From NCBI RefSeq assembly GCF_001634285.1, contig NZ_CP015439.1, positions 124,001 through 188,000 on the forward strand: DNA of 64,000 nt. The letters run 5' to 3'. This DNA comes from Anoxybacillus amylolyticus (GTDB lineage: Bacteria; Bacillota; Bacilli; Bacillales; Anoxybacillaceae). Every line of letters starts with the position of its first letter. The stretch's first letter is position 1. This document shows, piece by piece, positions 1 through 64,000 of this stretch. A model generated the notes under the pieces. It did not search any database and was not told the DNA's origin. It saw only the letters and a program-made list of their open reading frames with translations. A program made the position numbers and the translations under genes.

Positions 1-1
1 G

Positions 2-2728
2 CGACGATTATACGTTACATACGAAATTGCATGGAACGTACTACTTGTACTCGCTGTTGTATTGCTTTGCGCCGTTTCTTTTTCGTTCGGTGTCGGTGCA
101 GGTTACTTTGCTTCTTTAGTAAAAGATATGCATATCCCATCGTATACCGAGATGAAAAAAGACATTTACAACTATGAAGAAACGACGCATATTTATTTTG
201 CAAATCGCGTCTATTTAGGGAGCTTCCGTTCCGACATCGAACGGGAAGAGGTTCCTTTACAAGACGTTTCCCCCTATGTCATTAAAGCAATTATTGCAAC
301 CGAAGACGAATATTTTTACGAACATAAAGGCGTCGTGCCAAAAGCGATTATTCGCGCCTTATTCCAAGAAACAACAAATTCTTCCCTTCGTACAGGAGGA
401 AGTACGTTAACCCAACAGCTCGTCAAAAATCAAATTTTAACGAACGAAGTGTCGTTTGAACGAAAGGCTAAAGAAATTTTGCTCGCCCTTCGCCTCGAAC
501 ACTTTTTTAACAAAGACGAAATTTTAGAAGCGTATTTAAACGTCGTCCCTTTTGGAAGAAACTCCTCCGGCCGCAACATCGCCGGCATCCAAGCAGCAGC
601 GCAAGGGGTATTTGGCGTAAATGCAAAAGATTTAAATTTAGCACAAGCCGCCTTTTTGGCAGGACTCCCGCAAAGCCCCTTCGGATATACTCCGTTTACG
701 AGCGACGGGGAAGTGAAAAAAGACATTTCTCCTGCCTTGCAGCGGATGAAAACAGTATTAACACGAATGAAAAAAGCGGGGTTCATCTCTGAAAGACAAT
801 ACAACGAAGCGCTGGCGTATGACATCACTAAACATCTCGCCCCACCAAAGCCATCGCCATTTGAAAAATATCCATGGCTAACGATGGAAATTGAACAGCG
901 GGCAAAAGCGATTTTAGCAGACGTACTCGCAAAAAAAGACGGCTATACAAAAAAAGATTTACAAAATAATTCTCCTTTATACGAAGAATATAAGGCAATG
1001 GCAGAAAGACAACTTCGACAAAACGGATACGACATTTACACAACCATCGACAAAGATATTTACGATCGCATGCAAGCAGTTGTTGCGAAATATCCGTATT
1101 TCGGAAGCGATATTGTCATGCAGGAAAAAGATAAGAAAACGGGCAAAATCGTCACAAAAGTAGAACCAGTCGAAGTCGGGGCGATGCTGATCGAAAACAA
1201 GACAGGGCGCATCATTAGCTTTGTCGGGGGACGAAATTATCATCGTGAACAACTAAACCACGCCACCCAAGCATATCGTTCGAACGGTTCAACGATGAAA
1301 CCGCTATTAGTCTACGCGCCAGCGATGGAAATGGGTATCGTGCAACCAGGAACAGTCATTCCAGATATTGATTTAAACGTGCAAACACCAAGTGGAACAT
1401 ACCGTCCAAAAAACGCCGATCACAAGACGCATGGACTCGTATCGGTGCGCCGCGCCTTGCAATATTCGTATAACATCCCAGCCGTGCGCACATATATGAA
1501 AACCATTAATCAACGACCGATGACGTATTTAGAAAAAATGGGCTTTACTAGTTTGACGAAGGCAGACGCTACTAACTTGTCAATGGCGCTCGGTGCGTTA
1601 ACAAAAGGGGTGACGGTCGAAGAAAACGTCAACGCATACGCTACGTTTGGGAATTACGGAACATTCGTGGATGCATATTTAATTGAGAAAATTGTCGCGA
1701 AAGATGGGAAGGTCGTTTACGAACATAAAAGCGAGCCAGTCAACGTCTTTTCGCCACAAACGTCCTATTTAACAATCGACATGATGCGTGATGTTATTCG
1801 TCAAGGAACGGCAGCGGCGCTTCCCTCATTTTTAAAATTCCGCGCCGATTGGGCAGGGAAAACAGGAACAGGACAAGATAATAAAGATGCGTGGTTTGTC
1901 GCAACGAATCCAAACGTTACGTTTGGAACGTGGATCGGTTATGATACGCCACGTCCCCTAGAGATGAGATATAAAGGCTTGACCTATAGCAAACGAAACT
2001 TGTTACTATGGGCACAACTGATGAACGCAGCTTACGATGTCAAGCCGGACGTCATCGCACCAAAAGAGCGCTTTCATATGCCAGGCGGCATCGTTCGCCG
2101 CTCTTACTGCACCGTATCAGGTCTCATTCCGTCTGCGATGTGCGAAAAAGCTGGATTAGTCAGCTATGATTTGTATAACGCTAAATTTGTGCCGACAGAA
2201 GAGGATCATTCGTTAATGAGCGGAAAATTTGTCGAAGTAAACGGCCAACGGTACGCTGCGCTCCCAACTACACCCCAAGAGTTTACAAGCGACGGGGTAG
2301 GGGTGAATGCCCAATTACTCGAAGAATGGGGAATAAAAGAAACTGATCTTACGAAACTATTCCCTGATTTATCTAAATGGAAAAACGTCGGTATCTTTGC
2401 TGAACTGAAAGAAAACGGCAAACGTCCCGACCCACTTGTCGTACAATTGGTTAGCAAGAAATTGACGTGGGCAGCACATCGTGAGCCAGATGTGATTGGC
2501 TACCGTATATATCGAGCAGAGCAAGAGGGATTGCCATTTCAAGTAGTAGCGACGCTAAAATCTGGAATATCTCCGTCATTTACCGTTCCGTCTGCAACCG
2601 GTGTCTACTACGTGACCGCTGTTGATATTAGTGGGAACGAATCCGCACCGTCCAACCTCGTTTCCTTTACAACACCGGTAACAACAAAAGAAACCCAAGA
2701 AAAAACAACGAACCCCTCGGGACAATAG
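2..2728 (+). CDS. Class A penicillin-binding protein (PBP1A family), 5' end outside window
   Basis: Bifunctional peptidoglycan transglycosylase/transpeptidase working on the outer face of the membrane. The frame is open from base 2, so the start lies upstream of the window; a TTG at 62 falls inside the membrane helix and is not the real start. A hydrophobic segment encoded at about 35-115 is the single membrane anchor. The GT51 transglycosylase domain shows EDEYFYEHKG and GGSTLTQQLVKN (bases 300-430). The transpeptidase shows the serine motif STMK (near 1279), SYN (near 1466) and KTGTG (near 1858). The last ~85 codons (2450-2690) look like a fibronectin type III module. The gene ends at a shared terminator with acsA. 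Which paralogue it is cannot be settled from this sequence. Confidence 0.93.
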   Translation, partial: RRLYVTYEIAWNVLLVLAVVLLCAVSFSFGVGAGYFASLVKDMHIPSYTEMKKDIYNYEETTHIYFANRVYLGSFRSDIEREEVPLQDVSPYVIKAIIATEDEYFYEHKGVVPKAIIRALFQETTNSSLRTGGSTLTQQLVKNQILTNEVSFERKAKEILLALRLEHFFNKDEILEAYLNVVPFGRNSSGRNIAGIQAAAQGVFGVNAKDLNLAQAAFLAGLPQSPFGYTPFTSDGEVKKDISPALQRMKTVLTRMKKAGFISERQYNEALAYDITKHLAPPKPSPFEKYPWLTMEIEQRAKAILADVLAKKDGYTKKDLQNNSPLYEEYKAMAERQLRQNGYDIYTTIDKDIYDRMQAVVAKYPYFGSDIVMQEKDKKTGKIVTKVEPVEVGAMLIENKTGRIISFVGGRNYHREQLNHATQAYRSNGSTMKPLLVYAPAMEMGIVQPGTVIPDIDLNVQTPSGTYRPKNADHKTHGLVSVRRALQYSYNIPAVRTYMKTINQRPMTYLEKMGFTSLTKADATNLSMALGALTKGVTVEENVNAYATFGNYGTFVDAYLIEKIVAKDGKVVYEHKSEPVNVFSPQTSYLTIDMMRDVIRQGTAAALPSFLKFRADWAGKTGTGQDNKDAWFVATNPNVTFGTWIGYDTPRPLEMRYKGLTYSKRNLLLWAQLMNAAYDVKPDVIAPKERFHMPGGIVRRSYCTVSGLIPSAMCEKAGLVSYDLYNAKFVPTEEDHSLMSGKFVEVNGQRYAALPTTPQEFTSDGVGVNAQLLEEWGIKETDLTKLFPDLSKWKNVGIFAELKENGKRPDPLVVQLVSKKLTWAAHREPDVIGYRIYRAEQEGLPFQVVATLKSGISPSFTVPSATGVYYVTAVDISGNESAPSNLVSFTTPVTTKETQEKTTNPSGQ

Positions 2729-2731
2729 AAA

Positions 2732-2763
2732 GAGGCTGACATCAACCGTCAGCCTCCTTTTTT
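2732..2763. terminator. Bidirectional terminator between the PBP gene and acsA
   Basis: A perfect 9-bp stem, GAGGCTGAC/GTCAGCCTC, with a 7-nt loop is followed by a T-run on the plus strand (2758-2763). On the minus strand it overlaps the acsA stop codon, so it can serve both convergent genes. Confidence 0.9.
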
Positions 2764-4477
2764 AGTCTTCCATTGTCGATAAGTCGCCTGTTGGCAAGTT
2801 CAATTCCCACGCTTTTAAGACGCGACGCATAATTTTACCGCTGCGCGTTTTCGGCAATTTATCGCGGAACTCGATTTCGCGTGGTGCCGCGTGAGCTGCT
2901 AATCCTTTTTTCACAAACTGACGAATGTCTTCAATTAATTCTTCCGACGGCTCATACCCTTCACGAAGCGAAATAAACGCTTTAATAATTTCGCCGCGTA
3001 CCGGATCTGGCTTGCCGATGACCCCTGCTTCGGCGACGGCTGGGTGTTCGACGAGTTTGCTTTCTACTTCAAACGGACCGACCCGCTCACCAGAGGTCAT
3101 AATGACATCATCGATTCGGCCTTGGAACCAGAAGTAGCCGTCTTCGTCCATGTACGCCGAATCGCCGGAAACGTACCAATCACCGATGAAGTACGATTCA
3201 TATTTTTGCGGATTGTTCCAAATCGTCTTCATCATCGACGGCCATCCTTTGCGAATAGCCAAATTCCCCATCCGATAAGGAGGAAGCTCATTGCCTTGGT
3301 CGTCGATAATCGCTGCTTTCACCCCTGGAATCGGCTTACCCATAGAGCCTGGCTTAATTTCCATGCACGGATAGTTACAAATGAGCTGTGCCCCTGTTTC
3401 TGTCATCCACCACGTATCATGGATGCGGCGATGGAACACTTTCATCCCCCAGCGAACCACTTCGGGATTTAACGGCTCTCCGACGCTCAAAACATGGCGC
3501 AATGAGCTTAAATCAAATTTCTTCACCAACTCATCGCCTGCTCCCATCAACATGCGGAATGCCGTTGGTGCACTGTACCAAACGGTAACACCATAGTCTT
3601 CAATTGTTTTATACCATGCTTCTGGGCTGAACCGACCGCCGACAATGACATTCGAAGCGCCGCACAACCATGGTCCGAAAATGCCGTACGATGTCCCTGT
3701 TACCCAGCCTGGGTCAGCTGTACACCAGTAGACGTCGTCTTCTTTTAAATCAAGCACCCATTTCGCTGTTTGATAATGCTGAATCATCGCGTTATGCACA
3801 TGCAAGACACCTTTTGGCTTTCCAGTCGAACCAGACGTATAATGCAAAATTAACCCGTCTTGGCGATCAACCCACTCGATATCAAAATGTTTGCTCGCTT
3901 CGCTCATTCGCTTTTTAAAGTCCACGTATGGTCCTTCTTCAACAATATCGTCGCCGACAAGCAAGACGTGTTTTAGCGCTGGTAACTCATTGACCGGAAC
4001 GCGCGGAAGCAGTTCTTTTGTTGTCACAATCACTTTCGCTTCGCTGTCTTCTAACCGGTCGCGCACCGCTCCTTCCATGAATGCTTCAAACAATGGGCCA
4101 ACAATCGCGCCGACTTTAATTGCGCCAAGAACCGCAAAATACAATTCCGGAGAGCGCGGCATAAAAATAAACACCCGGTCGCCTTTTTCCACATCTGCCA
4201 CTTGTTTGAATACGTTTGCGGCTTTGTTCGACCACTCTTTCATTTCTTTAAACGTATATTTTTCTTCTCTCGAAGCGTCGCGATAGTAAAGCGCCACTTT
4301 ATTTTTCCGGAACGTCTCTACGTGGCGATCAATCGCTTCATAAGCCATATTCACTCGTCCTGTTTCGGCCCATGAAAATTGTTTTTCTGTTTCCGACCAG
4401 TCGAACGTTCGATACGTTTCTTCATAGTTTTTTAAGTTATGTTCCCCTTGTATGACCGGTAGCATTTCTACTTTCAT
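2762..4477 (-). CDS. acsA: Acetyl-CoA synthetase
   Basis: ATP-dependent acetate activation to acetyl-CoA via acetyl-adenylate (cytosolic ANL superfamily). The 571-residue protein has the usual AcsA length. The phosphate-binding motif YTSGSTGKPKG lies near residue 215, and the C-terminal SGKIMRR motif carries the lysine (about residue 548) that AcuA acetylates in B. subtilis. The ATG at 4477 follows a GGGGGAAC ribosome site. It is divergent from acuABC, which encode its acetylation control system. A good SigA promoter lies upstream, with CodY-like and CcpA-like sites nearby, consistent with known CcpA/CodY control of this gene in Bacillus. Confidence 0.97.
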   Translation of the reverse strand: MKVEMLPVIQGEHNLKNYEETYRTFDWSETEKQFSWAETGRVNMAYEAIDRHVETFRKNKVALYYRDASREEKYTFKEMKEWSNKAANVFKQVADVEKGDRVFIFMPRSPELYFAVLGAIKVGAIVGPLFEAFMEGAVRDRLEDSEAKVIVTTKELLPRVPVNELPALKHVLLVGDDIVEEGPYVDFKKRMSEASKHFDIEWVDRQDGLILHYTSGSTGKPKGVLHVHNAMIQHYQTAKWVLDLKEDDVYWCTADPGWVTGTSYGIFGPWLCGASNVIVGGRFSPEAWYKTIEDYGVTVWYSAPTAFRMLMGAGDELVKKFDLSSLRHVLSVGEPLNPEVVRWGMKVFHRRIHDTWWMTETGAQLICNYPCMEIKPGSMGKPIPGVKAAIIDDQGNELPPYRMGNLAIRKGWPSMMKTIWNNPQKYESYFIGDWYVSGDSAYMDEDGYFWFQGRIDDVIMTSGERVGPFEVESKLVEHPAVAEAGVIGKPDPVRGEIIKAFISLREGYEPSEELIEDIRQFVKKGLAAHAAPREIEFRDKLPKTRSGKIMRRVLKAWELNLPTGDLSTMED

Positions 4478-4515
4478 TCCCCTAGTTCCCCCTTTATGTA
4501 AGTGATTACATTCCC

Positions 4516-4557
4516 ATTATAGTATAACTTTTTCGATTTCTCAATTTTTAAAAAATT
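4516..4557 (-). promoter_or_regulatory. acsA promoter with overlapping CodY-like box
   Basis: Minus strand: -35 TTGAGA (4539-4544), 17-bp spacer, -10 TATAAT (4516-4521). AATTTTTAAAAAATT at 4543-4557 overlaps the -35 and differs from the CodY consensus AATTTTCWGAAAATT at two positions. The promoter call is strong. The CodY call is tentative because the region is AT-rich, although CodY is known to repress acsA in B. subtilis. Confidence 0.7.
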
Positions 4558-4584
4558 TTATTTTGGAAATAAAGAATTTTTTTT

Positions 4585-4620
4585 TGAAAACGCTTTAACT
4601 TTTCGGTTTTTATGTATAAT
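4585..4620 (+). promoter_or_regulatory. Candidate cre (CcpA) site and acuA -10 box
   Basis: TGAAAACGCTTTAA at 4585-4598 matches the cre consensus TGWNANCGNTNWCA at all but one fixed position. It overlaps the expected -35 region of a promoter whose -10 is TATAAT at 4615-4620. This placement would let CcpA repress acuABC, and perhaps the divergent acsA, during growth on sugar. The -35 itself is poor. Confidence 0.65.
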
Positions 4621-4653
4621 GAAAGATAGAAAATGTAATCAGGTGGTGGCTTA

Positions 4654-5286
4654 ATGGAACATAAAAAAACGTATAATGCCAAGGAATTAAAAACACCAAA
4701 AGGCACTCTTATTATCGAAGGGCCAGTGCCAGCTGAAAAATTGGCAGCCTATGAATTTCATCATGATTTAACCGCCTTCCGCCAACCCGAACAGCAACAT
4801 CAAGCGTTAATCGACATCGCTCGCCTTCCGGAAGGACGAATTATTATTGCGCGGCACCAGCAAACGATCGTCGGCTATGTGACGTTTTTGTATCCTGACC
4901 CACTTGAGCGCTGGTCGGAAGGAAAAATGGAGAATTTAATTGAATTAGGGGCAATTGAAGTCATCCCCGAATTTCGCGGCTATCAAGTCGGTAAAAATTT
5001 ATTAATCGTGTCGATGATGGATGATGCGATGGAGGACTATATTATCATCACAACCGAGTATTATTGGCATTGGGATTTGAAGCGGACAGGCCTTAACGTA
5101 TGGGAGTATCGAAAAGTGATGGAGAAAATGATGAATGCCGGCGGTCTCGTTTGGTATGCGACCGATGATCCAGAGATATGCTCCCACCCAGCCAACTGTT
5201 TAATGGCGCGCATCGGAAAACGAGTCGATCAAGAGTCGATTCAAAAATTTGACCGTCTTCGGTTTATGAATCGGTTTATGTATTAG
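4654..5286 (+). CDS. acuA: Acetyl-CoA synthetase acetyltransferase
   Basis: GNAT-family protein acetyltransferase that inactivates AcsA by acetylating its active-site lysine. It is 210 residues, the normal AcuA length. The GNAT core is seen around [17 protein letters not shown], the acetyl-CoA pyrophosphate loop. The ATG follows AGGTGGTGG. It is the first gene of acuABC, with acuB 26 bases downstream, and its target gene is immediately divergent. Confidence 0.95.
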
Positions 5287-5312
5287 GGGAAAACAAAGGG
5301 GGAGGGTTACGA

Positions 5313-5957
5313 ATGATTGTCGAGCAAATCATGAAAACAAACGTGGCAACACTTCAGCCACATCAGACAATTGCCGAAGCGATACAGCTATTAAAGCAGC
5401 ACCGAATCCGCCATCTTCCGATCGTCGACGAAGAGCAACACGTCGTCGGCATTGTGACAGACCGCGATATTCGCGATGTCAGTCCATCGATTTTTGATGC
5501 ATGTGAACATTTAGAGGATTTTGAAAAACCAGTTCATACGATTATGAAAACGGATGTGATTACCGGTCATCCACTCGATTTCGTCGAAGAAGTTGCCGCT
5601 TTATTTTACGAAAATCGCATTAGCTGTTTGCCGATTACGAAAGACAGAAAGCTCGTCGGCATTATTACAGAAACGGACTTATTATATACGCTTGTGCAAC
5701 TAACAGGAGCACACCAACCTGGCTCACAAATCGAAGTGAAAGTGCCGAATTTGAGCGGCATATTAAGCGAAGTAACGGCCGTTTTTGCGAAGCGAAATGT
5801 GAATATTGCTAGCGTCCTTGTCTACCCTGATAAAGATGAACGCTATAAAATTCTCGTATTCCGCATTCAAACGATGAATCCTATTCAAGTAATCGGCGAT
5901 TTAAAAAGCGCGGGGTATACCGTATTATGGCCGAACTTGCCGGGGGTTTCATCATGA
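5313..5957 (+). CDS. acuB: Acetoin utilisation protein AcuB (two CBS domains plus ACT domain)
   Basis: A 214-residue regulatory protein. Two CBS motifs (residues ~1-60 and ~75-135, with the typical IVTDRD and IITETD ends) form a nucleotide-binding Bateman pair. They are followed by an ACT-like domain starting near [13 protein letters not shown]. The ATG at 5313 follows GGGGGAGGG. The stop overlaps the acuC start (ATGA), suggesting translational coupling. The family role in acetate/acetoin metabolism is known only genetically; the ligand cannot be read from sequence. Confidence 0.93.
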
Positions 5958-7132
5958 AAACAAGTTGCGTATTCGTGTATTCAGATGACTTTCAGCTTTA
6001 CAAATTTCATGATGCACACCCGTTCAACCAGTTGAGGGTAAAACTGACGTATGAATTACTGAGGGAGATGCAAGCACTAACGGATGAGCAAATTGTTTCC
6101 CCGCGCATGGCGACAGATGAAGAACTCGAACTCATCCATGACCGCGCGTATATCGATGCGGTGAAAGCTGCCGGGCAAGGGCGACTGTCGGAAGAGACCG
6201 CAATGAATTATGGGCTTGGCACCGAAGATACGCCCGTTTTTCCGAATATGCATGAGGCAAGCGCGCTGTTAGTAGGAGCGACATTAACCGCTGTCGATTA
6301 CGTCATGTCAGGAAAAGCAGCGCACGCCTTAAGTTTAGGAGGAGGGCTTCATCATGGTTTCCGCGGCAAAGCATCTGGTTTTTGCATTTATAACGACAGC
6401 GCGGTAGCGATTAAATATATGCAGGAGCGGTACGGATTACGCGTGCTATACGTTGATACGGACGCGCATCATGGGGATGGAGTGCAGTGGGCGTTTTATG
6501 ACGACCCAAACGTTTGCACGTTTTCAATTCACGAAACAGGACGGTATTTGTTTCCAGGGACAGGAAATATTACGGAGCGAGGACAAGGGAAAGGCTACGG
6601 CTTTTCGTTCAATATCCCGGTCGATGCGTTTACGGAAGATGAGTCATGGCTTGATGCGTATACGCAAGCGTTTCGCGAAATTGCCGCCTTTTTTAAACCC
6701 GACATTATTTTAACGCAAAATGGCGCTGATGCGCACTATTATGACCCGCTTACCCATTTGTCGGTGACGATGAAAACGTATCGGCAAATTCCGAAAATTG
6801 CGCATGAAATTGCACACCAATATTGCGAAGGACGCTGGGTAGCTGTCGGCGGTGGGGGATATGACATTTGGCGGGTCGTTCCGCGTGCTTGGGCGCTCAT
6901 CTGGCTTGAAATGACGGAACAATCAAACATTTCAGGCAACCTTCCGAAAGCATGGCTTGATAAATGGCAGCCGCACGCCCCAGTGCCGCTTCCGCAGGAA
7001 TGGGACGACCCCGACATGTTATACCCGCCCATTCCGCGCAAGGCGGAAATTACCGAAAAAAATGCCCAAACGGTCGAAAAAGCGCTCTATCCGATTCGCA
7101 ACCAGCGCTCAAACATGAAACAAAGCCTGTGA
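5954..7132 (+). CDS. acuC: AcuC, class I histone-deacetylase-like lysine deacetylase
   Basis: Zinc-dependent deacetylase that reactivates acetylated AcsA, opposing AcuA. The active-site stretch [18 protein letters not shown] holds the tandem histidines and metal-binding aspartates of the arginase/HDAC fold; a further GGGGYD motif lies near residue 305. I place the start at 5954, where ATG overlaps the acuB stop. An in-frame ATG at 5927 would add nine residues and overlap acuB by 31 bases. Length from 5954 is 392 residues, near the family norm. The stop codon lies inside the terminator stem. Confidence 0.94.
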
Positions 7133-7152
7133 AACGTTCACAGGCTTTGTTT
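7118..7152. terminator. Hairpin between convergent acuC and ccpA
   Basis: A 16-bp perfect inverted repeat (7118-7133 with 7137-7152) and a 3-nt loop. The arms start with AAA and end with TTT, so it can act in either direction. It contains the acuC stop. Confidence 0.8.
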
Positions 7153-7222
7153 ACAACCAAGCGCTTCTCGTCGGAAGAACGCTTTGCTTCGAAAGCTAAA
7201 CAGACGCGTCCGCTTTTCTTTT

Positions 7223-8218
7223 TTACTTTGTGGATTGGCGGTATTCGATGCGGTGTGGTAAGACGACGATATGGTTTTCGACACGCTCTTTATTCATGTA
7301 TTTCGTAAGCAAGCGCATCGCGACAGCACCGATGTCATACATTGGTTGAACGACCGTTGTTAAGCGCGGGCGCACCATCGTTGCTAGTCTTGTATTATCG
7401 AAACCGATGACTTCCAATTGCTCTGGCACATGCATTCCATGGTCTTGTGCACCGTGGATAATACCAAGCGCCATTTCATCCGTTCCGGCAAATACCGCTG
7501 TCGGTCTTTCTTCTAACTCCGCTATTTTTTCATACGCCTCAATGCCAGAATCATACGAATAGTCCCCTTCGACAATAAGCGCTTCATCGTAAGCGATGCC
7601 ACGCGCCTCTAACGCGCGGCGATATCCTGCGAGCTTTTTATTATTGATCGGGTCGTTTGCCGGTCCTGTAATATAAGCAACGCGCGCATGCCCTTTTTCC
7701 AGTAAATGTGTTACTGCTTCAAACGCTGCCTGCTCGTAATCAATGTTGACAGAAGGAATGAGATGGTTTTCTTCAATCGTCGCCGCAAGCACAATCGGCA
7801 CATCTGATTTTTGAAATTCGTTCACGTGCTCTTCTGTAATGTTGCCTCCCATGAACAAAATACCGTCCACTTGCTTTGCAAGCATCGTGTTCAATAAATG
7901 CAGCTCTTTTTCTTTATTTTGGTCAGAGTTGCTTAAAATGATATTATATTTATACATCGTTGCGATATCTTCAATTCCGCGAGCTAGTTCAGCGAAGAAG
8001 ATGCTCGAAATGTCAGGGATAATCACGCCAACCGTCGTCGTTTTTTTGCTTGCAAGCCCGCGAGCAACTGCGTTTGGCCGATACCCTAACCGCTCAATTG
8101 CTTCCAACACTTTTTTTCTTGTGGATGGCTTCACATTCGGGTTTCCATTGACGACACGCGACACGGTCGCCATCGACACGTTCGCTTCCCTCGCCACATC
8201 ATAAATCGTTACATTCAT
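7223..8218 (-). CDS. ccpA: Catabolite control protein A
   Basis: LacI/GalR-family master regulator of carbon catabolite control that binds cre sites with HPr-Ser-P. The 331 residues begin with the LacI helix-turn-helix ([20 protein letters not shown]) and hinge, then the periplasmic-binding-protein-like core. The ATG follows GAGTGAAAGGAA. It is convergent with acuC. In B. subtilis motS/motP sit between these two; they are absent here. A likely promoter is at 8279-8308. Confidence 0.97.
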
Positions 8219-8278
8219 TTCCTTTCACTCCTCAATCTATTTTCTCATACCGCGAATCTTGCCTATTTATGTAGATTT

Positions 8279-8308
8279 ATCATACGATACATTATGGGCT
8301 AATCGCAA
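8279..8308 (-). promoter_or_regulatory. Probable ccpA promoter
   Basis: Minus strand -35 TTGCGA (8303-8308), 18-bp spacer, -10 TATGAT (8279-8284), about 60 bases upstream of the ccpA start. Moderate match. Confidence 0.5.
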
Positions 8309-8349
8309 TGGCTTCGCAAACATTTTGCAAATGTTTTCATACATTACGT

Positions 8350-8384
8350 AAAAAACCCCTCCACCTATGATACAAGTGGAGGGG
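8350..8384 (-). terminator. aroA terminator
   Basis: Minus strand hairpin of 9 bp (CCCCTCCAC arms at 8356-8364 and 8376-8384) followed by a run of T on the minus strand (A-run at 8350-8355). It lies just after the aroA stop. Confidence 0.85.
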
Positions 8385-8394
8385 GAGAGAGAGG

Positions 8395-9477
8395 TTAAAC
8401 TCTTACCATTTGTCGTTGGAACGATTTTAATTCTTCCATAAATTCGTTGAATTGGTCGATGTCCATTTGTTGCGCTGAATCTGACAAAGCCACTGCTGGG
8501 TCTGGATGAACTTCGGCCATGACACCGTCTGCACCGATTGCCAATGCCGCTTTCGCACAAGGAAGCAATAAGTCCCGGCGTCCGGTCGAATGCGTCACAT
8601 CGACAAATACCGGCAAATGCGTTTCTTTCTTTAAAATTGGCACTGCTGAAATATCTAACGTATTCCGCGTCGCACGCTCATATGTGCGAATGCCGCGCTC
8701 GCAAAGGATGATTTGGTCGTTTCCTTGCGACATAATGTATTCTGCTGCATTAATAAATTCTTCAATCGTCGCCGCTAATCCGCGCTTTAACAATACCGGT
8801 TTTTTCACTTGCCCTGCGGCTTTCAACAATTCAAAGTTTTGCATGTTGCGAGCTCCGATTTGAATGACGTCAATGTAATCGAGCGCAAGGTCAATATCTG
8901 CCGGCGTAACGATTTCGCTAATGACCGCTAACTCATACTCATCCGCAATTTGTTTTAAAATTTTCAATCCTTCTAATCCGAGTCCTTGGAAATCGTATGG
9001 GGATGTTCTTGGCTTATAAGCGCCGCCGCGCAATAATTTCAAGCCGTGCTTTTTCACCGCTTTCGCTACTTCGGCTACTTGCTCATAGCTTTCGACCGCG
9101 CATGGCCCCATGACAAAGTATTGCTTGCCATCACCGATTTTTTCACCTTTGACATCAACAATCGTATCTTCTGGCTTTTTCTTCCGTGAAACAAGAAGCG
9201 CTTTCCGGTGGTCATCTTCTTGCAATTCTAACCCTGCTTTAAAAATTTCTTTAAAAATATGTTTCAATGTCGCCGTTTCAAACGGGCCATCGTTATGTTC
9301 AAGAATTAAATCAAGCATTTTACGCTCGCGAACCGGATCGTACCGGTAGGTCCCTTGTGTTTCTTTAATTTTTCCAATTTCCTGAACAAGGCGTCCCCGT
9401 TCATTAATCAATTTTAAAATTTGCAAGTTCACTTCGTCGACTCTTGCTCGCAACTCATCTAATCTTTCATTGCTCAT
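8395..9477 (-). CDS. aroA: Bifunctional chorismate mutase / DAHP synthase
   Basis: First step of the shikimate pathway (phosphoenolpyruvate plus erythrose 4-phosphate to DAHP), fused to an N-terminal chorismate mutase (type AroQ, residues ~1-85) that acts as the feedback sensor, as in B. subtilis AroA(G). The DAHP synthase domain shows [10 protein letters not shown] and [16 protein letters not shown] choose the ATG at 9477 because AAAGGATG sits at a workable distance. The in-frame ATG at 9489 abuts the ribosome site and would add four residues. It has its own promoter at 9542-9570 and a terminator downstream. Confidence 0.96.
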
Positions 9478-9541
9478 TCTTTCTCTCATCCTTTCTTTAT
9501 AAAAACTGAAAAATATGATACATTTCTAATAATTAGACATT

Positions 9542-9570
9542 ATTATAATGCAAATGGATACGATTGTCAC
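9542..9570 (-). promoter_or_regulatory. aroA promoter
   Basis: Minus strand -35 GTGACA (9565-9570), 17-bp spacer, -10 TATAAT (9542-9547). Confidence 0.7.
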
Positions 9571-9576
9571 GAAAAA

Positions 9577-9610
9577 ACTTTATCAGTTAAACGCTTTTAA
9601 GCGATAAAGT
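9577..9610. promoter_or_regulatory. Nested inverted repeat between divergent aroA and the FtsA-like gene
   Basis: ACTTTATC (9577-9584) is inversely repeated as GATAAAGT (9603-9610). An offset palindrome, CGCTT-TT-AAGCG (9592-9603), lies inside. It sits next to the aroA -35 box, so it could be an operator. No known regulator consensus is recognised. Confidence 0.4.
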
Positions 9611-9646
9611 AGTGTATGACATTTTGCAAAGAAGGGTGAATGATCC

Positions 9647-11806
9647 GTGAATAACGAAACAGCCATTTTTGCGCTCGATATCGGAACCCGTTCCGTTGTT
9701 GGAGTTATTTTACAAGAAACGAATGGAAGTTATCAAGTATTAGAGTTGAGGATGAAAGAACATAGCGAACGGGCGATGCTCGACGGACAAATTCATGACG
9801 TGCCAGCCGTTGCTTCTACCATTATGGACATGAAAAACGAATTAGAACAAAAATATGGATCGTTAAAAAAAGTATCCGTCGCCGCCGCAGGAAGAGCGTT
9901 AAAAACCGTACGGGCGGAAGCGACGTTTTCCATTGCCGGCAAGCCAATGATGACGAAAGAAGATGTGACCCATTTAGAATTAAGCGCTGTGCAGCAAGCA
10001 CAAGCAACACTCGCCGCACAGCAACACGAACAAAGCCACCACTACTACTGCGTCGGCTACTCTGTCGTCCACTACAAAATCGACGGCCAAGAAATTGGCA
10101 GCTTAATTGACCAGCAAGGAACAGAAGCAACGGTCGAGGTGATTGCGACGTTTTTGCCAAAAATCGTCGTCGAATCGCTGTTAGCAGCTTTACAACGAGC
10201 AGAGCTGGAAATGGAAGCGCTGACGCTTGAACCGATTGCAGCGATTAACGTCCTTATTCCACCGACGATGCGCCGCTTAAACGTCGCGCTCGTCGATATC
10301 GGGGCAGGCACGTCCGACATCGCTATTACTGACCTTGGCACTGTCGTCGCCTATGGAATGGTGCCGATTGCCGGTGACGAAATTACCGAAGCAATTTCCG
10401 ACCATTATTTGCTTGATTTTCCGCTTGCCGAAAAAGCGAAGCGCGAACTTTCTGTAAACGAAACGGTGACGATTACCGATATTTTAGGATTTGAAACCGA
10501 CGTGCCGCGCGAAGAGATGATTGCGGCAATTTCGCCTGCCATTGACCGTTTAGCAGAGGCGATTAGCAAAGAAATTTTCGCGTTAAATGGTGGAAAACCG
10601 CCAAAAGCGGTCATGCTCGTCGGCGGCGGCAGCTTAACGCCAGAACTTCCGAAGCGGCTTGCTAAGCAGCTTCACCTTCCAGAAAATCGCGTTGCCATCC
10701 GCGGGGTCGAGGCAATTCAAAAACTAAATGTGACGCCAGAATTGAAGGTATATGGTCCAGCACTAGTGACACCGGTCGGCATTGCCATTTCCGCTAAACA
10801 AAATCCGGTGCAATACATTAGCGTTCACGTCAATGACCAACTCATTCGCTTATTCGATATGAAACAACTGACCGTTGGCGACTGCTTACTCGCTGCCGGC
10901 ATTCCGCTTCATAAACTGTACGGAAAACCAGGAATGGCGATTGTTGTCACGGTTAACGGCCAACTCGTCACCATCCCTGGAACGTACGGTGAGCCACCAC
11001 GATTATGGAAAAACGGCGAGTCTGCTTCGTTAGATTCTTTCGTGCAAAACGGTGACCGAATGGTGGTGGAAAAAGGGAGAGATGGAAAGAAAGCAGCGAT
11101 TCACCTAAAAGAACTCATCGACGAACTGCCGCATAAAACCGTCACCATTAATGGAGAACCGTATGAAATAAAAGCAACGGTTTACCAAAACGGGAGACCG
11201 GCTTCCCTTGATGGGGAGGTACATGACCGCGACATTATTGACGTAAAGATGCCAGAAACGATTGCCGCATTATTAGAAGAACTACAGCTGTCTCATTTAT
11301 TGCAAGCGGCCATGCCGTATACAGTACACATCAACGGTACAACGACAGAAATCAAACCGTTTTCCGGCGCTCTTTATAAAAATCGAATCGAAGTGAAACC
11401 GTCCGCTAGCTTTGAAGACGGGGATATGATTGACATTATCCCGCAAAAGACACCGACCGTTCAAGAATTAGCGGACGCTAAACAATTTCGTCTTACCTAT
11501 TCCATCCCCGTCCGCTTTAACGGAGAAATCGTGACGCTGACAAAACAGGCAGTTCAAGTAATGAAAAACGGACAGCTGCTCAAAGAGAACGACATCATTG
11601 AAAGTGAGGCAACGATAGAAATCGTTGAGCAGGTAGACGAAACATTTATTTTCCAAGACATTTTCAACTATGTTGAAGTGGACGTCCCATCCTATGGAAC
11701 AGCGTTTCATTTATTAAAAAACGGCGAACGTGTTACATTTTACGAACCGCTTGCGCCAGGCGATCATTTAGAAATTGTATGGGAAAATGCCGTGCAAAAA
11801 GGCTGA
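9647..11806 (+). CDS. FtsA/PilM-like actin-fold protein with long C-terminal extension
   Basis: A 719-residue protein. Residues ~1-360 are an actin-like ATPase domain: phosphate-1 loop FALDIGTRSVVGVI, a second phosphate/DIGAG motif (VALVDIGAGTSDIAI) and the adenosine motif VMLVGGGSLTPELP. This matches the FtsA/PilM/MreB group and is longer than typical FtsA (~440 residues). The C-terminal ~300 residues contain repeated beta-rich segments of the type VTINGEPYEI...DGDMIDI, suggesting several small ubiquitin-like (beta-grasp-like) folds; this is inference. GTG start after GAAGGGTG. No membrane segment is seen. It is monocistronic, between aroA and ytxJ. The substrate or partner is unknown. Confidence 0.8.
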   Translation: MNNETAIFALDIGTRSVVGVILQETNGSYQVLELRMKEHSERAMLDGQIHDVPAVASTIMDMKNELEQKYGSLKKVSVAAAGRALKTVRAEATFSIAGKPMMTKEDVTHLELSAVQQAQATLAAQQHEQSHHYYCVGYSVVHYKIDGQEIGSLIDQQGTEATVEVIATFLPKIVVESLLAALQRAELEMEALTLEPIAAINVLIPPTMRRLNVALVDIGAGTSDIAITDLGTVVAYGMVPIAGDEITEAISDHYLLDFPLAEKAKRELSVNETVTITDILGFETDVPREEMIAAISPAIDRLAEAISKEIFALNGGKPPKAVMLVGGGSLTPELPKRLAKQLHLPENRVAIRGVEAIQKLNVTPELKVYGPALVTPVGIAISAKQNPVQYISVHVNDQLIRLFDMKQLTVGDCLLAAGIPLHKLYGKPGMAIVVTVNGQLVTIPGTYGEPPRLWKNGESASLDSFVQNGDRMVVEKGRDGKKAAIHLKELIDELPHKTVTINGEPYEIKATVYQNGRPASLDGEVHDRDIIDVKMPETIAALLEELQLSHLLQAAMPYTVHINGTTTEIKPFSGALYKNRIEVKPSASFEDGDMIDIIPQKTPTVQELADAKQFRLTYSIPVRFNGEIVTLTKQAVQVMKNGQLLKENDIIESEATIEIVEQVDETFIFQDIFNYVEVDVPSYGTAFHLLKNGERVTFYEPLAPGDHLEIVWENAVQKG

Positions 11807-11825
11807 ACCATCTATCGGTTCAGCC
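11796..11825. terminator. Shared terminator of the FtsA-like gene and ytxGHJ
   Basis: 9-bp stem GGCTGAACC/GGTTCAGCC (11801-11809, 11817-11825). It carries a T-run for the minus strand (A-run 11796-11800) and overlaps both stop codons. Confidence 0.85.
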
Positions 11826-12146
11826 CGCTTGTTTTGTTAACGCCTCATACGTGATATTCCAATGCGACGCATGCCATACAACAGCCCCGTTTTCAAACAG
11901 AATCGCCTGCGGGGATTCGTGCTTGACACCGAACGTTTCTGCTATATAATTCGAAAGCGGGCGCGCCTCTTGCACGAATAAATAGTACGTCTCCATCTCT
12001 GGATGATCGGTTACAAATGCTTCATATTCCTCAAAAGCCGCGCGGCTAATCGGGCATGTCAAACTATGTTTGATCAGCAAAAAACGCGGTTTTTCAGCTA
12101 CTACTTGCTCGAATTGTTCAATCGTTTCTAATTTTTGTTTCCCCAT
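11820..12146 (-). CDS. ytxJ: Bacillithiol-system redox-active protein YtxJ
   Basis: A 108-residue thioredoxin-fold protein with a monothiol TCPIS motif instead of CxxC, the mark of the YtxJ family linked with bacillithiol redox chemistry. The ATG at 12146 follows GGAGTGAGG. A longer reading from 12173 would run into ytxH and lacks a ribosome site. It is the last gene of ytxGHJ, which in B. subtilis is induced by general stress (SigB) and at sporulation onset (SigH). Confidence 0.93.
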   Translation of the reverse strand: MGKQKLETIEQFEQVVAEKPRFLLIKHSLTCPISRAAFEEYEAFVTDHPEMETYYLFVQEARPLSNYIAETFGVKHESPQAILFENGAVVWHASHWNITYEALTKQAG

Positions 12147-12151
12147 ATGCC

Positions 12152-12517
12152 TCACTCCGTTCCATCGTGCCATTTTTGTTCCGCCTCGTGAAGCGCTGCT
12201 TCCGTTTCTTTCAATAGCTTTTCAATATTTTCTTTGTTTTCTTTGTTGTCCAGCGGAATTGGAATCGAAGTGATTTCCTCTTGTGGTGCTTCTGGTTCGG
12301 TTTTCACTATCGGAACAAATTTCGCAACTTCCTTCGTCTTTTCTTTCGCGATTTCTAACCACTCGTTCGCTGTTTCCTTGAGCGGTTCCAGCGCTTCGTT
12401 TTCATTAAGCGATGTCATCCATTTTTTTCCTTTTTCACTCGTTAAAAAGATGGCAGTAGCAGCGCCAACAACACCACCGACAATCGCTCCGAATAAAAAT
12501 CCATTATTTTTTCCCAT
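12152..12517 (-). CDS. ytxH: YtxH-like general stress protein
   Basis: 121 residues. A glycine-rich N-terminal hydrophobic segment (FLFGAIVGGVVGAATAIFL) anchors it in the membrane. A charged, probably coiled-coil cytoplasmic tail rich in Glu and Lys follows, as in the YtxH/gas-vesicle-protein-like family. Overlaps the ytxG end by 14 bases and is followed 5 bases later by ytxJ, so it is in an operon. The molecular role is unknown. Confidence 0.92.
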   Translation of the reverse strand: MGKNNGFLFGAIVGGVVGAATAIFLTSEKGKKWMTSLNENEALEPLKETANEWLEIAKEKTKEVAKFVPIVKTEPEAPQEEITSIPIPLDNKENKENIEKLLKETEAALHEAEQKWHDGTE

Positions 12518-12932
12518 CTTCTACACCTTCCTTTGCTTTTCTTTTCTTTTTCTCTTTCCATTTTCCCCATATTTCTAAAAAAGCATTGCTCCATTGAAAC
12601 GCTTGGACGAGTTTTTGTTCGTTTGCTGTCCATTTTTTCACTAGTGCATCATTGAACGTTTGCACGGTCGAACCAATTTGCTTGACCGCCTCAAATAAAA
12701 CATTGATGCTTTCCACTTTTTTTTGCACGTCATCGACAACTGCATTCGTTTTATGGAGCAACTGTGCTGTCTCCGTGCCGATTGCTTGAATTTGTTTTTC
12801 CATTCCTTCGATTGTTTTTGTTAAGCTTTGCAGCGTGCCTTGCACCGTTTTCAATGTTTTAATTAAATAAATGACTAAAAGAAAAAAAGCAACGGCAATC
12901 AAGGCAACACTTAAATACAAAATTATATTCAC
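12504..12932 (-). CDS. ytxG: YtxG, DUF948 membrane protein
   Basis: 142 residues, first gene of ytxGHJ. The N-terminal transmembrane helix (residues ~4-24) is followed by an alpha-helical domain of the DUF948 type, with heptad-like spacing. I choose the GTG at 12932, which has a perfect GGAGGAGAAGAA ribosome site and gives the family length; an ATG at 13016 would add 28 residues and lie upstream of the SigH promoter -10. Its promoter at 12967-12996 indicates sporulation-onset control. Confidence 0.9.
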   Translation of the reverse strand: MNIILYLSVALIAVAFFLLVIYLIKTLKTVQGTLQSLTKTIEGMEKQIQAIGTETAQLLHKTNAVVDDVQKKVESINVLFEAVKQIGSTVQTFNDALVKKWTANEQKLVQAFQWSNAFLEIWGKWKEKKKRKAKEGVEDGKK

Positions 12933-12966
12933 TTCTTCTCCTCCTTCAATACTACAACCTAATCTA

Positions 12967-12996
12967 TTATTCGACATATGCTCGACAAATTCCTGC
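12967..12996 (-). promoter_or_regulatory. SigH-type promoter of ytxGHJ
   Basis: Minus strand: -35 GCAGGAATT fully matches RNAGGAWWT, 12-bp spacer, -10 GTCGAATAA fully matches RNNGAATWW. The ytxGHJ operon of B. subtilis is known to be under SigH (and SigB) control. No SigB promoter (GTTTAA...GGGTAT) was found by eye. Confidence 0.85.
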
Positions 12997-13071
12997 AAAA
13001 ACATTTCATTCAACAAATCAAACGAAATCGGTTACAATATGCTTGTACATACCTAATAGGAGGAAGCATAG

Positions 13072-14187
13072 ATGAAAGATCCACGCATTGAACAACTAGC
13101 AAAAACGTTAATTCATTATTCCATCCGCTTGCAAAAAGGCGAAAAAGTGTTAATTGAAAATTTCGGCTTGCAGCGTGAACTCGTCATCGCCCTCGTTCGC
13201 GAAGCGTACGCTGCCGGAGGATATCCGTTCGTTTTATTAAAGGACCAGCAAGTCGATCGCGCCCTTCTTCTCGGCGCGCAAGAAGAACAGTTCGCCATGA
13301 TGGCAGAATTTGAAGCGAACGTCATGGCGCAAATGGATGCGTACATCGGCTTGCGCTCTGGCGACAACATTAACGAACTAGCTGATGTGCCGGACGACAA
13401 AATGAAACTGCACGGGCGCACGATTATGCAAAAGGTGCACCGCGACATTCGCGTGCCAAAAACGAAATGGGTCGTGCTTCGCTATCCGAACCCATCAATG
13501 GCGCAACTTGCAAAAATGAGCACAGAAGCGTTTGAAGACTTTTATTTTAACGTATGTACCCTTGATTACAGCAAAATGGACAAAGCAATGGACGCACTTG
13601 TCGCCTTAATGGAAAAAACGGACGAAGTGCGCATTACCGGTCCTGGAACAGATTTAACGTTCTCGATTAAAGGGATTCCAGCAATTAAATGTTCAGGGCA
13701 AATGAATATCCCTGATGGGGAAGTGTATACCGCTCCTGTACGCGATTCTGTCAACGGCACGATTTCCTTTAACACTCCATCGCCGTACCAAGGATTTACT
13801 TTTGAAAACGTGAAACTAACTTTTAAAGACGGAAAAATTATTGAAGCAACTGCTAATGATACGGAACGCATCAACAAAATTTTTAATACAGATGAAGGGG
13901 CACGCTATATTGGCGAGTTTGCAATTGGCGTTAACCCGTACATCCAACATCCGATGCAAGACATTTTATTTGATGAAAAAATTGACGGAAGCTTCCATTT
14001 CACACCGGGACAATGCTACGACGAAGCGTACAATGGAAACCATTCGAACATTCATTGGGACATGGTCATGATTCAACGCCCAGAGTATGGTGGCGGTGAA
14101 ATTTATTTCGACGGCGTGCTGATCCGTAAAGACGGGCGCTTCGTCCTCCCAGAATTAGAGCCGCTCAATCCAGAAAATTTAAAATAA
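13072..14187 (+). CDS. Aminopeptidase, M29 family (AmpS/AmpII type)
   Basis: A 371-residue cytosolic metalloaminopeptidase of family M29, the thermophilic aminopeptidase T/II group. Metal ligands of the family are seen in the C-terminal half: the GEFAIG glutamate and the histidine/tyrosine/aspartate cluster GQCYDEAYNGNHSNIHWD, plus GGGEIYFDG. ATG after TAGGAGGAAG. Monocistronic with its own terminator. Divergent from ytxG. Confidence 0.93.
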   Translation: MKDPRIEQLAKTLIHYSIRLQKGEKVLIENFGLQRELVIALVREAYAAGGYPFVLLKDQQVDRALLLGAQEEQFAMMAEFEANVMAQMDAYIGLRSGDNINELADVPDDKMKLHGRTIMQKVHRDIRVPKTKWVVLRYPNPSMAQLAKMSTEAFEDFYFNVCTLDYSKMDKAMDALVALMEKTDEVRITGPGTDLTFSIKGIPAIKCSGQMNIPDGEVYTAPVRDSVNGTISFNTPSPYQGFTFENVKLTFKDGKIIEATANDTERINKIFNTDEGARYIGEFAIGVNPYIQHPMQDILFDEKIDGSFHFTPGQCYDEAYNGNHSNIHWDMVMIQRPEYGGGEIYFDGVLIRKDGRFVLPELEPLNPENLK

Positions 14188-14193
14188 CACACT

Positions 14194-14220
14194 GCCGGTC
14201 TGAAACAGGCCGGCTTTTTT
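14194..14220 (+). terminator. Aminopeptidase terminator
   Basis: GCCGGTCT/AGGCCGGC stem (one G-T pair), 5-nt loop, then six T. Confidence 0.9.
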
Positions 14221-14230
14221 GTTCTGCTCA

Positions 14231-14260
14231 CCAAAAACACCAAGGACGGTCCTTGGTGTT
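14231..14260 (-). terminator. murC terminator
   Basis: 12-base arms 14236-14247 and 14249-14260 are exact inverses and form a hairpin of ~10 bp, followed on the minus strand by TTTTTGG. It overlaps the murC stop. Confidence 0.85.
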
Positions 14261-15560
14261 ACGAGTGAACGGTTTGTTCATATGCTTCTTGGAATTTTTG
14301 AATGTCGCCTGCTCCCATGAATACTAGCACCGCCTGCGGATGTTGTTTTAAAACCGATATATCGTTTTCTTCCACAAGGCGAGCTTGCGGAATCTTCGCC
14401 TGCAAATCGCGGATCGAGAGCTTGCCGTGATGCTCACGCGCCGAACTGAAAATGTCGCATAAGTATACGTGATCGGCCAGTTGCAAACTTTCGGCAAACT
14501 CTTGCAAAAACGTCTGCGTTCTTGTGTACGTATGTGGTTGGAAAATGGCGACAACTTCTCGATCTGGGTATTTTTGCCTTGCTGCTTCTAACGTCGCGAC
14601 AATCTCCCGCGGATGATGTGCGTAATCATCAATTAAAATCTGGCCGCCGAGCTGCTTTTCGCTAAAGCGGCGCTTCACACCTTGGAACGTTTTCAACCGC
14701 TCTTGAATAATGTGAACATCTATTTCTTCGTAATGGCAAAGCGCTATAACGGCTAACGCGTTTAACACGTTATGGTCGCCAAAGCGCGGAATGTCAAACG
14801 ACGCAAAAAACGTATTGCGGACGAATACATCAAATGATGTGCCTTCTTTCGTCTTTACAACGTTTCGTGCCTGAAAATCATTATCTTCTCCAAACCCGTA
14901 AAACAATACCGGCACTTTCGCTTGAATTTTTTGTAAATATTCGTCATCGCCGCACGCAATAATACCTTTTTCCACTTGAAGCGCCATCTCTTGAAACGCT
15001 GCAAATACGTCTTCAATATTAGCAAAATAATCCGGATGATCAAAATCAATATTTGTCATAATCGCATAGTCCGGAAAATACGATAAGAAGTGTCGGCGAT
15101 ATTCACACGCCTCAAATACAAAATATTGGCTGCCTGGCACCCCTTTTCCTGTACCGTCGCCAACTAAATACGACGTCGGCTTCGCTCCTTGCATCACATG
15201 CGCCAACAATCCCGTCGTCGATGTTTTTCCGTGCGCTCCTGTCACCGCGATGCTTGTAAATTTTTTCAAAAATTCCCCTAAAAAGCGATGATAGCGGATG
15301 ACTGGAACCCCTAGTTCATGCGCTGCTTGAATTTCTTCATGTGTATCTGGAAACGCGTTCCCAGCAATTACCGTTAACCCTGGTCGAATGTTTTCCTTGC
15401 GAAACGGAAAAATAGGAATTCCCCGCTCGTTTAACGCTTTTTCCGTAAAAAAGTGCTTTTCTACATCAGAACCTTGAACCGTATAGTTCATATCATGAAG
15501 AATTTGTGCTAATGCGCTCATTCCTGTTCCTTTAATGCCTACGAAATGGTAAACAGTCAT
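14259..15560 (-). CDS. murC: UDP-N-acetylmuramate--L-alanine ligase
   Basis: Adds the first L-alanine to UDP-MurNAc in peptidoglycan synthesis; cytosolic, ATP-dependent. 433 residues. N-terminal nucleotide-sugar-binding motif [16 protein letters not shown] loop [10 protein letters not shown], and Mur-ligase C-terminal domain. The ATG follows GGAGGTCTTGCT. The 5' untranslated leader holds a stable hairpin (15590-15627). Unlike in B. subtilis, a nicotinate phosphoribosyltransferase gene lies between it and sftA. Confidence 0.97.
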
Positions 15561-15589
15561 AGCAAGACCTCCAACAATCGTCTATCTGC

Positions 15590-15627
15590 GGGGCTAGTAC
15601 TGGAGCGTCCTCGTACGTGAAAGCCCC
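15590..15627 (-). other. Structured hairpin in the murC leader
   Basis: Minus-strand RNA can pair GGGGCT with AGCCCC, then GTAC with GTAC, then GAG with CTC, giving an articulated hairpin 30 bases upstream of the murC start codon. On the plus strand the same repeat is followed by five T (15628-15632) and would look like a terminator. It matches no riboswitch I recognise. Confidence 0.45.
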
Positions 15628-15740
15628 TTTTTGACGCTTCTTCTGTAACACAGTATATGACATCGATGCGAATTTGCCATTTCAATATGTATTCTCACAT
15701 TTCATCATTATATCACTGTTTTTCGTTCACGACTATGAGG

Positions 15741-15773
15741 AAAAAAAGAAAACTGATATCTCTATCAGTTTTC
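15741..15773 (-). terminator. Terminator of the nicotinate phosphoribosyltransferase gene
   Basis: 11-bp stem GAAAACTGATA/TATCAGTTTTC (15748-15758, 15763-15773), then a 7-T run on the minus strand. Confidence 0.9.
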
Positions 15774-15798
15774 CCGCAAATCAAAATTGTATTTCCGG

Positions 15799-16923
15799 TT
15801 AGTCCACTTTTTCTAGCCGTGGATTCGGGCGGTATCTTCGTCCTGCTTTTGCTTGATGTTTGCCATTAAGCAAAACGTTATCGCCTGTAAAGCCGATATG
15901 AATTTTTAACAAGCTACTTCCGACCCCATACATATCCACTGGCACACCTTGCTTTTCGAACTCGATAATTCGCTGTTCGTTAAATCCCCCGCTTACAACA
16001 ATTTTCACGTGATGGAATCCTTCGCGGTCGAGCGCTTCCCGTAAAGCGAAAATAAGCGGTGGATTGACGCCGCGCGGGTCGAACGTGCCGAGCACTTCCG
16101 GATGGCGAATAAAATATTGGTCGATCATCGTGCGTGATGTATCAACGCGCACTCCTTTTAACTTATCGCCAAATTCGCGCGCTACTCGAAGGGCATCTGT
16201 AATACAGTCATTATTATAATCGACAAGAACAATTAAATCGTCCTCTGGATATTTGGCATAATATGCTTTCGCTGCGGCAACGACATCGCCGTCAAACAAT
16301 TGAATGAGCGCATGCGGCATCGTTCCCATCCCTTGCTTGCCCCACCATTCATTCATCGCATGGGTCGCTTGGGCAGTAGAACCGCCAATGAACGCCGCAT
16401 ATCCGTCGCCCGCTTGCTGCGTATAATGGTCATCGCGGTCACCCATAAAAATAATCGGCTTTTGTACGCCAGATAGCGCCGCCGCTTTGACGACGTTGTA
16501 GACGTTTGTCGCCACCGACGTCCGCCGGGCTAAAATCCCATCAATAATGCCTTCTAAATAACCAAAGTTTTGATACGATCCCGTTATTGTCAACACTGTC
16601 TCGAACGGACTAATTTTATCGCCGTCTTTCAACGAATAAATTTCTAGCTTTTCCGGCTCATCGGCAAATGTTTTCACAAGCGCAATGACTTCGTCTGTGC
16701 CGCACAATACGGCGTGTTCTTTTTGGAAAAATTGCATCGTCACAATGTTGTTTGGGCAAAACTCGCGCACAATTTCCCGCGTCTTTAAGAAATAAACGGC
16801 AGAAAACCATCCGTCGCGAATACGTTCGTCAAATTTAAACGTTCTATTCGTTAACCGCTTAATTTTTCCTTGTAGCTTTAATTCAATTTCTTTCATGGTT
16901 TCTGTTCCCTCGCCTATCATCAT
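15799..16923 (-). CDS. Nicotinate phosphoribosyltransferase family protein
   Basis: A 374-residue enzyme of the type II phosphoribosyltransferase fold (nicotinate/nicotinamide/quinolinate group), converting nicotinate and PRPP to nicotinate mononucleotide in NAD salvage. Family signs: KEHAVLCGTDEV, the catalytic-histidine region QATHAMNEWWG, and the phosphate-binding VVSGGFNEQRI and MYGVGSSLL near the end. It is shorter than the ~490-residue PncB of B. subtilis. The start is uncertain: ATG at 16923 (GGGGATG upstream) or ATG at 16896 (GAGGGAA upstream). A terminator separates it from murC. Confidence 0.85.
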   Translation of the reverse strand: MMIGEGTETMKEIELKLQGKIKRLTNRTFKFDERIRDGWFSAVYFLKTREIVREFCPNNIVTMQFFQKEHAVLCGTDEVIALVKTFADEPEKLEIYSLKDGDKISPFETVLTITGSYQNFGYLEGIIDGILARRTSVATNVYNVVKAAALSGVQKPIIFMGDRDDHYTQQAGDGYAAFIGGSTAQATHAMNEWWGKQGMGTMPHALIQLFDGDVVAAAKAYYAKYPEDDLIVLVDYNNDCITDALRVAREFGDKLKGVRVDTSRTMIDQYFIRHPEVLGTFDPRGVNPPLIFALREALDREGFHHVKIVVSGGFNEQRIIEFEKQGVPVDMYGVGSSLLKIHIGFTGDNVLLNGKHQAKAGRRYRPNPRLEKVD

Positions 16924-16998
16924 GTCGTCATCCCCACTTCGCGTTTTAGAATAATCTCGAAAACTCCCACCACTTGCTAAGCCACCCTAACTTTTTTA

Positions 16999-19185
16999 TC
17001 AAAAGACGCTATTTTCTTGAAGCTGCACTAATTCTTCTTCCGTAATCAGCACATCCCGCGGTTTGCTTCCGCGTGCTTCCGAAATAATTCCTTGTTCCTC
17101 CATCATTTCAATCAAGCGGGCAGCGCGGTTGTAGCCAATGCGAAACCGCCTTTGCAAACTCGAGGTGGAAGCACCTCCTTGCTGCACGACAAATTCGCAC
17201 GCTTCATAAAATAAGTCGTCTCCATCGTTCGATAGCGTGCTTTGTTTCAGAAAGTCGTCCTGCTCAAATAAATAAGCTGGGGGCATTTGCGCTTTCACGT
17301 GCGCGACGACTCGCTCGATTTCTTCATCGGAAACAAAATTCCCTTGGAGTCGCACCGTTTTCGATGTACCGTTTTCTAAAAACAGCATATCGCCTTTTCC
17401 AAGCAATTTTTCTGCCCCATTTGTATCGATAATCGTCCGCGAATCGACTTGTGATGAAACTGAAAATGCAATGCGCGTCGGAATATTCGCTTTAATCAAT
17501 CCCGTAATAACATCAACCGACGGACGCTGCGTCGCAACGAGTAAATGAATACCACATGCTCTCGCTTTTTGAGCAATTCGGCATATCGCTTCTTCTACAT
17601 CCGCCGGAGCGATCATCATTAAGTCAGCCAATTCATCAATGATAATGACAATATAAGGAAGATGCTGTTCTTGCGCTCCCTCTTTTTTCACGAGCTCATT
17701 ATATTTTTCGATATCTCGTACGCCCATATGGACGAACAACTCATACCTCCGCTCCATTTCCTCGACCGCCCATTTGAGCGCCCCGGTTGCTGCTTTTGCA
17801 TCGGTAATGACCGGGCTGACTAAGTGCGGAATATGATTGTACGGCGCCAATTCGACCATTTTCGGGTCAATTAATAATAGTTTCACTTCGTGCGGAGCTG
17901 CTTTATACAATAAGCTCACAAGCATGGCGTTAATGCAGACACTTTTCCCAGAACCAGTGGCGCCAGCAATAAGCCCGTGCGGCATTTTTTTTATATCAGT
18001 GACAATCGGCGCTCCAGATAAATCTAACCCAAGCGCGACGGAAAGCGGTGACGAATTCCGGCGAAACGCTTCGCTTTGCAACACCTCGCGAAGGAATACC
18101 GGACGGCTATTAACGTTTGGTACTTCGATACCAATTGTGCTTTTTCCTGGGATCGGCGCTTCCATACGGACGTCTTTTGCCGCAAGGCTTAACTTAATGT
18201 CATCGGCAAGGCTTGTAATTTTGCTTACTTTGACGCCTGGTGCGGGCTGTACTTCAAAACGCGTTACCGTTGGTCCTTGCGTCACACCGACGACTTTCGC
18301 TCCAATATGGAAATTTTGAAACGTTTCATCCAAGCGCTTTCGTTGTTCATGTAACCATTGTTCATCGAATTCTTTTCGCGCCTGTGGCGGCTGCAATAAA
18401 TCAAGCGACGGAAAACGATAGCCATCCGCTACTTCCTTTTTCTTTTCTTCTAATCTTTTTCGGTCTTGTTTCAACATCATCACGTTGTATGGGATGCGCG
18501 ACGATGGCTTTCGTTCTTCCGTTTTCGTCACCTCTTGTTTTTGGGGTGCTGCTTTAGGAGCAGGTGCTTCCTCTCGCAAAAGCTCTTCTTCCCTTTCGTC
18601 CACTACTTCTTCGCTTCCTTGCACCGCTTCTTTGAAAAAGCTCTCTTCTTCGCTTCCTTGAGCTATTTGTTCGGAAAAGGGTGCTTTTTTGCTTCCCTGC
18701 ACTGCTTCTTCGAAAAGGCGCGCCTCACACACCGCATCCTCTAGGTGAAGAGGGATTGCTGCCTCTGGCGGAAAATTCGTTTCGCTAAAGTTCGTTGATT
18801 CGTCAGTTGTTCGCTCCACTGGCGTTGGACGCGCTTTATATCCATAAACAGGCGAAGGTACTTCGGTCGGACGAAACGGGCGCTTTTCTGCCAAATAACG
18901 TTTTGTTCTTTCTTTTTCTATCGATTGGTTGCCGACAAAGCGACTTTTTACGGACGTAAAGCTAGGGATGTCCATCATTTCCTTTTCTACCGGCTCGCCA
19001 TCGACAACTACCGATCGCCGATCATCAGGGATTAGTGGAAAGCGAAATTTTCCAGACGGATATTGATACGTCACTTTCACCTCTACCTCTGGCGCTGACG
19101 CTTGTGGTGGTATGTCGTATTCTAGTGCTTGGCTTTCTTCTTGAAAAAAATACCGAATAAGGCGTTTTAGCCAATTCATGGGCAT
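16999..19185 (-). CDS. sftA: DNA translocase SftA (FtsK/SpoIIIE family, soluble)
   Basis: A 728-residue DNA pump that clears DNA from the division septum. There is no transmembrane segment, which separates SftA from SpoIIIE. The long Glu-rich N-terminal linker (residues ~140-230) holds a 13-residue tandem repeat. The motor has Walker A GATGSGKSVCINA and Walker B IVIIIDELADLM, then the FtsK gamma winged helix near the C-terminus (GASTSSLQRRFRIGYNRAARL). The ATG at 19185 has AAAGAGTG just upstream; ATG at 19179 is an alternative. It is shorter than B. subtilis SftA (952 residues), the difference lying in the linker. A terminator isolates it from ytpR. Confidence 0.95.
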   Translation of the reverse strand: MPMNWLKRLIRYFFQEESQALEYDIPPQASAPEVEVKVTYQYPSGKFRFPLIPDDRRSVVVDGEPVEKEMMDIPSFTSVKSRFVGNQSIEKERTKRYLAEKRPFRPTEVPSPVYGYKARPTPVERTTDESTNFSETNFPPEAAIPLHLEDAVCEARLFEEAVQGSKKAPFSEQIAQGSEEESFFKEAVQGSEEVVDEREEELLREEAPAPKAAPQKQEVTKTEERKPSSRIPYNVMMLKQDRKRLEEKKKEVADGYRFPSLDLLQPPQARKEFDEQWLHEQRKRLDETFQNFHIGAKVVGVTQGPTVTRFEVQPAPGVKVSKITSLADDIKLSLAAKDVRMEAPIPGKSTIGIEVPNVNSRPVFLREVLQSEAFRRNSSPLSVALGLDLSGAPIVTDIKKMPHGLIAGATGSGKSVCINAMLVSLLYKAAPHEVKLLLIDPKMVELAPYNHIPHLVSPVITDAKAATGALKWAVEEMERRYELFVHMGVRDIEKYNELVKKEGAQEQHLPYIVIIIDELADLMMIAPADVEEAICRIAQKARACGIHLLVATQRPSVDVITGLIKANIPTRIAFSVSSQVDSRTIIDTNGAEKLLGKGDMLFLENGTSKTVRLQGNFVSDEEIERVVAHVKAQMPPAYLFEQDDFLKQSTLSNDGDDLFYEACEFVVQQGGASTSSLQRRFRIGYNRAARLIEMMEEQGIISEARGSKPRDVLITEEELVQLQENSVF
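18614..18730 (-). repeat. 39-bp tandem repeat, three copies, inside sftA
   Basis: Copies start at 18614, 18653 and 18692. Each encodes a 13-residue unit centred on (V/I)(A)QGS(E/K)(E/K). Copies are diverged but register is exact. They lie in the disordered acidic linker. Confidence 0.75.
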
Positions 19186-19231
19186 GTCACTCTTTCTATT
19201 CTCTTTTCAACTTTCTATTTTACCAACTTTA

Positions 19232-19261
19232 GAAAAAAAGTCACTAGATATCCTAGTGACT
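19232..19261 (-). terminator. ytpR terminator
   Basis: 9-bp stem AGTCACTAG/CTAGTGACT with 5-nt loop, then a 7-8 T run on the minus strand. Confidence 0.9.
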
Positions 19262-19270
19262 ACGCAATCA

Positions 19271-19876
19271 TTATCGCATGAATGGCTGTCCGACTTCGTA
19301 TTCGTCCGACAAAACAAGGATGCCTTTTTCTTGCGGCGCATTTGGCAATTCTAGCTCACGGGCCGAACAAATCATTCCATACGATGGAACGCCACGCAAC
19401 TCTGCTTCTTTAATGACAAGCCCACTCGGCATAACGGCACCGATTTTTGCCACCACTACTTTTTGCCCCGCCTCCACGTTTGGCGCTCCGCACACAATTT
19501 GCAGCACTTCTGTTCCGACGTCGACTTGGCAAACGCTTAATTTATCTGCGTTCGGATGTTTTTGTTTTTCTTTCACATAGCCAACGACAAACTTTGAGGA
19601 AAAGTCGGCTTCGATTGTTTCCGAAAAACCATTTTTCGCTAACAACTCGTTCACCACATCCACAAGTTCATCCGTTACCTCTACTGTCCCATTCCCGTGA
19701 ACCGCATAATAAGAAGAAATGTTAAAAATATTGTACCCTGCCGTTTCATTCGTCGTTTCGTCGAAAATGCGTACGACATCGCCTTTTTTCTCGATTGCTC
19801 GCTTCTCGGCATCGAGCGGTTTTAACGAAACAAGTAATACGTCTCCAATTCCGTCACGATTATAAAATACGTTCAT
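19271..19876 (-). CDS. ytpR: YtpR-like tRNA-binding domain protein
   Basis: 201 residues. An N-terminal YtpR-specific domain (DUF4479-like, residues ~1-90) is followed by an EMAP/tRNA-binding OB fold (residues ~95-200: [48 protein letters not shown]), the same domain as the N-terminus of the phenylalanyl-tRNA synthetase beta chain. Probably binds RNA; the target is unknown. Last gene of the ytpP-ytpQ-ytpR set. Confidence 0.94.
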
Positions 19877-19899
19877 CGTATCCTCCCTTTCTTTGCTTA

Positions 19900-20694
19900 C
19901 TATTTGCGGCGATTTTTTCCCAAGATAAAAATCGGCTCTAGTTTACCATTTTCGTATAAAAACGAAAGCGCTGTAATCGGTACACGCCCACTCGCAAAAA
20001 AGCTCATCGTCAATTGAGCGAGCACATCGTACCCGATGTCGTTTTGAATATCAGCGATAATAAGCACGTCCTGGTGCGGCACCGCAACAAGCATCGTTCC
20101 CGTTATTTTCGCTGATACGCTGGCTAAAAACGGCTCGTTTAATATACGGCTTGCGTCATAGCCGTCGTTTGTATTGACGAAGTAAAACGTATTTCCTGCC
20201 ACCGTATCTTCTTTCACAGGAACCGCGAGCGAACGGACGTTAAAGCGCGCCATTTCTTTCATATGGCGAACATCCCAATTTTCCTGCTCCATGAGCTTTT
20301 TGTCAATGAGTCGATATGTATTTCCTAAATCGAGCGCATAATAAATGCGCGTTTCCGCCGTATGTTCATCGTATACAAGCGGAATGCCGTCATTTGTTTC
20401 CGTGGGAAACGACGTAGAGCGAATGACTGGATAAATGTCTTTTTCCTTACCGAATAACGTGTATGTTTTTTGCATCGTGCAAAGTGTCTGCTCGACATAG
20501 TAAACAATTTCTTCAATCGCTTCCTCTTTCGTTTCCTCCCATTTCGCAATGATGCTTGGAAGCGAAATTGTTACCCCTTTTTTCGTCTCTTTGTCTTCAA
20601 TGCGTAACGTATCTTTTTTTCGGTCGAAATGAAACGCCCAATCGTACGGAGCTAGCCGGCGTTCGATTTCTTCCGCCATCGTTTTGCTGTCCAT
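19900..20694 (-). CDS. ytpQ: YtpQ, DUF1444 (UPF0354) protein
   Basis: 264 residues, cytosolic, no membrane segment or known catalytic motif; matches the conserved YtpQ/DUF1444 family. ATG at 20694 preferred after GTGAGGG; a GTG one codon upstream (20697) is possible. It is 12 bases downstream of ytpP and 24 upstream of ytpR, so it is co-transcribed. Function unknown. Confidence 0.92.
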
Positions 20695-20706
20695 CACAAT
20701 CCCTCA

Positions 20707-21024
20707 CTACAGCCCGCGAATAAACTGCTCAATTTCTTCTTTCGTTTTTCGGTCTTTGCTGACAAAGCGACCGAGTTCTTTGCCGTTGTCATACGCGATA
20801 AAACTTGGAATACCAAATACGTTTTCATTTTGGCAAACATCTAATAGTTGGTCACGGTCAACATAATAAAACGCATACTCGGAAAATGTTTGTTCGATTT
20901 CCGGTAACACCGGCTCGATAAACCGGCAATCTGGGCACCAATCCGCTGAAAAAACGAAAATAACCTTTTTCGTATTTTTGACCTCTTCATATTGCGCTGC
21001 TGTTTCGATAGTTTTCATCATCAT
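20707..21024 (-). CDS. ytpP: Thioredoxin-like protein YtpP
   Basis: 105-residue thioredoxin fold with active-site WCPDC and the cis-proline segment FGIPSF. Probable thiol-disulfide oxidoreductase. Three consecutive ATG codons (21024, 21021, 21018) open the frame. The IscB element ends just upstream, and no purine-rich ribosome site is visible; the upstream CTCCTCGCCC is element DNA. The insertion may therefore have replaced the native translation signal and promoter of ytpP-ytpQ-ytpR. Confidence 0.92.
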   Translation of the reverse strand: MMMKTIETAAQYEEVKNTKKVIFVFSADWCPDCRFIEPVLPEIEQTFSEYAFYYVDRDQLLDVCQNENVFGIPSFIAYDNGKELGRFVSKDRKTKEEIEQFIRGL

Positions 21025-21025
21025 C

Positions 21026-21079
21026 GGGCGAGGAGACCCCGACTTCTAAGCGAGAGCGAAAGTCGGGGAGGAATCGCCC
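21026..21079 (-). repeat. Subterminal right-end hairpin of the IscB element
   Basis: Inner perfect 9-bp arms CCCCGACTT/AAGTCGGGG (21037-21045, 21060-21068) and outer arms GGGCGA/TCGCCC (21026-21031, 21074-21079). This imperfect palindrome overlaps the iscB stop and resembles the end hairpins recognised by IS200/IS605-type transposases. Confidence 0.7.
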
Positions 21080-22305
21080 TTCCTCCTTTCAATCAATAAT
21101 GTGCTCGCATGCTCCACTTTTTTTAGTTTCTTATAACTTGCCGAAGCATGGATTCTTGTGCCATCTAACAACCGAAGGTCGAAATATCCGCTACTTCTTC
21201 TGCCAAACACAAAACATTCTTGACTATTGTACAGAACTTTGTCAAATAACTGAAACCCTTTGATAAACCGTTCCGCCTTATTGGCTTTCCTTTTTCCGCC
21301 TTTCGATATCGTTGCTTTGTGTAATTGACGGTTATTCTTACGAACAAATTTCAGCAGAAACACAGTGTCGCTCGGTGTGGCAAGAGGATTTTCGCTGATA
21401 CAACGAGCGTCTACCATGTGCGTTTTTGCCAATCCATGCACAATACGAGTGTGTTTTGTGATATATCCATACGTGTGCTTCACATGCGGATACACTTTCT
21501 TTAGTCCATTCCAGATAAACCAACGCATCGCTGTCATGTGGGAAGCGTCTTTCAACGAAGAGAATCTCCGCTGTATTTCGTGTTCTAATCCCTCTCGATG
21601 AATCCTATCGTGGCAAGTTTTGCACAGTGTAATGAGATTACTCGGGGAATCGCCACCCGTCTTTCTGCTTTCCATATGATGGACATTCAGTACAGGGTCT
21701 TTCGATTTTCCTTTACACCATTGGCATGTATGACCGTCTCGATACAATACATACTCCCTCACGTTCCAAAAGCCCAATTGCTCTCCTTGTTGATATGCTG
21801 CACCTTGAATATCAGGATTCTTTATCTTTTGAGTATCAAATTGTGCCACTTCAACGGTGATATGGGTAATCGGAAGCATCGAATGTACCCATTTTACTAA
21901 TTTGATATGACTATCCATTTTATGCTGAATCGAAGGGGCTAACCAGCCGTTTGGCTTCTTACGATTCAAAAATCGGGCTTTTCGATATCTTGTTTTTCGA
22001 TTTCTCCGGCTTCTGCGAAATTGCCTCCTCGTTGCTAACAATTCTTGAATATCCGTACGCAATTGTACTTCTGCTTCTAAAAGCACCTGATTTTTTGTGG
22101 TAGCGGATAGCCCAACATGTTTTGTTCCTGCGTCTACACCTAGAGAAATCGGTTGCTTGTATCCGCTACAACCGTATAGTAGTTGAATCGTGAACGGTGT
22201 TCTTTTTACTACTTTTGCTTTTTTGTTTTTTAACAATATCCTTGCTTTTCTTGGTGAGCACGGCATCAATGGATTGCCATGCTTATTGATCACGTACACG
22301 AACAA
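21046..22305 (-). CDS. iscB: IscB RNA-guided nuclease (Cas9 ancestor family)
   Basis: A 419-residue omega-RNA-guided DNA endonuclease. In order: PLMP domain (GNPLMPCSPRKARILL), RuvC-I aspartate (LGVDAGTKHVGLS), arginine-rich bridge helix (RRQFRRSRRNRKTRYRK), RuvC-II glutamate (HITVEVAQFD), HNH domain with CxxC pairs CQWC and CKTC and catalytic VHHMES, then RuvC-III (THMVDAR). All expected catalytic residues are present, so it looks intact. I choose the TTG at 22305, which follows AAAGGAGGT by seven bases and begins FVYVINKHG; the longer reading from 22377 runs into the omega-RNA. Only one copy is in this window and there is no adjacent tnpA. Confidence 0.92.
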   Translation of the reverse strand: MFVYVINKHGNPLMPCSPRKARILLKNKKAKVVKRTPFTIQLLYGCSGYKQPISLGVDAGTKHVGLSATTKNQVLLEAEVQLRTDIQELLATRRQFRRSRRNRKTRYRKARFLNRKKPNGWLAPSIQHKMDSHIKLVKWVHSMLPITHITVEVAQFDTQKIKNPDIQGAAYQQGEQLGFWNVREYVLYRDGHTCQWCKGKSKDPVLNVHHMESRKTGGDSPSNLITLCKTCHDRIHREGLEHEIQRRFSSLKDASHMTAMRWFIWNGLKKVYPHVKHTYGYITKHTRIVHGLAKTHMVDARCISENPLATPSDTVFLLKFVRKNNRQLHKATISKGGKRKANKAERFIKGFQLFDKVLYNSQECFVFGRRSSGYFDLRLLDGTRIHASASYKKLKKVEHASTLLIERRKGDSSPTFALA

Positions 22306-22554
22306 GGCGTGTACCTCCTTTCTCGGAGTGTTCTTCCTCTTCCCCCATGTTGGAAGGGCTTGTGATGTTGACAGCACCGTCCCTACCCATCAGGACTTTT
22401 AACCATCAACGACAGTGGCTACGAACTAGAGGAGCATTCGTAGGTGTCATGACCCAACCAACGTAGTCCTCGAAAGACTTGGGATAGTCAACTAGGGCTT
22501 TTTACAAGCCCCCACTTCAAAAGCCCAAGGCTTTAAGTGGTGGGTAGTTGACAG
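22306..22554 (-). ncRNA. Omega-RNA (HEARO RNA) scaffold of the IscB element
   Basis: The stretch directly upstream of iscB folds as expected. GTCAACTA (minus strand, at 22554) pairs with TAGTTGAC (22487-22494) to close the first domain; CCACTT/AAGTGG and AAAGCC/GGCTTT form an inner hairpin; CTACGAA/TTCGTAG forms another (22419-22443). The opening GTCAACTACCCACC matches the start of known IscB omega-RNAs. The guide would be the ~16 bases of flanking DNA just 5' of 22554 (22555-22570), inside the DUF84 gene. Confidence 0.85.
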
Positions 22555-23075
22555 CGTGAAGCATTCGTTTTGACAAAAAATTCGTATTGTCCTGCCAATA
22601 GTTTGACGATATGAAAAAACATGTCTGTTCGACTTACATACCCGTTTGTAAAAACGCCGACTGCCCCTTCTTTTTGGCGGATATTCCGCTTCCCAGTGTA
22701 TTCATCCATAACCTCGCCCAACTCTTTGCCGTTCAGCACTTCTTCCGCTACTTCGCAAGGCAAAGGAAAACGGGCGCCACCTGCACATATTACTGTACCG
22801 TTCCGGTCAACAAGTGCTCCCCAATTGCATACCCATAGCGCGCCGTCTATTTCCACGACGCCGCCCTCTAAACCGATGCCGACATCAGCCTGAGCTTTAG
22901 CGCACGCCTGTTTAGCACGGTAGATCGCCCCCATCCGCGTCTCTTCATCGGAAAACGGCTGCGCCGCTACTCCCGAATCGACGGCAATCGGCACGATCTG
23001 ATCGCATTCATCGGCAAACACCGCTTCAACGGCCGCTACTTTCGCTCGGTTCTTCGTCCCTATGGCAATCATCAT
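22533..23075 (-). CDS. DUF84 family NTPase-like protein, 3' end altered by IscB element
   Basis: 180 residues, related to inosine/xanthosine triphosphatases of the YjjX/DUF84 family that hydrolyse damaged purine NTPs (GTKNRAKV substrate motif at the N-terminus, then GIGLEGGV and EGAVGVFT). The ATG at 23075 is spaced correctly from GGGAAGGA; ATG 23084 abuts it. The last residues (CQLPTT) and the stop codon are read from the left end of the IscB element, so the natural C-terminus has been replaced. Likely still functional because the catalytic core is complete. Confidence 0.85.
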   Translation of the reverse strand: MMIAIGTKNRAKVAAVEAVFADECDQIVPIAVDSGVAAQPFSDEETRMGAIYRAKQACAKAQADVGIGLEGGVVEIDGALWVCNWGALVDRNGTVICAGGARFPLPCEVAEEVLNGKELGEVMDEYTGKRNIRQKEGAVGVFTNGYVSRTDMFFHIVKLLAGQYEFFVKTNASRCQLPTT

Positions 23076-23098
23076 GTTTCTCATTCCTTCCCGAATCT

Positions 23099-24175
23099 TT
23101 AACTATTTTGGCGAATCGCCTCAACAGTCGAGCGATCGCATGCTTTGACAAGCTCGATTAAGAGCTGTTTCGCTGCTGCGTAGTCGTCGACGTGAATAAT
23201 CGAAGCATGCGAGTGAATATAGCGGGAACAAATACCAATGACCGCTGAAGGAATTCCGCTGTTGGCGATATGTACGCGCCCTGCGTCTGTTGCTCCCGGA
23301 GAAATAAAAAATTGGTATGGAATGCGATGCGTTTCGGCCATATCTAATACGAACTCGCGCATGCCTCGATGCGTCACCATCGAGCGGTCATAAATGCGAA
23401 CGAGCGCCCCCTTGCCGAGATGGCCAAACTCTTTTTTGCTTCCGGTCATATCATTCGCTGGGCTAGCATCGAGGGCAAAGAAAATATCCGGCTGAATCAA
23501 ATGCGCAGCCGCCTGCGCCCCACGCAATCCGACTTCTTCTTGAACGGTCGCTCCAGAGTATAGCGTATTCGGCAGTGTTTCTCCTTTTAACTCTTTTAAC
23601 AGCTCAATCGCTAACCCACAACCATATCGATTATCCCATGCTTTCGCTAAAATTTTTTTCGCGTTTTCCATCGGGGTAAATGGACAAACTGGCACAATTT
23701 GTTGACCAGGTTTAATCCCCATTCGCTTTGCATCTTCACGATCATCCGCGCCAACGTCAATCAACATATGCTGTATATCCATCGGCTTATTTCGCTGGTC
23801 GTCCGAAAGCAAATGCGGCGGAACAGAACCGATGACTCCTATGATTGGCCCGTGATCGGTGATAATATGGACACGTTGGGCTAACAACACTTGATTCCAC
23901 CAGCCGCCAAGCGCTTGGAAGCGAACCATTCCTTGGTCGGTAATTGCCGTAACCATAAACCCGACCTCATCCATATGTCCTGCTACCATGACAACTGGGT
24001 CGCCTTCTGTACCTAGCTTCACCCCAAAAATACCGCCAAGCCGATCTTGAACGATATCGTCAGCATATTTCTCCAATTCTTTGCGCATAAACTGCCGCAC
24101 CGCATGTTCATTGCCTGGTGCTCCCGGCAATTCCGTTAACGTTTTAAATAACTGAAGCGTCTCCACATTCATCAC
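23099..24175 (-). CDS. ytoP: M42 family metallopeptidase YtoP
   Basis: 358-residue aminopeptidase of the M42 (glutamyl aminopeptidase/endoglucanase-like) family forming large tetrahedral cytosolic particles. Zinc-ligand and catalytic motifs: [47 protein letters not shown]. It precedes the DUF84 gene by 23 bases on the same strand. Confidence 0.95.
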
Positions 24176-24307
24176 AGTTTCTACTCCCTCTTTGTTATCT
24201 CTTTTTTCATTTTAACGAACAAAGGCGACATTTGCCACTTTCCTAGCTCAGTACCACAAAAAATTAGGTATACTAAATGAGAAGATACTCGGTTAGGAGG
24301 GAGAACG

Positions 24308-24604
24308 GTGAACTGGAGAACATTTATCGCCGGTGCGACCGCAGGTTTTGCCGCCGCTTGCTTCGTGCAATCATGGCGAAACAACCAATTGCTTTCATCA
24401 GAAAAAGCGCTCGCACTCGCGAAAAAGGCGTTTCAACACGCTGGGCCAATTAGTGGATCGTGGATTCAAACAACAAAAGAAATGTACGAAAAAGATGGGA
24501 TCATATATCACGTGTATAAAGGTGGCATTTGCCGCGGCGAGGAGCAATATGAGTTTACCATCGACGCCTATACAGGGACGGTTATTGAGAAGAGTAGGTT
24601 GTAA
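24308..24604 (+). CDS. ytzB: PepSY-domain protein YtzB
   Basis: 98 residues. An N-terminal hydrophobic segment (FIAGATAGFAAACFV) probably anchors it to the membrane; the rest is a PepSY domain, a fold linked with protease inhibition. The GTG start follows TAGGAGGGAG. Divergent from ytoP, with a strong terminator. Role unknown. Confidence 0.88.
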   Translation: MNWRTFIAGATAGFAAACFVQSWRNNQLLSSEKALALAKKAFQHAGPISGSWIQTTKEMYEKDGIIYHVYKGGICRGEEQYEFTIDAYTGTVIEKSRL

Positions 24605-24628
24605 AAAAGGGCGTGTCCGCCCTTTTTT
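24603..24628. terminator. Bidirectional terminator between ytzB and ytnP
   Basis: 11-bp stem AAAAAAGGGCG/CGCCCTTTTTT with a TGTC loop. Confidence 0.92.
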
Positions 24629-25469
24629 ATCGTTTTCGCAAAATGCTTTCTACTATTTCTCCGTTGTCGTCCCATTTCAGCGCTCGATAGTACGCATCAT
24701 GATAGAACGTCAGCCATGCTCGTTTTTCAATCGCGTACGGAATCCATTTTTGCTTTTGAGCAATCGACGTCATCGGATAATCGTCAAAGGCGAGCACCCA
24801 CAACACGTTTTGATGCGCATGCGTCGGCATTAAGTCTGCTAAATGAACGGCTGTTTCACCGTTTGATTCAATGACAACGATGGAGTGACCATCGCTATGG
24901 CCGCCGGTATGCACCATTCGAATACCACGAACGACCTCGGTTTCCTCCGTAAATATCACCACTTGATCGACAATCGTTTCCCAGTTTTCTTTCCAATAGG
25001 TGTTGCGCGAGCGAATATTCGGCTGTCGCATTTCGTCCCACTCCACTTGAGAGGTGACAATTCGAGCGTTCGGGAAAGCGGATACGAGCTTGTCCCCGAC
25101 CCATTTCGTCAACCCGCATGCATGATCAAAATGCATATGCGTCATTAAGATAAAATCAATATCATTCGGTGTTAATCCAAGTTTTTGAAGTGACTGCTCC
25201 ACACTGGATTCTTCCGTAACGCCAAAATTACGCTTTTGCTTTTCGGATAATTTCCCATTGCCGATCCCTGATTCAATGAGTATATGTTTTCCATCTATTT
25301 GAAGCAACAGCGGATCGGTTCGCAATTCAATTTGGTTGTTTTCATTGCATGGATATTTTTTCGACCAGAGCGGTTTCGGTACAACGCCAAACATCGCACC
25401 GCCGTCTAAATGTGTCACCCCTCCGTTTAACCACGTAATCGTTACATCGCCTACTTGTAATTGTTCCAT
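24627..25469 (-). CDS. ytnP: Metallo-beta-lactamase-fold lactonase YtnP
   Basis: 280 residues. The MBL motif [10 protein letters not shown] holds the dinuclear zinc ligands, with later [11 protein letters not shown] and ADLMPTHAH. YtnP homologues hydrolyse quorum-signal lactones and degrade streptomycin-production signals. ATG after GAGGTGATGGG. Placed next to trmB and ytmP as in B. subtilis. Confidence 0.93.
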
Positions 25470-25515
25470 TTCCCATCACCTCATTAGTAGTGTACCATCT
25501 CCGTGAATATTTCGA

Positions 25516-25551
25516 AAATAAAAAAAGACTGCCTTTCAACCAAAAAGGCAG
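25516..25551 (-). terminator. trmB terminator
   Basis: 8-bp stem CTGCCTTT/AAAGGCAG (25529-25536, 25544-25551), followed on the minus strand by a T-rich tail. Confidence 0.9.
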
Positions 25552-25554
25552 CCC

Positions 25555-26205
25555 TTACCGTTTTTTCGACGGATATTTCACTTCACAGCGGTAAATCCGA
25601 TTTCCTTTCGCTGCAAATTTTTCTTCATACTCGGTCATAATATTTCCAACAAAATCGCTTCGATGAAGGTCTAAACTCACAAACGTCAATAACAGCCCGT
25701 ATTGGGAAAAGCTGACGAGCGAATATTCAAATAGTCCTTGGTTATCGGTTTTGAAATGGATTTCTCCTTCATCCACTAAAATTTGTTCATAAAGCGCTAA
25801 AAACGAGCGATACGTCAACCGTCGCTTTTCATGCCGTTTTTTGGGCCACGGGTCGGAAAAGTTTAAATAAATACGTGCTACTTCGCCCATAGCAAATACG
25901 TTCGCCAATTCTTTGGCGTTTATGTTCAATAGTTTAAGGTTCGGCAGATTATGCTCGATTAGCTTATCTAGCGCAGAAACGATGACGCTTTCATAAAGCT
26001 CGATGCCGATGTAATTTACATGCGGATTCGCTTTTGCCATCTCGGTAATAAATTTTCCTTTTCCTGTACCAATTTCGATATGGATGGGGTTTTCATTGCC
26101 AAATACCTCATGCCATCGGCCTTTATATTGTTCCGGATTCGGAATAATGTATTGTGGATAAGCGGCGATTTTTTCTTTCGCCCACGGCTTATTTCGTAAA
26201 CGCAT
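25555..26205 (-). CDS. trmB: tRNA (guanine-N7-)-methyltransferase
   Basis: Makes m7G46 in tRNA with S-adenosylmethionine. 216 residues, family length. SAM-binding [11 protein letters not shown], then [16 protein letters not shown], the TrmB signature. The ATG at 26205 follows GGAGGAGAAAC; a longer reading from 26319 would add a spurious hydrophobic leader. Confidence 0.97.
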
Positions 26206-26348
26206 GTTTCTCCTCCATTCGTTTGTCATCGTTGTCAACGATACCATGAAGTAAAAAGGGAGGCAAGAACAAAAAACAGCCGTAACAACGACTGCCTGCA
26301 TAATTTGCCTACGTTTCACACATAGTAAAAGAAAAAAGGGGGAGCAAT

Positions 26349-26618
26349 ATGCCGTTAAATCACGAACATCAAATGACCGTACTTAAAGATATTTTATCGA
26401 ACCATCAAACCGACTGCTGTGGAACGGTATCAGAGTGTGAACAAATTGAGCGACTCGCGAAATCATTAATGGCGAACGGACAAATTGACCAACCAGTAAA
26501 GCAAGTACTTCCTTCCATTTACGACTATGGCCAAGCAGGAAAATATAGCGCTGACCTCGATTCGCACATTTCCGAGCATCAGCAGCAACTATCGGATTGG
26601 GTAGACCAACTTACGTAA
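26349..26618 (+). CDS. ytzH: YtzH-like protein
   Basis: 89-residue soluble acidic protein matching the small YtzH family. ATG after AAAGGGGGAG. Divergent from trmB, with a terminator at 26670. No known function. Confidence 0.88.
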
Positions 26619-26669
26619 TGGCGTGGAGTTTTACCGTTAGACAGCCATAAAACTCGCATAAAACGCTCG

Positions 26670-26695
26670 AAAGGCAAGCTATTCGCTTGCCTTTT
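26670..26695. terminator. Bidirectional terminator between ytzH and ytmP
   Basis: 10-bp stem AAAGGCAAGC/GCTTGCCTTT, 5-nt loop, T-rich end on the plus strand and A-rich flank. Confidence 0.88.
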
Positions 26696-26703
26696 ATTTA
26701 AAC

Positions 26704-27480
26704 TTAATTATCGAGAACGTTTTTTAAGAAATAAAGCGATTGTTGCACTTCTTTTTCCATTTGTTTCCCTTTTTGCCATACAAGAGCATACAACGTTTGC
26801 ACGATTGTATACCATTTCATGCGTAACTGCAAATCACTCGTACATTCTAATCCGTAAAACTTTAGCCAATTTTCCCATTTTTCTTTTGGGATATATGTGT
26901 AAAGCAACATCCCAATATCGATTGCAGGGTCAGCGATTAATGCCCCATCCCAATCGATTAAGTACAACTGACCGTCCTCTGAAAGCAACCAATTATTATG
27001 GTTCATGTCCCCATGACAAACCACAAGCTCTTCACAGCGAAGAGAAGAAAGATGTTCTTTCAGCCAAGCAAACGCTTGTGTGACGATTGGCTCGTCGCTC
27101 CATGGTTGCAACAACGATTCCAATTTTTCCATCATCGCCTGCGGAAAAAGCGGTTTCTTTCCTAGTCTTCGTAACATTTCTGCCAAATCTTGCGAGCGAT
27201 GAATTTTCCGCAGCAAACTGGCAACTTGTTCGCTTCCCATATCCTGTGGTTTTAACTCTCTTCCATTAAGCCATTGCTGAGCGGTAATGACATCGCCATT
27301 TTCCATCCGTTTCGTCCAGACGAGTTTTGGGACGATTCCTTCCGCTGACAAAACGGCGAGAAAGGGGGAAGAGTTGCGTTTTAAAAATAATTTTCGTCCA
27401 TCATATTCAGCAACATATGCATCTCCAGTAGTTCCACCAGCAGGAGTGATCTCCCACTCCTTTCCCAGTATCTGTTCCAA
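26704..27480 (-). CDS. ytmP: Phosphotransferase-family kinase YtmP
   Basis: 258 residues of the APH/choline-kinase fold: catalytic HGDMNHNNWL and metal-binding LIDWDGALIADPAIDI. Probably a small-molecule kinase; substrate unknown. TTG start (TTGGAACAG) after GAAGGTGAAC. Confidence 0.88.
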   Translation of the reverse strand: MEQILGKEWEITPAGGTTGDAYVAEYDGRKLFLKRNSSPFLAVLSAEGIVPKLVWTKRMENGDVITAQQWLNGRELKPQDMGSEQVASLLRKIHRSQDLAEMLRRLGKKPLFPQAMMEKLESLLQPWSDEPIVTQAFAWLKEHLSSLRCEELVVCHGDMNHNNWLLSEDGQLYLIDWDGALIADPAIDIGMLLYTYIPKEKWENWLKFYGLECTSDLQLRMKWYTIVQTLYALVWQKGKQMEKEVQQSLYFLKNVLDN

Positions 27481-27580
27481 GCAAGTTCACCTTCAACTCA
27501 TCAAAAATAAAAGACAGTAATCTGAGCATATATTCAGACAGTATGTCTTACTAGATTTTATATGCGAGATGCTTTTCTCG

Positions 27581-29718
27581 TCAAGTCAGTCCTTTCACAA
27601 GAACAACTGTTCCAATTCCTTGTAGCTCTATTTTTTTTGTCACCGCGTACAGAGGATCGATTCCACTCCTTGATTCATCACATACCACATACCATATTTC
27701 TTCATCAGGGAGCGCAACTGCTAACGGTGTTTCTTCATTATGGTGAATGACAATAATATCACTCCACGGCCCATACGCTGATACGTCGTGAAGATGAAAA
27801 GCGAGCACTGTCAGTGGCATCGGTTCAAGCCATAGAAGATGATTCCTTATTTCTTGGACCGTTTGAAAACGAAAAGCACCATGCCATTTCCGTAAACGAA
27901 TCAATCCCTGCACGTAACGGACGTCTTCTTCGTGCATGCTTTTTCTCGTCCAATCGATGCGGTTAATGGTATCTGGAGCGTTATAACTATTTTCCACTCC
28001 TTGTTTCGTGCGGTAAAATTCTTGTCCGCTATGCAAAAATGGAATGCCCTGTGCCAATAAGGTAATCGCTGTCGCTAATTTTTGCCGTTTTTTACGAACG
28101 TTTTCTCGCTCGTAATAATTGGCAACACTTATTTTGTCCCAAAGCGTGTGGTTGTCGTGCGATTCGACGTAGTTAACCGTTTGCGTCGGTTGAGAAAACA
28201 AATAATGGCTTCCTTCGATTACTCGTTTCACTTGTTCGCGATACCCGCTGTTTCCTAGAGCAAATCCTTGTTCTCCTAAATGGAACGTACTTCCTTTGAC
28301 ATAATCGCGAAACCGATCGTTAAAAAAGGCAATCGTCGGTAGAAGGTGAGCATTTTGCATCATTGCTTTTTTTCCGACAACAATGGTGTCGGCAAATCCC
28401 ATCCTTCGCCAAGCAATAAAACAGACGGATGGAGTGCACGAGCAACTGCCTCTATTTCTTTCATTGTATCAATATCGAGAATGCCCATTAAATCAAAGCG
28501 AAAACCATCAACACCATACTCTGTAAGCCAAAAACGAACAGAATCAACAATAAGCTTGCGAACCATCTTGCGCTCGGAAGCAAGATCGTTTCCAACCCCT
28601 GTCCCGTTCGACGGCATCCCATAAATATCATGGCGAAAATAATACCCAGGCACGAGCTTTTCCAATGACGACTGTTCACGAATATAGACGTGGTTATAAA
28701 CGACATCGAGAATAACACGAATCCCTTCTTGCTGCAAAGCACGAATCGCTCGTTTCAATTCGTGAATGCGCGCATATGGATCCAAAGGATTGGTCGCATA
28801 ACTGCCTTCCGGCGCATTGTAGTGCAGCGGATTGTATCCCCAGTTGTACTCTTTTTCCGGCTCACGTTCATCGATCCCAGCAAAATCATTCACCGGAAGA
28901 AACTCGACGTGAGTAATCCCAAGTTCTTTTAAATAACCAAGTCCTGTCACTGTTCCGGACGGTCCTGTTGTTGGAAACTCAGTAAGCCCTAAATATTTTC
29001 CTTTATGGACAACGCCACTATGAGGATCGATAGTAAAATCGCGAACGTGCATTTCATAAATAATGGCGTCGACTGGGGAAGTAAGCGGCGGTAGCGCTAG
29101 TTTTGGCACGCGCGTTTTGGCGAGGTCGACGACGACCGCGTATTCTCCATTAATCGATACTGCCACAGCATACGGGTCGACCGCCTCTCGCCAAACAAGG
29201 TTAATACACGCTAAATACGTATAGTATATACCTTCTAAATTACCAAGTACTGTCGTACACCATACCCCTTTTTCGCGGCGCTGCATCGAGATTTGTTCTT
29301 CTTTTCCCGTTTTCTCATCAATGAGCTTTAGTTTTACTTCTGTTGCTGTCGGTGCCCAAATTTTAAACGTTGTTGCATCAATGCTGTACGTAGCACCAAG
29401 GTCGCCATCATAATAAAATTGCTCTTCAAATGCTTCAGTGCGAATAACCGCTCCCATTTGCAAATCGGTAAACGCCCCATGTTCTTCATAAATTACATAG
29501 CTTTTTCCGATTTCCACTGGAAAATCAGGAACACATTCGTACTTAATGCTCGTCCATAAATCTTCGCGTTTCGTAATTTGTAATGCGCGTCGTTCTCCGA
29601 TTGGCGTTTGGATCGTAAATGATCGCACTATCCCTTGGCAGTACGATTTCGGTACTAAAATCGTAATCATTTCCATCGTGTCTAAATATGCTTCAAACGT
29701 TCGATGAACCGTTATCAC
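27581..29718 (-). pseudogene. amyX: Type I pullulanase, split by a one-base frameshift
   Basis: Glycogen/pullulan debranching enzyme, GH13. The first frame (29718-28360) holds the N-terminal carbohydrate-binding region, YNWGYNP signature, VVYNHVY, nucleophile FRFDLMG and acid/base LLGEGWD, then stops at TGA (28360-28362). The continuation (from ~28402 down to 27581) carries YVESHDNHT, the third catalytic acid, and the C-terminal domain. The frames meet at an A7 run (28367-28373, minus strand); one extra A would restore a ~712-residue protein of normal AmyX length. The run is A_AAA_AAG in frame, a known -1 slippery heptamer. GTG start at 29718 after GGAGGTGATGGA. Could be mutation, sequencing error or recoding. 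Confidence 0.88.
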
Positions 29719-29756
29719 TCCATCACCTCCATTTCTTCTCCATTTTTCCTCACTTA

Positions 29757-30671
29757 TCATTCTTCATGCCATTGTCGTTCATAATAATGACTGTAACAAT
29801 GTTGCAATAAATGGAAAGTTGCTTTGAGCTGGACGTGCTTCAACGGTGCAGTTAAACTTCTTAGGGAAGCAAACCATTGGTCGTAATACCGTTTATCGAT
29901 AAGCAGTACATCATTTGGCGCATAGCGATAGTCAAGGTATCCGGTGCGGTTGAGCACGACTTTTTTAATCGGCAGTTCAATGGCATAGCGCTCGTATAAA
30001 TCAGCGATAATTTTTTCCGTTCGATAGAGTGAAATAAGTGGATTCACTAATTTTTTCTCCCCCCCTTTTCCCATCTCCGTCCAAAATCGTTCACTAGATC
30101 CAACAATAATTTCTCCTTCCGCAAACGTCACGCACCACGTCGCAGTCGGACTAACTAAAATAATATCCAGTTCCACCGGAGCGCTTTTGACTAAAAAAAC
30201 CGGCTTATATAAACATAAATACGTATCTGGAAACCGCTGTAGAAAATATTTCAATGGTTCTTCGTAATAAAATTTTTTATCCACAATCGATTCATATTTG
30301 ACCGTCGAGCTCGCCCATTTTATTTGCAGCTGAACCATTTTTTCAAGAAATAACACTTTTAACTCATCAAGCGTTTTTGGCTCAGTCACAAACAACGAGG
30401 CGAAAAAACGCTCTTCCTCCGACACGACCGGCTTTATTTCTTCCTCTAAGTTAGAACGCTTCCACCACCGTTTCATCGACTGCCAAAATGATGGTCTTTC
30501 TTCTAGCCATTCTATTGATGTATCAACAGAAGGGGACGTTTCTCCGTTTTCCCATTCTTCTTTTACCTTTTCCCACTGTTTTTTCTTCAAGCGAATAAAT
30601 TCACTTGCATATCGATAGACATCTGTTTCGTATCTAGAGATGTAGTCTTGCAATTTAATTAATTGCCCCAC
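29757..30671 (-). CDS. ytlQ: YtlQ-like protein with NERD-like domain
   Basis: 304 residues, no signal or membrane helix. The central part (residues ~110-270) resembles a nuclease-related (NERD) fold: KYFLQRFPDTYLCLYKPVFL, VELDIILVSPTATW. Overlaps the end of ytlP by 13 bases and is close to amyX; I use the YtlQ name from position and similarity. Function unknown. Confidence 0.75.
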   Translation of the reverse strand: MGQLIKLQDYISRYETDVYRYASEFIRLKKKQWEKVKEEWENGETSPSVDTSIEWLEERPSFWQSMKRWWKRSNLEEEIKPVVSEEERFFASLFVTEPKTLDELKVLFLEKMVQLQIKWASSTVKYESIVDKKFYYEEPLKYFLQRFPDTYLCLYKPVFLVKSAPVELDIILVSPTATWCVTFAEGEIIVGSSERFWTEMGKGGEKKLVNPLISLYRTEKIIADLYERYAIELPIKKVVLNRTGYLDYRYAPNDVLLIDKRYYDQWFASLRSLTAPLKHVQLKATFHLLQHCYSHYYERQWHEE

Positions 30672-31255
30672 GATTCGTGCCCCCTGAGATTATTTTCTTC
30701 CCACCGATGACGAAGTGGAAACGAAGCGATTGCCTCATATTTTGGCACCCGGTCAAGATGTGTTTGGTAAAGGACAACTTCGTGCACCAAAACATGGCCC
30801 TCTACTACATCTGGCAACTCCATGAATGCAAACGGCTTCTCTCCTTGCCATTTGCGGGCAAGCGTCATATGCGGTGCAAACGGACGAGGGTCTAACGAAA
30901 ATCCAAGCGTTCGGCACGCCTCATATATGTCGTGTCGAAGCGACCATAACAGTTCTGTTCGCTCAATTCCTTGCCATAAAATACGCGGAGATGACGGGAC
31001 TCCGAATGTCCCTATTCCTTTTAAAGTTATGGAAAACGGCGAATAGTTGTTACAAATGGCCGCCATTTTCTCCTTTACCGCCTGCAATTGTTGGGCAGAA
31101 ACCGCACCTAAAAAAACGAGCGTAAGGTGGTAATCGTCTTTGTGCACCCACGTCCGAAATGGAAAACGCGGAGCTGCTTTCTCACACCAATTAGCAATCT
31201 TCTGCTTGATTTCATCGGTAATTGGAACCGCAAGAAAATAATGCGTTTTCTTCAT
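30659..31255 (-). CDS. ytlP: RNA 2',3'-cyclic phosphodiesterase (ThpR/LigT family)
   Basis: 198-residue 2H phosphoesterase with the two signature motifs HLTLVFLG and HMTLAR. Hydrolyses 2',3'-cyclic phosphates to 2'-phosphates in RNA. The ATG at 31255 is preceded by GGAGGAACGG; the upstream ATG at 31273 overlaps the ribosome site. Confidence 0.94.
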   Translation of the reverse strand: MKKTHYFLAVPITDEIKQKIANWCEKAAPRFPFRTWVHKDDYHLTLVFLGAVSAQQLQAVKEKMAAICNNYSPFSITLKGIGTFGVPSSPRILWQGIERTELLWSLRHDIYEACRTLGFSLDPRPFAPHMTLARKWQGEKPFAFMELPDVVEGHVLVHEVVLYQTHLDRVPKYEAIASFPLRHRWEENNLRGHESWGN

Positions 31256-31272
31256 ATCCGTTCCTCCAGCCA

Positions 31273-32457
31273 TTATGTCCTATTGTATGCTTTTTTCCGA
31301 TGTATCATCATTAACACCAATAAAATCGCTAACCCACCGAACGTTAACATGCTGAAAAATAAGTACACTGTACCGATGTGGCTATGTTCTAAAATATAGC
31401 CACCGATAAATGTGCAAAACCAGCTCCCGACACCGTTACCAACTGCAGAGTAAAGCGAAACAGCCGTTACGCGCACCTCACTCGGAGAAATGTCCCGAAC
31501 ATATTGCAACGCAGCTGGGATGAATAATCCGACCGAAAACCCTTGCGCCACTGTTGTCGCATAAACAAGCCAAAGCGACGGCTCAAAATAGTAAAACAGC
31601 CAACGAAAACCTGAAATCGTTGCAGCAAATGCTAAAATTGGAAGCATTCCGTAGCGGCGAAGCAAGCTATCCGCCACTCGCATAAACGGCGCTTCACTTC
31701 CTGCTGCTAGCAAAAAAGCAAGACCAACACCGGTCAACGTCCCACCGATTTCTTTGACAAAAACGCCAAAATAAAAATTGTTTGCATAAATCGGACCAAA
31801 CACAAGAAAGGTCACGACTAAAAATAAGACGAACGCAGGAATATGAAATAGCTGCTTTATGCCTTGTTTCATTTCAACGCGCATTGGCTGGCTTTCCCGC
31901 GGTAACTTCCATGCAAGCGTTGCAGAAAATAATAAAACAAATGAAAATACAGGAAAAATAATAGAAAGCGAAAATGTTTCTGACAGCCAACCGCCGACGA
32001 GTACAGATACGGCAAATCCAATCGCTCCCCACAATCGAACGGAACCGTAATTTCCTTTTGTTTTTTGCACATAGCTTAACGTAATACTATCCGACAGCGG
32101 AACAATAGCGCTTTGCATAAATGACAGCAACGCAGCAGCCGCAACAATCCATGCATATTGCTGCATCGAAGCATAAACTAACCCCGAAACCGCTGTTCCA
32201 ACAAGCGCTGTAGCCAATACTGGCACAGGCTTTCTCGTATAATCACTAATCATCCCCCAGAGCGGCTGAACAAAAATCATCACAATGGGACTAATCGACA
32301 TAACGGTGCCAATTTGCGTTCCAGACAACCCTACCTCATTTTTTAAATATACCGACAAAAGTGGAAAAAGTGAACCAAAACCAAAAAACGTAAAAAAGTA
32401 AAAGAGCGGAAAAATTATGTTGAGCGGTGTTGCACCGCGGCGTATGATAATTTCCAT
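31273..32457 (-). CDS. MFS transporter, HcaT/nucleoside-symporter-like
   Basis: 394 residues with about 12 transmembrane helices; the MFS signature region reads GMISDYTRKPV between helices 2 and 3. Belongs to the MFS_1-like group that includes 3-phenylpropionate permease; substrate not predictable. The ATG at 32457 follows AAAGGACGTGGGG. Preceded by the pepV terminator. Confidence 0.88.
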   Translation of the reverse strand: MEIIIRRGATPLNIIFPLFYFFTFFGFGSLFPLLSVYLKNEVGLSGTQIGTVMSISPIVMIFVQPLWGMISDYTRKPVPVLATALVGTAVSGLVYASMQQYAWIVAAAALLSFMQSAIVPLSDSITLSYVQKTKGNYGSVRLWGAIGFAVSVLVGGWLSETFSLSIIFPVFSFVLLFSATLAWKLPRESQPMRVEMKQGIKQLFHIPAFVLFLVVTFLVFGPIYANNFYFGVFVKEIGGTLTGVGLAFLLAAGSEAPFMRVADSLLRRYGMLPILAFAATISGFRWLFYYFEPSLWLVYATTVAQGFSVGLFIPAALQYVRDISPSEVRVTAVSLYSAVGNGVGSWFCTFIGGYILEHSHIGTVYLFFSMLTFGGLAILLVLMMIHRKKAYNRT

Positions 32458-32475
32458 GTCCCCACGTCCTTTCAG

Positions 32476-32502
32476 AAAAAACACCGCCCGACATCGAGCG
32501 GT
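32476..32502 (-). terminator. pepV terminator
   Basis: ACCGCTCG stem (one G-T pair), short loop, six-T run on the minus strand at 32476-32481. Confidence 0.85.
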
Positions 32503-32535
32503 TTTTTTTTATTGTAACATATTTTGGAAAGTTTT

Positions 32536-33945
32536 TCACTTTGCAAGTTCATAAATGGCTTGCGCATAAATCGCAGTCGCCTTTAATAAATCGTCAATGA
32601 TAATATATTCGTCTTTTTGATGAGCAACGTCCGGTCTTCCCGGAAATAGCGGACCAAACGCGACACCCGCTTGTAAGGAACGGGCATACGTTCCGCCACC
32701 AATTGAAAGCAACTCGGCGCGTTCGCCTATCTGTTCTTCATAGACGCGTTTTAATGTTTGAATAAGCGGATGGTTCTGATCAACATGGTGCGGTTTAGAA
32801 TAACTAAACTGATTCATGGAAAACCCGTGTTGTGTAGCTACCATTTCCATCGTCTGCTTCGTATCCTCTACATCCTTTGTAACAGGAATACGCAAATTGA
32901 GCCCAATCGTTCCACCGTTTTCTTTCGTATATGACATAATACCGACATTCACTGTAAGATCGCCAGTAATGTCATCACGATACGCAACACCAATGTTTTT
33001 TCCACGCGAATCACCATAAAAACGCTCTAGTAGTTGGACAAATGACTGGGCATTTGCGTTTAGCGGAACAGTGGCTAAAAAGTGCGCTGCATACAAACCA
33101 GCATTTTTCCCGTGCTCCGGCTCCATCGCATGGGCAGAAACCCCTTCGATCTGAAGAGTGAGCGTACCTTCTTGAACAACCGATTTTCCGTTGATGTTGT
33201 TTTCTGCTAAAAAGCGGTGAAATTGCTGTTCGACTTCTATTAACCGGTCATGCGTCCCACCTAATTTCACTTCTGCTGCATCTGGAACCATATTATATCG
33301 GCGCCCGGAGTGAAACGACTCGAGCACGAGTTCACCATGGCCGGCTTCGCTAATTTTTGTTTGTTGTAAAGTAAGATCGGCAATTCCTTTTTCCGCATAA
33401 ATAATCGGAAAATCAGCATCTGGTGCAAAACCCATCGATGGCATTTCTTCGCGCGCAAAATAATGCTCCACACAGCGCCAGTCGCTTTCTTCATCCGTCC
33501 CAATAATCATGCGCACTCGTTTACTTAGCGGCAATCCAAGTTCTTTCACGATTTTCATTGCGTAAAACGCCGCCATTGTCGGGCCTTTATCATCAATCGC
33601 CCCACGCGCATATATTTTTCCGTCACGTATTTCTGCAGCAAACGGATCGCTCGTCCATCCATCTCCAGGAGGAACGACATCTATATGACATAAAACGCCA
33701 ATTACTTCCTCTCCGCTTCCCATTTCGATATGCCCTGCAAAACCGTCAACGTTTTTGACGCTAAATCCTTCGTCATGTCCTTTTTTCAATAAAAATTGTA
33801 ACGCCTCATCAATTCCTTTCCCAAACGGCGCTTTTTCCGTTGCACTCGTTTCGTCAAGGACACTTGGAATTTGCAGCAATTGTCTTGTATCGCGAAGCAA
33901 CGCTTCTTTTCGCTTCATCACTTCTTCCATCCAATGGATCATCAT
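32536..33945 (-). CDS. pepV: Dipeptidase PepV (M20 family)
   Basis: 469-residue dizinc dipeptidase. Zinc ligands in LCHIDVVPPGDGW, GAIDDKGPT, GTDEESDWR and the C-terminal AHQKDEY. The lid domain inserted between residues ~185-380 is typical. ATG after GAAGGAGGGG; a second ATG follows directly. Monocistronic with its own terminator. Confidence 0.95.
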   Translation of the reverse strand: MMIHWMEEVMKRKEALLRDTRQLLQIPSVLDETSATEKAPFGKGIDEALQFLLKKGHDEGFSVKNVDGFAGHIEMGSGEEVIGVLCHIDVVPPGDGWTSDPFAAEIRDGKIYARGAIDDKGPTMAAFYAMKIVKELGLPLSKRVRMIIGTDEESDWRCVEHYFAREEMPSMGFAPDADFPIIYAEKGIADLTLQQTKISEAGHGELVLESFHSGRRYNMVPDAAEVKLGGTHDRLIEVEQQFHRFLAENNINGKSVVQEGTLTLQIEGVSAHAMEPEHGKNAGLYAAHFLATVPLNANAQSFVQLLERFYGDSRGKNIGVAYRDDITGDLTVNVGIMSYTKENGGTIGLNLRIPVTKDVEDTKQTMEMVATQHGFSMNQFSYSKPHHVDQNHPLIQTLKRVYEEQIGERAELLSIGGGTYARSLQAGVAFGPLFPGRPDVAHQKDEYIIIDDLLKATAIYAQAIYELAK

Positions 33946-34206
33946 CCATCCCCTCCTTCTCGACGTTTCTCCTTTGCCAACGTATCATAGAAAGTAGAAA
34001 AAAGTCAAAAAGGAATCATTCGTTGCTTAAATGTTACAACGATATTAAAAGTGTTGAAATATTTCGTAAATCTAAGCGAAAATGTAGCATTTTCCCTCCT
34101 TTTTCGTGTAAAATAAAATTAAAACAAAATAGCAACATAATCTCTCATCTTAGAAGCAGCGCTGATGTTATGCCATACGAATTACGTAAGGATAGGGAGT
34201 GGTCTT

Positions 34207-34428
34207 TTGAAACCTTCTACTCATCGGATGCTAACACGGATTAAGTCTGTTTACATGTTTATCAGCGAAAGAGGCACCGTAACGACTCAAGAGCTCGTTG
34301 ATGAATTTGGCATCACTCCACGGACGATTCAGCGTGATTTGAACGTGTTAGCATATAATGACTTGGTTTGCAGCCCAAGCAAAGGCAAATGGATGGTAAC
34401 CAACAAGAAGGTGAGAATGTCCTCTTAA
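34207..34428 (+). CDS. ytzE: Small DeoR-type HTH regulator YtzE
   Basis: 73 residues, nearly all a DeoR-family winged helix-turn-helix (TTQELVDEFGITPRTIQRDLNVL) with no sensor domain. The TTG start at 34207 follows GGGAGTGG and gives MKPSTHRML, the usual YtzE N-terminus; a longer frame from 34165 has no ribosome site. The target is unknown. The 260 bases upstream hold only an AT-rich promoter-like region. Confidence 0.9.
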   Translation: MKPSTHRMLTRIKSVYMFISERGTVTTQELVDEFGITPRTIQRDLNVLAYNDLVCSPSKGKWMVTNKKVRMSS

Positions 34429-34503
34429 AAAGGTCATACGAAAAAGGTGAGAGGTTATAAAAACAAACGGTGAGCCTCAACATACCAAAAACAATCCATA
34501 TAG

Positions 34504-34533
34504 AAAAGGAACCTCAAGAAAGGTTCCCTTTTT
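34504..34533. terminator. ytzG terminator
   Basis: 7-bp stem GGAACCT/AGGTTCC (34508-34514, 34521-34527). T-run on either side in the respective orientation; overlaps the ytzG stop. Confidence 0.75.
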
Positions 34534-35257
34534 TTGCGCCAGACGGTACGTATTGTTTTAACTGCTCTACTTCGTCCTCTGTCAATTCCCGATATTCCCC
34601 TAACGCAAGCGTGGGATCAAGCGACAGTGGTCCCATTTGTATGCGCTTCAAATACACCACTCGCTTTCCAACTGCTTGAAACATTCGTTTCACTTGATGG
34701 AATTTCCCTTCTGTAATCGTCACCTCTACCTCCGAACGAAGACCAGATGATAAAATAACAAGCTCGGATGGCTTTGTTTCATACCCATCATCGAGAACAA
34801 CACCGCGAAGAAACGCTTCCATATCTGCTTTTGTCACTTCCCCCTCAATGATAGCAAAATACGTTTTCGGTACGTGCTTTTTCGGAGACAACAATTGATG
34901 GGCAAGCTGTCCATCATTGGTCAACAACAACAATCCTTCCGTATCTTTATCAAGCCGTCCGACGGGAAATGGTGCAAATCGTTGATCTTCCTCTTCTAAC
35001 AAGTCAACGACCGTTTCTTCAAAATCATCTTCCGTTGCTGAAATGACACCAGGCGGTTTATTCATCATTAAATAAATAAATTTTTTATACTCCACCTCTT
35101 CTCCCCATACAGTCACCGTTTTCTCTGAAGGGTTCACTTGCGTTTTCGGGTCTTTGATGATGATATCGTCCACTTTCACTGCTCCTGATTTAAGCAATTT
35201 CTTCACTTCTTTCCTCGTCCCAAACCCCATATTGGCTAACAGTTTATCTATCCGCAA
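34514..35257 (-). CDS. ytzG: RsuA-family rRNA pseudouridine synthase
   Basis: 247 residues. N-terminal S4 RNA-binding domain (MRIDKLLANMGFGTRKEV) and the pseudouridine synthase core with catalytic GRLDKDTEGLLLLT. Predicted to act on 16S rRNA, like RsuA. The TTG start at 35257 lies after GGGAGGCTTTAGG and gives the expected N-terminus; longer readings add unrelated sequence. Confidence 0.94.
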   Translation of the reverse strand: MRIDKLLANMGFGTRKEVKKLLKSGAVKVDDIIIKDPKTQVNPSEKTVTVWGEEVEYKKFIYLMMNKPPGVISATEDDFEETVVDLLEEEDQRFAPFPVGRLDKDTEGLLLLTNDGQLAHQLLSPKKHVPKTYFAIIEGEVTKADMEAFLRGVVLDDGYETKPSELVILSSGLRSEVEVTITEGKFHQVKRMFQAVGKRVVYLKRIQMGPLSLDPTLALGEYRELTEDEVEQLKQYVPSGAKKGNLS

Positions 35258-35362
35258 CCTAAAGCCTCCCTTACGAAAATTTGCTAAGTTAGGCATTTGC
35301 CTAGTCCGCTTTTTCTCTCGTGACATACAATGCTTAAGAAAAAAACGAAAGGAGATTTGCCC

Positions 35363-35626
35363 ATGTACGATTATCGCCCACAACAACCGAGTGGTGCATA
35401 TCCAGGATATCCAGGCGGCACGCCAGAAGGAGTACCGGGCGGCTATCCTGGAGGATACCCTAGCTATCCTGGAGGATACCCTAGCTATCCCGGAAACATT
35501 GAACAACGACTAAACCGAATCGAGCGAACACTTGAACGGCAAGGAGAACGCATTAACCGCCTTAATCGCCGGTTGCAGCGCATCGAGCGGCAGCTTGGCA
35601 TTCCGTTTTCAGGAGACGGGTTTTAA
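35363..35626 (+). CDS. Gly/Tyr/Pro-repeat protein with basic coiled-coil tail
   Basis: 87 residues, no clear family. The N-terminal half is built from GGYPSYPGGYPG-type repeats; a helical tail (residues ~45-78) rich in Arg, Glu and Leu (IEQRLNRIERTLERQ) follows. Composition resembles spore-coat or exosporium proteins; this is inference. ATG after GAAAGGAGATTTG. A CATACAAT element at 35324-35331 matches the SigE -10 consensus, but no good -35 is present. Confidence 0.8.
   Translation: MYDYRPQQPSGAYPGYPGGTPEGVPGGYPGGYPSYPGGYPSYPGNIEQRLNRIERTLERQGERINRLNRRLQRIERQLGIPFSGDGF
35444..35485 (+). repeat. 21-bp tandem repeat, two perfect copies
   Basis: Unit TATCCTGGAGGATACCCTAGC at 35444-35464 and 35465-35485 without mismatch, encoding a YPGGYPS heptad. 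The identity at DNA level suggests a recent duplication and possible length variation between strains. Confidence 0.9.
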
Positions 35627-35631
35627 TCATC

Positions 35632-35667
35632 AAAAGAAGGTCGGTTTACGATACCGCCTTCTTTTTT
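35632..35667. terminator. Bidirectional terminator between the repeat protein and ytgP
   Basis: AAAAGAAGG/CCTTCTTTT plus CGGT/ACCG with one bulged base, T-run on the plus strand. Confidence 0.88.
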
Positions 35668-37265
35668 CGTTGTAAAAAAGTGAATCGCTCTCCAAATAAT
35701 AATGCTAGTAACCCAATTCGTTCGCTCATCGCCCAATATACGCCTGCACCAAAAATAGCGCTAATAGTCACAATCACAATCGATTCGATTCGTCCTCCAT
35801 TGTAATGGACCAACCATTCGCATATGTGTAGTACAGTCGTGACAACGACCGACATAACCGCCGTAAAAATTCCGATTAACAACGTACGGCGAATAACAAG
35901 TTTATAACGATAGTTAGTGTATTTTTTTATAATCCATAAATTCAACGTAACCGATACGAAATACCCAAACGTCGTTGCCAATACCGCACCTATTGTTGCA
36001 AATTGCGTAATTAAGAATGTATTAAGTAAAAGCTTTACCAATAAGCCAAGCGTTAAACTAACAACTGTAAAGCGCTGCTGATTAATTCCTTGCAATACCG
36101 CGGCTGTCACAGAAAACAGCGCAAATAAAATCGCCGTCGGGGCGTACCAACGCAACACTTCTCCTCCGAGCGAATCATAGCTGTAAAACGCGGCATACAC
36201 CGGCTCTGCTAACACTGCCATTCCGACGACCGCCGGCACCGTTAAAAATAGGACGACTTGAAACGTTTGGTTTAAATATTTGCGCAGCGATTTTCGGTCG
36301 TTCGCCACGTATGCTTTTGTAATTGTTGGGATAAGCGTCAACCCAAATGACGTCGCTAGCGTCACAGGGATAATCACGAGCTTTTGCGCCCAAACGTTAA
36401 AAATCGAATACGCTTCTTCGGAAATTTTCGCTAAACCAATCTCTGTCATCGCTCGATTGAACGTAAACTGATCAATGAGCTGATAAAGCGGTGTTGCTAA
36501 TCCCACAAAAACGAACGGTGCCGCATACATAATTAATTCTTTGTACATGTCTTTTAACGGTGGATGAAGCTGTCCGCGATCTTTTGTAAGCAATTGTGCC
36601 AAATACGATCTTCGTTTCCACCAATACCAAACTAGTACCGCAAGACCTCCTACTGCTCCGATAAACGCTGCAAACGTTGCCAAACTAACTGCTGTCACAA
36701 GCGAACCGTGAAGCACCCGTAAGACAATATAGCAACTGGCAAGCAAAAAAACGATACGAATGAGTTGCTCGACTACTTGTGACGCCGCCGTGGGCCCCAT
36801 CGATTCATGCCCTTGGAAAAACCCACGAATTAAACTCATCACCGGCACAATAATTAGTGCAAAACTTACAGCACGAATGACTGTGACGACATCAGCCACC
36901 GAGTTTCCTTTGATTTGTTCATCAATAACAAACGGCGCAATCCATGGGGCAATCATATAAAGAATCGCGCAAGCGGCAAGACCAGTCATCGTCATTAATA
37001 CAAGCCCTGAGCGAAACAACCGGTAACCGGTGCGATATTCTCCTAACGCATTATATTTCGAGACAAACTTTGAAACAGCTAGCGGCACCCCAGCCGTCGC
37101 AAGGCTTATAAAAATTTGATACGGCACATATCCGTACGAATAAAGCGCTCCCCCTTGTTTTCCGACAAGCGGGTAAAATGGGATGACATACACAAGCCCG
37201 AGAATGCGTGATAGCAATACTCCAGCAGTCAATATAAACGTCCCGCGCAACAATTTTGATGACAT
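35646..37265 (-). CDS. murJ: Lipid II flippase MurJ (YtgP), MOP superfamily
   Basis: 539 residues, about 14 transmembrane helices, polysaccharide-export/MVF type. In B. subtilis YtgP acts as one of two lipid II flippases, carrying the peptidoglycan precursor outward. N-terminus GTFILTAGVLLSRILGLVYV is typical of the SpoVB/YtgP group. Monocistronic. Confidence 0.92.
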   Translation of the reverse strand: MSSKLLRGTFILTAGVLLSRILGLVYVIPFYPLVGKQGGALYSYGYVPYQIFISLATAGVPLAVSKFVSKYNALGEYRTGYRLFRSGLVLMTMTGLAACAILYMIAPWIAPFVIDEQIKGNSVADVVTVIRAVSFALIIVPVMSLIRGFFQGHESMGPTAASQVVEQLIRIVFLLASCYIVLRVLHGSLVTAVSLATFAAFIGAVGGLAVLVWYWWKRRSYLAQLLTKDRGQLHPPLKDMYKELIMYAAPFVFVGLATPLYQLIDQFTFNRAMTEIGLAKISEEAYSIFNVWAQKLVIIPVTLATSFGLTLIPTITKAYVANDRKSLRKYLNQTFQVVLFLTVPAVVGMAVLAEPVYAAFYSYDSLGGEVLRWYAPTAILFALFSVTAAVLQGINQQRFTVVSLTLGLLVKLLLNTFLITQFATIGAVLATTFGYFVSVTLNLWIIKKYTNYRYKLVIRRTLLIGIFTAVMSVVVTTVLHICEWLVHYNGGRIESIVIVTISAIFGAGVYWAMSERIGLLALLFGERFTFLQRKKKAVS

Positions 37266-37381
37266 AATATCCCTTCCCTAAAAGCGACTTTTCATAACTT
37301 CTGTATTTTATCACATTCACGAGAAAGTCGAGAAATTTTCTCCTCTTGACTATAATAGAGAAAGAAAGGTTGGTGGAGCAA

Positions 37382-38641
37382 GTGTATGATGTCCTTGTCA
37401 TTGGTGGCGGACCGTCTGGCTTAATGGCAGCGATTGCCGCCGCTGAACAAAACGCGAGGGTTTTACTCATTGATAAAGGAGACAAGCTTGGTCGCAAGCT
37501 TGCAATTTCTGGTGGGGGACGCTGCAATGTAACGAATCGTTTGCCGATTGAAGAAATTATTCAACATATTCCAGGAAACGGTCGTTTTTTACATAGCGCA
37601 TTTTCCGTGTTTAATAACGAAGACATTATCCGTTTTTTTGAAAGGCTTGGGGTGGCGCTCAAAGAAGAGGACCACGGGCGAATGTTTCCTGTGACAGATG
37701 ACGCCCAATCAGTCGTTCGGGCGTTAATTCATGAACTTGATCGGCTTGGGGTGCACATTCGCCTTAACAGCCCTGTTGCCGATGTCGAATATCAAGAGGG
37801 GAAAACCGTCGGAGTAACGTTAAAAACAGGAGAATTTATTGCTGCAACAAGCGTCGTAATTGCTGTCGGCGGAAAATCCGTCCCCCACACCGGTTCAACT
37901 GGTGATGGCTACGTGTGGGCGGAAAAAGCAGGGCATACGGTGACCGAGCTGTTTCCGACCGAAGTGCCCATTACCTCGCATGAGCCGTTTATTCAAGCGC
38001 GGACGTTGCAGGGGCTTTCGATGCGGGATGTGGCGTTGAGCGTGCTGAATCAAAAAGGGAAGATCGTCGTCACACATCGCATGGACATGATTTTCACCCA
38101 TTTTGGCATTTCTGGCCCAGCTGCACTACGTTGCAGTCAATTTGTCGTGAAAGAATTAAAAAAAGCAGCAGCAGTCGCGATGAGCGTTGATGCGCTACCT
38201 GACGAAAATGGCGAGATATTATTTCAGCGCATCATCCATCTATTCAAAACAGAGCCAAAGAAAGCGGTGAAAAACGTCTTAAAAGGACTACTCCCGGAGC
38301 GTTATTTATTGTTTTTGTTAGAAAAAAATGAAATTGATCCGCAAGCGCCAGCAAGTACGCTTTCGCATGAAAAAGTACGTGCGTTTGTTTCCAACTGCAA
38401 AAATTTTATCTTTTATGTCCACGGCACATTGCCACTCGAAAAAGCGTTCGTCACCGGCGGAGGTGTATCGGTGAAGGAAATCCATCCAAAAGAAATGGCA
38501 TCAAAGCTGATGGAAGGGCTTTATTTTTGTGGAGAAATTTTAGACATCCACGGCTACACAGGCGGATATAACATTACCGCTGCCCTCGTCACGGGTCGTC
38601 TTGCTGGAATGAATGCAGCAGAATATGCACACAGAGCCTAG
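37382..38641 (+). CDS. ytfP: HI0933-type FAD/NAD(P)-binding flavoprotein YtfP
   Basis: 419 residues. FAD dinucleotide motif [15 protein letters not shown] at the N-terminus, GGGRCNVTN, and the C-terminal [22 protein letters not shown] motif of the family (YtfP/YhiN). Probable oxidoreductase of unknown substrate. The GTG at 37382 gives the normal N-terminus; 12 extra codons upstream are open but lack a ribosome site. Confidence 0.92.
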
Positions 38642-38652
38642 TCCTTTTTTGG

Positions 38653-38832
38653 CTAGGCTCGATATACGACCATCGCCGAGAAGCAATAGATTTGCTCTCC
38701 TTCTGATTCCATTAATGCGACATCGTATTTAATGTCGATAAGCTGGCCTTCTTTTAACCCAGCCAAAAAACGATTGACCGATGCTTCTAAATCTTTTTCA
38801 TGCTCTTCATCGAACACTTTCACTTTGTACAT
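38653..38832 (-). CDS. cse60: Sporulation protein Cse60
   Basis: 59 residues beginning MYKVKVFDEEHEKDLE, matching the small SigE-dependent Cse60 (YteV) family. ATG after GGGGGAGAGTAG. It converges on ytfP, 11 bases away, with no obvious terminator between them. No perfect SigE promoter was seen upstream. Confidence 0.85.
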   Translation of the reverse strand: MYKVKVFDEEHEKDLEASVNRFLAGLKEGQLIDIKYDVALMESEGEQIYCFSAMVVYRA

Positions 38833-38889
38833 TCTACTCTCCCCCTCAAAAATATAGTTCTTTGTTTACGGCAAAAATCCTTTCTACAT

Positions 38890-39076
38890 AAGAAAAGGGC
38901 AAAGCGCCCGCCTATCGGCGAAGAGCGCACAAGCCCCACCGAGGAGAGCTCGAACTAAGCAGTTGCTTCATTCTTCGTGGGCAAAATCGCTGAAGTTTCT
39001 CCATGTGTCGCCGCTGAAAGAAGGGGAGGAGCGCATCACACCGATGGCGCTTGGAGCTAGACAGCTCTCTGCCCAA
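38890..39076 (-). repeat. Repeat-like intergenic block, non-coding
   Basis: The ~300-base gap between ytwF and cse60 holds a GC-richer block. Read on the minus strand it opens with CTGTCTAGCTCCAAGCGCC (near 39060-39042) and ends with GGGCGCTTTGCCCTTTTC. These edges resemble an intergenic repeat I recall from many Bacillaceae genomes (TCTAGCTCCAGCGCC ... GGCGCTTGCGCTTTT). The end can fold as a small terminator-like hairpin. No supported gene. Identification is from memory. Confidence 0.45.
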
Positions 39077-39103
39077 TTGCAAAATTTTATACTTTCCTAT
39101 CTT

Positions 39104-39138
39104 AGTAAAAAAACACAAAGCTGTAAAAGCTTTGTGTT
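39104..39138 (-). terminator. ytwF terminator
   Basis: 11-bp stem AACACAAAGCT/AGCTTTGTGTT, GTAAA loop, T-run on the minus strand; overlaps the ytwF stop. Confidence 0.92.
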
Positions 39139-39448
39139 ATTTTGGGATGATTTCTCCGTCCCATGCAAGCATGCCACCGATCATGTTGCATACGTTATAG
39201 CCTAGCTCTTGCAAATAGTAACAAACGTTTCCGCTGCGTACGCCAGAACGACAAACAAAAATGTATTCTTCATCTTTTTTGAATTCGTCCAAACGGCTCG
39301 GGATGTCCCCCATCCGAATATGCTTTGCGCCTGGAATCATCCCTTGGGCGACCTCTTCATCTTCACGCACATCTACTACATTTAGGCGTTCTCCTCTTTC
39401 TAGCTTTTGTTTAAGCTCTTCAGCTGTAATTTCTTTAATCTCTTCCAT
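39137..39448 (-). CDS. ytwF: Rhodanese-like sulfurtransferase YtwF
   Basis: 103-residue single rhodanese domain with active-site loop CRSGVRSGNV, the cysteine nucleophile (VCRSG) and VVDVREDEE. Likely a sulfur-carrier or persulfide enzyme. Downstream of leuS on the same strand, as in B. subtilis. Confidence 0.93.
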   Translation of the reverse strand: MEEIKEITAEELKQKLERGERLNVVDVREDEEVAQGMIPGAKHIRMGDIPSRLDEFKKDEEYIFVCRSGVRSGNVCYYLQELGYNVCNMIGGMLAWDGEIIPK

Positions 39449-39517
39449 GACACAGTCTCCTTTCTTTTCTCAATATAGTTCCCCGCCTAACGGGAAGCGG
39501 GGATAACTTATTGGAGA

Positions 39518-41935
39518 TTAATTTGCTACAATATTTACCAATTTCCCTGGAACAGCAATAACTTTGCGTACGGTCTTTCCTTCGATTTGTTCTTTAATTT
39601 TCTCGTCTTCCATCGCGATTTGCTCAAGCTGTTCCTTAGAAGCATCTGCCGGTACATTCAATTTCGCCCGCACTTTGCCGTTTACTTGCACAACGATTTC
39701 GACTTCGTCCTCAACTAACTTCGCTTCATCATACGCCGGCCACGCTTCGTACGCAATCGAATTCATGTGGCCTAGCTTTTCCCATAACTCCTCTGCGATA
39801 TGTGGGCAAACAGGGGACAACAGCTTCACGAACCCTTCCACATACGCTTTTGGCAATACTGGTGCCTTATACGCTTCATTGATAAACACCATAAGCTGCG
39901 AAATAGCGGTATTAAAACGAATTGCTTCATAATCCTCAGTTACTTTTTTCACCGTTTGATGATAAATGCGTTCTAATGTATCTGTTTCTGGTTCACTTAC
40001 AATTTTTGGATTCAATTCACCGTTTTCTTCAACAAACAAGCGCCAAACGCGATCTAAGAAGCGACGAGCACCGTCCAACCCTTTTGTCGACCATGCAATC
40101 GACGCTTCAAGTGGTCCCATAAACATTTCATATAGACGCAATGTGTCGGCACCATGGCTTTCAATAATATCGTCTGGGTTAACAACGTTCCCTTTTGATT
40201 TGCTCATTTTCTCGTTGTTTTCCCCAAGAATCATCCCTTGGTTAAATAATTTTTGGAACGGCTCTTTCGTCGGCACGACGCCGATGTCATATAAGAATTT
40301 ATGCCAGAAGCGAGCATACAATAAGTGAAGCACGGCATGCTCCGCACCACCGATGTAAATGTCCACTGGTAGCCATTTTTTCAATTTTTCTGGATCAGCT
40401 AATTGCTCGCTGTTGTGCGGGTCGATATAGCGTAAGTAATACCAGCAACTTCCTGCCCATTGTGGCATCGTATTCGTTTCGCGGCGCCCTTTTTTCCCTG
40501 TTTTCGGGTCCACAACGTTCACCCATTCTTCAATGTTCGCTAGCGGCGATTCGCCTGTTCCGGACGGTTTAATTTCATCCGTTTTCGGAAGCACAAGTGG
40601 CAATTCTTCTTCCGGTACGGGCGTCATCGTTCCATCTTCCCAATGGATGATCGGAATGGGCTCACCCCAATAGCGCTGGCGGCTAAACAACCAGTCGCGG
40701 AGGCGATACGATACTTTTTTCTCGCCTTTGCCGTTTTTCTCCAACCATTCGATCATTTTCTTCGTCGCTTCTTCTTTATTTAAGCCGTTTAAGAAATCAG
40801 AGTTAATATGTTCGCCATCTCCCGTATACGGCTCTTTCGACACTTCACCACCGGCAACAACTTGTTTTATAGGCAAATTAAATTTTTTCGCAAATTCATA
40901 GTCGCGCTCATCGTGTGCTGGAACCGCCATAATCGCGCCAGTACCGTAGCTCATCAACACATAATCAGCAATCCAAATTGGCAATTTCTCACCGTTTGCC
41001 GGATTGATTGCATAAGCACCCGTAAATACCCCTGTTTTTTCTTTCGCTAAATCGGTGCGCTCAAGGTCGGTTTTGCTTTGAATTTGTTGTAAATATGCTT
41101 CCACTGCTTCTTTTTGCTCTGGAGTCGTAATTTTTTCCACGAGCGGATGTTCAGGAGCAAGCACAGCGTAAGTGGCGCCAAATAACGTATCTGGACGAGT
41201 GGTAAAGACGGTAAACATTTCATCATGGCCGTCAATGGAAAAATGAATGTGTGCTCCTTCTGAACGACCAATCCAGTTGCGCTGCATTTCTTTAATGCTT
41301 TCTGGCCAGTCTAGCTCTTCTAAATCTTCAAGCAGGCGATCAGCATATGCGGTAATGCGAAGCATCCATTGTTTCATCGGCTTGCGGATCACTGGATGCC
41401 CGCCGCGTTCGCTCTTTCCGTCAATGACTTCTTCATTGGCTAAAACCGTCCCTAGCGCCGGGCACCAGTTGACTGGCACTTCATCCATATACGCTAAACC
41501 TTTTTCGTACAGTTTTAAGAAAATCCACTGGGTCCATTTGTAATAATTTGGATCGGTTGTGTTGACTTCCCGGTCCCAATCGTATGAAAAACCTAACGAT
41601 TTAATTTGGCGCCGGAAGTTGTTAATATTTTTTTCAGTAAATTCTGCTGGGTCGTTCCCGGTATCAAGGGCATATTGCTCTGCAGGCAAGCCGAATGCAT
41701 CCCATCCCATCGGGTGAAGGACATTATATCCTTGCATGCGCTTCATACGCGCTAAAATATCAGTCGCTGTATACCCTTCTGGATGCCCGACATGAAGACC
41801 AGCGCCAGACGGATATGGGAACATATCCAAAGCATAAAATTTTCTCTTCCCTTCCTCTTCGGTCGTCTTAAACGTTTTATTCTCTTCCCAATATTTCTGC
41901 CATTTTTTCTCAATCTCGCGATGATTGAAGCTCAT
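39518..41935 (-). CDS. leuS: Leucyl-tRNA synthetase
   Basis: 805-residue class I synthetase. HIGH-equivalent HVGHPEG near residue 45, editing domain in the middle with the threonine-rich [14 protein letters not shown] motif EKMSKSKGN near residue 575, then the anticodon-binding domain. The ATG at 41935 follows GGGAGGATACGAC; ATG 41950 overlaps that site. Expression is controlled by the T-box leader at 41992-42225. Confidence 0.98.
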
Positions 41936-41991
41936 GTCGTATCCTCCCATCTTTCTATGTCTATTTCCAAAGTGTTAACAAAAAATAAAAT

Positions 41992-42225
41992 AAAAAAACC
42001 TCTCGTCCTTCATCAAAAGGGACGAGAGGTCGAATTTCCCGCGGTACCACCCTCATTAGCGCACAAAAAACGCTCACTCGACTCATTAACGCAGATTCAC
42101 GGCGCATGCTACCTCATTCGCACACGCAACTCCAAGGCGAGTTCGTAAACAAACTTCGGTTGACTCGCACCAGCCGTCAACTCTCTGCAGCCCGTTTTGT
42201 TCACTACTACTCCTTTTCACGGTCA
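41992..42225 (-). promoter_or_regulatory. T-box leader of leuS (uncharged tRNA-Leu sensor)
   Basis: Minus strand. The T-box core GGGTGGTACCGCG (42040-42052) pairs with the tRNA acceptor end. The terminator CCTCTCGTCC/GGACGAGAGG (41999-42008, 42020-42029) with a T-run follows (41992-41998). Stem I is upstream, with a probable specifier CTC (Leu) in GAACTCGCC. Uncharged tRNA-Leu would favour the antiterminator and read-through into leuS. The 5' limit is approximate. Confidence 0.93.
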
Positions 42226-42251
42226 TTTGGGAATATTTTATTATAATCATT

Positions 42252-42280
42252 ATTTTAAGAAATTTATCACTTCGTTGCAA
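42252..42280 (-). promoter_or_regulatory. Probable leuS promoter
   Basis: Minus strand -35 TTGCAA (42275-42280), 17-bp spacer, -10 TAAAAT (42252-42257), upstream of the T-box. A TATAAT nearby gives a second possible -10. Confidence 0.5.
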
Positions 42281-42374
42281 GTATCATCCGAATAATTTCA
42301 TCCACTATTATACGAAGCACGTTTTTTGTTCGCTACTTTTTGTTTTCGCCCCGTTCTGTTTTTTCTGGCATTTG

Positions 42375-42403
42375 AAAAAAGCACCCGGATTATCTCCGAG
42401 TGC
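42375..42403 (-). terminator. Terminator of the ytzC operon
   Basis: GCAC(T)CGGA/TCCG(G)GTGC stem with one G-T pair, then six T on the minus strand. Confidence 0.88.
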
Positions 42404-42408
42404 TTCGC

Positions 42409-42549
42409 TTATTGTTCGGCATGGTATTCTGCTTTCGCTTCTTGCCCTTTTTTCGCGTTCCGTTGTTTCACTTCTTTTACTGGATCGTCGAAACTTTTCA
42501 AATGCAACGTTTTTTGTTCTGGATTGTTTTGCTTTGAACGTTTTTTCAT
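42409..42549 (-). CDS. Small basic protein of unknown function
   Basis: 46 residues, very hydrophilic (MKKRSKQNNPEQ..., ending KAEYHAEQ), no membrane segment. Supported by a perfect AGGAGGTAGCC ribosome site, a position 11 bases after ytzC on the same strand, and a terminator right after the stop. Composition recalls small acid-soluble or stress proteins, but I do not recognise a family. Confidence 0.7.
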   Translation of the reverse strand: MKKRSKQNNPEQKTLHLKSFDDPVKEVKQRNAKKGQEAKAEYHAEQ

Positions 42550-42560
42550 GGCTACCTCCT

Positions 42561-42824
42561 TTAATGGTCTAATAAAATCATGTCGTTTTGCAATTGCTCA
42601 AGCTGTAAGCGCATCCGATGTAACTGTTCACGTTGCTGGGCGTTGCAACTTAACGCCAAATGGGCTAAATCATTTACTGCCTGCTCAAGCATTTGTTGCG
42701 CGTTCATGTATTCTATGTCATTGTTATGTTCTTGCCGCTGTGCCTCGTTATATTGCTCTTTCGCAAAACGAATGACATCTTCACAATGCTGTAAAAACTC
42801 ATCTACTGATTGCCGCGTCGCCAT
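42561..42824 (-). CDS. ytzC: YtzC, DUF2524 protein
   Basis: 87-residue helical protein, strongly matching YtzC (C-terminal half NAQQREQLHRMRLQL). Soluble; function unknown. First gene of a two-gene unit with the small basic protein. Confidence 0.92.
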   Translation of the reverse strand: MATRQSVDEFLQHCEDVIRFAKEQYNEAQRQEHNNDIEYMNAQQMLEQAVNDLAHLALSCNAQQREQLHRMRLQLEQLQNDMILLDH

Positions 42825-42975
42825 TGTGTTCCCTCCACCTAAAAAATTTGTCCATTTTTAATGTGCGCACTCCTCTTTCTCATTATGATGTTAATGATTG
42901 GAAACTGTCGATTTTTCACCTGAATCATGCTACAATGCTAAAATGACAACTATCAGTAAATACAAGGTGATGACG

Positions 42976-43929
42976 ATGAACCCTTTTCCATATACAAACG
43001 ACAACAAACGATACCATACGTGGAACTATCATTTACGGCAAACGTTCGGCCATAAAGTTTTTAAAGTGGCTCTCGATGGCGGCTTTGATTGCCCAAATCG
43101 CGACGGTACGGTCGCATACGGTGGCTGCACATTTTGCAGTGCAGCTGGCTCCGGCGACTTTGCCGGCAACCGCGCGGATGACTTAGTAACCCAATTTCAT
43201 GACATTAAAGAAAAAATGCACGCCAAATGGAGAGATGGAAAATATTTAGCGTATTTCCAGGCATTCACGAACACCCACGCCCCTGTCGATGTGTTGCGGG
43301 AAAAATACGAAACGGTCTTACAATTAGACGACGTCGTCGGGTTGTCGATTGCCACACGTCCTGACTGCTTGCCGGACGATGTCGTTGACTATTTGGCGGA
43401 ATTAAACGAGCGCACATATTTATGGGTCGAGCTTGGCTTGCAAACAGTTCACGAACGAACAGCGCTTCTCATTAACCGCGCGCATGATTTCGCCTGCTAC
43501 GTCGAAGGGGTGCAAAAACTTCGCAAACACGGCATTCGCGTCTGCTCCCATATTATTAACGGCTTGCCGCTTGAGGACTATGACATGATGATGGAAACTG
43601 CCAAAACGGTCGCAAACTTAGACGTACAAGGCATTAAAATTCACTTACTGCATTTATTAAAAGGGACTCCGATGGTGAAGCAATACGAAAAAGGATTATT
43701 AACGTTTTTATCGTTTGATGAATACGTTCAACTCGTTTGTGACCAACTCGAAATTTTACCGCCGGAAATGGTCGTCCATCGCATTACTGGTGACGGTCCG
43801 ATTGACTTAATGATCGGTCCAATGTGGAGCGTCAATAAATGGGAAGTATTAAATGCCATTGATGCGGAACTCGAACGGCGCAATAGCTACCAAGGAAAAT
43901 ATTATAAAAAAGAGGCGATTTCCAGATGA
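42976..43929 (+). CDS. ytqA: Radical SAM protein YtqA (TIGR01212 family)
   Basis: 317 residues. The radical-SAM cluster cysteines are in CPNRDGTVAYGGCTFC, an unusual widely spaced CxxxxxxxxxCxxC typical of this family. Likely a tRNA modification-related enzyme because it overlaps mnmM, but the exact reaction is not established here. The ATG at 42976 is 6 bases after AAGGTG; ATG at 42970 and an upstream frame to 42898 are less likely. Confidence 0.9.
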   Translation: MNPFPYTNDNKRYHTWNYHLRQTFGHKVFKVALDGGFDCPNRDGTVAYGGCTFCSAAGSGDFAGNRADDLVTQFHDIKEKMHAKWRDGKYLAYFQAFTNTHAPVDVLREKYETVLQLDDVVGLSIATRPDCLPDDVVDYLAELNERTYLWVELGLQTVHERTALLINRAHDFACYVEGVQKLRKHGIRVCSHIINGLPLEDYDMMMETAKTVANLDVQGIKIHLLHLLKGTPMVKQYEKGLLTFLSFDEYVQLVCDQLEILPPEMVVHRITGDGPIDLMIGPMWSVNKWEVLNAIDAELERRNSYQGKYYKKEAISR

Positions 43930-44501
43930 AGCTTGCCCGCATTTTGCCGTTTGCCCGCTCGTTGCTTGACCTTGCTGTCCAACCTGGAGACGTGGCGGTC
44001 GATGCTACGGTCGGCAACGGACACGATACGCTTTATTTAGCCGAACGAGTCGGGAAAACAGGGCGCGTTTTTGGCTTCGATATTCAAGCACAAGCAATTG
44101 AAAATACAATCGCCCGTCTAAAAGAACATCAAGCGCTTGAACAAGTGACATTATTTCAAAAAAGCCATGATGAATTGCGCAACGCAATTCCGACCGACTA
44201 TCATGGACGCATTACCGGCGCCATTTTTAACCTTGGCTACTTGCCGGGAGGAAATAAACAAATTGTCACCAAACCTGATTCAACGATCCGTGCAGTAGAA
44301 CAATTACTTCACATCATGGCACCGGAAGGAATTATCGTACTCGTCATTTACCACGGACATCCAGAAGGAGCAGTCGAGCGCGATGAGTTGCTTTCCTATG
44401 TCGAAATGCTCGACCAGCAGCGCGCGCATGTGCTTCGCTACCAGTTTATCAACCAAATCAACCATCCACCATTTATTATTGCGATCGAAAAACGACAATA
44501 G
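43926..44501 (+). CDS. mnmM: tRNA methyltransferase MnmM (YtqB)
   Basis: 191-residue Rossmann-fold SAM-dependent methyltransferase: AVDATVGNGHDTLYLAE is the SAM loop and IFNLGYLPGGNK the catalytic region. YtqB of B. subtilis is the enzyme that methylates nm5s2U to mnm5s2U at the wobble base of certain tRNAs. Its start overlaps the ytqA stop by 4 bases. Confidence 0.93.
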   Translation: MKLARILPFARSLLDLAVQPGDVAVDATVGNGHDTLYLAERVGKTGRVFGFDIQAQAIENTIARLKEHQALEQVTLFQKSHDELRNAIPTDYHGRITGAIFNLGYLPGGNKQIVTKPDSTIRAVEQLLHIMAPEGIIVLVIYHGHPEGAVERDELLSYVEMLDQQRAHVLRYQFINQINHPPFIIAIEKRQ

Positions 44502-44530
44502 GCTGCCCCACACAACGAAAGGCAGCCTTC
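44500..44530 (+). terminator. ytqA-mnmM terminator
   Basis: 8-bp stem AGGCTGCC/GGCAGCCT (44500-44507, 44521-44528) followed by TCTTTG. Confidence 0.8.
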
Positions 44531-44554
44531 TTTGTTCAACGACAAAAAAATGGT

Positions 44555-45622
44555 TTACGCCCATTTTTGCCACGCTCGATACATGCGGCCGTTCCAGTAA
44601 AAAAAGCGAGAAATGGAGCCGCCGGCGCGGAGTAACTGCTTCGCTAGCCGGCGCATGTTAGGATGTGCCCGCGCTTTTTCATCCGATAAATACAGCCCTA
44701 ATAAGCCGCGGTGAATCAACCGATGAAATGCCCCGTGAGGCAATTCCAAAAGACGCCTTTCTGCTTCCTCTATAAAGTGACATAGCCGTTCTAATAACAC
44801 GATATCGTTTGGATAATAAAAACAAAAATTTAAATCACCGCCAAGCCGGTCTTCTTCTTGGTCAATAAAATAGTCAAGTAAAATATGCAAGCCTTGAATG
44901 TACGGAAAATAGCCATCACGAACGCGGCGCGCCATCTCTTTCGAAAACGATTCATTGAACGCATATGCCACTAAACAAAAGATACCGAGCGTCGAACCAG
45001 AACATGCGGAAAACTCGTACCATTCCATTGGCGGGAGGCTGTTTTGATGTTGCGCAAACCATTGTGTCAACCGCGGAATGCGCTCTTCTTGTTTCACATG
45101 TTTATGTACTTGCAAATCGCAATAATATCCCGCCAATTCTTTTAAGAGCGGCGCAATCGTGTCATAATGGGGGACTTTTTTCAATACGTCTTGGCACGTA
45201 TAGACAAGTTCATGTAAATAGCCCCCATCATTTTGTTCGCTTCGATACCGATAATAATTCGTTGGAACAGCATCGATACATAACGCATCGGGCATCGAAT
45301 CATGAAGCGCGCGAAAGTCTAACGGGTCTAGCGATGTGCTCCGGTCACATAAATTATCGAGATAATCGCTAATCGTTTGATAAGCGACAATAAACCGAAT
45401 GCATTCTTCTCGGTTCGCTTCTGCTAGTAACGCCAAAATCGCGCCGCCTTCACAATGAAATGCTTTTGTATTCATGCTTGCTAGCGCTTGTTTACGCAAT
45501 TCTGCATCAGGAATTTTCTCCGCTTTTTTTCGCCAAAACTCCAATTCACGATGTACGATTGGAAACACATCGCGATATACGTTTTTCATTAATGAAACAG
45601 GATGCGTCGGAATACTCAACAA
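44555..45622 (-). CDS. ytpB: Tetraprenyl-beta-curcumene synthase (large terpene synthase)
   Basis: 355 residues of the DUF2600 family. The B. subtilis enzyme YtpB cyclises polyprenyl diphosphates (C35) into tetraprenyl-beta-curcumene, a precursor of sesquarterpenes found in spores. The metal-binding motif DYLDNLCDRS is visible near residue 88. The start is a TTG (45622 or 45619) after GAGGTGAGAG. It lies next to ytpA as in B. subtilis. Confidence 0.92.
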   Translation of the reverse strand: MLSIPTHPVSLMKNVYRDVFPIVHRELEFWRKKAEKIPDAELRKQALASMNTKAFHCEGGAILALLAEANREECIRFIVAYQTISDYLDNLCDRSTSLDPLDFRALHDSMPDALCIDAVPTNYYRYRSEQNDGGYLHELVYTCQDVLKKVPHYDTIAPLLKELAGYYCDLQVHKHVKQEERIPRLTQWFAQHQNSLPPMEWYEFSACSGSTLGIFCLVAYAFNESFSKEMARRVRDGYFPYIQGLHILLDYFIDQEEDRLGGDLNFCFYYPNDIVLLERLCHFIEEAERRLLELPHGAFHRLIHRGLLGLYLSDEKARAHPNMRRLAKQLLRAGGSISRFFYWNGRMYRAWQKWA

Positions 45623-45634
45623 CTCTCACCTCAA

Positions 45635-46429
45635 CTATGTTCTCCGAAGCATTAGCTGTGTTTCAAAAAATGTTTTTGCATACAAAAACACATCCTCACG
45701 CTCCGGCTCATTGAAAATTTCATGATATAGCGAGTCCCATTCTTTATATATTTTTTCTGAAATTGGCAACTGATCAAACCATTGTTTGACAACTGCCTTG
45801 TCCACAATTTTATCGTCGCCTCCCTGCATAAGCAACAGCGGAACATCCGGAAATTTGTCGATATTGCGTCGAGCGAGCTTCATCGCGTTTACTAGCTCGC
45901 GATACCAACGGACAGATACTCTCGTGACATAAAGTGAATCGTTTTTGTCCATTTCGCGTACTTCTTCATTTCGTGTCGCCATCTCCACCGACAGCCCAGA
46001 GTCAAACAACATCGCAGGGGCAACATAATTCAACATTTTCGACAAAACATCAAGCCCTTTCGACGGGTATGTAACAAGTCCTAAACATGGCGACGATAAA
46101 AGAACGCCGCTTATTGGAAGGTGATTTTCCTGCAACGTCCGAATGACGACAAGACCGCCCATGCTATGGCCAAGAAGAAAAATAGGCAAATGAAACGCTT
46201 TTGCAGCTTCAACCCAATCCTTCACTTCGTTTATATACTCATCAAACGACTGAATATGCCCCCGCTTTCTTCGCGTCGTCGTCCCTTGTCCTGGCAAATC
46301 ACCCATGACGACATGAAACCCGCTCAAGCGAAACATTTCGATGAGCCATTTGTATCGGCCATGATGCTCTGCCGCCCCGTGAACGATCACGACAACTCCT
46401 TTCGGCTCTGTCGCTTCCCATTTCCACAT
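45635..46429 (-). CDS. ytpA: Alpha/beta hydrolase YtpA (lysophospholipase-like)
   Basis: 264 residues. Serine nucleophile in GHSMGGL, oxyanion region HGAAEHHGRY, with later acid and histidine (GGDDKIVD, SLYHEIFNE). In B. subtilis YtpA makes the phospholipid antibiotic bacilysocin. The ATG at 46429 follows GCGAGGG; an upstream hydrophobic stretch from 46552 is not part of the gene. 12 bases before ytpB. Confidence 0.93.
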   Translation of the reverse strand: MWKWEATEPKGVVVIVHGAAEHHGRYKWLIEMFRLSGFHVVMGDLPGQGTTTRRKRGHIQSFDEYINEVKDWVEAAKAFHLPIFLLGHSMGGLVVIRTLQENHLPISGVLLSSPCLGLVTYPSKGLDVLSKMLNYVAPAMLFDSGLSVEMATRNEEVREMDKNDSLYVTRVSVRWYRELVNAMKLARRNIDKFPDVPLLLMQGGDDKIVDKAVVKQWFDQLPISEKIYKEWDSLYHEIFNEPEREDVFLYAKTFFETQLMLRRT

Positions 46430-46510
46430 AAAAATCCCTCGCTTTCGTTTACGAATTGAAAAAAAGTTTGTACACTTATAATACATACGGAAAAAGGAAG
46501 GAAGAAAGCA

Positions 46511-47029
46511 ATGATTTACCCATACAAAGACAAATATCCAAAAATCGCACAATCAGCGTTTATTGCTGATTATGTGACGATTACTGGCGATGTAACAATC
46601 GGCGAGGAAACAAGCATTTGGTTTAATACTGTCATTCGCGGCGATGTCGCACCGACAATCATCGGCAGTCGTGTCAATATTCAAGATAACTCAGTTTTGC
46701 ATCAAAGTCCAAACAATCCGCTCATTATCGAAGACGATGTAACGGTTGGTCATCAAGTCATTTTGCACAGTGCTATCATCCGCAAAAACGCATTGATTGG
46801 CATGGGCGCCATCATCCTTGATGGCGCAGAAATTGGGGAAGGAGCATTTATCGGCGCAGGAAGCCTAGTTCCACCCGGAAAAAAAATTCCGCCGCGCACA
46901 CTCGCGTTCGGGCGTCCAGCAAAAGTAGTACGACAGCTAACCGAAGAAGATGAGCGAGAAATGGCACGCATTCGCCGTGAATATGTCGAAAAAGGACAAT
47001 ATTATAAATCGATTCAACATCCCCAATAA
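46511..47029 (+). CDS. ytoA: Gamma-carbonic-anhydrase-like hexapeptide protein YtoA
   Basis: 172 residues forming a left-handed parallel beta-helix (repeating [LIV]G..... units). Metal-ligand histidines HQSP and VGHQVILHS are conserved as in the gamma-carbonic anhydrase/PaaY group; the activity is not proven. ATG after GGAAGGAAG. Confidence 0.92.
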   Translation: MIYPYKDKYPKIAQSAFIADYVTITGDVTIGEETSIWFNTVIRGDVAPTIIGSRVNIQDNSVLHQSPNNPLIIEDDVTVGHQVILHSAIIRKNALIGMGAIILDGAEIGEGAFIGAGSLVPPGKKIPPRTLAFGRPAKVVRQLTEEDEREMARIRREYVEKGQYYKSIQHPQ

Positions 47030-47120
47030 TGTCCCTTTCGATGAAATATTTTTCGCCTTCTTTATCACCGGCAATATGATAAGATAGGAGCGGGAGTTTG
47101 TAAAATAAGGAGTTAGCGGT

Positions 47121-47963
47121 ATGACAAATGTACTTTTCCTATTAGTTGCCGTTCTCATCGGCGTCGGTATTATTTATTGGCTTAAGTCTCTCTGGAAGGC
47201 TGCGGTTGTTTCTTTTTGCTTGACGATTTTAGTCGTCCCGCTGTTGTTGCAACAACAAATTCAAACCGCTATTAAACAGTGGAAGAATTTGAGTTTTGTA
47301 AAAGAAGAAACCGAGTTGCGTCGAGTCGTATCTTCCTTTGTCGAGGGAGAAATTAAACCATTCGTCCTGCTTGATGTTCCGCTCATTCAACAAATGCCAG
47401 AATTGCCGCGTGGCTGTGAAGTAACAAGCCTTGCGATGCTTCTTCAAGATGCAGGCGTACAAGTCGATAAAACAACGCTTGCCAAACAAATAAAAAAGGA
47501 TCCGACCCCTTTTCAGCGCCGCAACGGCAAAGTATATTTCGGTAATCCACATAACGGATTTGTCGGCGACATGTTTTCGCTCGAGACCCCTGGGCTTGGT
47601 GTATATCATGAGCCGATTGAGGAACTAGCGAAACAATATTTGCCGAATCGAATCGTTAATCTCACTGGTAGAGATTTTACTGAGTTACAAAAATATTTAT
47701 CACAAGGTGCTCCAGTTCTAGTGATTACAAATAGCACGTTTCGAGAACTTCCGGAATCTGCGTTTCGCGAATGGGACACGCCCAATGGCACAATTAAAAT
47801 TACGTACTATGAACATTCTGTTGTTATTACTGGCTATGATCAAGACTATATTTATTTCAACGACCCGCTTTCCGGCCAAAAAAATAAAAAAGCACCGAAA
47901 GACGACTTTTTAGCCGCTTGGGTGCAAATGGGGAAACAAGCAATTACGTATCAACCGAAATAA
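47121..47963 (+). CDS. Membrane-anchored C39-like cysteine peptidase
   Basis: 280 residues. Two N-terminal hydrophobic segments (residues ~2-20 and ~27-42) act as anchor; the extracellular C39_2 domain has cysteine in LPRGCEVTSLAML, histidine in YYEHSVVITGYD and aspartate in FNDPL. Ancestral bacteriocin-type peptidase fold. Substrate unknown. ATG after AAGGAGTTAG; strong terminator follows. Confidence 0.88.
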   Translation: MTNVLFLLVAVLIGVGIIYWLKSLWKAAVVSFCLTILVVPLLLQQQIQTAIKQWKNLSFVKEETELRRVVSSFVEGEIKPFVLLDVPLIQQMPELPRGCEVTSLAMLLQDAGVQVDKTTLAKQIKKDPTPFQRRNGKVYFGNPHNGFVGDMFSLETPGLGVYHEPIEELAKQYLPNRIVNLTGRDFTELQKYLSQGAPVLVITNSTFRELPESAFREWDTPNGTIKITYYEHSVVITGYDQDYIYFNDPLSGQKNKKAPKDDFLAAWVQMGKQAITYQPK

Positions 47964-47993
47964 GCCTCTCCATCTACAGAGATGGGGAGGCTT
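47962..47993 (+). terminator. Terminator of the C39-like peptidase gene
   Basis: 14-bp stem 47962-47975 with 47980-47993 (one G-T pair) and an ACAG loop. It includes the stop codon. T-run is short. Confidence 0.75.
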
Positions 47994-48001
47994 CTCCGTT
48001 G

Positions 48002-49897
48002 TTAAATGGATACGGGTTGCTTGTCTTTTTTTCCATGTGAAAAATCATATTTTTTTTCCATATACACTTGATGCCAAATCATAAAGGCAAGCACTGTCCA
48101 AATTTTTCGGCTATGGTCGGCTTTATTCGCACAATGCTCTTCTAGTAAGCGGTAGAGCACGTCCTTGCGGAACAAGTGGTCGGTTTCGCTTTCTTTGATG
48201 ATTGTTTTCGCCCAATCATACATTTCATTTTTTAGCCAATGGCGAATTGGAACAGGAAACCCTAGTTTTTTGCGATGTAGCACATGATCAGGAACAATTC
48301 CTTCCGCGGCTTTGCGCAAAATATATTTTGTCGTATTGTTTGCTGTTTTCCATTCTGGTGCGATTTTGGCGGCGACAGCAAATACTTCTTTATCTAAAAA
48401 CGGCACGCGCAATTCAAGCGAATGTGCCATCGTCATTTTGTCTGCCTTCAATAAAATATCCCCGCGTAGCCACGTATGAATGTCCACATATTGCATTCGA
48501 TTCACCGGAGGATAATCCGGGGTTTGGTCATAAAGCGGGCGCGTAATCGTTGTGTAGTCTAGTTCGTCGCGATAGCTCTTAAGTAATTCACGCTTTTCCG
48601 CTTCGCTAAACATTTTCGCATTGCCGATATACCGTTCTTCCATTGGCGTTAACCCGCGCTCGATAAAGCTTTTTCCTTTTACCCCATCCGGAAGCATGCG
48701 AGCAATGACGCGCAGCGCGGATTTTGCCGCATTCGGCATCCGTTCAAACACTTCTAATGACTGCGGTTCACGATAAATATTGTAGCCGCCAAACAACTCA
48801 TCTGCCCCTTCTCCAGACAAGACAACCGTTACATGCTTTCTTGCTTCACGTGCAACAAAATAAAGCGGAACAGCTGCTGGGTCCGCAAGCGGATCATCCA
48901 TATGCCACATAATTTTTGGCATTTCGTCCATATATTCTCGTGGGGAGATGACGTAGCTAATATTTTCTACTCCTAGCTTTGCCGCCGTTTCTTTTGCTAC
49001 ATCGATTTCACTAAACCCTTCCCGTTCAAAACCGACCGAGAACGTTTTAATATTTGGATGAAATTGTTTTGCAATCGATGCAATAAGCGATGAATCGATG
49101 CCACCAGATAAAAACGACCCGACCGGAACATCACTTCGCATATGCACTCTCACCGAATCAAACAACACATCACGAATTTCTTTTACTAGTTCCTCTTCCG
49201 TCTGAACAATCGGGTGAAACGTTGCTTTCCAGTATGGCCGAATCGTTAACGGCTCCCCGATTTTCTTTTGGATATAATGACCTGGCTCTAGCTTCCGAAT
49301 ATCAGCTGACATCGTGAAAGGCTCAGGAACGTATTGGAACGTTAAATAATGCTGTAATGCATCGTAATGAAGTGTATCATACCCTAGCGCATGCAAAATG
49401 CTCTTTTTCTCCGAAGCAAAAAACGTACGTCCGTTTTGTTCAAAATAGAAAAACGGTTTAATACCAAACGGGTCGCGCGCCGCCAAAATCGTCTTTTCTT
49501 CTTTATCCCAAATGACAAAAGCAAACATGCCTCGCAGCTTTTCGACCGCTTTTTCTTTCGCATGGCTGTAAAGAGCGATAATCACTTCTGTATCCGAATG
49601 GGTGGAAAATGTATAACCTTGTTGCAATAGTTCTTCGCGCAATTCGACGTAGTTGTAAATTTCTCCATTAAAAATAATCCAATATCGCTCGTTTTCATAA
49701 GAAAGCGGCTGATGCCCCGCTTCTAAATCGATAATGCTAAGGCGTCGAAAGCCGAAATGGACATAATCATCAAAAAAATACCCGTCATCATCCGGTCCGC
49801 GATGGGTAATGATATCATTCATCTCTGTAAACGTTTGTTTCCATTGTTCATCCATTGTTTTCGGTTCATCATAAATACATCCAATAAACCCACACAT
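48002..49897 (-). CDS. asnB: Asparagine synthase (glutamine-hydrolysing)
   Basis: 631 residues. N-terminal class II glutaminase starting at catalytic cysteine (MCGFIGCI), followed by the ATP-pyrophosphatase domain SFLSGGIDSSLIAS. Makes asparagine from aspartate and glutamine. The ATG at 49897 is required because Cys2 must be exposed after methionine removal; it follows AGGTGAC. A TATAAT at 49935-49940 may be the -10. Neighbour metK as in B. subtilis. Confidence 0.96.
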   Translation of the reverse strand: MCGFIGCIYDEPKTMDEQWKQTFTEMNDIITHRGPDDDGYFFDDYVHFGFRRLSIIDLEAGHQPLSYENERYWIIFNGEIYNYVELREELLQQGYTFSTHSDTEVIIALYSHAKEKAVEKLRGMFAFVIWDKEEKTILAARDPFGIKPFFYFEQNGRTFFASEKKSILHALGYDTLHYDALQHYLTFQYVPEPFTMSADIRKLEPGHYIQKKIGEPLTIRPYWKATFHPIVQTEEELVKEIRDVLFDSVRVHMRSDVPVGSFLSGGIDSSLIASIAKQFHPNIKTFSVGFEREGFSEIDVAKETAAKLGVENISYVISPREYMDEMPKIMWHMDDPLADPAAVPLYFVAREARKHVTVVLSGEGADELFGGYNIYREPQSLEVFERMPNAAKSALRVIARMLPDGVKGKSFIERGLTPMEERYIGNAKMFSEAEKRELLKSYRDELDYTTITRPLYDQTPDYPPVNRMQYVDIHTWLRGDILLKADKMTMAHSLELRVPFLDKEVFAVAAKIAPEWKTANNTTKYILRKAAEGIVPDHVLHRKKLGFPVPIRHWLKNEMYDWAKTIIKESETDHLFRKDVLYRLLEEHCANKADHSRKIWTVLAFMIWHQVYMEKKYDFSHGKKDKQPVSI

Positions 49898-50026
49898 GCC
49901 GTTGTCACCTACTTTTGTGAAATTCAACTTAGAAATTATACCACATCTTTAGACAAACGATTACATTTAGTTTAGCCAGAATCAATTAATAATTAGTCGT
50001 ATATAAGAAAGATTTCGTTTCAGGAA

Positions 50027-50061
50027 AAGAGAAAGAGAGCTACGATTCGTAACTCTCTTTC
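50027..50061 (-). terminator. metK terminator
   Basis: GAAAGAGAG/CTCTCTTTC stem extended by TAC/GTA around a single mismatch, followed by TCTTTTCC on the minus strand. Confidence 0.8.
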
Positions 50062-50066
50062 CGTTT

Positions 50067-51275
50067 TTACTTCGCTAACGCGAGTGCTTGCTCTTTTAAC
50101 ACTTCTGCTTTATCCGTACGCTCCCACGGAAGGTCGATGTCTGTACGTCCAAAGTGACCGTAAGCGGCTGTTTGTTTGTAAATCGGGCGGCGCAAGTCTA
50201 GCATTTTAATGATGCCTGCTGGGCGAAGGTCAAAGTTGTTGCGGACAACTTCAACTAAAATGTCTTCGGATACTTTCCCTGTGCCGAACGTGTCGATCGA
50301 AATGGATACTGGTTTCGCGACACCGATCGCATACGCTAATTGCACTTCGCATTTATCTGCAAGACCAGCAGCAACGATGTTTTTCGCTACATAACGAGCC
50401 GCGTATGCCGCCGAGCGGTCTACTTTTGTTGGGTCTTTTCCAGAGAACGCACCGCCGCCGTGACGAGCGTATCCGCCATATGTGTCGACGATAATTTTAC
50501 GGCCTGTTAATCCCGCATCCCCTTGTGGACCACCGATCACGAAGCGGCCCGTTGGGTTGATAAAGTATTTCGTATTTTCGTCAATTAACTCTGCTGGAAC
50601 GACAGGCTGAATGACATGTTCTTTAATGTTGCGCACAATTTGATCTTGTGTAATTTCTGGATGGTGCTGCGTCGAAACAACGATTGTGTCGATGCGAACC
50701 GGTTTGCCGTTCTCATCGTACTCGACCGTTACTTGTGTTTTTCCGTCTGGACGCAAGTAAGGCAAAATGTCTTCTTTGCGAACTTCTGCTAAGCGACGTG
50801 CTAATTTGTGTGCCAATGAAATCGGTAATGGCATTAGTTCTTTCGTCTCATTGCAAGCAAATCCGAACATTAACCCTTGGTCGCCCGCACCAATCGCTTC
50901 GATTTCTTCGTCAGTCATCTGACCTTCACGCGCTTCTAACGCTTTATCAACACCCATTGCAATGTCTGGCGATTGTTCATCAATCGAAGTCAACACCGCG
51001 CACGTATCCGCGTCAAATCCGAATTTTGCACGCGTATAGCCGATTTCACGAACCGTATCACGAACAATTTTCGGAATATCAACGTACGTCGATGTCGTAA
51101 TTTCTCCGCTTACTAATACTAAGCCAGTTGTTACGCTCGTTTCGCATGCGACGCGCGCATTTGGGTCCTTCGCTAAAATCGCGTCTAAAATCGCGTCAGA
51201 AATTTGGTCACAAATTTTGTCCGGGTGGCCTTCTGTTACAGATTCCGAAGTAAATAAACGGCGTTTTGCTGACAT
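50067..51275 (-). CDS. metK: S-adenosylmethionine synthase
   Basis: 402 residues. [13 protein letters not shown] near the N-terminus, GAGDQG methionine/ATP loop, and [19 protein letters not shown]. Makes SAM from methionine and ATP. The ATG follows GAGGAGGAAATTG. Its product feeds back on its own leader through the SAM-I riboswitch at 51372-51545. Confidence 0.98.
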
Positions 51276-51371
51276 TCGTCAATTTCCTCCTCTTTTCTGT
51301 TCATCATGGAGCGTATCTTGTGCCCCTTGTAAAAAAATTGATACGGCACTCATTTTCCCACGTCTATCAAC

Positions 51372-51545
51372 GAAAAAACCTTTCCTTCAACTGCGAGGAA
51401 AGGTGATTGCATTCTTATCGAGCCTTTCACTCTTATCGTTCAAGGGCGTTGCCTTGCCACAGGTTAGCACCATTTCACATGTACAATTGTTGTGACGGTT
51501 GCTGGGTTTCATTGGGCCTGTCCCTCCACCAACTCGGGATAAGAG
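51372..51545 (-). promoter_or_regulatory. SAM-I (S-box) riboswitch and terminator of metK
   Basis: Minus strand aptamer 51430-51545: CTCTTATC opening paired with GATAAGAG, with the conserved GAGGGACAGGCCCAATGAAACCCAGCAACC-type core. The terminator CCTTTCCT/AGGAAAGG (51379-51386, 51396-51403) and a six-T run follow. High SAM would promote termination before metK. Confidence 0.95.
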
Positions 51546-51562
51546 TAACCGTTCAATATGTT

Positions 51563-51592
51563 ATCATAACTTAAATAATAAAAAAAAGTCAA
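51563..51592 (-). promoter_or_regulatory. metK promoter
   Basis: Minus strand -35 TTGACT (51587-51592), 18-bp spacer, -10 TATGAT (51563-51568), just upstream of the SAM-I aptamer. Confidence 0.7.
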
Positions 51593-51694
51593 CATCGTTT
51601 CATAATTTTTTTGCGGATTGCCTTAGAAAAAAACGTCACGAAAAATTTGCAACAAAATAGACAAAAATAAAAACAAAAATTACAATAAATAGTA

Positions 51695-51722
51695 TGGACT
51701 AATTATCCTAATGTGTTATACT
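51695..51722 (+). promoter_or_regulatory. pckA promoter with CcpN-type operator
   Basis: -35 TGGACT (51695-51700), 16-bp spacer, -10 TATACT (51717-51722). TGTGTTATACT at 51712-51722 matches the CcpN consensus TRTGHYATAYW at every position and overlaps the -10. CcpN represses pckA during glycolytic growth in B. subtilis. Confidence 0.72.
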
Positions 51723-51766
51723 ATTTTCAAGGGGATAAATTAACAAAAAAAAGGTAGGTATTGTAT

Positions 51767-53353
51767 ATGAGCATTGTTGACGTCACGAATAAATTGGCGG
51801 TATTGCTACACCAATCGAATGTGCAAGAAAACTTATCCGTTCCTCAATTAGTCGAAAAAGTTCTTGCCCGCAAGGAAGGGATGTTGACGCTGACAGGTGC
51901 CGTCGCAACGACAACTGGAAAATATACAGGACGTTCGCCAAAAGATAAGTACATTGTTGAAGAAGCTTCCACAAAAGATAAAATCGATTGGGGTTCCGTT
52001 AATCAGCCGATTGCGGAAGAAGTGTTTGAGAAATTATATAATAAGGTGATTGATTATTTAATGGCAAAAGACGAAATTTTCGTCTTTAAAGGGTTTGCTG
52101 GAGCTGATCCGAAATATCGCTTGCCAATTCAAGTCATTAACGAGTTTGCATGGCACAACTTGTTTGCCCATCAATTGTTTATTCGCCCGACAGAAGAAGA
52201 GTTGGCGGAACATCAAGCACAATTTACCGTCATTTCTGCACCGAATTTTAAAGCAGACCCTGCGGTAGATGGAACGAAGTCAGAAACGTTTATCATCATT
52301 TCCTTTGAACGCCGCATCGTCTTAATCGGTGGGACAGAATATGCAGGCGAAATTAAAAAGTCCATTTTCTCAGTCGTGAACTATCTTCTTCCAGAACAAA
52401 ATATTTTGCCGATGCATTGCTCAGCCAACGTTGGCCAAGAAGGAGATGTTGCACTATTTTTCGGGCTTTCCGGCACAGGAAAAACGACGCTTTCTGCCGA
52501 CCCGAAACGCCGGTTAATTGGTGATGATGAGCACGGATGGTCAAATAGCGGCGTGTTTAACATTGAAGGCGGTTGCTATGCGAAATGCATTAACTTGTCG
52601 CGGGAAAAAGAGCCACAAATTTTTGACGCGATTCGGTTTGGTGCCGTGCTAGAAAACGTCGTCATTGACGAGTATACGCGCATTCCGAACTATGATGATG
52701 GTACGCTCACTGAAAATACACGCGCCGCCTATCCGATTCAAGCAATCGACAACATCGTCGATCCAAGCGTCGCCGGCCATCCGACGACGATCATTTTCTT
52801 AACAGCCGACGCATTCGGAGTGTTGCCGCCAATCAGCAAATTAACGAGAGAGCAAGCGATGTACCATTTCTTAAGCGGCTATACGAGCAAATTGGCCGGC
52901 ACAGAACGCGGCATCACTTCGCCGCAAGCGACGTTCTCGACGTGCTTTGGCGCACCATTCTTGCCGCTTCCAGCAACGCGCTATGCGGAAATGCTCGGCA
53001 AAAAAATTGACGAGCACAATGTGCAAGTATTTTTAGTGAACACCGGCTGGACGGGCGGCGAATACGGCGTCGGCAACCGCATGAAGCTACAATATACGCG
53101 CGCGATGGTGCAATCGGCGCTTGAAGGCGAGCTCAACAATGTCGAAACGGTAAAAGATCCGATTTTCGGCCTAGAAATTCCGGCACACGTCCCAGGCGTA
53201 CCAGACGAAGTGTTACAGCCGAAAAACACATGGGCCGATCAAGAAGCGTATGAGCAGAAAGCAAAGGAGCTTGCCGAACAATTCCGCGAAAACTTCAAAA
53301 AATTTGCGAACATCGATCCGAACATTGAGAAACTAGGCGGGCCGATCGTTTAA
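51767..53353 (+). CDS. pckA: Phosphoenolpyruvate carboxykinase (ATP)
   Basis: 528 residues. Oxaloacetate plus ATP to phosphoenolpyruvate, the entry to gluconeogenesis. Kinase motif [11 protein letters not shown], metal/substrate loops GDDEHGWS and [12 protein letters not shown]. The ATG at 51767 is placed after AAGGTAGG; a TTG two codons upstream is less likely. It complements the acsA/acu/ccpA acetate module in the same region. Confidence 0.97.
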
Positions 53354-53358
53354 ATGTC

Positions 53359-53391
53359 AAGGGATATCTTTCCGCTAGGAAGATATCCCTT
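53359..53391. terminator. Bidirectional terminator between pckA and ytmB
   Basis: Perfect 12-bp stem AAGGGATATCTT/AAGATATCCCTT with a 9-nt loop, then TTTATT on the plus strand. Confidence 0.92.
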
Positions 53392-53394
53392 TTA

Positions 53395-53637
53395 TTAGTT
53401 AATCGAATGCAGCGAAACGAGTTCATATGTCACAATCGTGCGGTTGTTTGCCAATTCGATTTTTTTCACAATCGCCTGCCCGCTCGTTTCGCTTTGCAGC
53501 GTCCGCTTCACTTCAAGCGGGATATCGAGCGGATAAATGCGGTATCCTTCTTTTTCAAGCAGAAACAAATTATCTTTCACGCGCTGTTCTTTTCCTTTTG
53601 TCACAATCATCGTTTGAAACTCTAACGGCATGCCCAT
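53395..53637 (-). CDS. ytmB: YtmB, DUF2584 protein
   Basis: 80-residue soluble beta-rich protein (MGMPLEFQTMIVTKGKE) of the DUF2584 family. Start at 53637 or one codon upstream (53640), after AGAGGTG. Function unknown; neighbour of pckA as in B. subtilis. Confidence 0.9.
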   Translation of the reverse strand: MGMPLEFQTMIVTKGKEQRVKDNLFLLEKEGYRIYPLDIPLEVKRTLQSETSGQAIVKKIELANNRTIVTYELVSLHSIN

Positions 53638-53751
53638 CATCTTCACCTCTTTCATAAAATCTTTGCTATTTTCATTGAACCATATTTGGCGCGATTTCTC
53701 AAATCGCCCCCAAAAACCCTTTATTTCCCACAATTATCCTGCCCATCTTTT

Positions 53752-53840
53752 TGCTATAATAGAGTATATGTTTTATAGAAAAACAGCTAGAATAGGAGGC
53801 AACGATGAAAAACAAACGTAACTATTCAGCCGTTACATAG
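53752..53840 (+). promoter_or_regulatory. Orphan promoter, ribosome site and start codon ahead of an IS66 element
   Basis: Extended -10 TGCTATAAT (53752-53760), ribosome site TAGGAGG (53795-53801) and ATG at 53805 open an 11-codon frame (MKNKRNYSAVT) that stops at 53840 where IS DNA begins. I read it as the severed 5' end of the gene that now starts near 55444. Confidence 0.6.
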
Positions 53841-53918
53841 AAAAAGTTTACGAGATCGGGTTTATTTCTGCTCCCCTTGTCTATACTAGTACCATCCAAG
53901 ACAAGGGAGGTGAACACG

Positions 53919-55376
53919 ATGGCAAACGTTGTTTTTGATTTTCAACAAGCGGTCTTTACACTCGAAAGCATGGTCGCAAAAATCGAGCGCCAAGCGCAAA
54001 CCATCGAAAAACTCATCAAAGAAAACGAGCAGCTAAGACAAGAAAACCAACAATTAAAAGCACGTATTGCAGAATTAGAAGCCCGTACGAAAAAAAACAG
54101 TACGAACAGCCACTTACCGCCGTCCTCTGACCGGTTTGTGGCGAAATCCCCTTCTCGCCAACCGTCGGAGAAACAGCCGGGAGGGCAACTAGGGCATCGA
54201 GGAACGACGCTCCGCCAAGTACCGAATCCTGACCATCGAGTCCTTCACCGCGTGACCAAATGCAAAGGATGTGGTCACTCTTTAGAACATGTTGCTCCGC
54301 TTCAAGTAGACATTCGCCAAGTGTTCGACCTCCCAGTGGTTCGAATGGAAGTGACTCAACACGAACGGGAAGTGAAGGGGTGTCCGAAATGTCATCTCGT
54401 CCAGCAGGCAGAGTTCCCTTTTTATGTCACGAATCATGTCCAGTACGGACCAGCCATCACTTCCCTTGTTTTATACTGGAATCATGCGCAGTTGATCCCG
54501 TGCGAGCGTGTCACGGAGATGGTCAAAGCGTTAGTGGGCCATTCAATCAGTGCAGGCACAGTCGTGAACATGACGAGACGGTGGCTCCCTGTGTTAGAAG
54601 CAGCGCTCAAAGAGATCGAAACGGCGTTGCTAACCTCCAGCACGTTGCACGTCGATGAAACGAGCCTGCGTGTGAACAGAAAGAACCAATGGGTGCATGT
54701 GGCTTCCACTGCCAAGGTCACACGATACGGGCTTCATCGTTCCCGTGGAAAGCAAGCGACGGACGACATCGGGATCTTGCCACGGTACAAAGGAACGATG
54801 GTACACGATGCGTATTCGGTGTACCCGATGTACACAGAGGCGAGCCATGCGCTTTGCCACGCCCATCATCTCCGGGAGCTTCGGGCATATACGGAACTTT
54901 ACGGCCATTCATGGTCGAAAGAGATGACCGAAGCACTGTTGGAGATGAAACAGGCGGTGGAGAAAGCGGGCGGAGCTCTACCGGAAGAGGAAGTCCGGTA
55001 TTGGGAAGCAGTGTACGACCAGCTTCTAGCGAATGGTCGACAAGAACTCGATGAACGTTGCCGACAAGGCAACCATGAAGGCGTCCGCAACGCGCAAAAT
55101 TTCATCCAGCGCCTGGAAAAGCGCAAGCAAGAAGCGCTTCTCTTCCTGCGAAAGAAAGAAGTGCCGTTTGACAACAACCAAGCCGAGCGTGATTTGCGGA
55201 TGGTGAAAGTCAAACAAAAAATTTCCGGAACGTTTCGTCAGGAAGACGATGCCGAGGCTTTCTGCACCATTCGCAGCGTCATTTCTACCCTGCAAAAACA
55301 CGGAAAGCCGGTTTGGGAATCGTTGCAAAGACTTCTAAGTGGGGAGTCTCTCCAAACGATTCTCCATTCCTCCTAG
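53919..55376 (+). CDS. IS66-family transposase (TnpC)
   Basis: 485 residues. N-terminal coiled coil (residues ~10-55), a basic and Ser-rich joint (NSHLPPSSDRF), a zinc-finger-like pair CKGCG and CPKC, then the DDE domain: HVDETS, HDAYSVY and NNQAERDLRMVK hold the catalytic D, D and E. Intact and full length. ATG after AAGGGAGGTGAACACG. There are no tnpA/tnpB partners, as in the ISBst12 group. Confidence 0.93.
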   Translation: MANVVFDFQQAVFTLESMVAKIERQAQTIEKLIKENEQLRQENQQLKARIAELEARTKKNSTNSHLPPSSDRFVAKSPSRQPSEKQPGGQLGHRGTTLRQVPNPDHRVLHRVTKCKGCGHSLEHVAPLQVDIRQVFDLPVVRMEVTQHEREVKGCPKCHLVQQAEFPFYVTNHVQYGPAITSLVLYWNHAQLIPCERVTEMVKALVGHSISAGTVVNMTRRWLPVLEAALKEIETALLTSSTLHVDETSLRVNRKNQWVHVASTAKVTRYGLHRSRGKQATDDIGILPRYKGTMVHDAYSVYPMYTEASHALCHAHHLRELRAYTELYGHSWSKEMTEALLEMKQAVEKAGGALPEEEVRYWEAVYDQLLANGRQELDERCRQGNHEGVRNAQNFIQRLEKRKQEALLFLRKKEVPFDNNQAERDLRMVKVKQKISGTFRQEDDAEAFCTIRSVISTLQKHGKPVWESLQRLLSGESLQTILHSS

Positions 55377-55402
55377 GGCATTTTCGATACTGGAAATGCC
55401 CT
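55375..55402 (+). terminator. Hairpin after the IS66 transposase
   Basis: 9-bp stem AGGGCATTT/AAATGCCCT with a 10-nt loop, overlapping the stop codon. No T-run follows, so termination strength is uncertain. Confidence 0.5.
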
Positions 55403-55443
55403 ATTGGTGCTGGATTCTGAAAATCTCACTAGTATTGGGCTGA

Positions 55444-57840
55444 ATGGATACAAACAAACTTCTTTTCTTCTTATCCGCTATGTTGTTCGCCTTCTTCATC
55501 GGACAAGTTCCGGCAACAGCTAAAGGAACGAATGCAGACGCATTAGTCCAGCAAGCAGAAACATATAGTGAACAATTGAAACGGTACATTTATTTTGAGT
55601 ATGCAAAAAAAATTGCTGCTGCACCACCTCAACTGTTAAGCAACACTACCAAGACGATTCAGCAAGCAAAAGCAGCAGCGGCTAAAACAAAAGGCACAAA
55701 GCGCGCGAAACTATTGGCGCGTTTAAAAGCCGTCGATACCATGTATAGTCGAGCAGTCGCTTACAATAATGCCGTCCGAACAGGAACAAGTTTAAAAGAC
55801 AAAACAAACCGGCTACTAGCCTCTTTTAAACAAAATCCGGCGAGCGACCAAACGGAAGCGATGTATACAGCGGTTCAATCAGAACTAAAGAAATTTGCTA
55901 GCGCCTATCAGCAAGTATACGGATCACCGACGCGGACAGCGCTCTATCGTACATATCATGCACCGGCAGAGCAAGCAATCAATCAAACAAAAACGGCATA
56001 CGTTTTAAAAACGGAATTTAACAAGCTTCGCCAAATGATCCGTTACAGCAAAAACGAAGCCACTATTTTCAATCAAATCGACAAATTTGAAGCACATCTT
56101 ATGAGCGTGAAAACAAATCGTTCCTTGTTCACTGCCTTTTCCAATTCTTATGAAGATGTTTTAAAAGCACAAGGAACGTCACAAGGAATTTCAACGTTAA
56201 TCTTAAAAAAGATTATTGCCCAAGAAAAAAGCGTTCTTTTCTTAGAGATGTTTAACGAAGCGAACGAGCCGATCGCTCAAGCAAGTGGCTTTGTTGTCGG
56301 CAAAAGCACTATTTTAACGAACTTCCATGTCGTGCAAGGCGCAGCGAAAATTGTAGCATACGACGAAAATGGAAATGAAATTCCGATTCGCGGAGTTGTT
56401 CAATACGATGAAACAACAGATTTAGCACTTCTTGCGACGCAAACGGATTTAGCGTTACCTGCGCTTAAAATAGGGGATACTTCCTTGCTTGAAAAAGGGG
56501 ATCCGATCGTCACGATTAGCAGTCCAGAAGGGCTGATGAACACCGTATCGACAGGGATTATTAGCAATCTGCATTTAATGGAAGATGAAGCAGGAAACGA
56601 AGTCCGACTTATTCAAATTACCGCACCGATTACACACGGAAGTTCTGGGGGAGCGTTGTTTAACGAATTCGGGCATGTCATCGGTGTGACCTCATCGGGA
56701 TTCGACGTCGGCAATATTAACTTTGCCGTAGATATCGTTCATGCAGCACATTGGATTTCGTTTTATAAGGAAAAAACAGCCGCATCTCTCACGGTCATTC
56801 CTTATCGGTTATTGCCTGCTCCGCAAAATGAAAGCGCGCCATCATCCGAAACAGGCAGTACAATACCAACGACTGGAACGACGGTGACACCACCGCCAAC
56901 TATGCCGGTCAGTACAAGCAAGCTATATCTTGATTTTCAAGCAGTCGAAACGGTGTTTCATCCGACGAAACCGATTTTATATGCGCTCGATGGCAATAAA
57001 AACGTCGTCGAAGTTAACTTAGAAACAAAAACAGCGAAAAAAATTTCTTTGCCGCTAGCACCCGAACGGCTATATTTCGCAAATAACGAGCTATATGTTA
57101 CACTGCCAAAAAATCAGCATAGCAGCACATGGTGGGAGGATCAACAAGAAGGCGCGTTCGCTATTATTGATGCAGAAACGTTCTCATTAAAAGCAGTCGT
57201 TGATATTCCGCTCGATCCGTGGGATATCGTCGCAGATGACCGCTACATCTATATTTCCAGTGGATCCGGTCAATGGACGTACTTGAAAGTATATTCCCGC
57301 CAAACGCTACTAGAAGTCGCACGCGTATACGGCATTTACCAACAATCGTTTTTAGCGATGCACCCAGATGGCGGAAAAGTATATGCAATTACCACCGGAT
57401 TAAGCCCGCGAGATGTGGAAACGTACGTATTTAACGATGGAAAAATGATTTCGCACTATGATTCTCCGTATCATGGGGACTACAATTTAAATACGAATAT
57501 GGCGATTTCACCAGATGGGCAGTTTCTTTTTAATGGATCAGGCGTCATTTTTCAAGCAGCTGCGGTGCAAAAATTTGATATGACTTATGTGACAACGCTC
57601 TATAACTCATATCAACATATCGCTTTCTATCTTCCGAAAAACGTGTTTTACACAAGCAAAGGAAAAACGATCGATGTATACGATTATACTACTTTTCAAC
57701 GTATAAAAAGTTATCCATGGAATCAAGAGCTTCAACGGCTATACGTACAAAACGACCAACTCATTACGCTGTCCAAAGAAGGGGCTCGGTATGTCGTCCA
57801 AACATATTCGTTGAACGAGCAAGGAATGCTTATTTATTAG
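55444..57840 (+). CDS. Secreted trypsin-like protease with SbsC-like N-terminal region and propeller-like C-terminus
   Basis: 798 residues. Signal peptide (LLFFLSAMLFAFFIGQVPATA). Residues ~30-265 are Lys/Ala-rich helices resembling the N-terminal region of the S-layer protein SbsC, which binds secondary cell-wall polymer (similarity judged by eye). Residues ~270-450 are an S1C (HtrA-like) domain: histidine in LTNFHVV, aspartate in TTDLALLA, serine in HGSSGGALF. A Thr/Pro linker follows, then ~300 beta-rich residues with WD-like blades (DIVADDRYIYIS, MAISPDGQFLF) suggesting a beta-propeller. The ATG at 55444 lies at the IS boundary without a ribosome site; the original start is probably upstream of the IS. 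Confidence 0.75.
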   Translation: MDTNKLLFFLSAMLFAFFIGQVPATAKGTNADALVQQAETYSEQLKRYIYFEYAKKIAAAPPQLLSNTTKTIQQAKAAAAKTKGTKRAKLLARLKAVDTMYSRAVAYNNAVRTGTSLKDKTNRLLASFKQNPASDQTEAMYTAVQSELKKFASAYQQVYGSPTRTALYRTYHAPAEQAINQTKTAYVLKTEFNKLRQMIRYSKNEATIFNQIDKFEAHLMSVKTNRSLFTAFSNSYEDVLKAQGTSQGISTLILKKIIAQEKSVLFLEMFNEANEPIAQASGFVVGKSTILTNFHVVQGAAKIVAYDENGNEIPIRGVVQYDETTDLALLATQTDLALPALKIGDTSLLEKGDPIVTISSPEGLMNTVSTGIISNLHLMEDEAGNEVRLIQITAPITHGSSGGALFNEFGHVIGVTSSGFDVGNINFAVDIVHAAHWISFYKEKTAASLTVIPYRLLPAPQNESAPSSETGSTIPTTGTTVTPPPTMPVSTSKLYLDFQAVETVFHPTKPILYALDGNKNVVEVNLETKTAKKISLPLAPERLYFANNELYVTLPKNQHSSTWWEDQQEGAFAIIDAETFSLKAVVDIPLDPWDIVADDRYIYISSGSGQWTYLKVYSRQTLLEVARVYGIYQQSFLAMHPDGGKVYAITTGLSPRDVETYVFNDGKMISHYDSPYHGDYNLNTNMAISPDGQFLFNGSGVIFQAAAVQKFDMTYVTTLYNSYQHIAFYLPKNVFYTSKGKTIDVYDYTTFQRIKSYPWNQELQRLYVQNDQLITLSKEGARYVVQTYSLNEQGMLIY

Positions 57841-57845
57841 TAGCA

Positions 57846-57884
57846 AAAAAGCATGGGAAAGGGAAAACCTTTTCCATGCTTTTT
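57846..57884 (+). terminator. Terminator of the protease gene
   Basis: 17-bp stem 57846-57862 with 57868-57884 (one G-T pair), ending in five T. Confidence 0.92.
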
Positions 57885-57997
57885 CATTCTTCCCCATCAA
57901 AACGCCCGTTTGTCTTCCACTTTTGCTTCTTAGGCATTCACACATTTTTTTCACCAGCATACGATAAGGTAAATTCACGAAAAGGAGGTATGATCCT

Positions 57998-58387
57998 ATG
58001 AAAAAATGGCTACGCATTGCGATGATTTCATTGTTTACCGTTTTTTTAGCCATTCCGATCGCCTGTACGAAACAAGAAACGACAAAAACGGTACGGGTAG
58101 CCGAAGTAACCCGCTCAATTTTTTACGCCCCACAATATGTTGCCCTTGCGAGAGGATTTTTTAAAGAAGAGGGACTCAACGTCGAACTGACGACGACATG
58201 GGGCGGAGATAAAACGATGACCACTCTTCTTTCAGGAGGTGCCGACATCGCATTGGTCGGCTCGGAAACATCGATTTACGTCTATAGCCAAGGAACGAGC
58301 GATCCGGTCATCAACTTTGCCCAGCTAACCCAAACTTTTAAGCAGGTTGATAACACCTTGACTGACTTATTTTTCTCAACGAGATGA
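57998..58387 (+). pseudogene. ytlA: ABC transporter substrate-binding lipoprotein YtlA, 3'-truncated
   Basis: 129 residues of a NitT/TauT-type solute-binding protein. Lipoprotein-like signal ending IACTKQ, then SIFYAPQYVALARGFFKEEGL, the family N-lobe. Family similarity stops after NFAQLTQT (about 58335); the remaining ~14 codons are unrelated and end at TGA. Normal length would be ~330 residues. Position after ytmB matches B. subtilis ytlA. The missing part, and probably ytlC/ytlD, should lie beyond the far end of the prophage. Confidence 0.8.
58325..58345. other. Probable prophage attachment junction in ytlA
   Basis: ytlA homology ends at CAGCTAACCCAAAC (58321-58334); downstream genes are phage-like and on the other strand. 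The core sequence should recur at the other prophage end, outside this window. Confidence 0.5.
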
Positions 58388-58407
58388 TACCTTAAAAACA
58401 ACGAAAA

Positions 58408-58431
58408 AAACAAGGCGGATCACTCCGCCTT
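58408..58431 (-). terminator. Terminator of the prophage end operon
   Basis: 8-bp stem AAGGCGGA/TCCGCCTT, TCAC loop, then TTGTTTTTTT on the minus strand. Confidence 0.9.
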
Positions 58432-58451
58432 TTCTCTGTTGTTTATTAGAC

Positions 58452-58700
58452 TCATTCCGCATCATACGGCCGGTATTTCTTGCGCAGTTCCTTTAGTTCC
58501 TGTGCAAGTGCTTCAACATCGATTCGGAAAAACAATTTATCTTTTTGGAAGCTTTTGATTGGTGTTATTCTTCCTGATTCGATTAACTTACTAAGGCGTT
58601 GATATGTCACGCCCAAGATCTCCAGTGTTTCAGCGACCCCGAGGACTTCACTTTGAATGAAGTCCTCGAGTTCTTTCCGTGACGCAAAGTGGTATGGCAC
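58452..58700 (-). CDS. Small helix-turn-helix DNA-binding protein (excisionase-like)
   Basis: 82 residues. A MerR/excisionase-type winged helix segment, LGVAETLEILGVTYQRLSKLIESGRITPIK, is followed by a basic tail. GTG start after AAAGGAGGAAACAGC. Last gene before the presumed attachment site, a usual place for a prophage regulator or excisionase; the role is inferred. Confidence 0.78.
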   Translation of the reverse strand: MPYHFASRKELEDFIQSEVLGVAETLEILGVTYQRLSKLIESGRITPIKSFQKDKLFFRIDVEALAQELKELRKKYRPYDAE

Positions 58701-58713
58701 GCTGTTTCCTCCT

Positions 58714-58887
58714 TTATCTGTTTCGGAAGTACGAGACAATGTAACGAATGCCCGCAATTCCCCATACAACAATAACAACCAACAACACGGTGTCTAATAC
58801 GCCAAGATCTCTGAAATCAGCAGTCACGAAAAAACGAACCGCAACAAACGCTAACAAAATGTTCGCAAGCCAAGCTAGCTTTGACAT
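58714..58887 (-). CDS. Small two-helix membrane protein (prophage)
   Basis: 57 residues. Two hydrophobic segments, residues ~4-20 and ~31-50, and a basic end (YFRNR). Its stop is followed at once by the ribosome site of the next gene. No ribosome site of its own is visible, so the start is tentative. Could be a minor holin-like or superinfection protein; unknown. Confidence 0.6.
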   Translation of the reverse strand: MSKLAWLANILLAFVAVRFFVTADFRDLGVLDTVLLVVIVVWGIAGIRYIVSYFRNR

Positions 58888-58954
58888 ACATTTTGGGAGA
58901 TGATAATATTTTTTATACAGAAGCCCTTCCCGAAGGTCGGGCTTCCTTATTCGG

Positions 58955-59083
58955 TTATCGGCGACGTTTCTTTTTGGAGCGTCGCTTTTTCTTTTGGTTC
59001 CGTCCTTCCATGAAGGCGATGGTCGCTAGGACGAAACCGGCGATACTACAAAGTTTTTCTATGATGTCCAGCCACTTCATCAT
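58955..59083 (-). CDS. Short membrane protein with Lys/Arg tail (prophage)
   Basis: 42 residues. One membrane helix (residues ~12-25) and a C-terminal run of Lys/Arg (KKKRRSKKKRRR). A ribosome-like GGAGGTGAACG lies 14 bases upstream, which is long. A promoter at 59114-59142 points into this gene. It may belong to the lysis or end cassette. Confidence 0.6.
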   Translation of the reverse strand: MMKWLDIIEKLCSIAGFVLATIAFMEGRNQKKKRRSKKKRRR

Positions 59084-59113
59084 CCCCCAGTCGTTCACCT
59101 CCTTTCTAGCTTT

Positions 59114-59142
59114 ATTATAACATATCTATTTAAATATTACAA
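59114..59142 (-). promoter_or_regulatory. Promoter of the prophage end genes
   Basis: Minus strand -35 TTGTAA (59137-59142), 17-bp spacer, -10 TATAAT (59114-59119), in an AT-rich gap. It is independent of the late tail/lysis transcription, so these genes could be expressed in the lysogen. Confidence 0.72.
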
Positions 59143-59184
59143 TAGATAAAATAAAAAATTTTCTCTATTTAAGTAATTTTTTAT

Positions 59185-59207
59185 ATCCCCGCCAAAACAG
59201 CGGGGAT
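59185..59207 (-). terminator. Hairpin after the phage amidase
   Basis: 8-bp stem ATCCCCGC/GCGGGGAT with a 7-nt loop, five bases after the amidase stop. An A-rich rather than T-rich tail follows on the minus strand, so it may be an incomplete or factor-dependent terminator. Confidence 0.5.
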
Positions 59208-59211
59208 CAAC

Positions 59212-59913
59212 TCAGTCGGTGATATAGACGGGATACCCTTTTTTCTTCAGCTCCTCCGCCAACCGCTCGGCGTTGCTCCGATCAGTAAAAGCCCCAACTT
59301 GGACGCTGTAGAGTTTGTCCTTAGAAGCAGTTGACGGTGCAGGACTCGACTTTCTTTTCAAACTGTATGTCTCGGCGATTCCAGCGACAATTGCCGCCGC
59401 TACTTTTCTCCTGTAGGAGTCAGATTTTAAAAGCGTTGCTTCCTCTTTGTTGGTCATGAAACCGCACTCAATCAGAATAGCTGTCATCTTCGTCTCACGC
59501 AACACATGGAAGTCTGCTGTTTTTACACCGCGATTCTTTCGTCCGGTCTCTCGAATAAGATGGTTCTGCACGTTCGCCGCAAGCATCATCGCCTCTTTCG
59601 GTTTCGAGGTGTAAACATACGTTTCAATTCCTTCAGCACTGCTCCACCCGGATCCAGCGGCATTGGCATGAATCGAAACATATACATCTGCCCTCCAAGC
59701 ATTGGCTGTATCCGTTCTCGTTTTTAGTGGCACATCCGCCTTTCCGGTCGGATCGTCAATCCGCAGCACTTCAACCCCTTCAAATTCCCCCAGTTCCTCT
59801 TGTACTAGCGTTGCTACAGCACTGTTGAACTCCCACTCACGCATGCTACCGTCTGGAGTTCTTTTCCCCGGTGTATTGTATCCATGCCCGGCGTCGATTG
59901 CAACTTTCAACAT
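59212..59913 (-). CDS. N-acetylmuramoyl-L-alanine amidase with SPOR domain (endolysin)
   Basis: 233 residues. Amidase_3 zinc enzyme: IDAGHGYNTPG, the first histidine ligand; SIHANAAGSG; catalytic glutamate in AILIECGFMTN. A linker and SPOR domain (YSVQVGAFTDRSNAERLAEEL) that binds glycan stripped of stem peptides follow. No signal peptide, so it depends on the adjacent holin. ATG after GAGAGGGGAAAT. Confidence 0.94.
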   Translation of the reverse strand: MLKVAIDAGHGYNTPGKRTPDGSMREWEFNSAVATLVQEELGEFEGVEVLRIDDPTGKADVPLKTRTDTANAWRADVYVSIHANAAGSGWSSAEGIETYVYTSKPKEAMMLAANVQNHLIRETGRKNRGVKTADFHVLRETKMTAILIECGFMTNKEEATLLKSDSYRRKVAAAIVAGIAETYSLKRKSSPAPSTASKDKLYSVQVGAFTDRSNAERLAEELKKKGYPVYITD

Positions 59914-60329
59914 TATTTCCCCTCTCCTTTCTGACTTTCACTTTTTAGTTGCGCAAACACCTTAGAAACCTGTCCTGGAATAGATACACCCAAACGACCG
60001 AGATTTTCAATGAAACTGATTCCTTCATTCCCGATCAGAAACATAATCATCGTATTGCGCATAAAATCACCGCTACCTGTCACCGCGTCCAGTTGGTTTG
60101 CCACGATGACAGCTAAAATCATAGCCATTTTTTTCATTAACCCTCTAAACGCTGTTTTGGATGAAACTTCTTTTGTTCCAACAGCAACCATCAGACCTGA
60201 AATATAATCCACTGCCATCATGATTCCGAGTGCAATAGCAAGATGATCAACCCCGCCAATTAAATAGGCGATAGCTGATGTGCTACCGCCTGTGATTGTC
60301 GTGTATAGTGTGTTTGTATTATGTTTCAT
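59913..60329 (-). CDS. Phage holin (holin_4/TcdE family)
   Basis: 138 residues with about three transmembrane segments (around residues 20-50, 65-80, 90-110), matching the Cph1/TcdE holin family. The last base overlaps the first base of the amidase start, so translation is coupled. Forms membrane lesions for endolysin release. Confidence 0.9.
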   Translation of the reverse strand: MKHNTNTLYTTITGGSTSAIAYLIGGVDHLAIALGIMMAVDYISGLMVAVGTKEVSSKTAFRGLMKKMAMILAVIVANQLDAVTGSGDFMRNTMIMFLIGNEGISFIENLGRLGVSIPGQVSKVFAQLKSESQKGEGK

Positions 60330-60402
60330 TTGTTTTCCTCTCTTTCTTTAAGAATAACAAACACCCTCTCATGCGAAAGTGCACTTATTGCGCATAATCG
60401 TC

Positions 60403-60540
60403 CTATTGCGTTATTAAATCCTCTCGTCCTTTCTCCCGAAGGTAAGCGTCAATGCCTTCTTTTAAGTCTGGACGCTTGGAAATGACAAAATCATACGTGT
60501 ACGCTCCGTCAACGATACGTTGTGCTAAATATGCCGCCAT
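60403..60540 (-). CDS. XkdX-like small phage protein
   Basis: 45 residues (MAAYLAQRIVDGAYTYD...), resembling the short XkdX proteins that sit just after tail-fibre genes in PBSX-like phages. ATG after GGAGGTATG; starts right at the end of the preceding gene. Function unknown. Confidence 0.78.
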   Translation of the reverse strand: MAAYLAQRIVDGAYTYDFVISKRPDLKEGIDAYLREKGREDLITQ

Positions 60541-60541
60541 T

Positions 60542-60922
60542 TTACATACCTCCTAACAGTAAGTCATCTAATGCTTTTTGAATAATTTGTTGACGTTGCT
60601 CCAATTCCTTCACCTGCTCCGTCAACGGTTTTTGAAACACCGGTTCTTGTGTTGGTGTAGTTGGGTCAGGATACGAAAATTCTAATTCTAGTGTTTGAGG
60701 GTTCACTCGAAAACCATTACATTGCGTAAAATCTTCCGCATATTGTCCATATTCAAGCTGAATAACGCCAACCGTATCACGAACACGCTCCTTTAATGTT
60801 TGGTATATCTCGAAATCTTGGTCAATGGTTGTTTCAACAACTGCACCCATCATTTCGCCTGTGTCGAGAATAACGTTTCCTGTTGATTTGTCATAATAAA
60901 TTTTGCGCCCGATTCGATTCAT
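60542..60922 (-). CDS. Phage tail-region protein of unknown function
   Basis: 126 residues. The N-terminal part is a beta-rich region (YYDKSTGNVILDTGEMMG), the C-terminal half a helical, Gln/Glu-rich segment (VKELEQRQQIIQKALDD). Lies between the tail fibre and the XkdX-like gene, a slot usually holding XkdW-like or fibre-associated proteins. Not recognised beyond that. Confidence 0.75.
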   Translation of the reverse strand: MNRIGRKIYYDKSTGNVILDTGEMMGAVVETTIDQDFEIYQTLKERVRDTVGVIQLEYGQYAEDFTQCNGFRVNPQTLELEFSYPDPTTPTQEPVFQKPLTEQVKELEQRQQIIQKALDDLLLGGM

Positions 60923-60934
60923 TTTTGTCCCACC

Positions 60935-62455
60935 TTATTCAATTGCTATCCACTTATAGCTAGCAACTTCTGGCAAATTAATTGAGAATCCGTCTGTATA
61001 TATAGACCAAGTTGTATGACTAACTATACCGCCGTAAGAGTAATAAGTTTGGTCTAAATTATCATTAACCTGCCAATAAACTATCCTACCATTAACACTA
61101 TACTGACCTCCTCCAATATTCTCAACGACCACAAGAGAAGGTCTAAATGCAAGACCTCTTATAGTTACTGATGACGTTGAACTAACTTGACCACTAGCCC
61201 ATTTCTTCCCTGTTGGAATACTATTGACCCCTGTATTCAATTCATCGAATGTCGGAACTGCCCCAGCTTGAGTCACAGTCCCACCTTTGCCAATGATGGC
61301 GGACTTTAGCTGGGCTTTACCATCATTGACATAGAAAAAATCCGATTCTTGAGAATATGGGGTTGCTTGAGTTCCGTATTCAAATTTGATTCGCGTTACC
61401 GCCTTGCTTCCTGACGGCATTCCTTGTGGGTCACCACCAACAACGAATTTTATCCAAACTTCAGTTGTTCCGGAAGGAATAAAGAAAGTATCGGTTTTTC
61501 TATGCCAATCCCTGTTCAAATCAGCTCTTAATTGTCCTAATATTTGAGGATTCCCATTCCCGTAAAGTTCCACACAGATATTTCCATGTGTTTGACTTAA
61601 GCTGTAAAACCACGCAGATATTGTTACATATACTCCACCATTCCAACAAGGAATTCTTTGTGTATTGTCCAATACATGCCATTCATTGGCTGAGACAGCG
61701 CTAAAATGGTCAACAAATGAACCTAAATTTAATGTTTGACCGACGAAAAAATGTGAACATGTATTTACCCAACCAGCCAACCCAAACTGAAAAGACGAGT
61801 TTTTAACTTTATTAGGATTTGCTTGAAGGACAAAATTTTTAGCATTTTGCTCTGCATTATTCCAAGCCGTTCTTTCTGCTGCCGTTATGTGCTTCACATA
61901 ATCCGCCGAATGCGCAGCAATCGCGTCATTCACCTGCTTCACCGCGTTCGCTGTCGGCGCTTGTGTCGTGCTAGTGCTGGATGTAGAATCGACTAATTGA
62001 ACAATCCCCGGCGCACTTGTGCTTGCGCTCGGCAATTGAGATGTCGGTACTTTTGTGTCACTGTCAAGAGAGGCGACGCCGTTTGCCGCGCCTTTTTGGC
62101 TGGCCGGAATAGCGTCCGTGATTCCGTATCCAGCAAGCGTTGTTGGTTTGCTTGTAATTTCTGCGAATGTATGCGTATGTCCTGTCGGACTGGCCCCTAC
62201 ATCACTAGCTGTCAGAGTGACGGCTCCTGTCTTGTTGTTGACGCTCGCGACTGTGTTGCGTTGAGCACCCGACTCGATCCCGTCGAGTTTTGCTTTATCT
62301 GCCGCAGACATTCGTCCTGCTTGCGACGCTGTAGCCAGTTTGGTCACTTCAACGTCCAAAACATCAAAGTTTTGATTCAAATCATCGATGTTGACAACGT
62401 CTGTGCCTTCAGGCTTCTTTAAACCCAAGTTCCCTGTATACTGCACCCTTCTCAC
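60935..62455 (-). CDS. Phage tail fibre-like protein
   Basis: 506 residues. An N-terminal connector (KPEGTDVVNIDDLNQNFDVLD) is followed by tail-fibre repeats with GHTHTFAEI and TTLAGYGITDA motifs of collar-type fibres. Residues ~205-370 look like a carbohydrate-binding beta-sandwich (NSSFQFGLAGWV). A C-terminal fibre tip follows. Likely the host-receptor adhesin. Start overlaps the YmfQ-like gene end by 4 bases. Confidence 0.88.
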   Translation of the reverse strand: MRRVQYTGNLGLKKPEGTDVVNIDDLNQNFDVLDVEVTKLATASQAGRMSAADKAKLDGIESGAQRNTVASVNNKTGAVTLTASDVGASPTGHTHTFAEITSKPTTLAGYGITDAIPASQKGAANGVASLDSDTKVPTSQLPSASTSAPGIVQLVDSTSSTSTTQAPTANAVKQVNDAIAAHSADYVKHITAAERTAWNNAEQNAKNFVLQANPNKVKNSSFQFGLAGWVNTCSHFFVGQTLNLGSFVDHFSAVSANEWHVLDNTQRIPCWNGGVYVTISAWFYSLSQTHGNICVELYGNGNPQILGQLRADLNRDWHRKTDTFFIPSGTTEVWIKFVVGGDPQGMPSGSKAVTRIKFEYGTQATPYSQESDFFYVNDGKAQLKSAIIGKGGTVTQAGAVPTFDELNTGVNSIPTGKKWASGQVSSTSSVTIRGLAFRPSLVVVENIGGGQYSVNGRIVYWQVNDNLDQTYYSYGGIVSHTTWSIYTDGFSINLPEVASYKWIAIE

Positions 62456-62994
62456 GCTCCTTCATCGTATACTTTGAGTTCATTCCACGTTTTTAAACTT
62501 GCTTGAGCCCACGTGAGAGATTTCACTACATCCCACACCGTATATGTGTACTTAAAGCTATATGCCAAGTGTGCCGGTTTAATCTGTTCCAGCATTTCAA
62601 TGAATCCTGCCATGTTTGGCGGAATGCCCTTCACGCCGATGAATTTGATTTCAAATCGGTGTTCCGCCGGGTACTCAATCACATCCACTTCTCCACCACT
62701 GAACGCAGCCGCAGCGTTCTGAATCATCTGTTTAGTTACGGTACCAAAACCGCGTAGTTTCGCTTTGATTCGCTCTCTACGCCACTCTATCGACTTGGTC
62801 GTATCCACTACCAGCCCAAGTTCTGATTCCCAAAACGACAATCCCCATGTCGCTGTGCCGACTGAAAATTGATCGAGCAACTGATCGATTTCAAACAAAA
62901 GCTGTCCGAGCTCTTCTCCCTCTGTACTCATGATTTGCTGAAACTCTCGAATGCCCTGATAATAGTCGGGGAGATATTGAAACAAATCAACCAT
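62452..62994 (-). CDS. YmfQ/XkdU-like phage baseplate protein (DUF2313)
   Basis: 180 residues, beginning MVDLFQYLPDYYQ, with FWESELGL and WRRERIKAKLRG motifs of the DUF2313 family that joins baseplate and tail fibre in myophages. Between the baseplate J gene and the fibre gene as in PBSX (xkdU). Confidence 0.9.
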   Translation of the reverse strand: MVDLFQYLPDYYQGIREFQQIMSTEGEELGQLLFEIDQLLDQFSVGTATWGLSFWESELGLVVDTTKSIEWRRERIKAKLRGFGTVTKQMIQNAAAAFSGGEVDVIEYPAEHRFEIKFIGVKGIPPNMAGFIEMLEQIKPAHLAYSFKYTYTVWDVVKSLTWAQASLKTWNELKVYDEGA

Positions 62995-62998
62995 TCAT

Positions 62999-64000
62999 CT
63001 ATACCCCCAAACTTATGGTTCCGAGTACCGGAACCTCATCATCTTGCAACGCAATATTGACCGCACCGCCATTCAAGGTCAAACCGCTATAGTCGATGAC
63101 ACCCGGGGTATTCAATAAAAGTGTCCCGATTTTTGCGTAGCTAACATACGTCATTGAAAAAGCGATTTCTTTGAAATATTCATCCAACGACACCGCAAAA
63201 GCATCTTGTACGTTTTGCAGTGTGTATCCCAGCGCAAGGACTACGTTTGCCGAAACGTTAATCGACTTGCCCGTCGCCGAAACCACTGTGACAGATGCTC
63301 CGATTGGTCGTACTTGTTCGATATATTCTTGCACCTGCGCAACCAATTCATTGGTTGCTGGCTGCATGTCTGTGTTGACGATTATGACTTTGACAGTGCC
63401 CGGACCATTCCAAAGAGGCGTAACCTTTGCTGCGCCTACGCCTGCGACCTCGGTTGCCCATCGCTTGTAGTCTGCCGCGTTTCCACTCGTTCCTGGTTCT
63501 CGTACTTTTTGTAAAAATCGTTTTCGGAGGGAATCGTCGCTTTCTTCGTCCTCACCAGGAATGAGAACGTCGGCTAGTATCGCTGTCCCTAGTCCCTCAA
63601 TCGGTTCGATCGGGAGGAGATTTCCGAATTCTTGATTCCCAACACTCCCTGATGTTTCAGCCTGCATACGAAACTGACCGTCTGTGATTTTTTCAATCGC
63701 TACATAGACCATATCATTTAGTCGAAATCTACTTCCGATTGGAATATTAAACGGTGCATTGTTCCCATCCGTAAATACCCCTTTTCGCACAGCAGGCGTT
63801 GCTTGCTTTCTGTATACACCAAAGTCTGCGGCGCGCTTATCTAAATATTCGCCCGTCGATGTTTCTCCAAAAACAAGACGCAAAACTACATCCAACTCCG
63901 CATACATTTGTGCTAGTTCCTCCGCAGCCGGCGCTAATGCGTCGTAGATGACAGAGCCTTCTTGCTTATCTATGTCATCCGGTATTCGGTCAAGCATTCT
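62999..64000 (-). CDS. Baseplate J/gp47 family protein (XkdT-like), 5' end outside window
   Basis: At least 332 residues. Typical Baseplate_J: the stretch MLDRIPDDIDKQEGSVIYDALAPA near the start, then GEYLDKRAADFG, GTSGNAADYKRWA and the C-terminal beta domain. The frame stays open to the window edge, and family members have several residues before MLDR, so the true start is beyond 64000. Identifies a contractile-tailed (PBSX-like) phage. Confidence 0.9.
   Translation of the reverse strand, partial: RMLDRIPDDIDKQEGSVIYDALAPAAEELAQMYAELDVVLRLVFGETSTGEYLDKRAADFGVYRKQATPAVRKGVFTDGNNAPFNIPIGSRFRLNDMVYVAIEKITDGQFRMQAETSGSVGNQEFGNLLPIEPIEGLGTAILADVLIPGEDEESDDSLRKRFLQKVREPGTSGNAADYKRWATEVAGVGAAKVTPLWNGPGTVKVIIVNTDMQPATNELVAQVQEYIEQVRPIGASVTVVSATGKSINVSANVVLALGYTLQNVQDAFAVSLDEYFKEIAFSMTYVSYAKIGTLLLNTPGVIDYSGLTLNGGAVNIALQDDEVPVLGTISLGV

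What the first reader, a model, noticed from the sequence alone, without database searches (positions are those of the whole stretch)
21026..22570. Apparently intact IscB with its omega-RNA, guide pointing at its own insertion site
The sequence shows a full IscB (PLMP, RuvC I-III, bridge helix, HNH all present) directly after a HEARO/omega-RNA whose first stem closes at 22554. By established IscB biology the guide is the flank just outside this end. That gives ACGAATGCTTCACGCT (22555-22570, minus strand), which belongs to the 3' end of the DUF84 gene, so the RNP would recognise the uninterrupted allele. There is no transposase in the element. A thermophile-derived compact nuclease system would be of interest.
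Basis: partly seen in the sequence, partly recalled or inferred. Interest (0 to 1): 0.8.

Follow-up and report, generated by a model that had tools for sequence, protein, structure and literature searches.

The report
Intact IscB element inside ytpP promoter
A small mobile element that encodes an RNA-guided DNA-cutting enzyme (a relative of the ancestor of Cas9) sits apparently intact in a bacterium of the Anoxybacillus group, where it has split a neighbouring gene's promoter; it is a good but ordinary member of a known family, with an unusual insertion history.

Summary
Window 21019-22552 (minus) is a 1534-bp IscB element: HEARO/omega-RNA (22330-22552, 141.7 bits), IscB of 419 aa from a TTG start (394 bits to guided_IscB, cut-off 175), RuvC/HNH residues conserved, dN/dS 0.16 against A. 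tepidamans, no Y1 transposase inside. The guide letters are right, but lie at 22553-22568, two bases off.

Uninterrupted alleles of two related genomes (G003, G004) show the left end inside the -10 box of the ytpP promoter and the right end at the ytpP start codon; 33 bp between are missing. Those alleles have ATGAT after the guide site, whereas 26 of 29 relatives' insertions are followed by ATGAA, and differ from the guide at 4 and 2 of 16 bases. So the guide fits the element's own excision product better than these alleles.

The element lies in a roughly 1-kb tract shared with the G003/G004 lineage, against the host's closest sampled genomes. No Y1 transposase with similar ends was found in 42 loci. 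Verdict: new member of a known kind.

The parts
21019..22552 (-). whole IscB element, 1534 bp, left end GTCAAC at 22552, right end ...CGATGATG at 21019
   Evidence: same ends as relatives; uninterrupted counterparts for three of four relatives' sites searched
22330..22552 (-). omega-RNA (HEARO)
   Evidence: Rfam RF02033 141.7 bits; 30 of 52 predicted pairs kept through changes on both sides in at least one of 14 sequences, the window's among them
22553..22568 (-). guide, 16 nt of host DNA outside the left end
   Evidence: its role is inferred from established IscB biology
21046..22305 (-). iscB, TTG start, 419 aa plus stop
21026..21079 (-). right-end hairpin; contains the iscB stop codon
   Evidence: inverted repeat GGGCGA..CCCCGACTT..AAGTCGGGG..TCGCCC read; similar in relatives
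21014..21018 (-). ATGAA target/TAM-like motif, also the start codon of ytpP in related genomes
   Evidence: 26 of 29 relatives have ATGAA here
22553..22576 (-). remaining part of the ytpP promoter: -35 TTGTCA, 17-nt spacer, first T of the -10
   Evidence: TTGTCA-N17-TATNAT in 12 of 26 relatives' ytpP loci, G003 and G004 among them (first ten)
20883..23396 (.). recombined tract around the element, of the G003/G004 (J5B_2022 / A. tepidamans) type
   Evidence: 163 informative sites G003/G004-like, 13 G006-like
22533..23084 (-). DUF84 (NTPase_I-T) gene; its last residues are element sequence
20707..21024 (-). ytpP-like thioredoxin gene; the -10 and ribosome-binding site seen in G003/G004 are missing
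   Evidence: the name ytpP is recalled, the family models say thioredoxin

Best explanation
It is a non-autonomous IS200/IS605-type element carrying iscB and its omega-RNA. A read-through host transcript would supply the omega-RNA with the flanking host sequence as guide (inferred). IscB would bind it and cut DNA that matches the guide followed by an ATGAA-like TAM, above all the junction left when a transposase supplied in trans excises the element, so that repair from a sister copy restores it (established knowledge of these families, inferred here). In this genome it lies in the ytpP promoter, split after the first base of the -10, inside a short tract shared with the G003/G004 lineage (shown by comparison). 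Whether the element arrived with that tract or inserted later is open.
For: HEARO and IscB matches; predicted fold best matches solved IscBs, E 5.1e-29; catalytic residues invariant; dN/dS 0.157 with 39 synonymous and 24 non-synonymous changes against A. tepidamans; RNA covariation; uninterrupted counterparts for three of four sites searched; ATGAA after 26 of 29 relatives; ytpP promoter in 12 of 26 relatives' loci; tract.
Against: No expression or cleavage data. No Y1 transposase with similar ends in 42 loci examined (12 own; 30 of 35 matches in nine other genomes), so mobility today is doubtful; some of those loci end at a contig edge and BLAST is weak on short ends. No consensus promoter was seen on the minus strand between 22553 and 24208, so omega-RNA expression rests on read-through. 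The predicted model is of moderate confidence (mean pLDDT 74.9) and superposes on solved IscBs only loosely (TM 0.50-0.62 by query length, rmsd 5-14 among the ten best).
Confidence: 0.8

Rival explanations
1. A stranded relic: IscB is intact only because it is young; no helper transposase remains, the guide is not transcribed, and the element does nothing.
For: No matching transposase found; a single iscB in the genome, and the other HEARO matches there belong to internally deleted or fragmentary elements; host promoter at the left end broken.
Against: dN/dS 0.157 against A. tepidamans, though this selection may have acted in another lineage; intact RBS and reading frame.
Confidence: 0.3
2. 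Domesticated regulator: the RNP binds the ytpP promoter or adjusts expression of ytpP, which now lies behind iscB in the same direction.
For: The guide is the spacer of the ytpP promoter; ytpP lacks the -10 and RBS of its relatives but has dN/dS near 0.05 against G003 and G004.
Against: Catalytic residues are intact; only the own flank matches the guide perfectly in the genome, so there is no second promoter to regulate; of 27 ytpP loci viewed only the window's holds the element.
Confidence: 0.05
3. The missing 33 bp arose before insertion, by slippage between two TATGA repeats, and the element then inserted into a single TATGAA site.
For: Both edges of the missing stretch are TATGA in G003 and G004; the product gives a proper ATGAA site.
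Against: Such a deletion alone would have removed the ytpP ribosome-binding site. A. tepidamans' own copy also has a right flank that differs from the G003 uninterrupted site, which hints at a deletion linked to the element instead; but that flank was found in no other genus genome.
Confidence: 0.4

Closest known systems
IscB/omega-RNA (OMEGA) systems, e.g. OgeuIscB
   Same: PLMP, RuvC, bridge helix, HNH; long guide RNA with the guide at its 5' end; a TAM next to the target (PMC9640706, passages)
   Different: 419 aa, shorter than OgeuIscB (496 aa chain); likely TAM ATGAA where OgeuIscB has NNRR; not tested biochemically
IscB element of Anoxybacillus tepidamans DSM 16325 (L025)
   Same: 1534 bp, 95.6% DNA identity, same ends
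   Different: other insertion site, hence other guide; the ytpP site of that genome is uninterrupted (L059)
IscB elements of Geobacillus zalihae (L027, L038)
   Same: 78% protein identity for L027, same ends, ATGAA
   Different: other sites, with uninterrupted counterparts in other genomes
TnpB elements of the same genome (L184-L190)
   Same: their guide-side 127-138 nt match the guide-side end of a 398-bp element whose first 45 nt (78%) and right-end hairpin (98%) match the window's IscB element
   Different: encode TnpB on the opposite strand (two of seven tested against family models)

Membership tests
IscB (RNA-guided endonuclease) | match to the curated family model over its cut-off | tested here: met
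   NF040563 394.1 bits, cut-off 175
IscB (RNA-guided endonuclease) | PLMP motif, RuvC D/E/H/D and HNH residues | tested here: met
   PLMP at 12-15 in the window protein (M14 and P15 nearly invariant in A3); D58, E152, H209, H210, H232, H296, D299 invariant in 17; aligned with OgeuIscB
IscB (RNA-guided endonuclease) | overall IscB fold | tested here: met
   ten best Foldseek matches all IscB or IsrB, E 5.1e-29 to 6.2e-16, but loose superposition of a moderate model; the C-terminal domains were not checked apart
IscB (RNA-guided endonuclease) | RNA-guided cleavage | not testable with these tools
   no biochemistry
HEARO / omega-RNA | covariance-model match next to iscB | tested here: met
   141.7 bits, full length
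IS200/IS605-type mobile element | defined ends, with uninterrupted sites and no target duplication | tested here: met
   shown for three of four relatives' sites searched (L038/G019, L027/G025, L029/G016); at the window's own site 33 bp are missing
IS200/IS605-type mobile element | Y1 transposase in cis, or in trans with matching ends | tested here: not met
   none in cis; no similar ends in 42 Y1 loci. Membership as an autonomous IS is therefore not claimed
Homing element (guide plus TAM present in uninterrupted alleles) | uninterrupted alleles match guide and TAM | tested here: inconclusive
   G004 and G003 alleles have 2 and 4 mismatches and ATGAT; no uninterrupted allele of the own species was available

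The most novel reading that the evidence does not exclude
The element reached this genome by RNA-guided homing between species: a cut at an uninterrupted allele was repaired from a G003/G004-like copy, carrying about 0.85 kb of flank on one side and about 0.14 kb on the other with it, so that the tract is a natural record of cut-and-copy spread. Against it: the closest genomes G006 and G002 lack the guide site, no sampled genome of the other lineage has the element at this site, and at least two other tracts in the window are not centred on it.
Probability: 0.1. Interest if true: 0.65.

Novelty: new member of a known kind. Interest (0 to 1): 0.38.

Why it matters
An intact 419-aa IscB from the Anoxybacillus group (heat-loving, by recalled knowledge) with a likely ATGAA TAM is a sound candidate for a compact, heat-stable nuclease. 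The locus also gives a well-resolved case in which the insertion splits a host promoter and coincides with a recombination tract, so arrival by homing versus passive recombination could be tested with more strains.

Tried and rejected
Plasmid and phage collections: no near match by megablast. Helper transposase: 12 Pfam Y1 hits in the own genome at ten places; nine of the ten have the TTTAAC-type end, one (L010) has not, and none has ends like the element's. Trans-acting omega-RNA in the own genome: the second HEARO over the cut-off (L002) belongs to an internally deleted iscB-like element, L003 and L004 score far below the cut-off and look like remnants. Guide matches elsewhere in the own genome: the one 1-mismatch and the one 2-mismatch site are not followed by ATGA; the 3-mismatch sites were not checked. 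A. tepidamans' right flank was not found in the other six genus genomes, so the parallel with the window's missing 33 bp stays a hint. Literature: searches; for most papers I saw the listing only, and passages of PMC9640706, PMC9755519, PMC13180657, PMC11870625, PMC12477157 and PMC7290912. The paper on selfish spread of these nucleases (Meers 2023) and the one looked up for HEARO (2009) are not held, so anything from them is recalled.

A chance reading of the tract: four stretches exceed the highest score in 300 shuffles (16) in the 64 kb (150, 65, 46, 19). Of 132 bins of 400 bases with data, 8 favour G003/G004 over G006 by more than 3 points, three of them beside the element; so lying in such a bin by chance is of the order of 0.05: suggestive, no more. 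The right edge of the tract is mixed. G003 and G004 are themselves unusually alike there (94.6% against 87.3% around), so this allele recombines in the genus anyway, and direction is not proved.

Corrections made on rechecking: the promoter count, first taken from ten loci that I had picked, was redone on all 26 relatives' ytpP loci and is 12 of 26; the A. ayderensis site, at first thought to lack a spanning match, has one in G016.

Full report
What is there. The minus strand of window 21019-22552 holds a 1534-bp element. Rfam's HEARO model matches 22330-22552 end to end with 141.7 bits against a gathering score of 83. Fourteen aligned RNAs, the window's and 13 relatives', give 52 predicted pairs, 30 of which keep pairing through changes on both sides in at least one sequence; that prediction does not recover the first HEARO stem. 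Behind it lies an open frame that reads as IscB from a TTG codon at 22305, eight bases after AGGAGG, 419 residues to a stop at 21046-21048. It scores 394.1 bits with NCBI's guided_IscB model, cut-off 175, and phmmer finds OgeuIscB, HfmIscB, TbaIscB and others among solved structures. In 17 aligned homologues D58, E152, H209, H210, H232, H296 and D299 never vary. The predicted model (mean pLDDT 74.9) has IscB or IsrB structures as its ten best Foldseek matches, though with loose superposition. Against the A. tepidamans copy there are 39 synonymous and 24 non-synonymous changes, dN/dS 0.157.

Coordinates. The left end is 22552, not 22554; the 16-nt flank is 22553-22568; the right flank begins at 21018.

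Ends and target motif. I took 32 related loci from named genomes. Three were set aside because the right end is off the contig or unclear (L026, L042, L047). Of the other 29, 26 are followed by ATGAA, two by ATGGA, and one (L033) by GTGATAAA, which may be read as GTGAT or ATAAA; this was read by eye. Six of the 29 come from one genome, A. pushchinoensis K1. I joined the flanks of four occupied sites and searched 41 family genomes. Three have counterparts that run through the join at ATGAA: a G. zalihae site (L038) in G019, another (L027) in G025 with a one-base difference in the flank, and the A. ayderensis site (L029) in G016, 83% over 131 bases. G027, also a counterpart for L027, lacks a few bases there. 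The A. tepidamans site (L025) has a counterpart in G003 on the left only; its right flank differs.

The window's own site. After the guide region they read ATGATTAGG, then a purine-rich stretch with AAGGGG, then ATGAAAAC, the ytpP start. In the window the left flank stops at the first site and the right flank starts at the second; 33 bp between them are missing. A TTGTCA-N17-TATNAT promoter precedes ytpP at this place in 12 of 26 relatives' loci, G003 and G004 among them, and not in the other 14, which include G006, G002, G005 and G001. The element's left end falls after the first base of that -10. The guide is thus the promoter's spacer. ytpP lacks the -10 and ribosome-binding site of G003 and G004, though its 103 compared codons keep dN/dS near 0.05 against both. 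No consensus promoter lies between 22553 and 24208 on the minus strand; read-through from the M42 peptidase-DUF84 unit is my inference for how the guide could be transcribed.

What the guide can see. G004 differs from the guide at 2 of 16 bases and G003 at 4 of 16, and both have ATGAT where ATGAA is the rule. For OgeuIscB, mismatches in the 14 TAM-proximal positions abolish cleavage (PMC9640706, passages). In the own genome only the element's own flank matches perfectly; 32 places match within three mismatches against 26 for the control. The guide therefore fits the excision product CACGCT|ATGAAAAC, as the retention model for these nucleases requires (PMC11870625 and PMC12477157, passages, mostly about TnpB), but not well the sampled uninterrupted alleles.

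History. Over the surrounding 8 kb the host is closest to G006 and G002 (88.7 and 88.2%) and farther from G003 and G004 (82.7 and 80.6%). In 844 bp left of the element this turns round: 96.3 and 92.3% to G003 and G004, about 73% to G006 and G002. On the right a further 136 bp are 93% like G003 and G004, with a mixed edge. Sites at which G003 and G004 agree against G006 are 163 G003/G004-like to 13 G006-like between 20883 and 23396. The element itself is 95.6% identical to A. tepidamans' and 98-99% to five pieces in G003, which has no complete assembled copy. A protein search found no iscB in G002 and only a weak 59-residue match in G006. So the element sits in a recombined tract of the lineage that carries it. 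Other tracts exist in the window (24569-25649 and 47021-47378, and a weaker one at 11955-12437), so the coincidence is suggestive, with a chance of the order of 0.05.

Mobility. The element has no transposase. Among 42 Y1 loci (12 own, and 30 of 35 matches in nine other genomes) none has ends like it; two of the nine genomes, G021 and G022, have no Y1 match at all although they hold related elements. This fits the report that few HEARO nucleases sit beside TnpA (PMC9755519, passage).

Verdict. A new, apparently functional member of a known kind, in an instructive place.

Noticed in passing
L140:1174-1571, L131:1174-1571, L143:1174-1571 (own genome C1, C3, C1); also L132, L141, L151, L152: A 398-bp non-coding element whose first 45 nt (78%) and right-end hairpin (98%) match the window's IscB element; seven of seven copies viewed are followed by ATGAA. 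The inner part is conserved, shows some covariation, matches no Rfam family up to E 0.5 in the five copies searched, and matches to it, full or partial, occur in 29 of 41 family genomes. Its first 127-146 nt match the guide-side end of TnpB elements, so it may be a stand-alone omega-RNA element served by TnpB in trans.
   Followed up: partly
L184-L190 (own genome, seven places): Open frames of 376-440 codons on the strand opposite to these shared ends; the two tested score over the guided_TnpB cut-off. IscB and TnpB elements seem to share end architecture, read from opposite strands.
   Followed up: partly
L002:1501-2100: Second HEARO over the cut-off (121.5 bits) in the own genome, leading into what reads as an internally deleted iscB of another subfamily, between a response-regulator gene and the next gene (subfamily judged by eye).
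   Followed up: partly
L117 (G022:C1:3310500-3314200): An IscB element that itself contains a second, nested iscB (283.3 bits to guided_IscB) with a weak HEARO match of 37.2 bits, at a site that is uninterrupted in other family genomes.
   Followed up: partly
L136/L147 (own genome C1:2468740-2468873), L142/L146 (G003:C113:79346-79490): Very short elements of about 134 and 145 bp made of little more than the two ends.
   Followed up: no
window 24569-25649 and 47021-47378: Further tracts resembling G003/G004 more than G006 (72 to 7 and 58 to 12 informative sites); I did not look for elements there.
   Followed up: no
window 42015-42229 (-) and 51430-51545 (-): T-box leader (135.2 bits) and SAM riboswitch (70.4 bits).
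   Followed up: no
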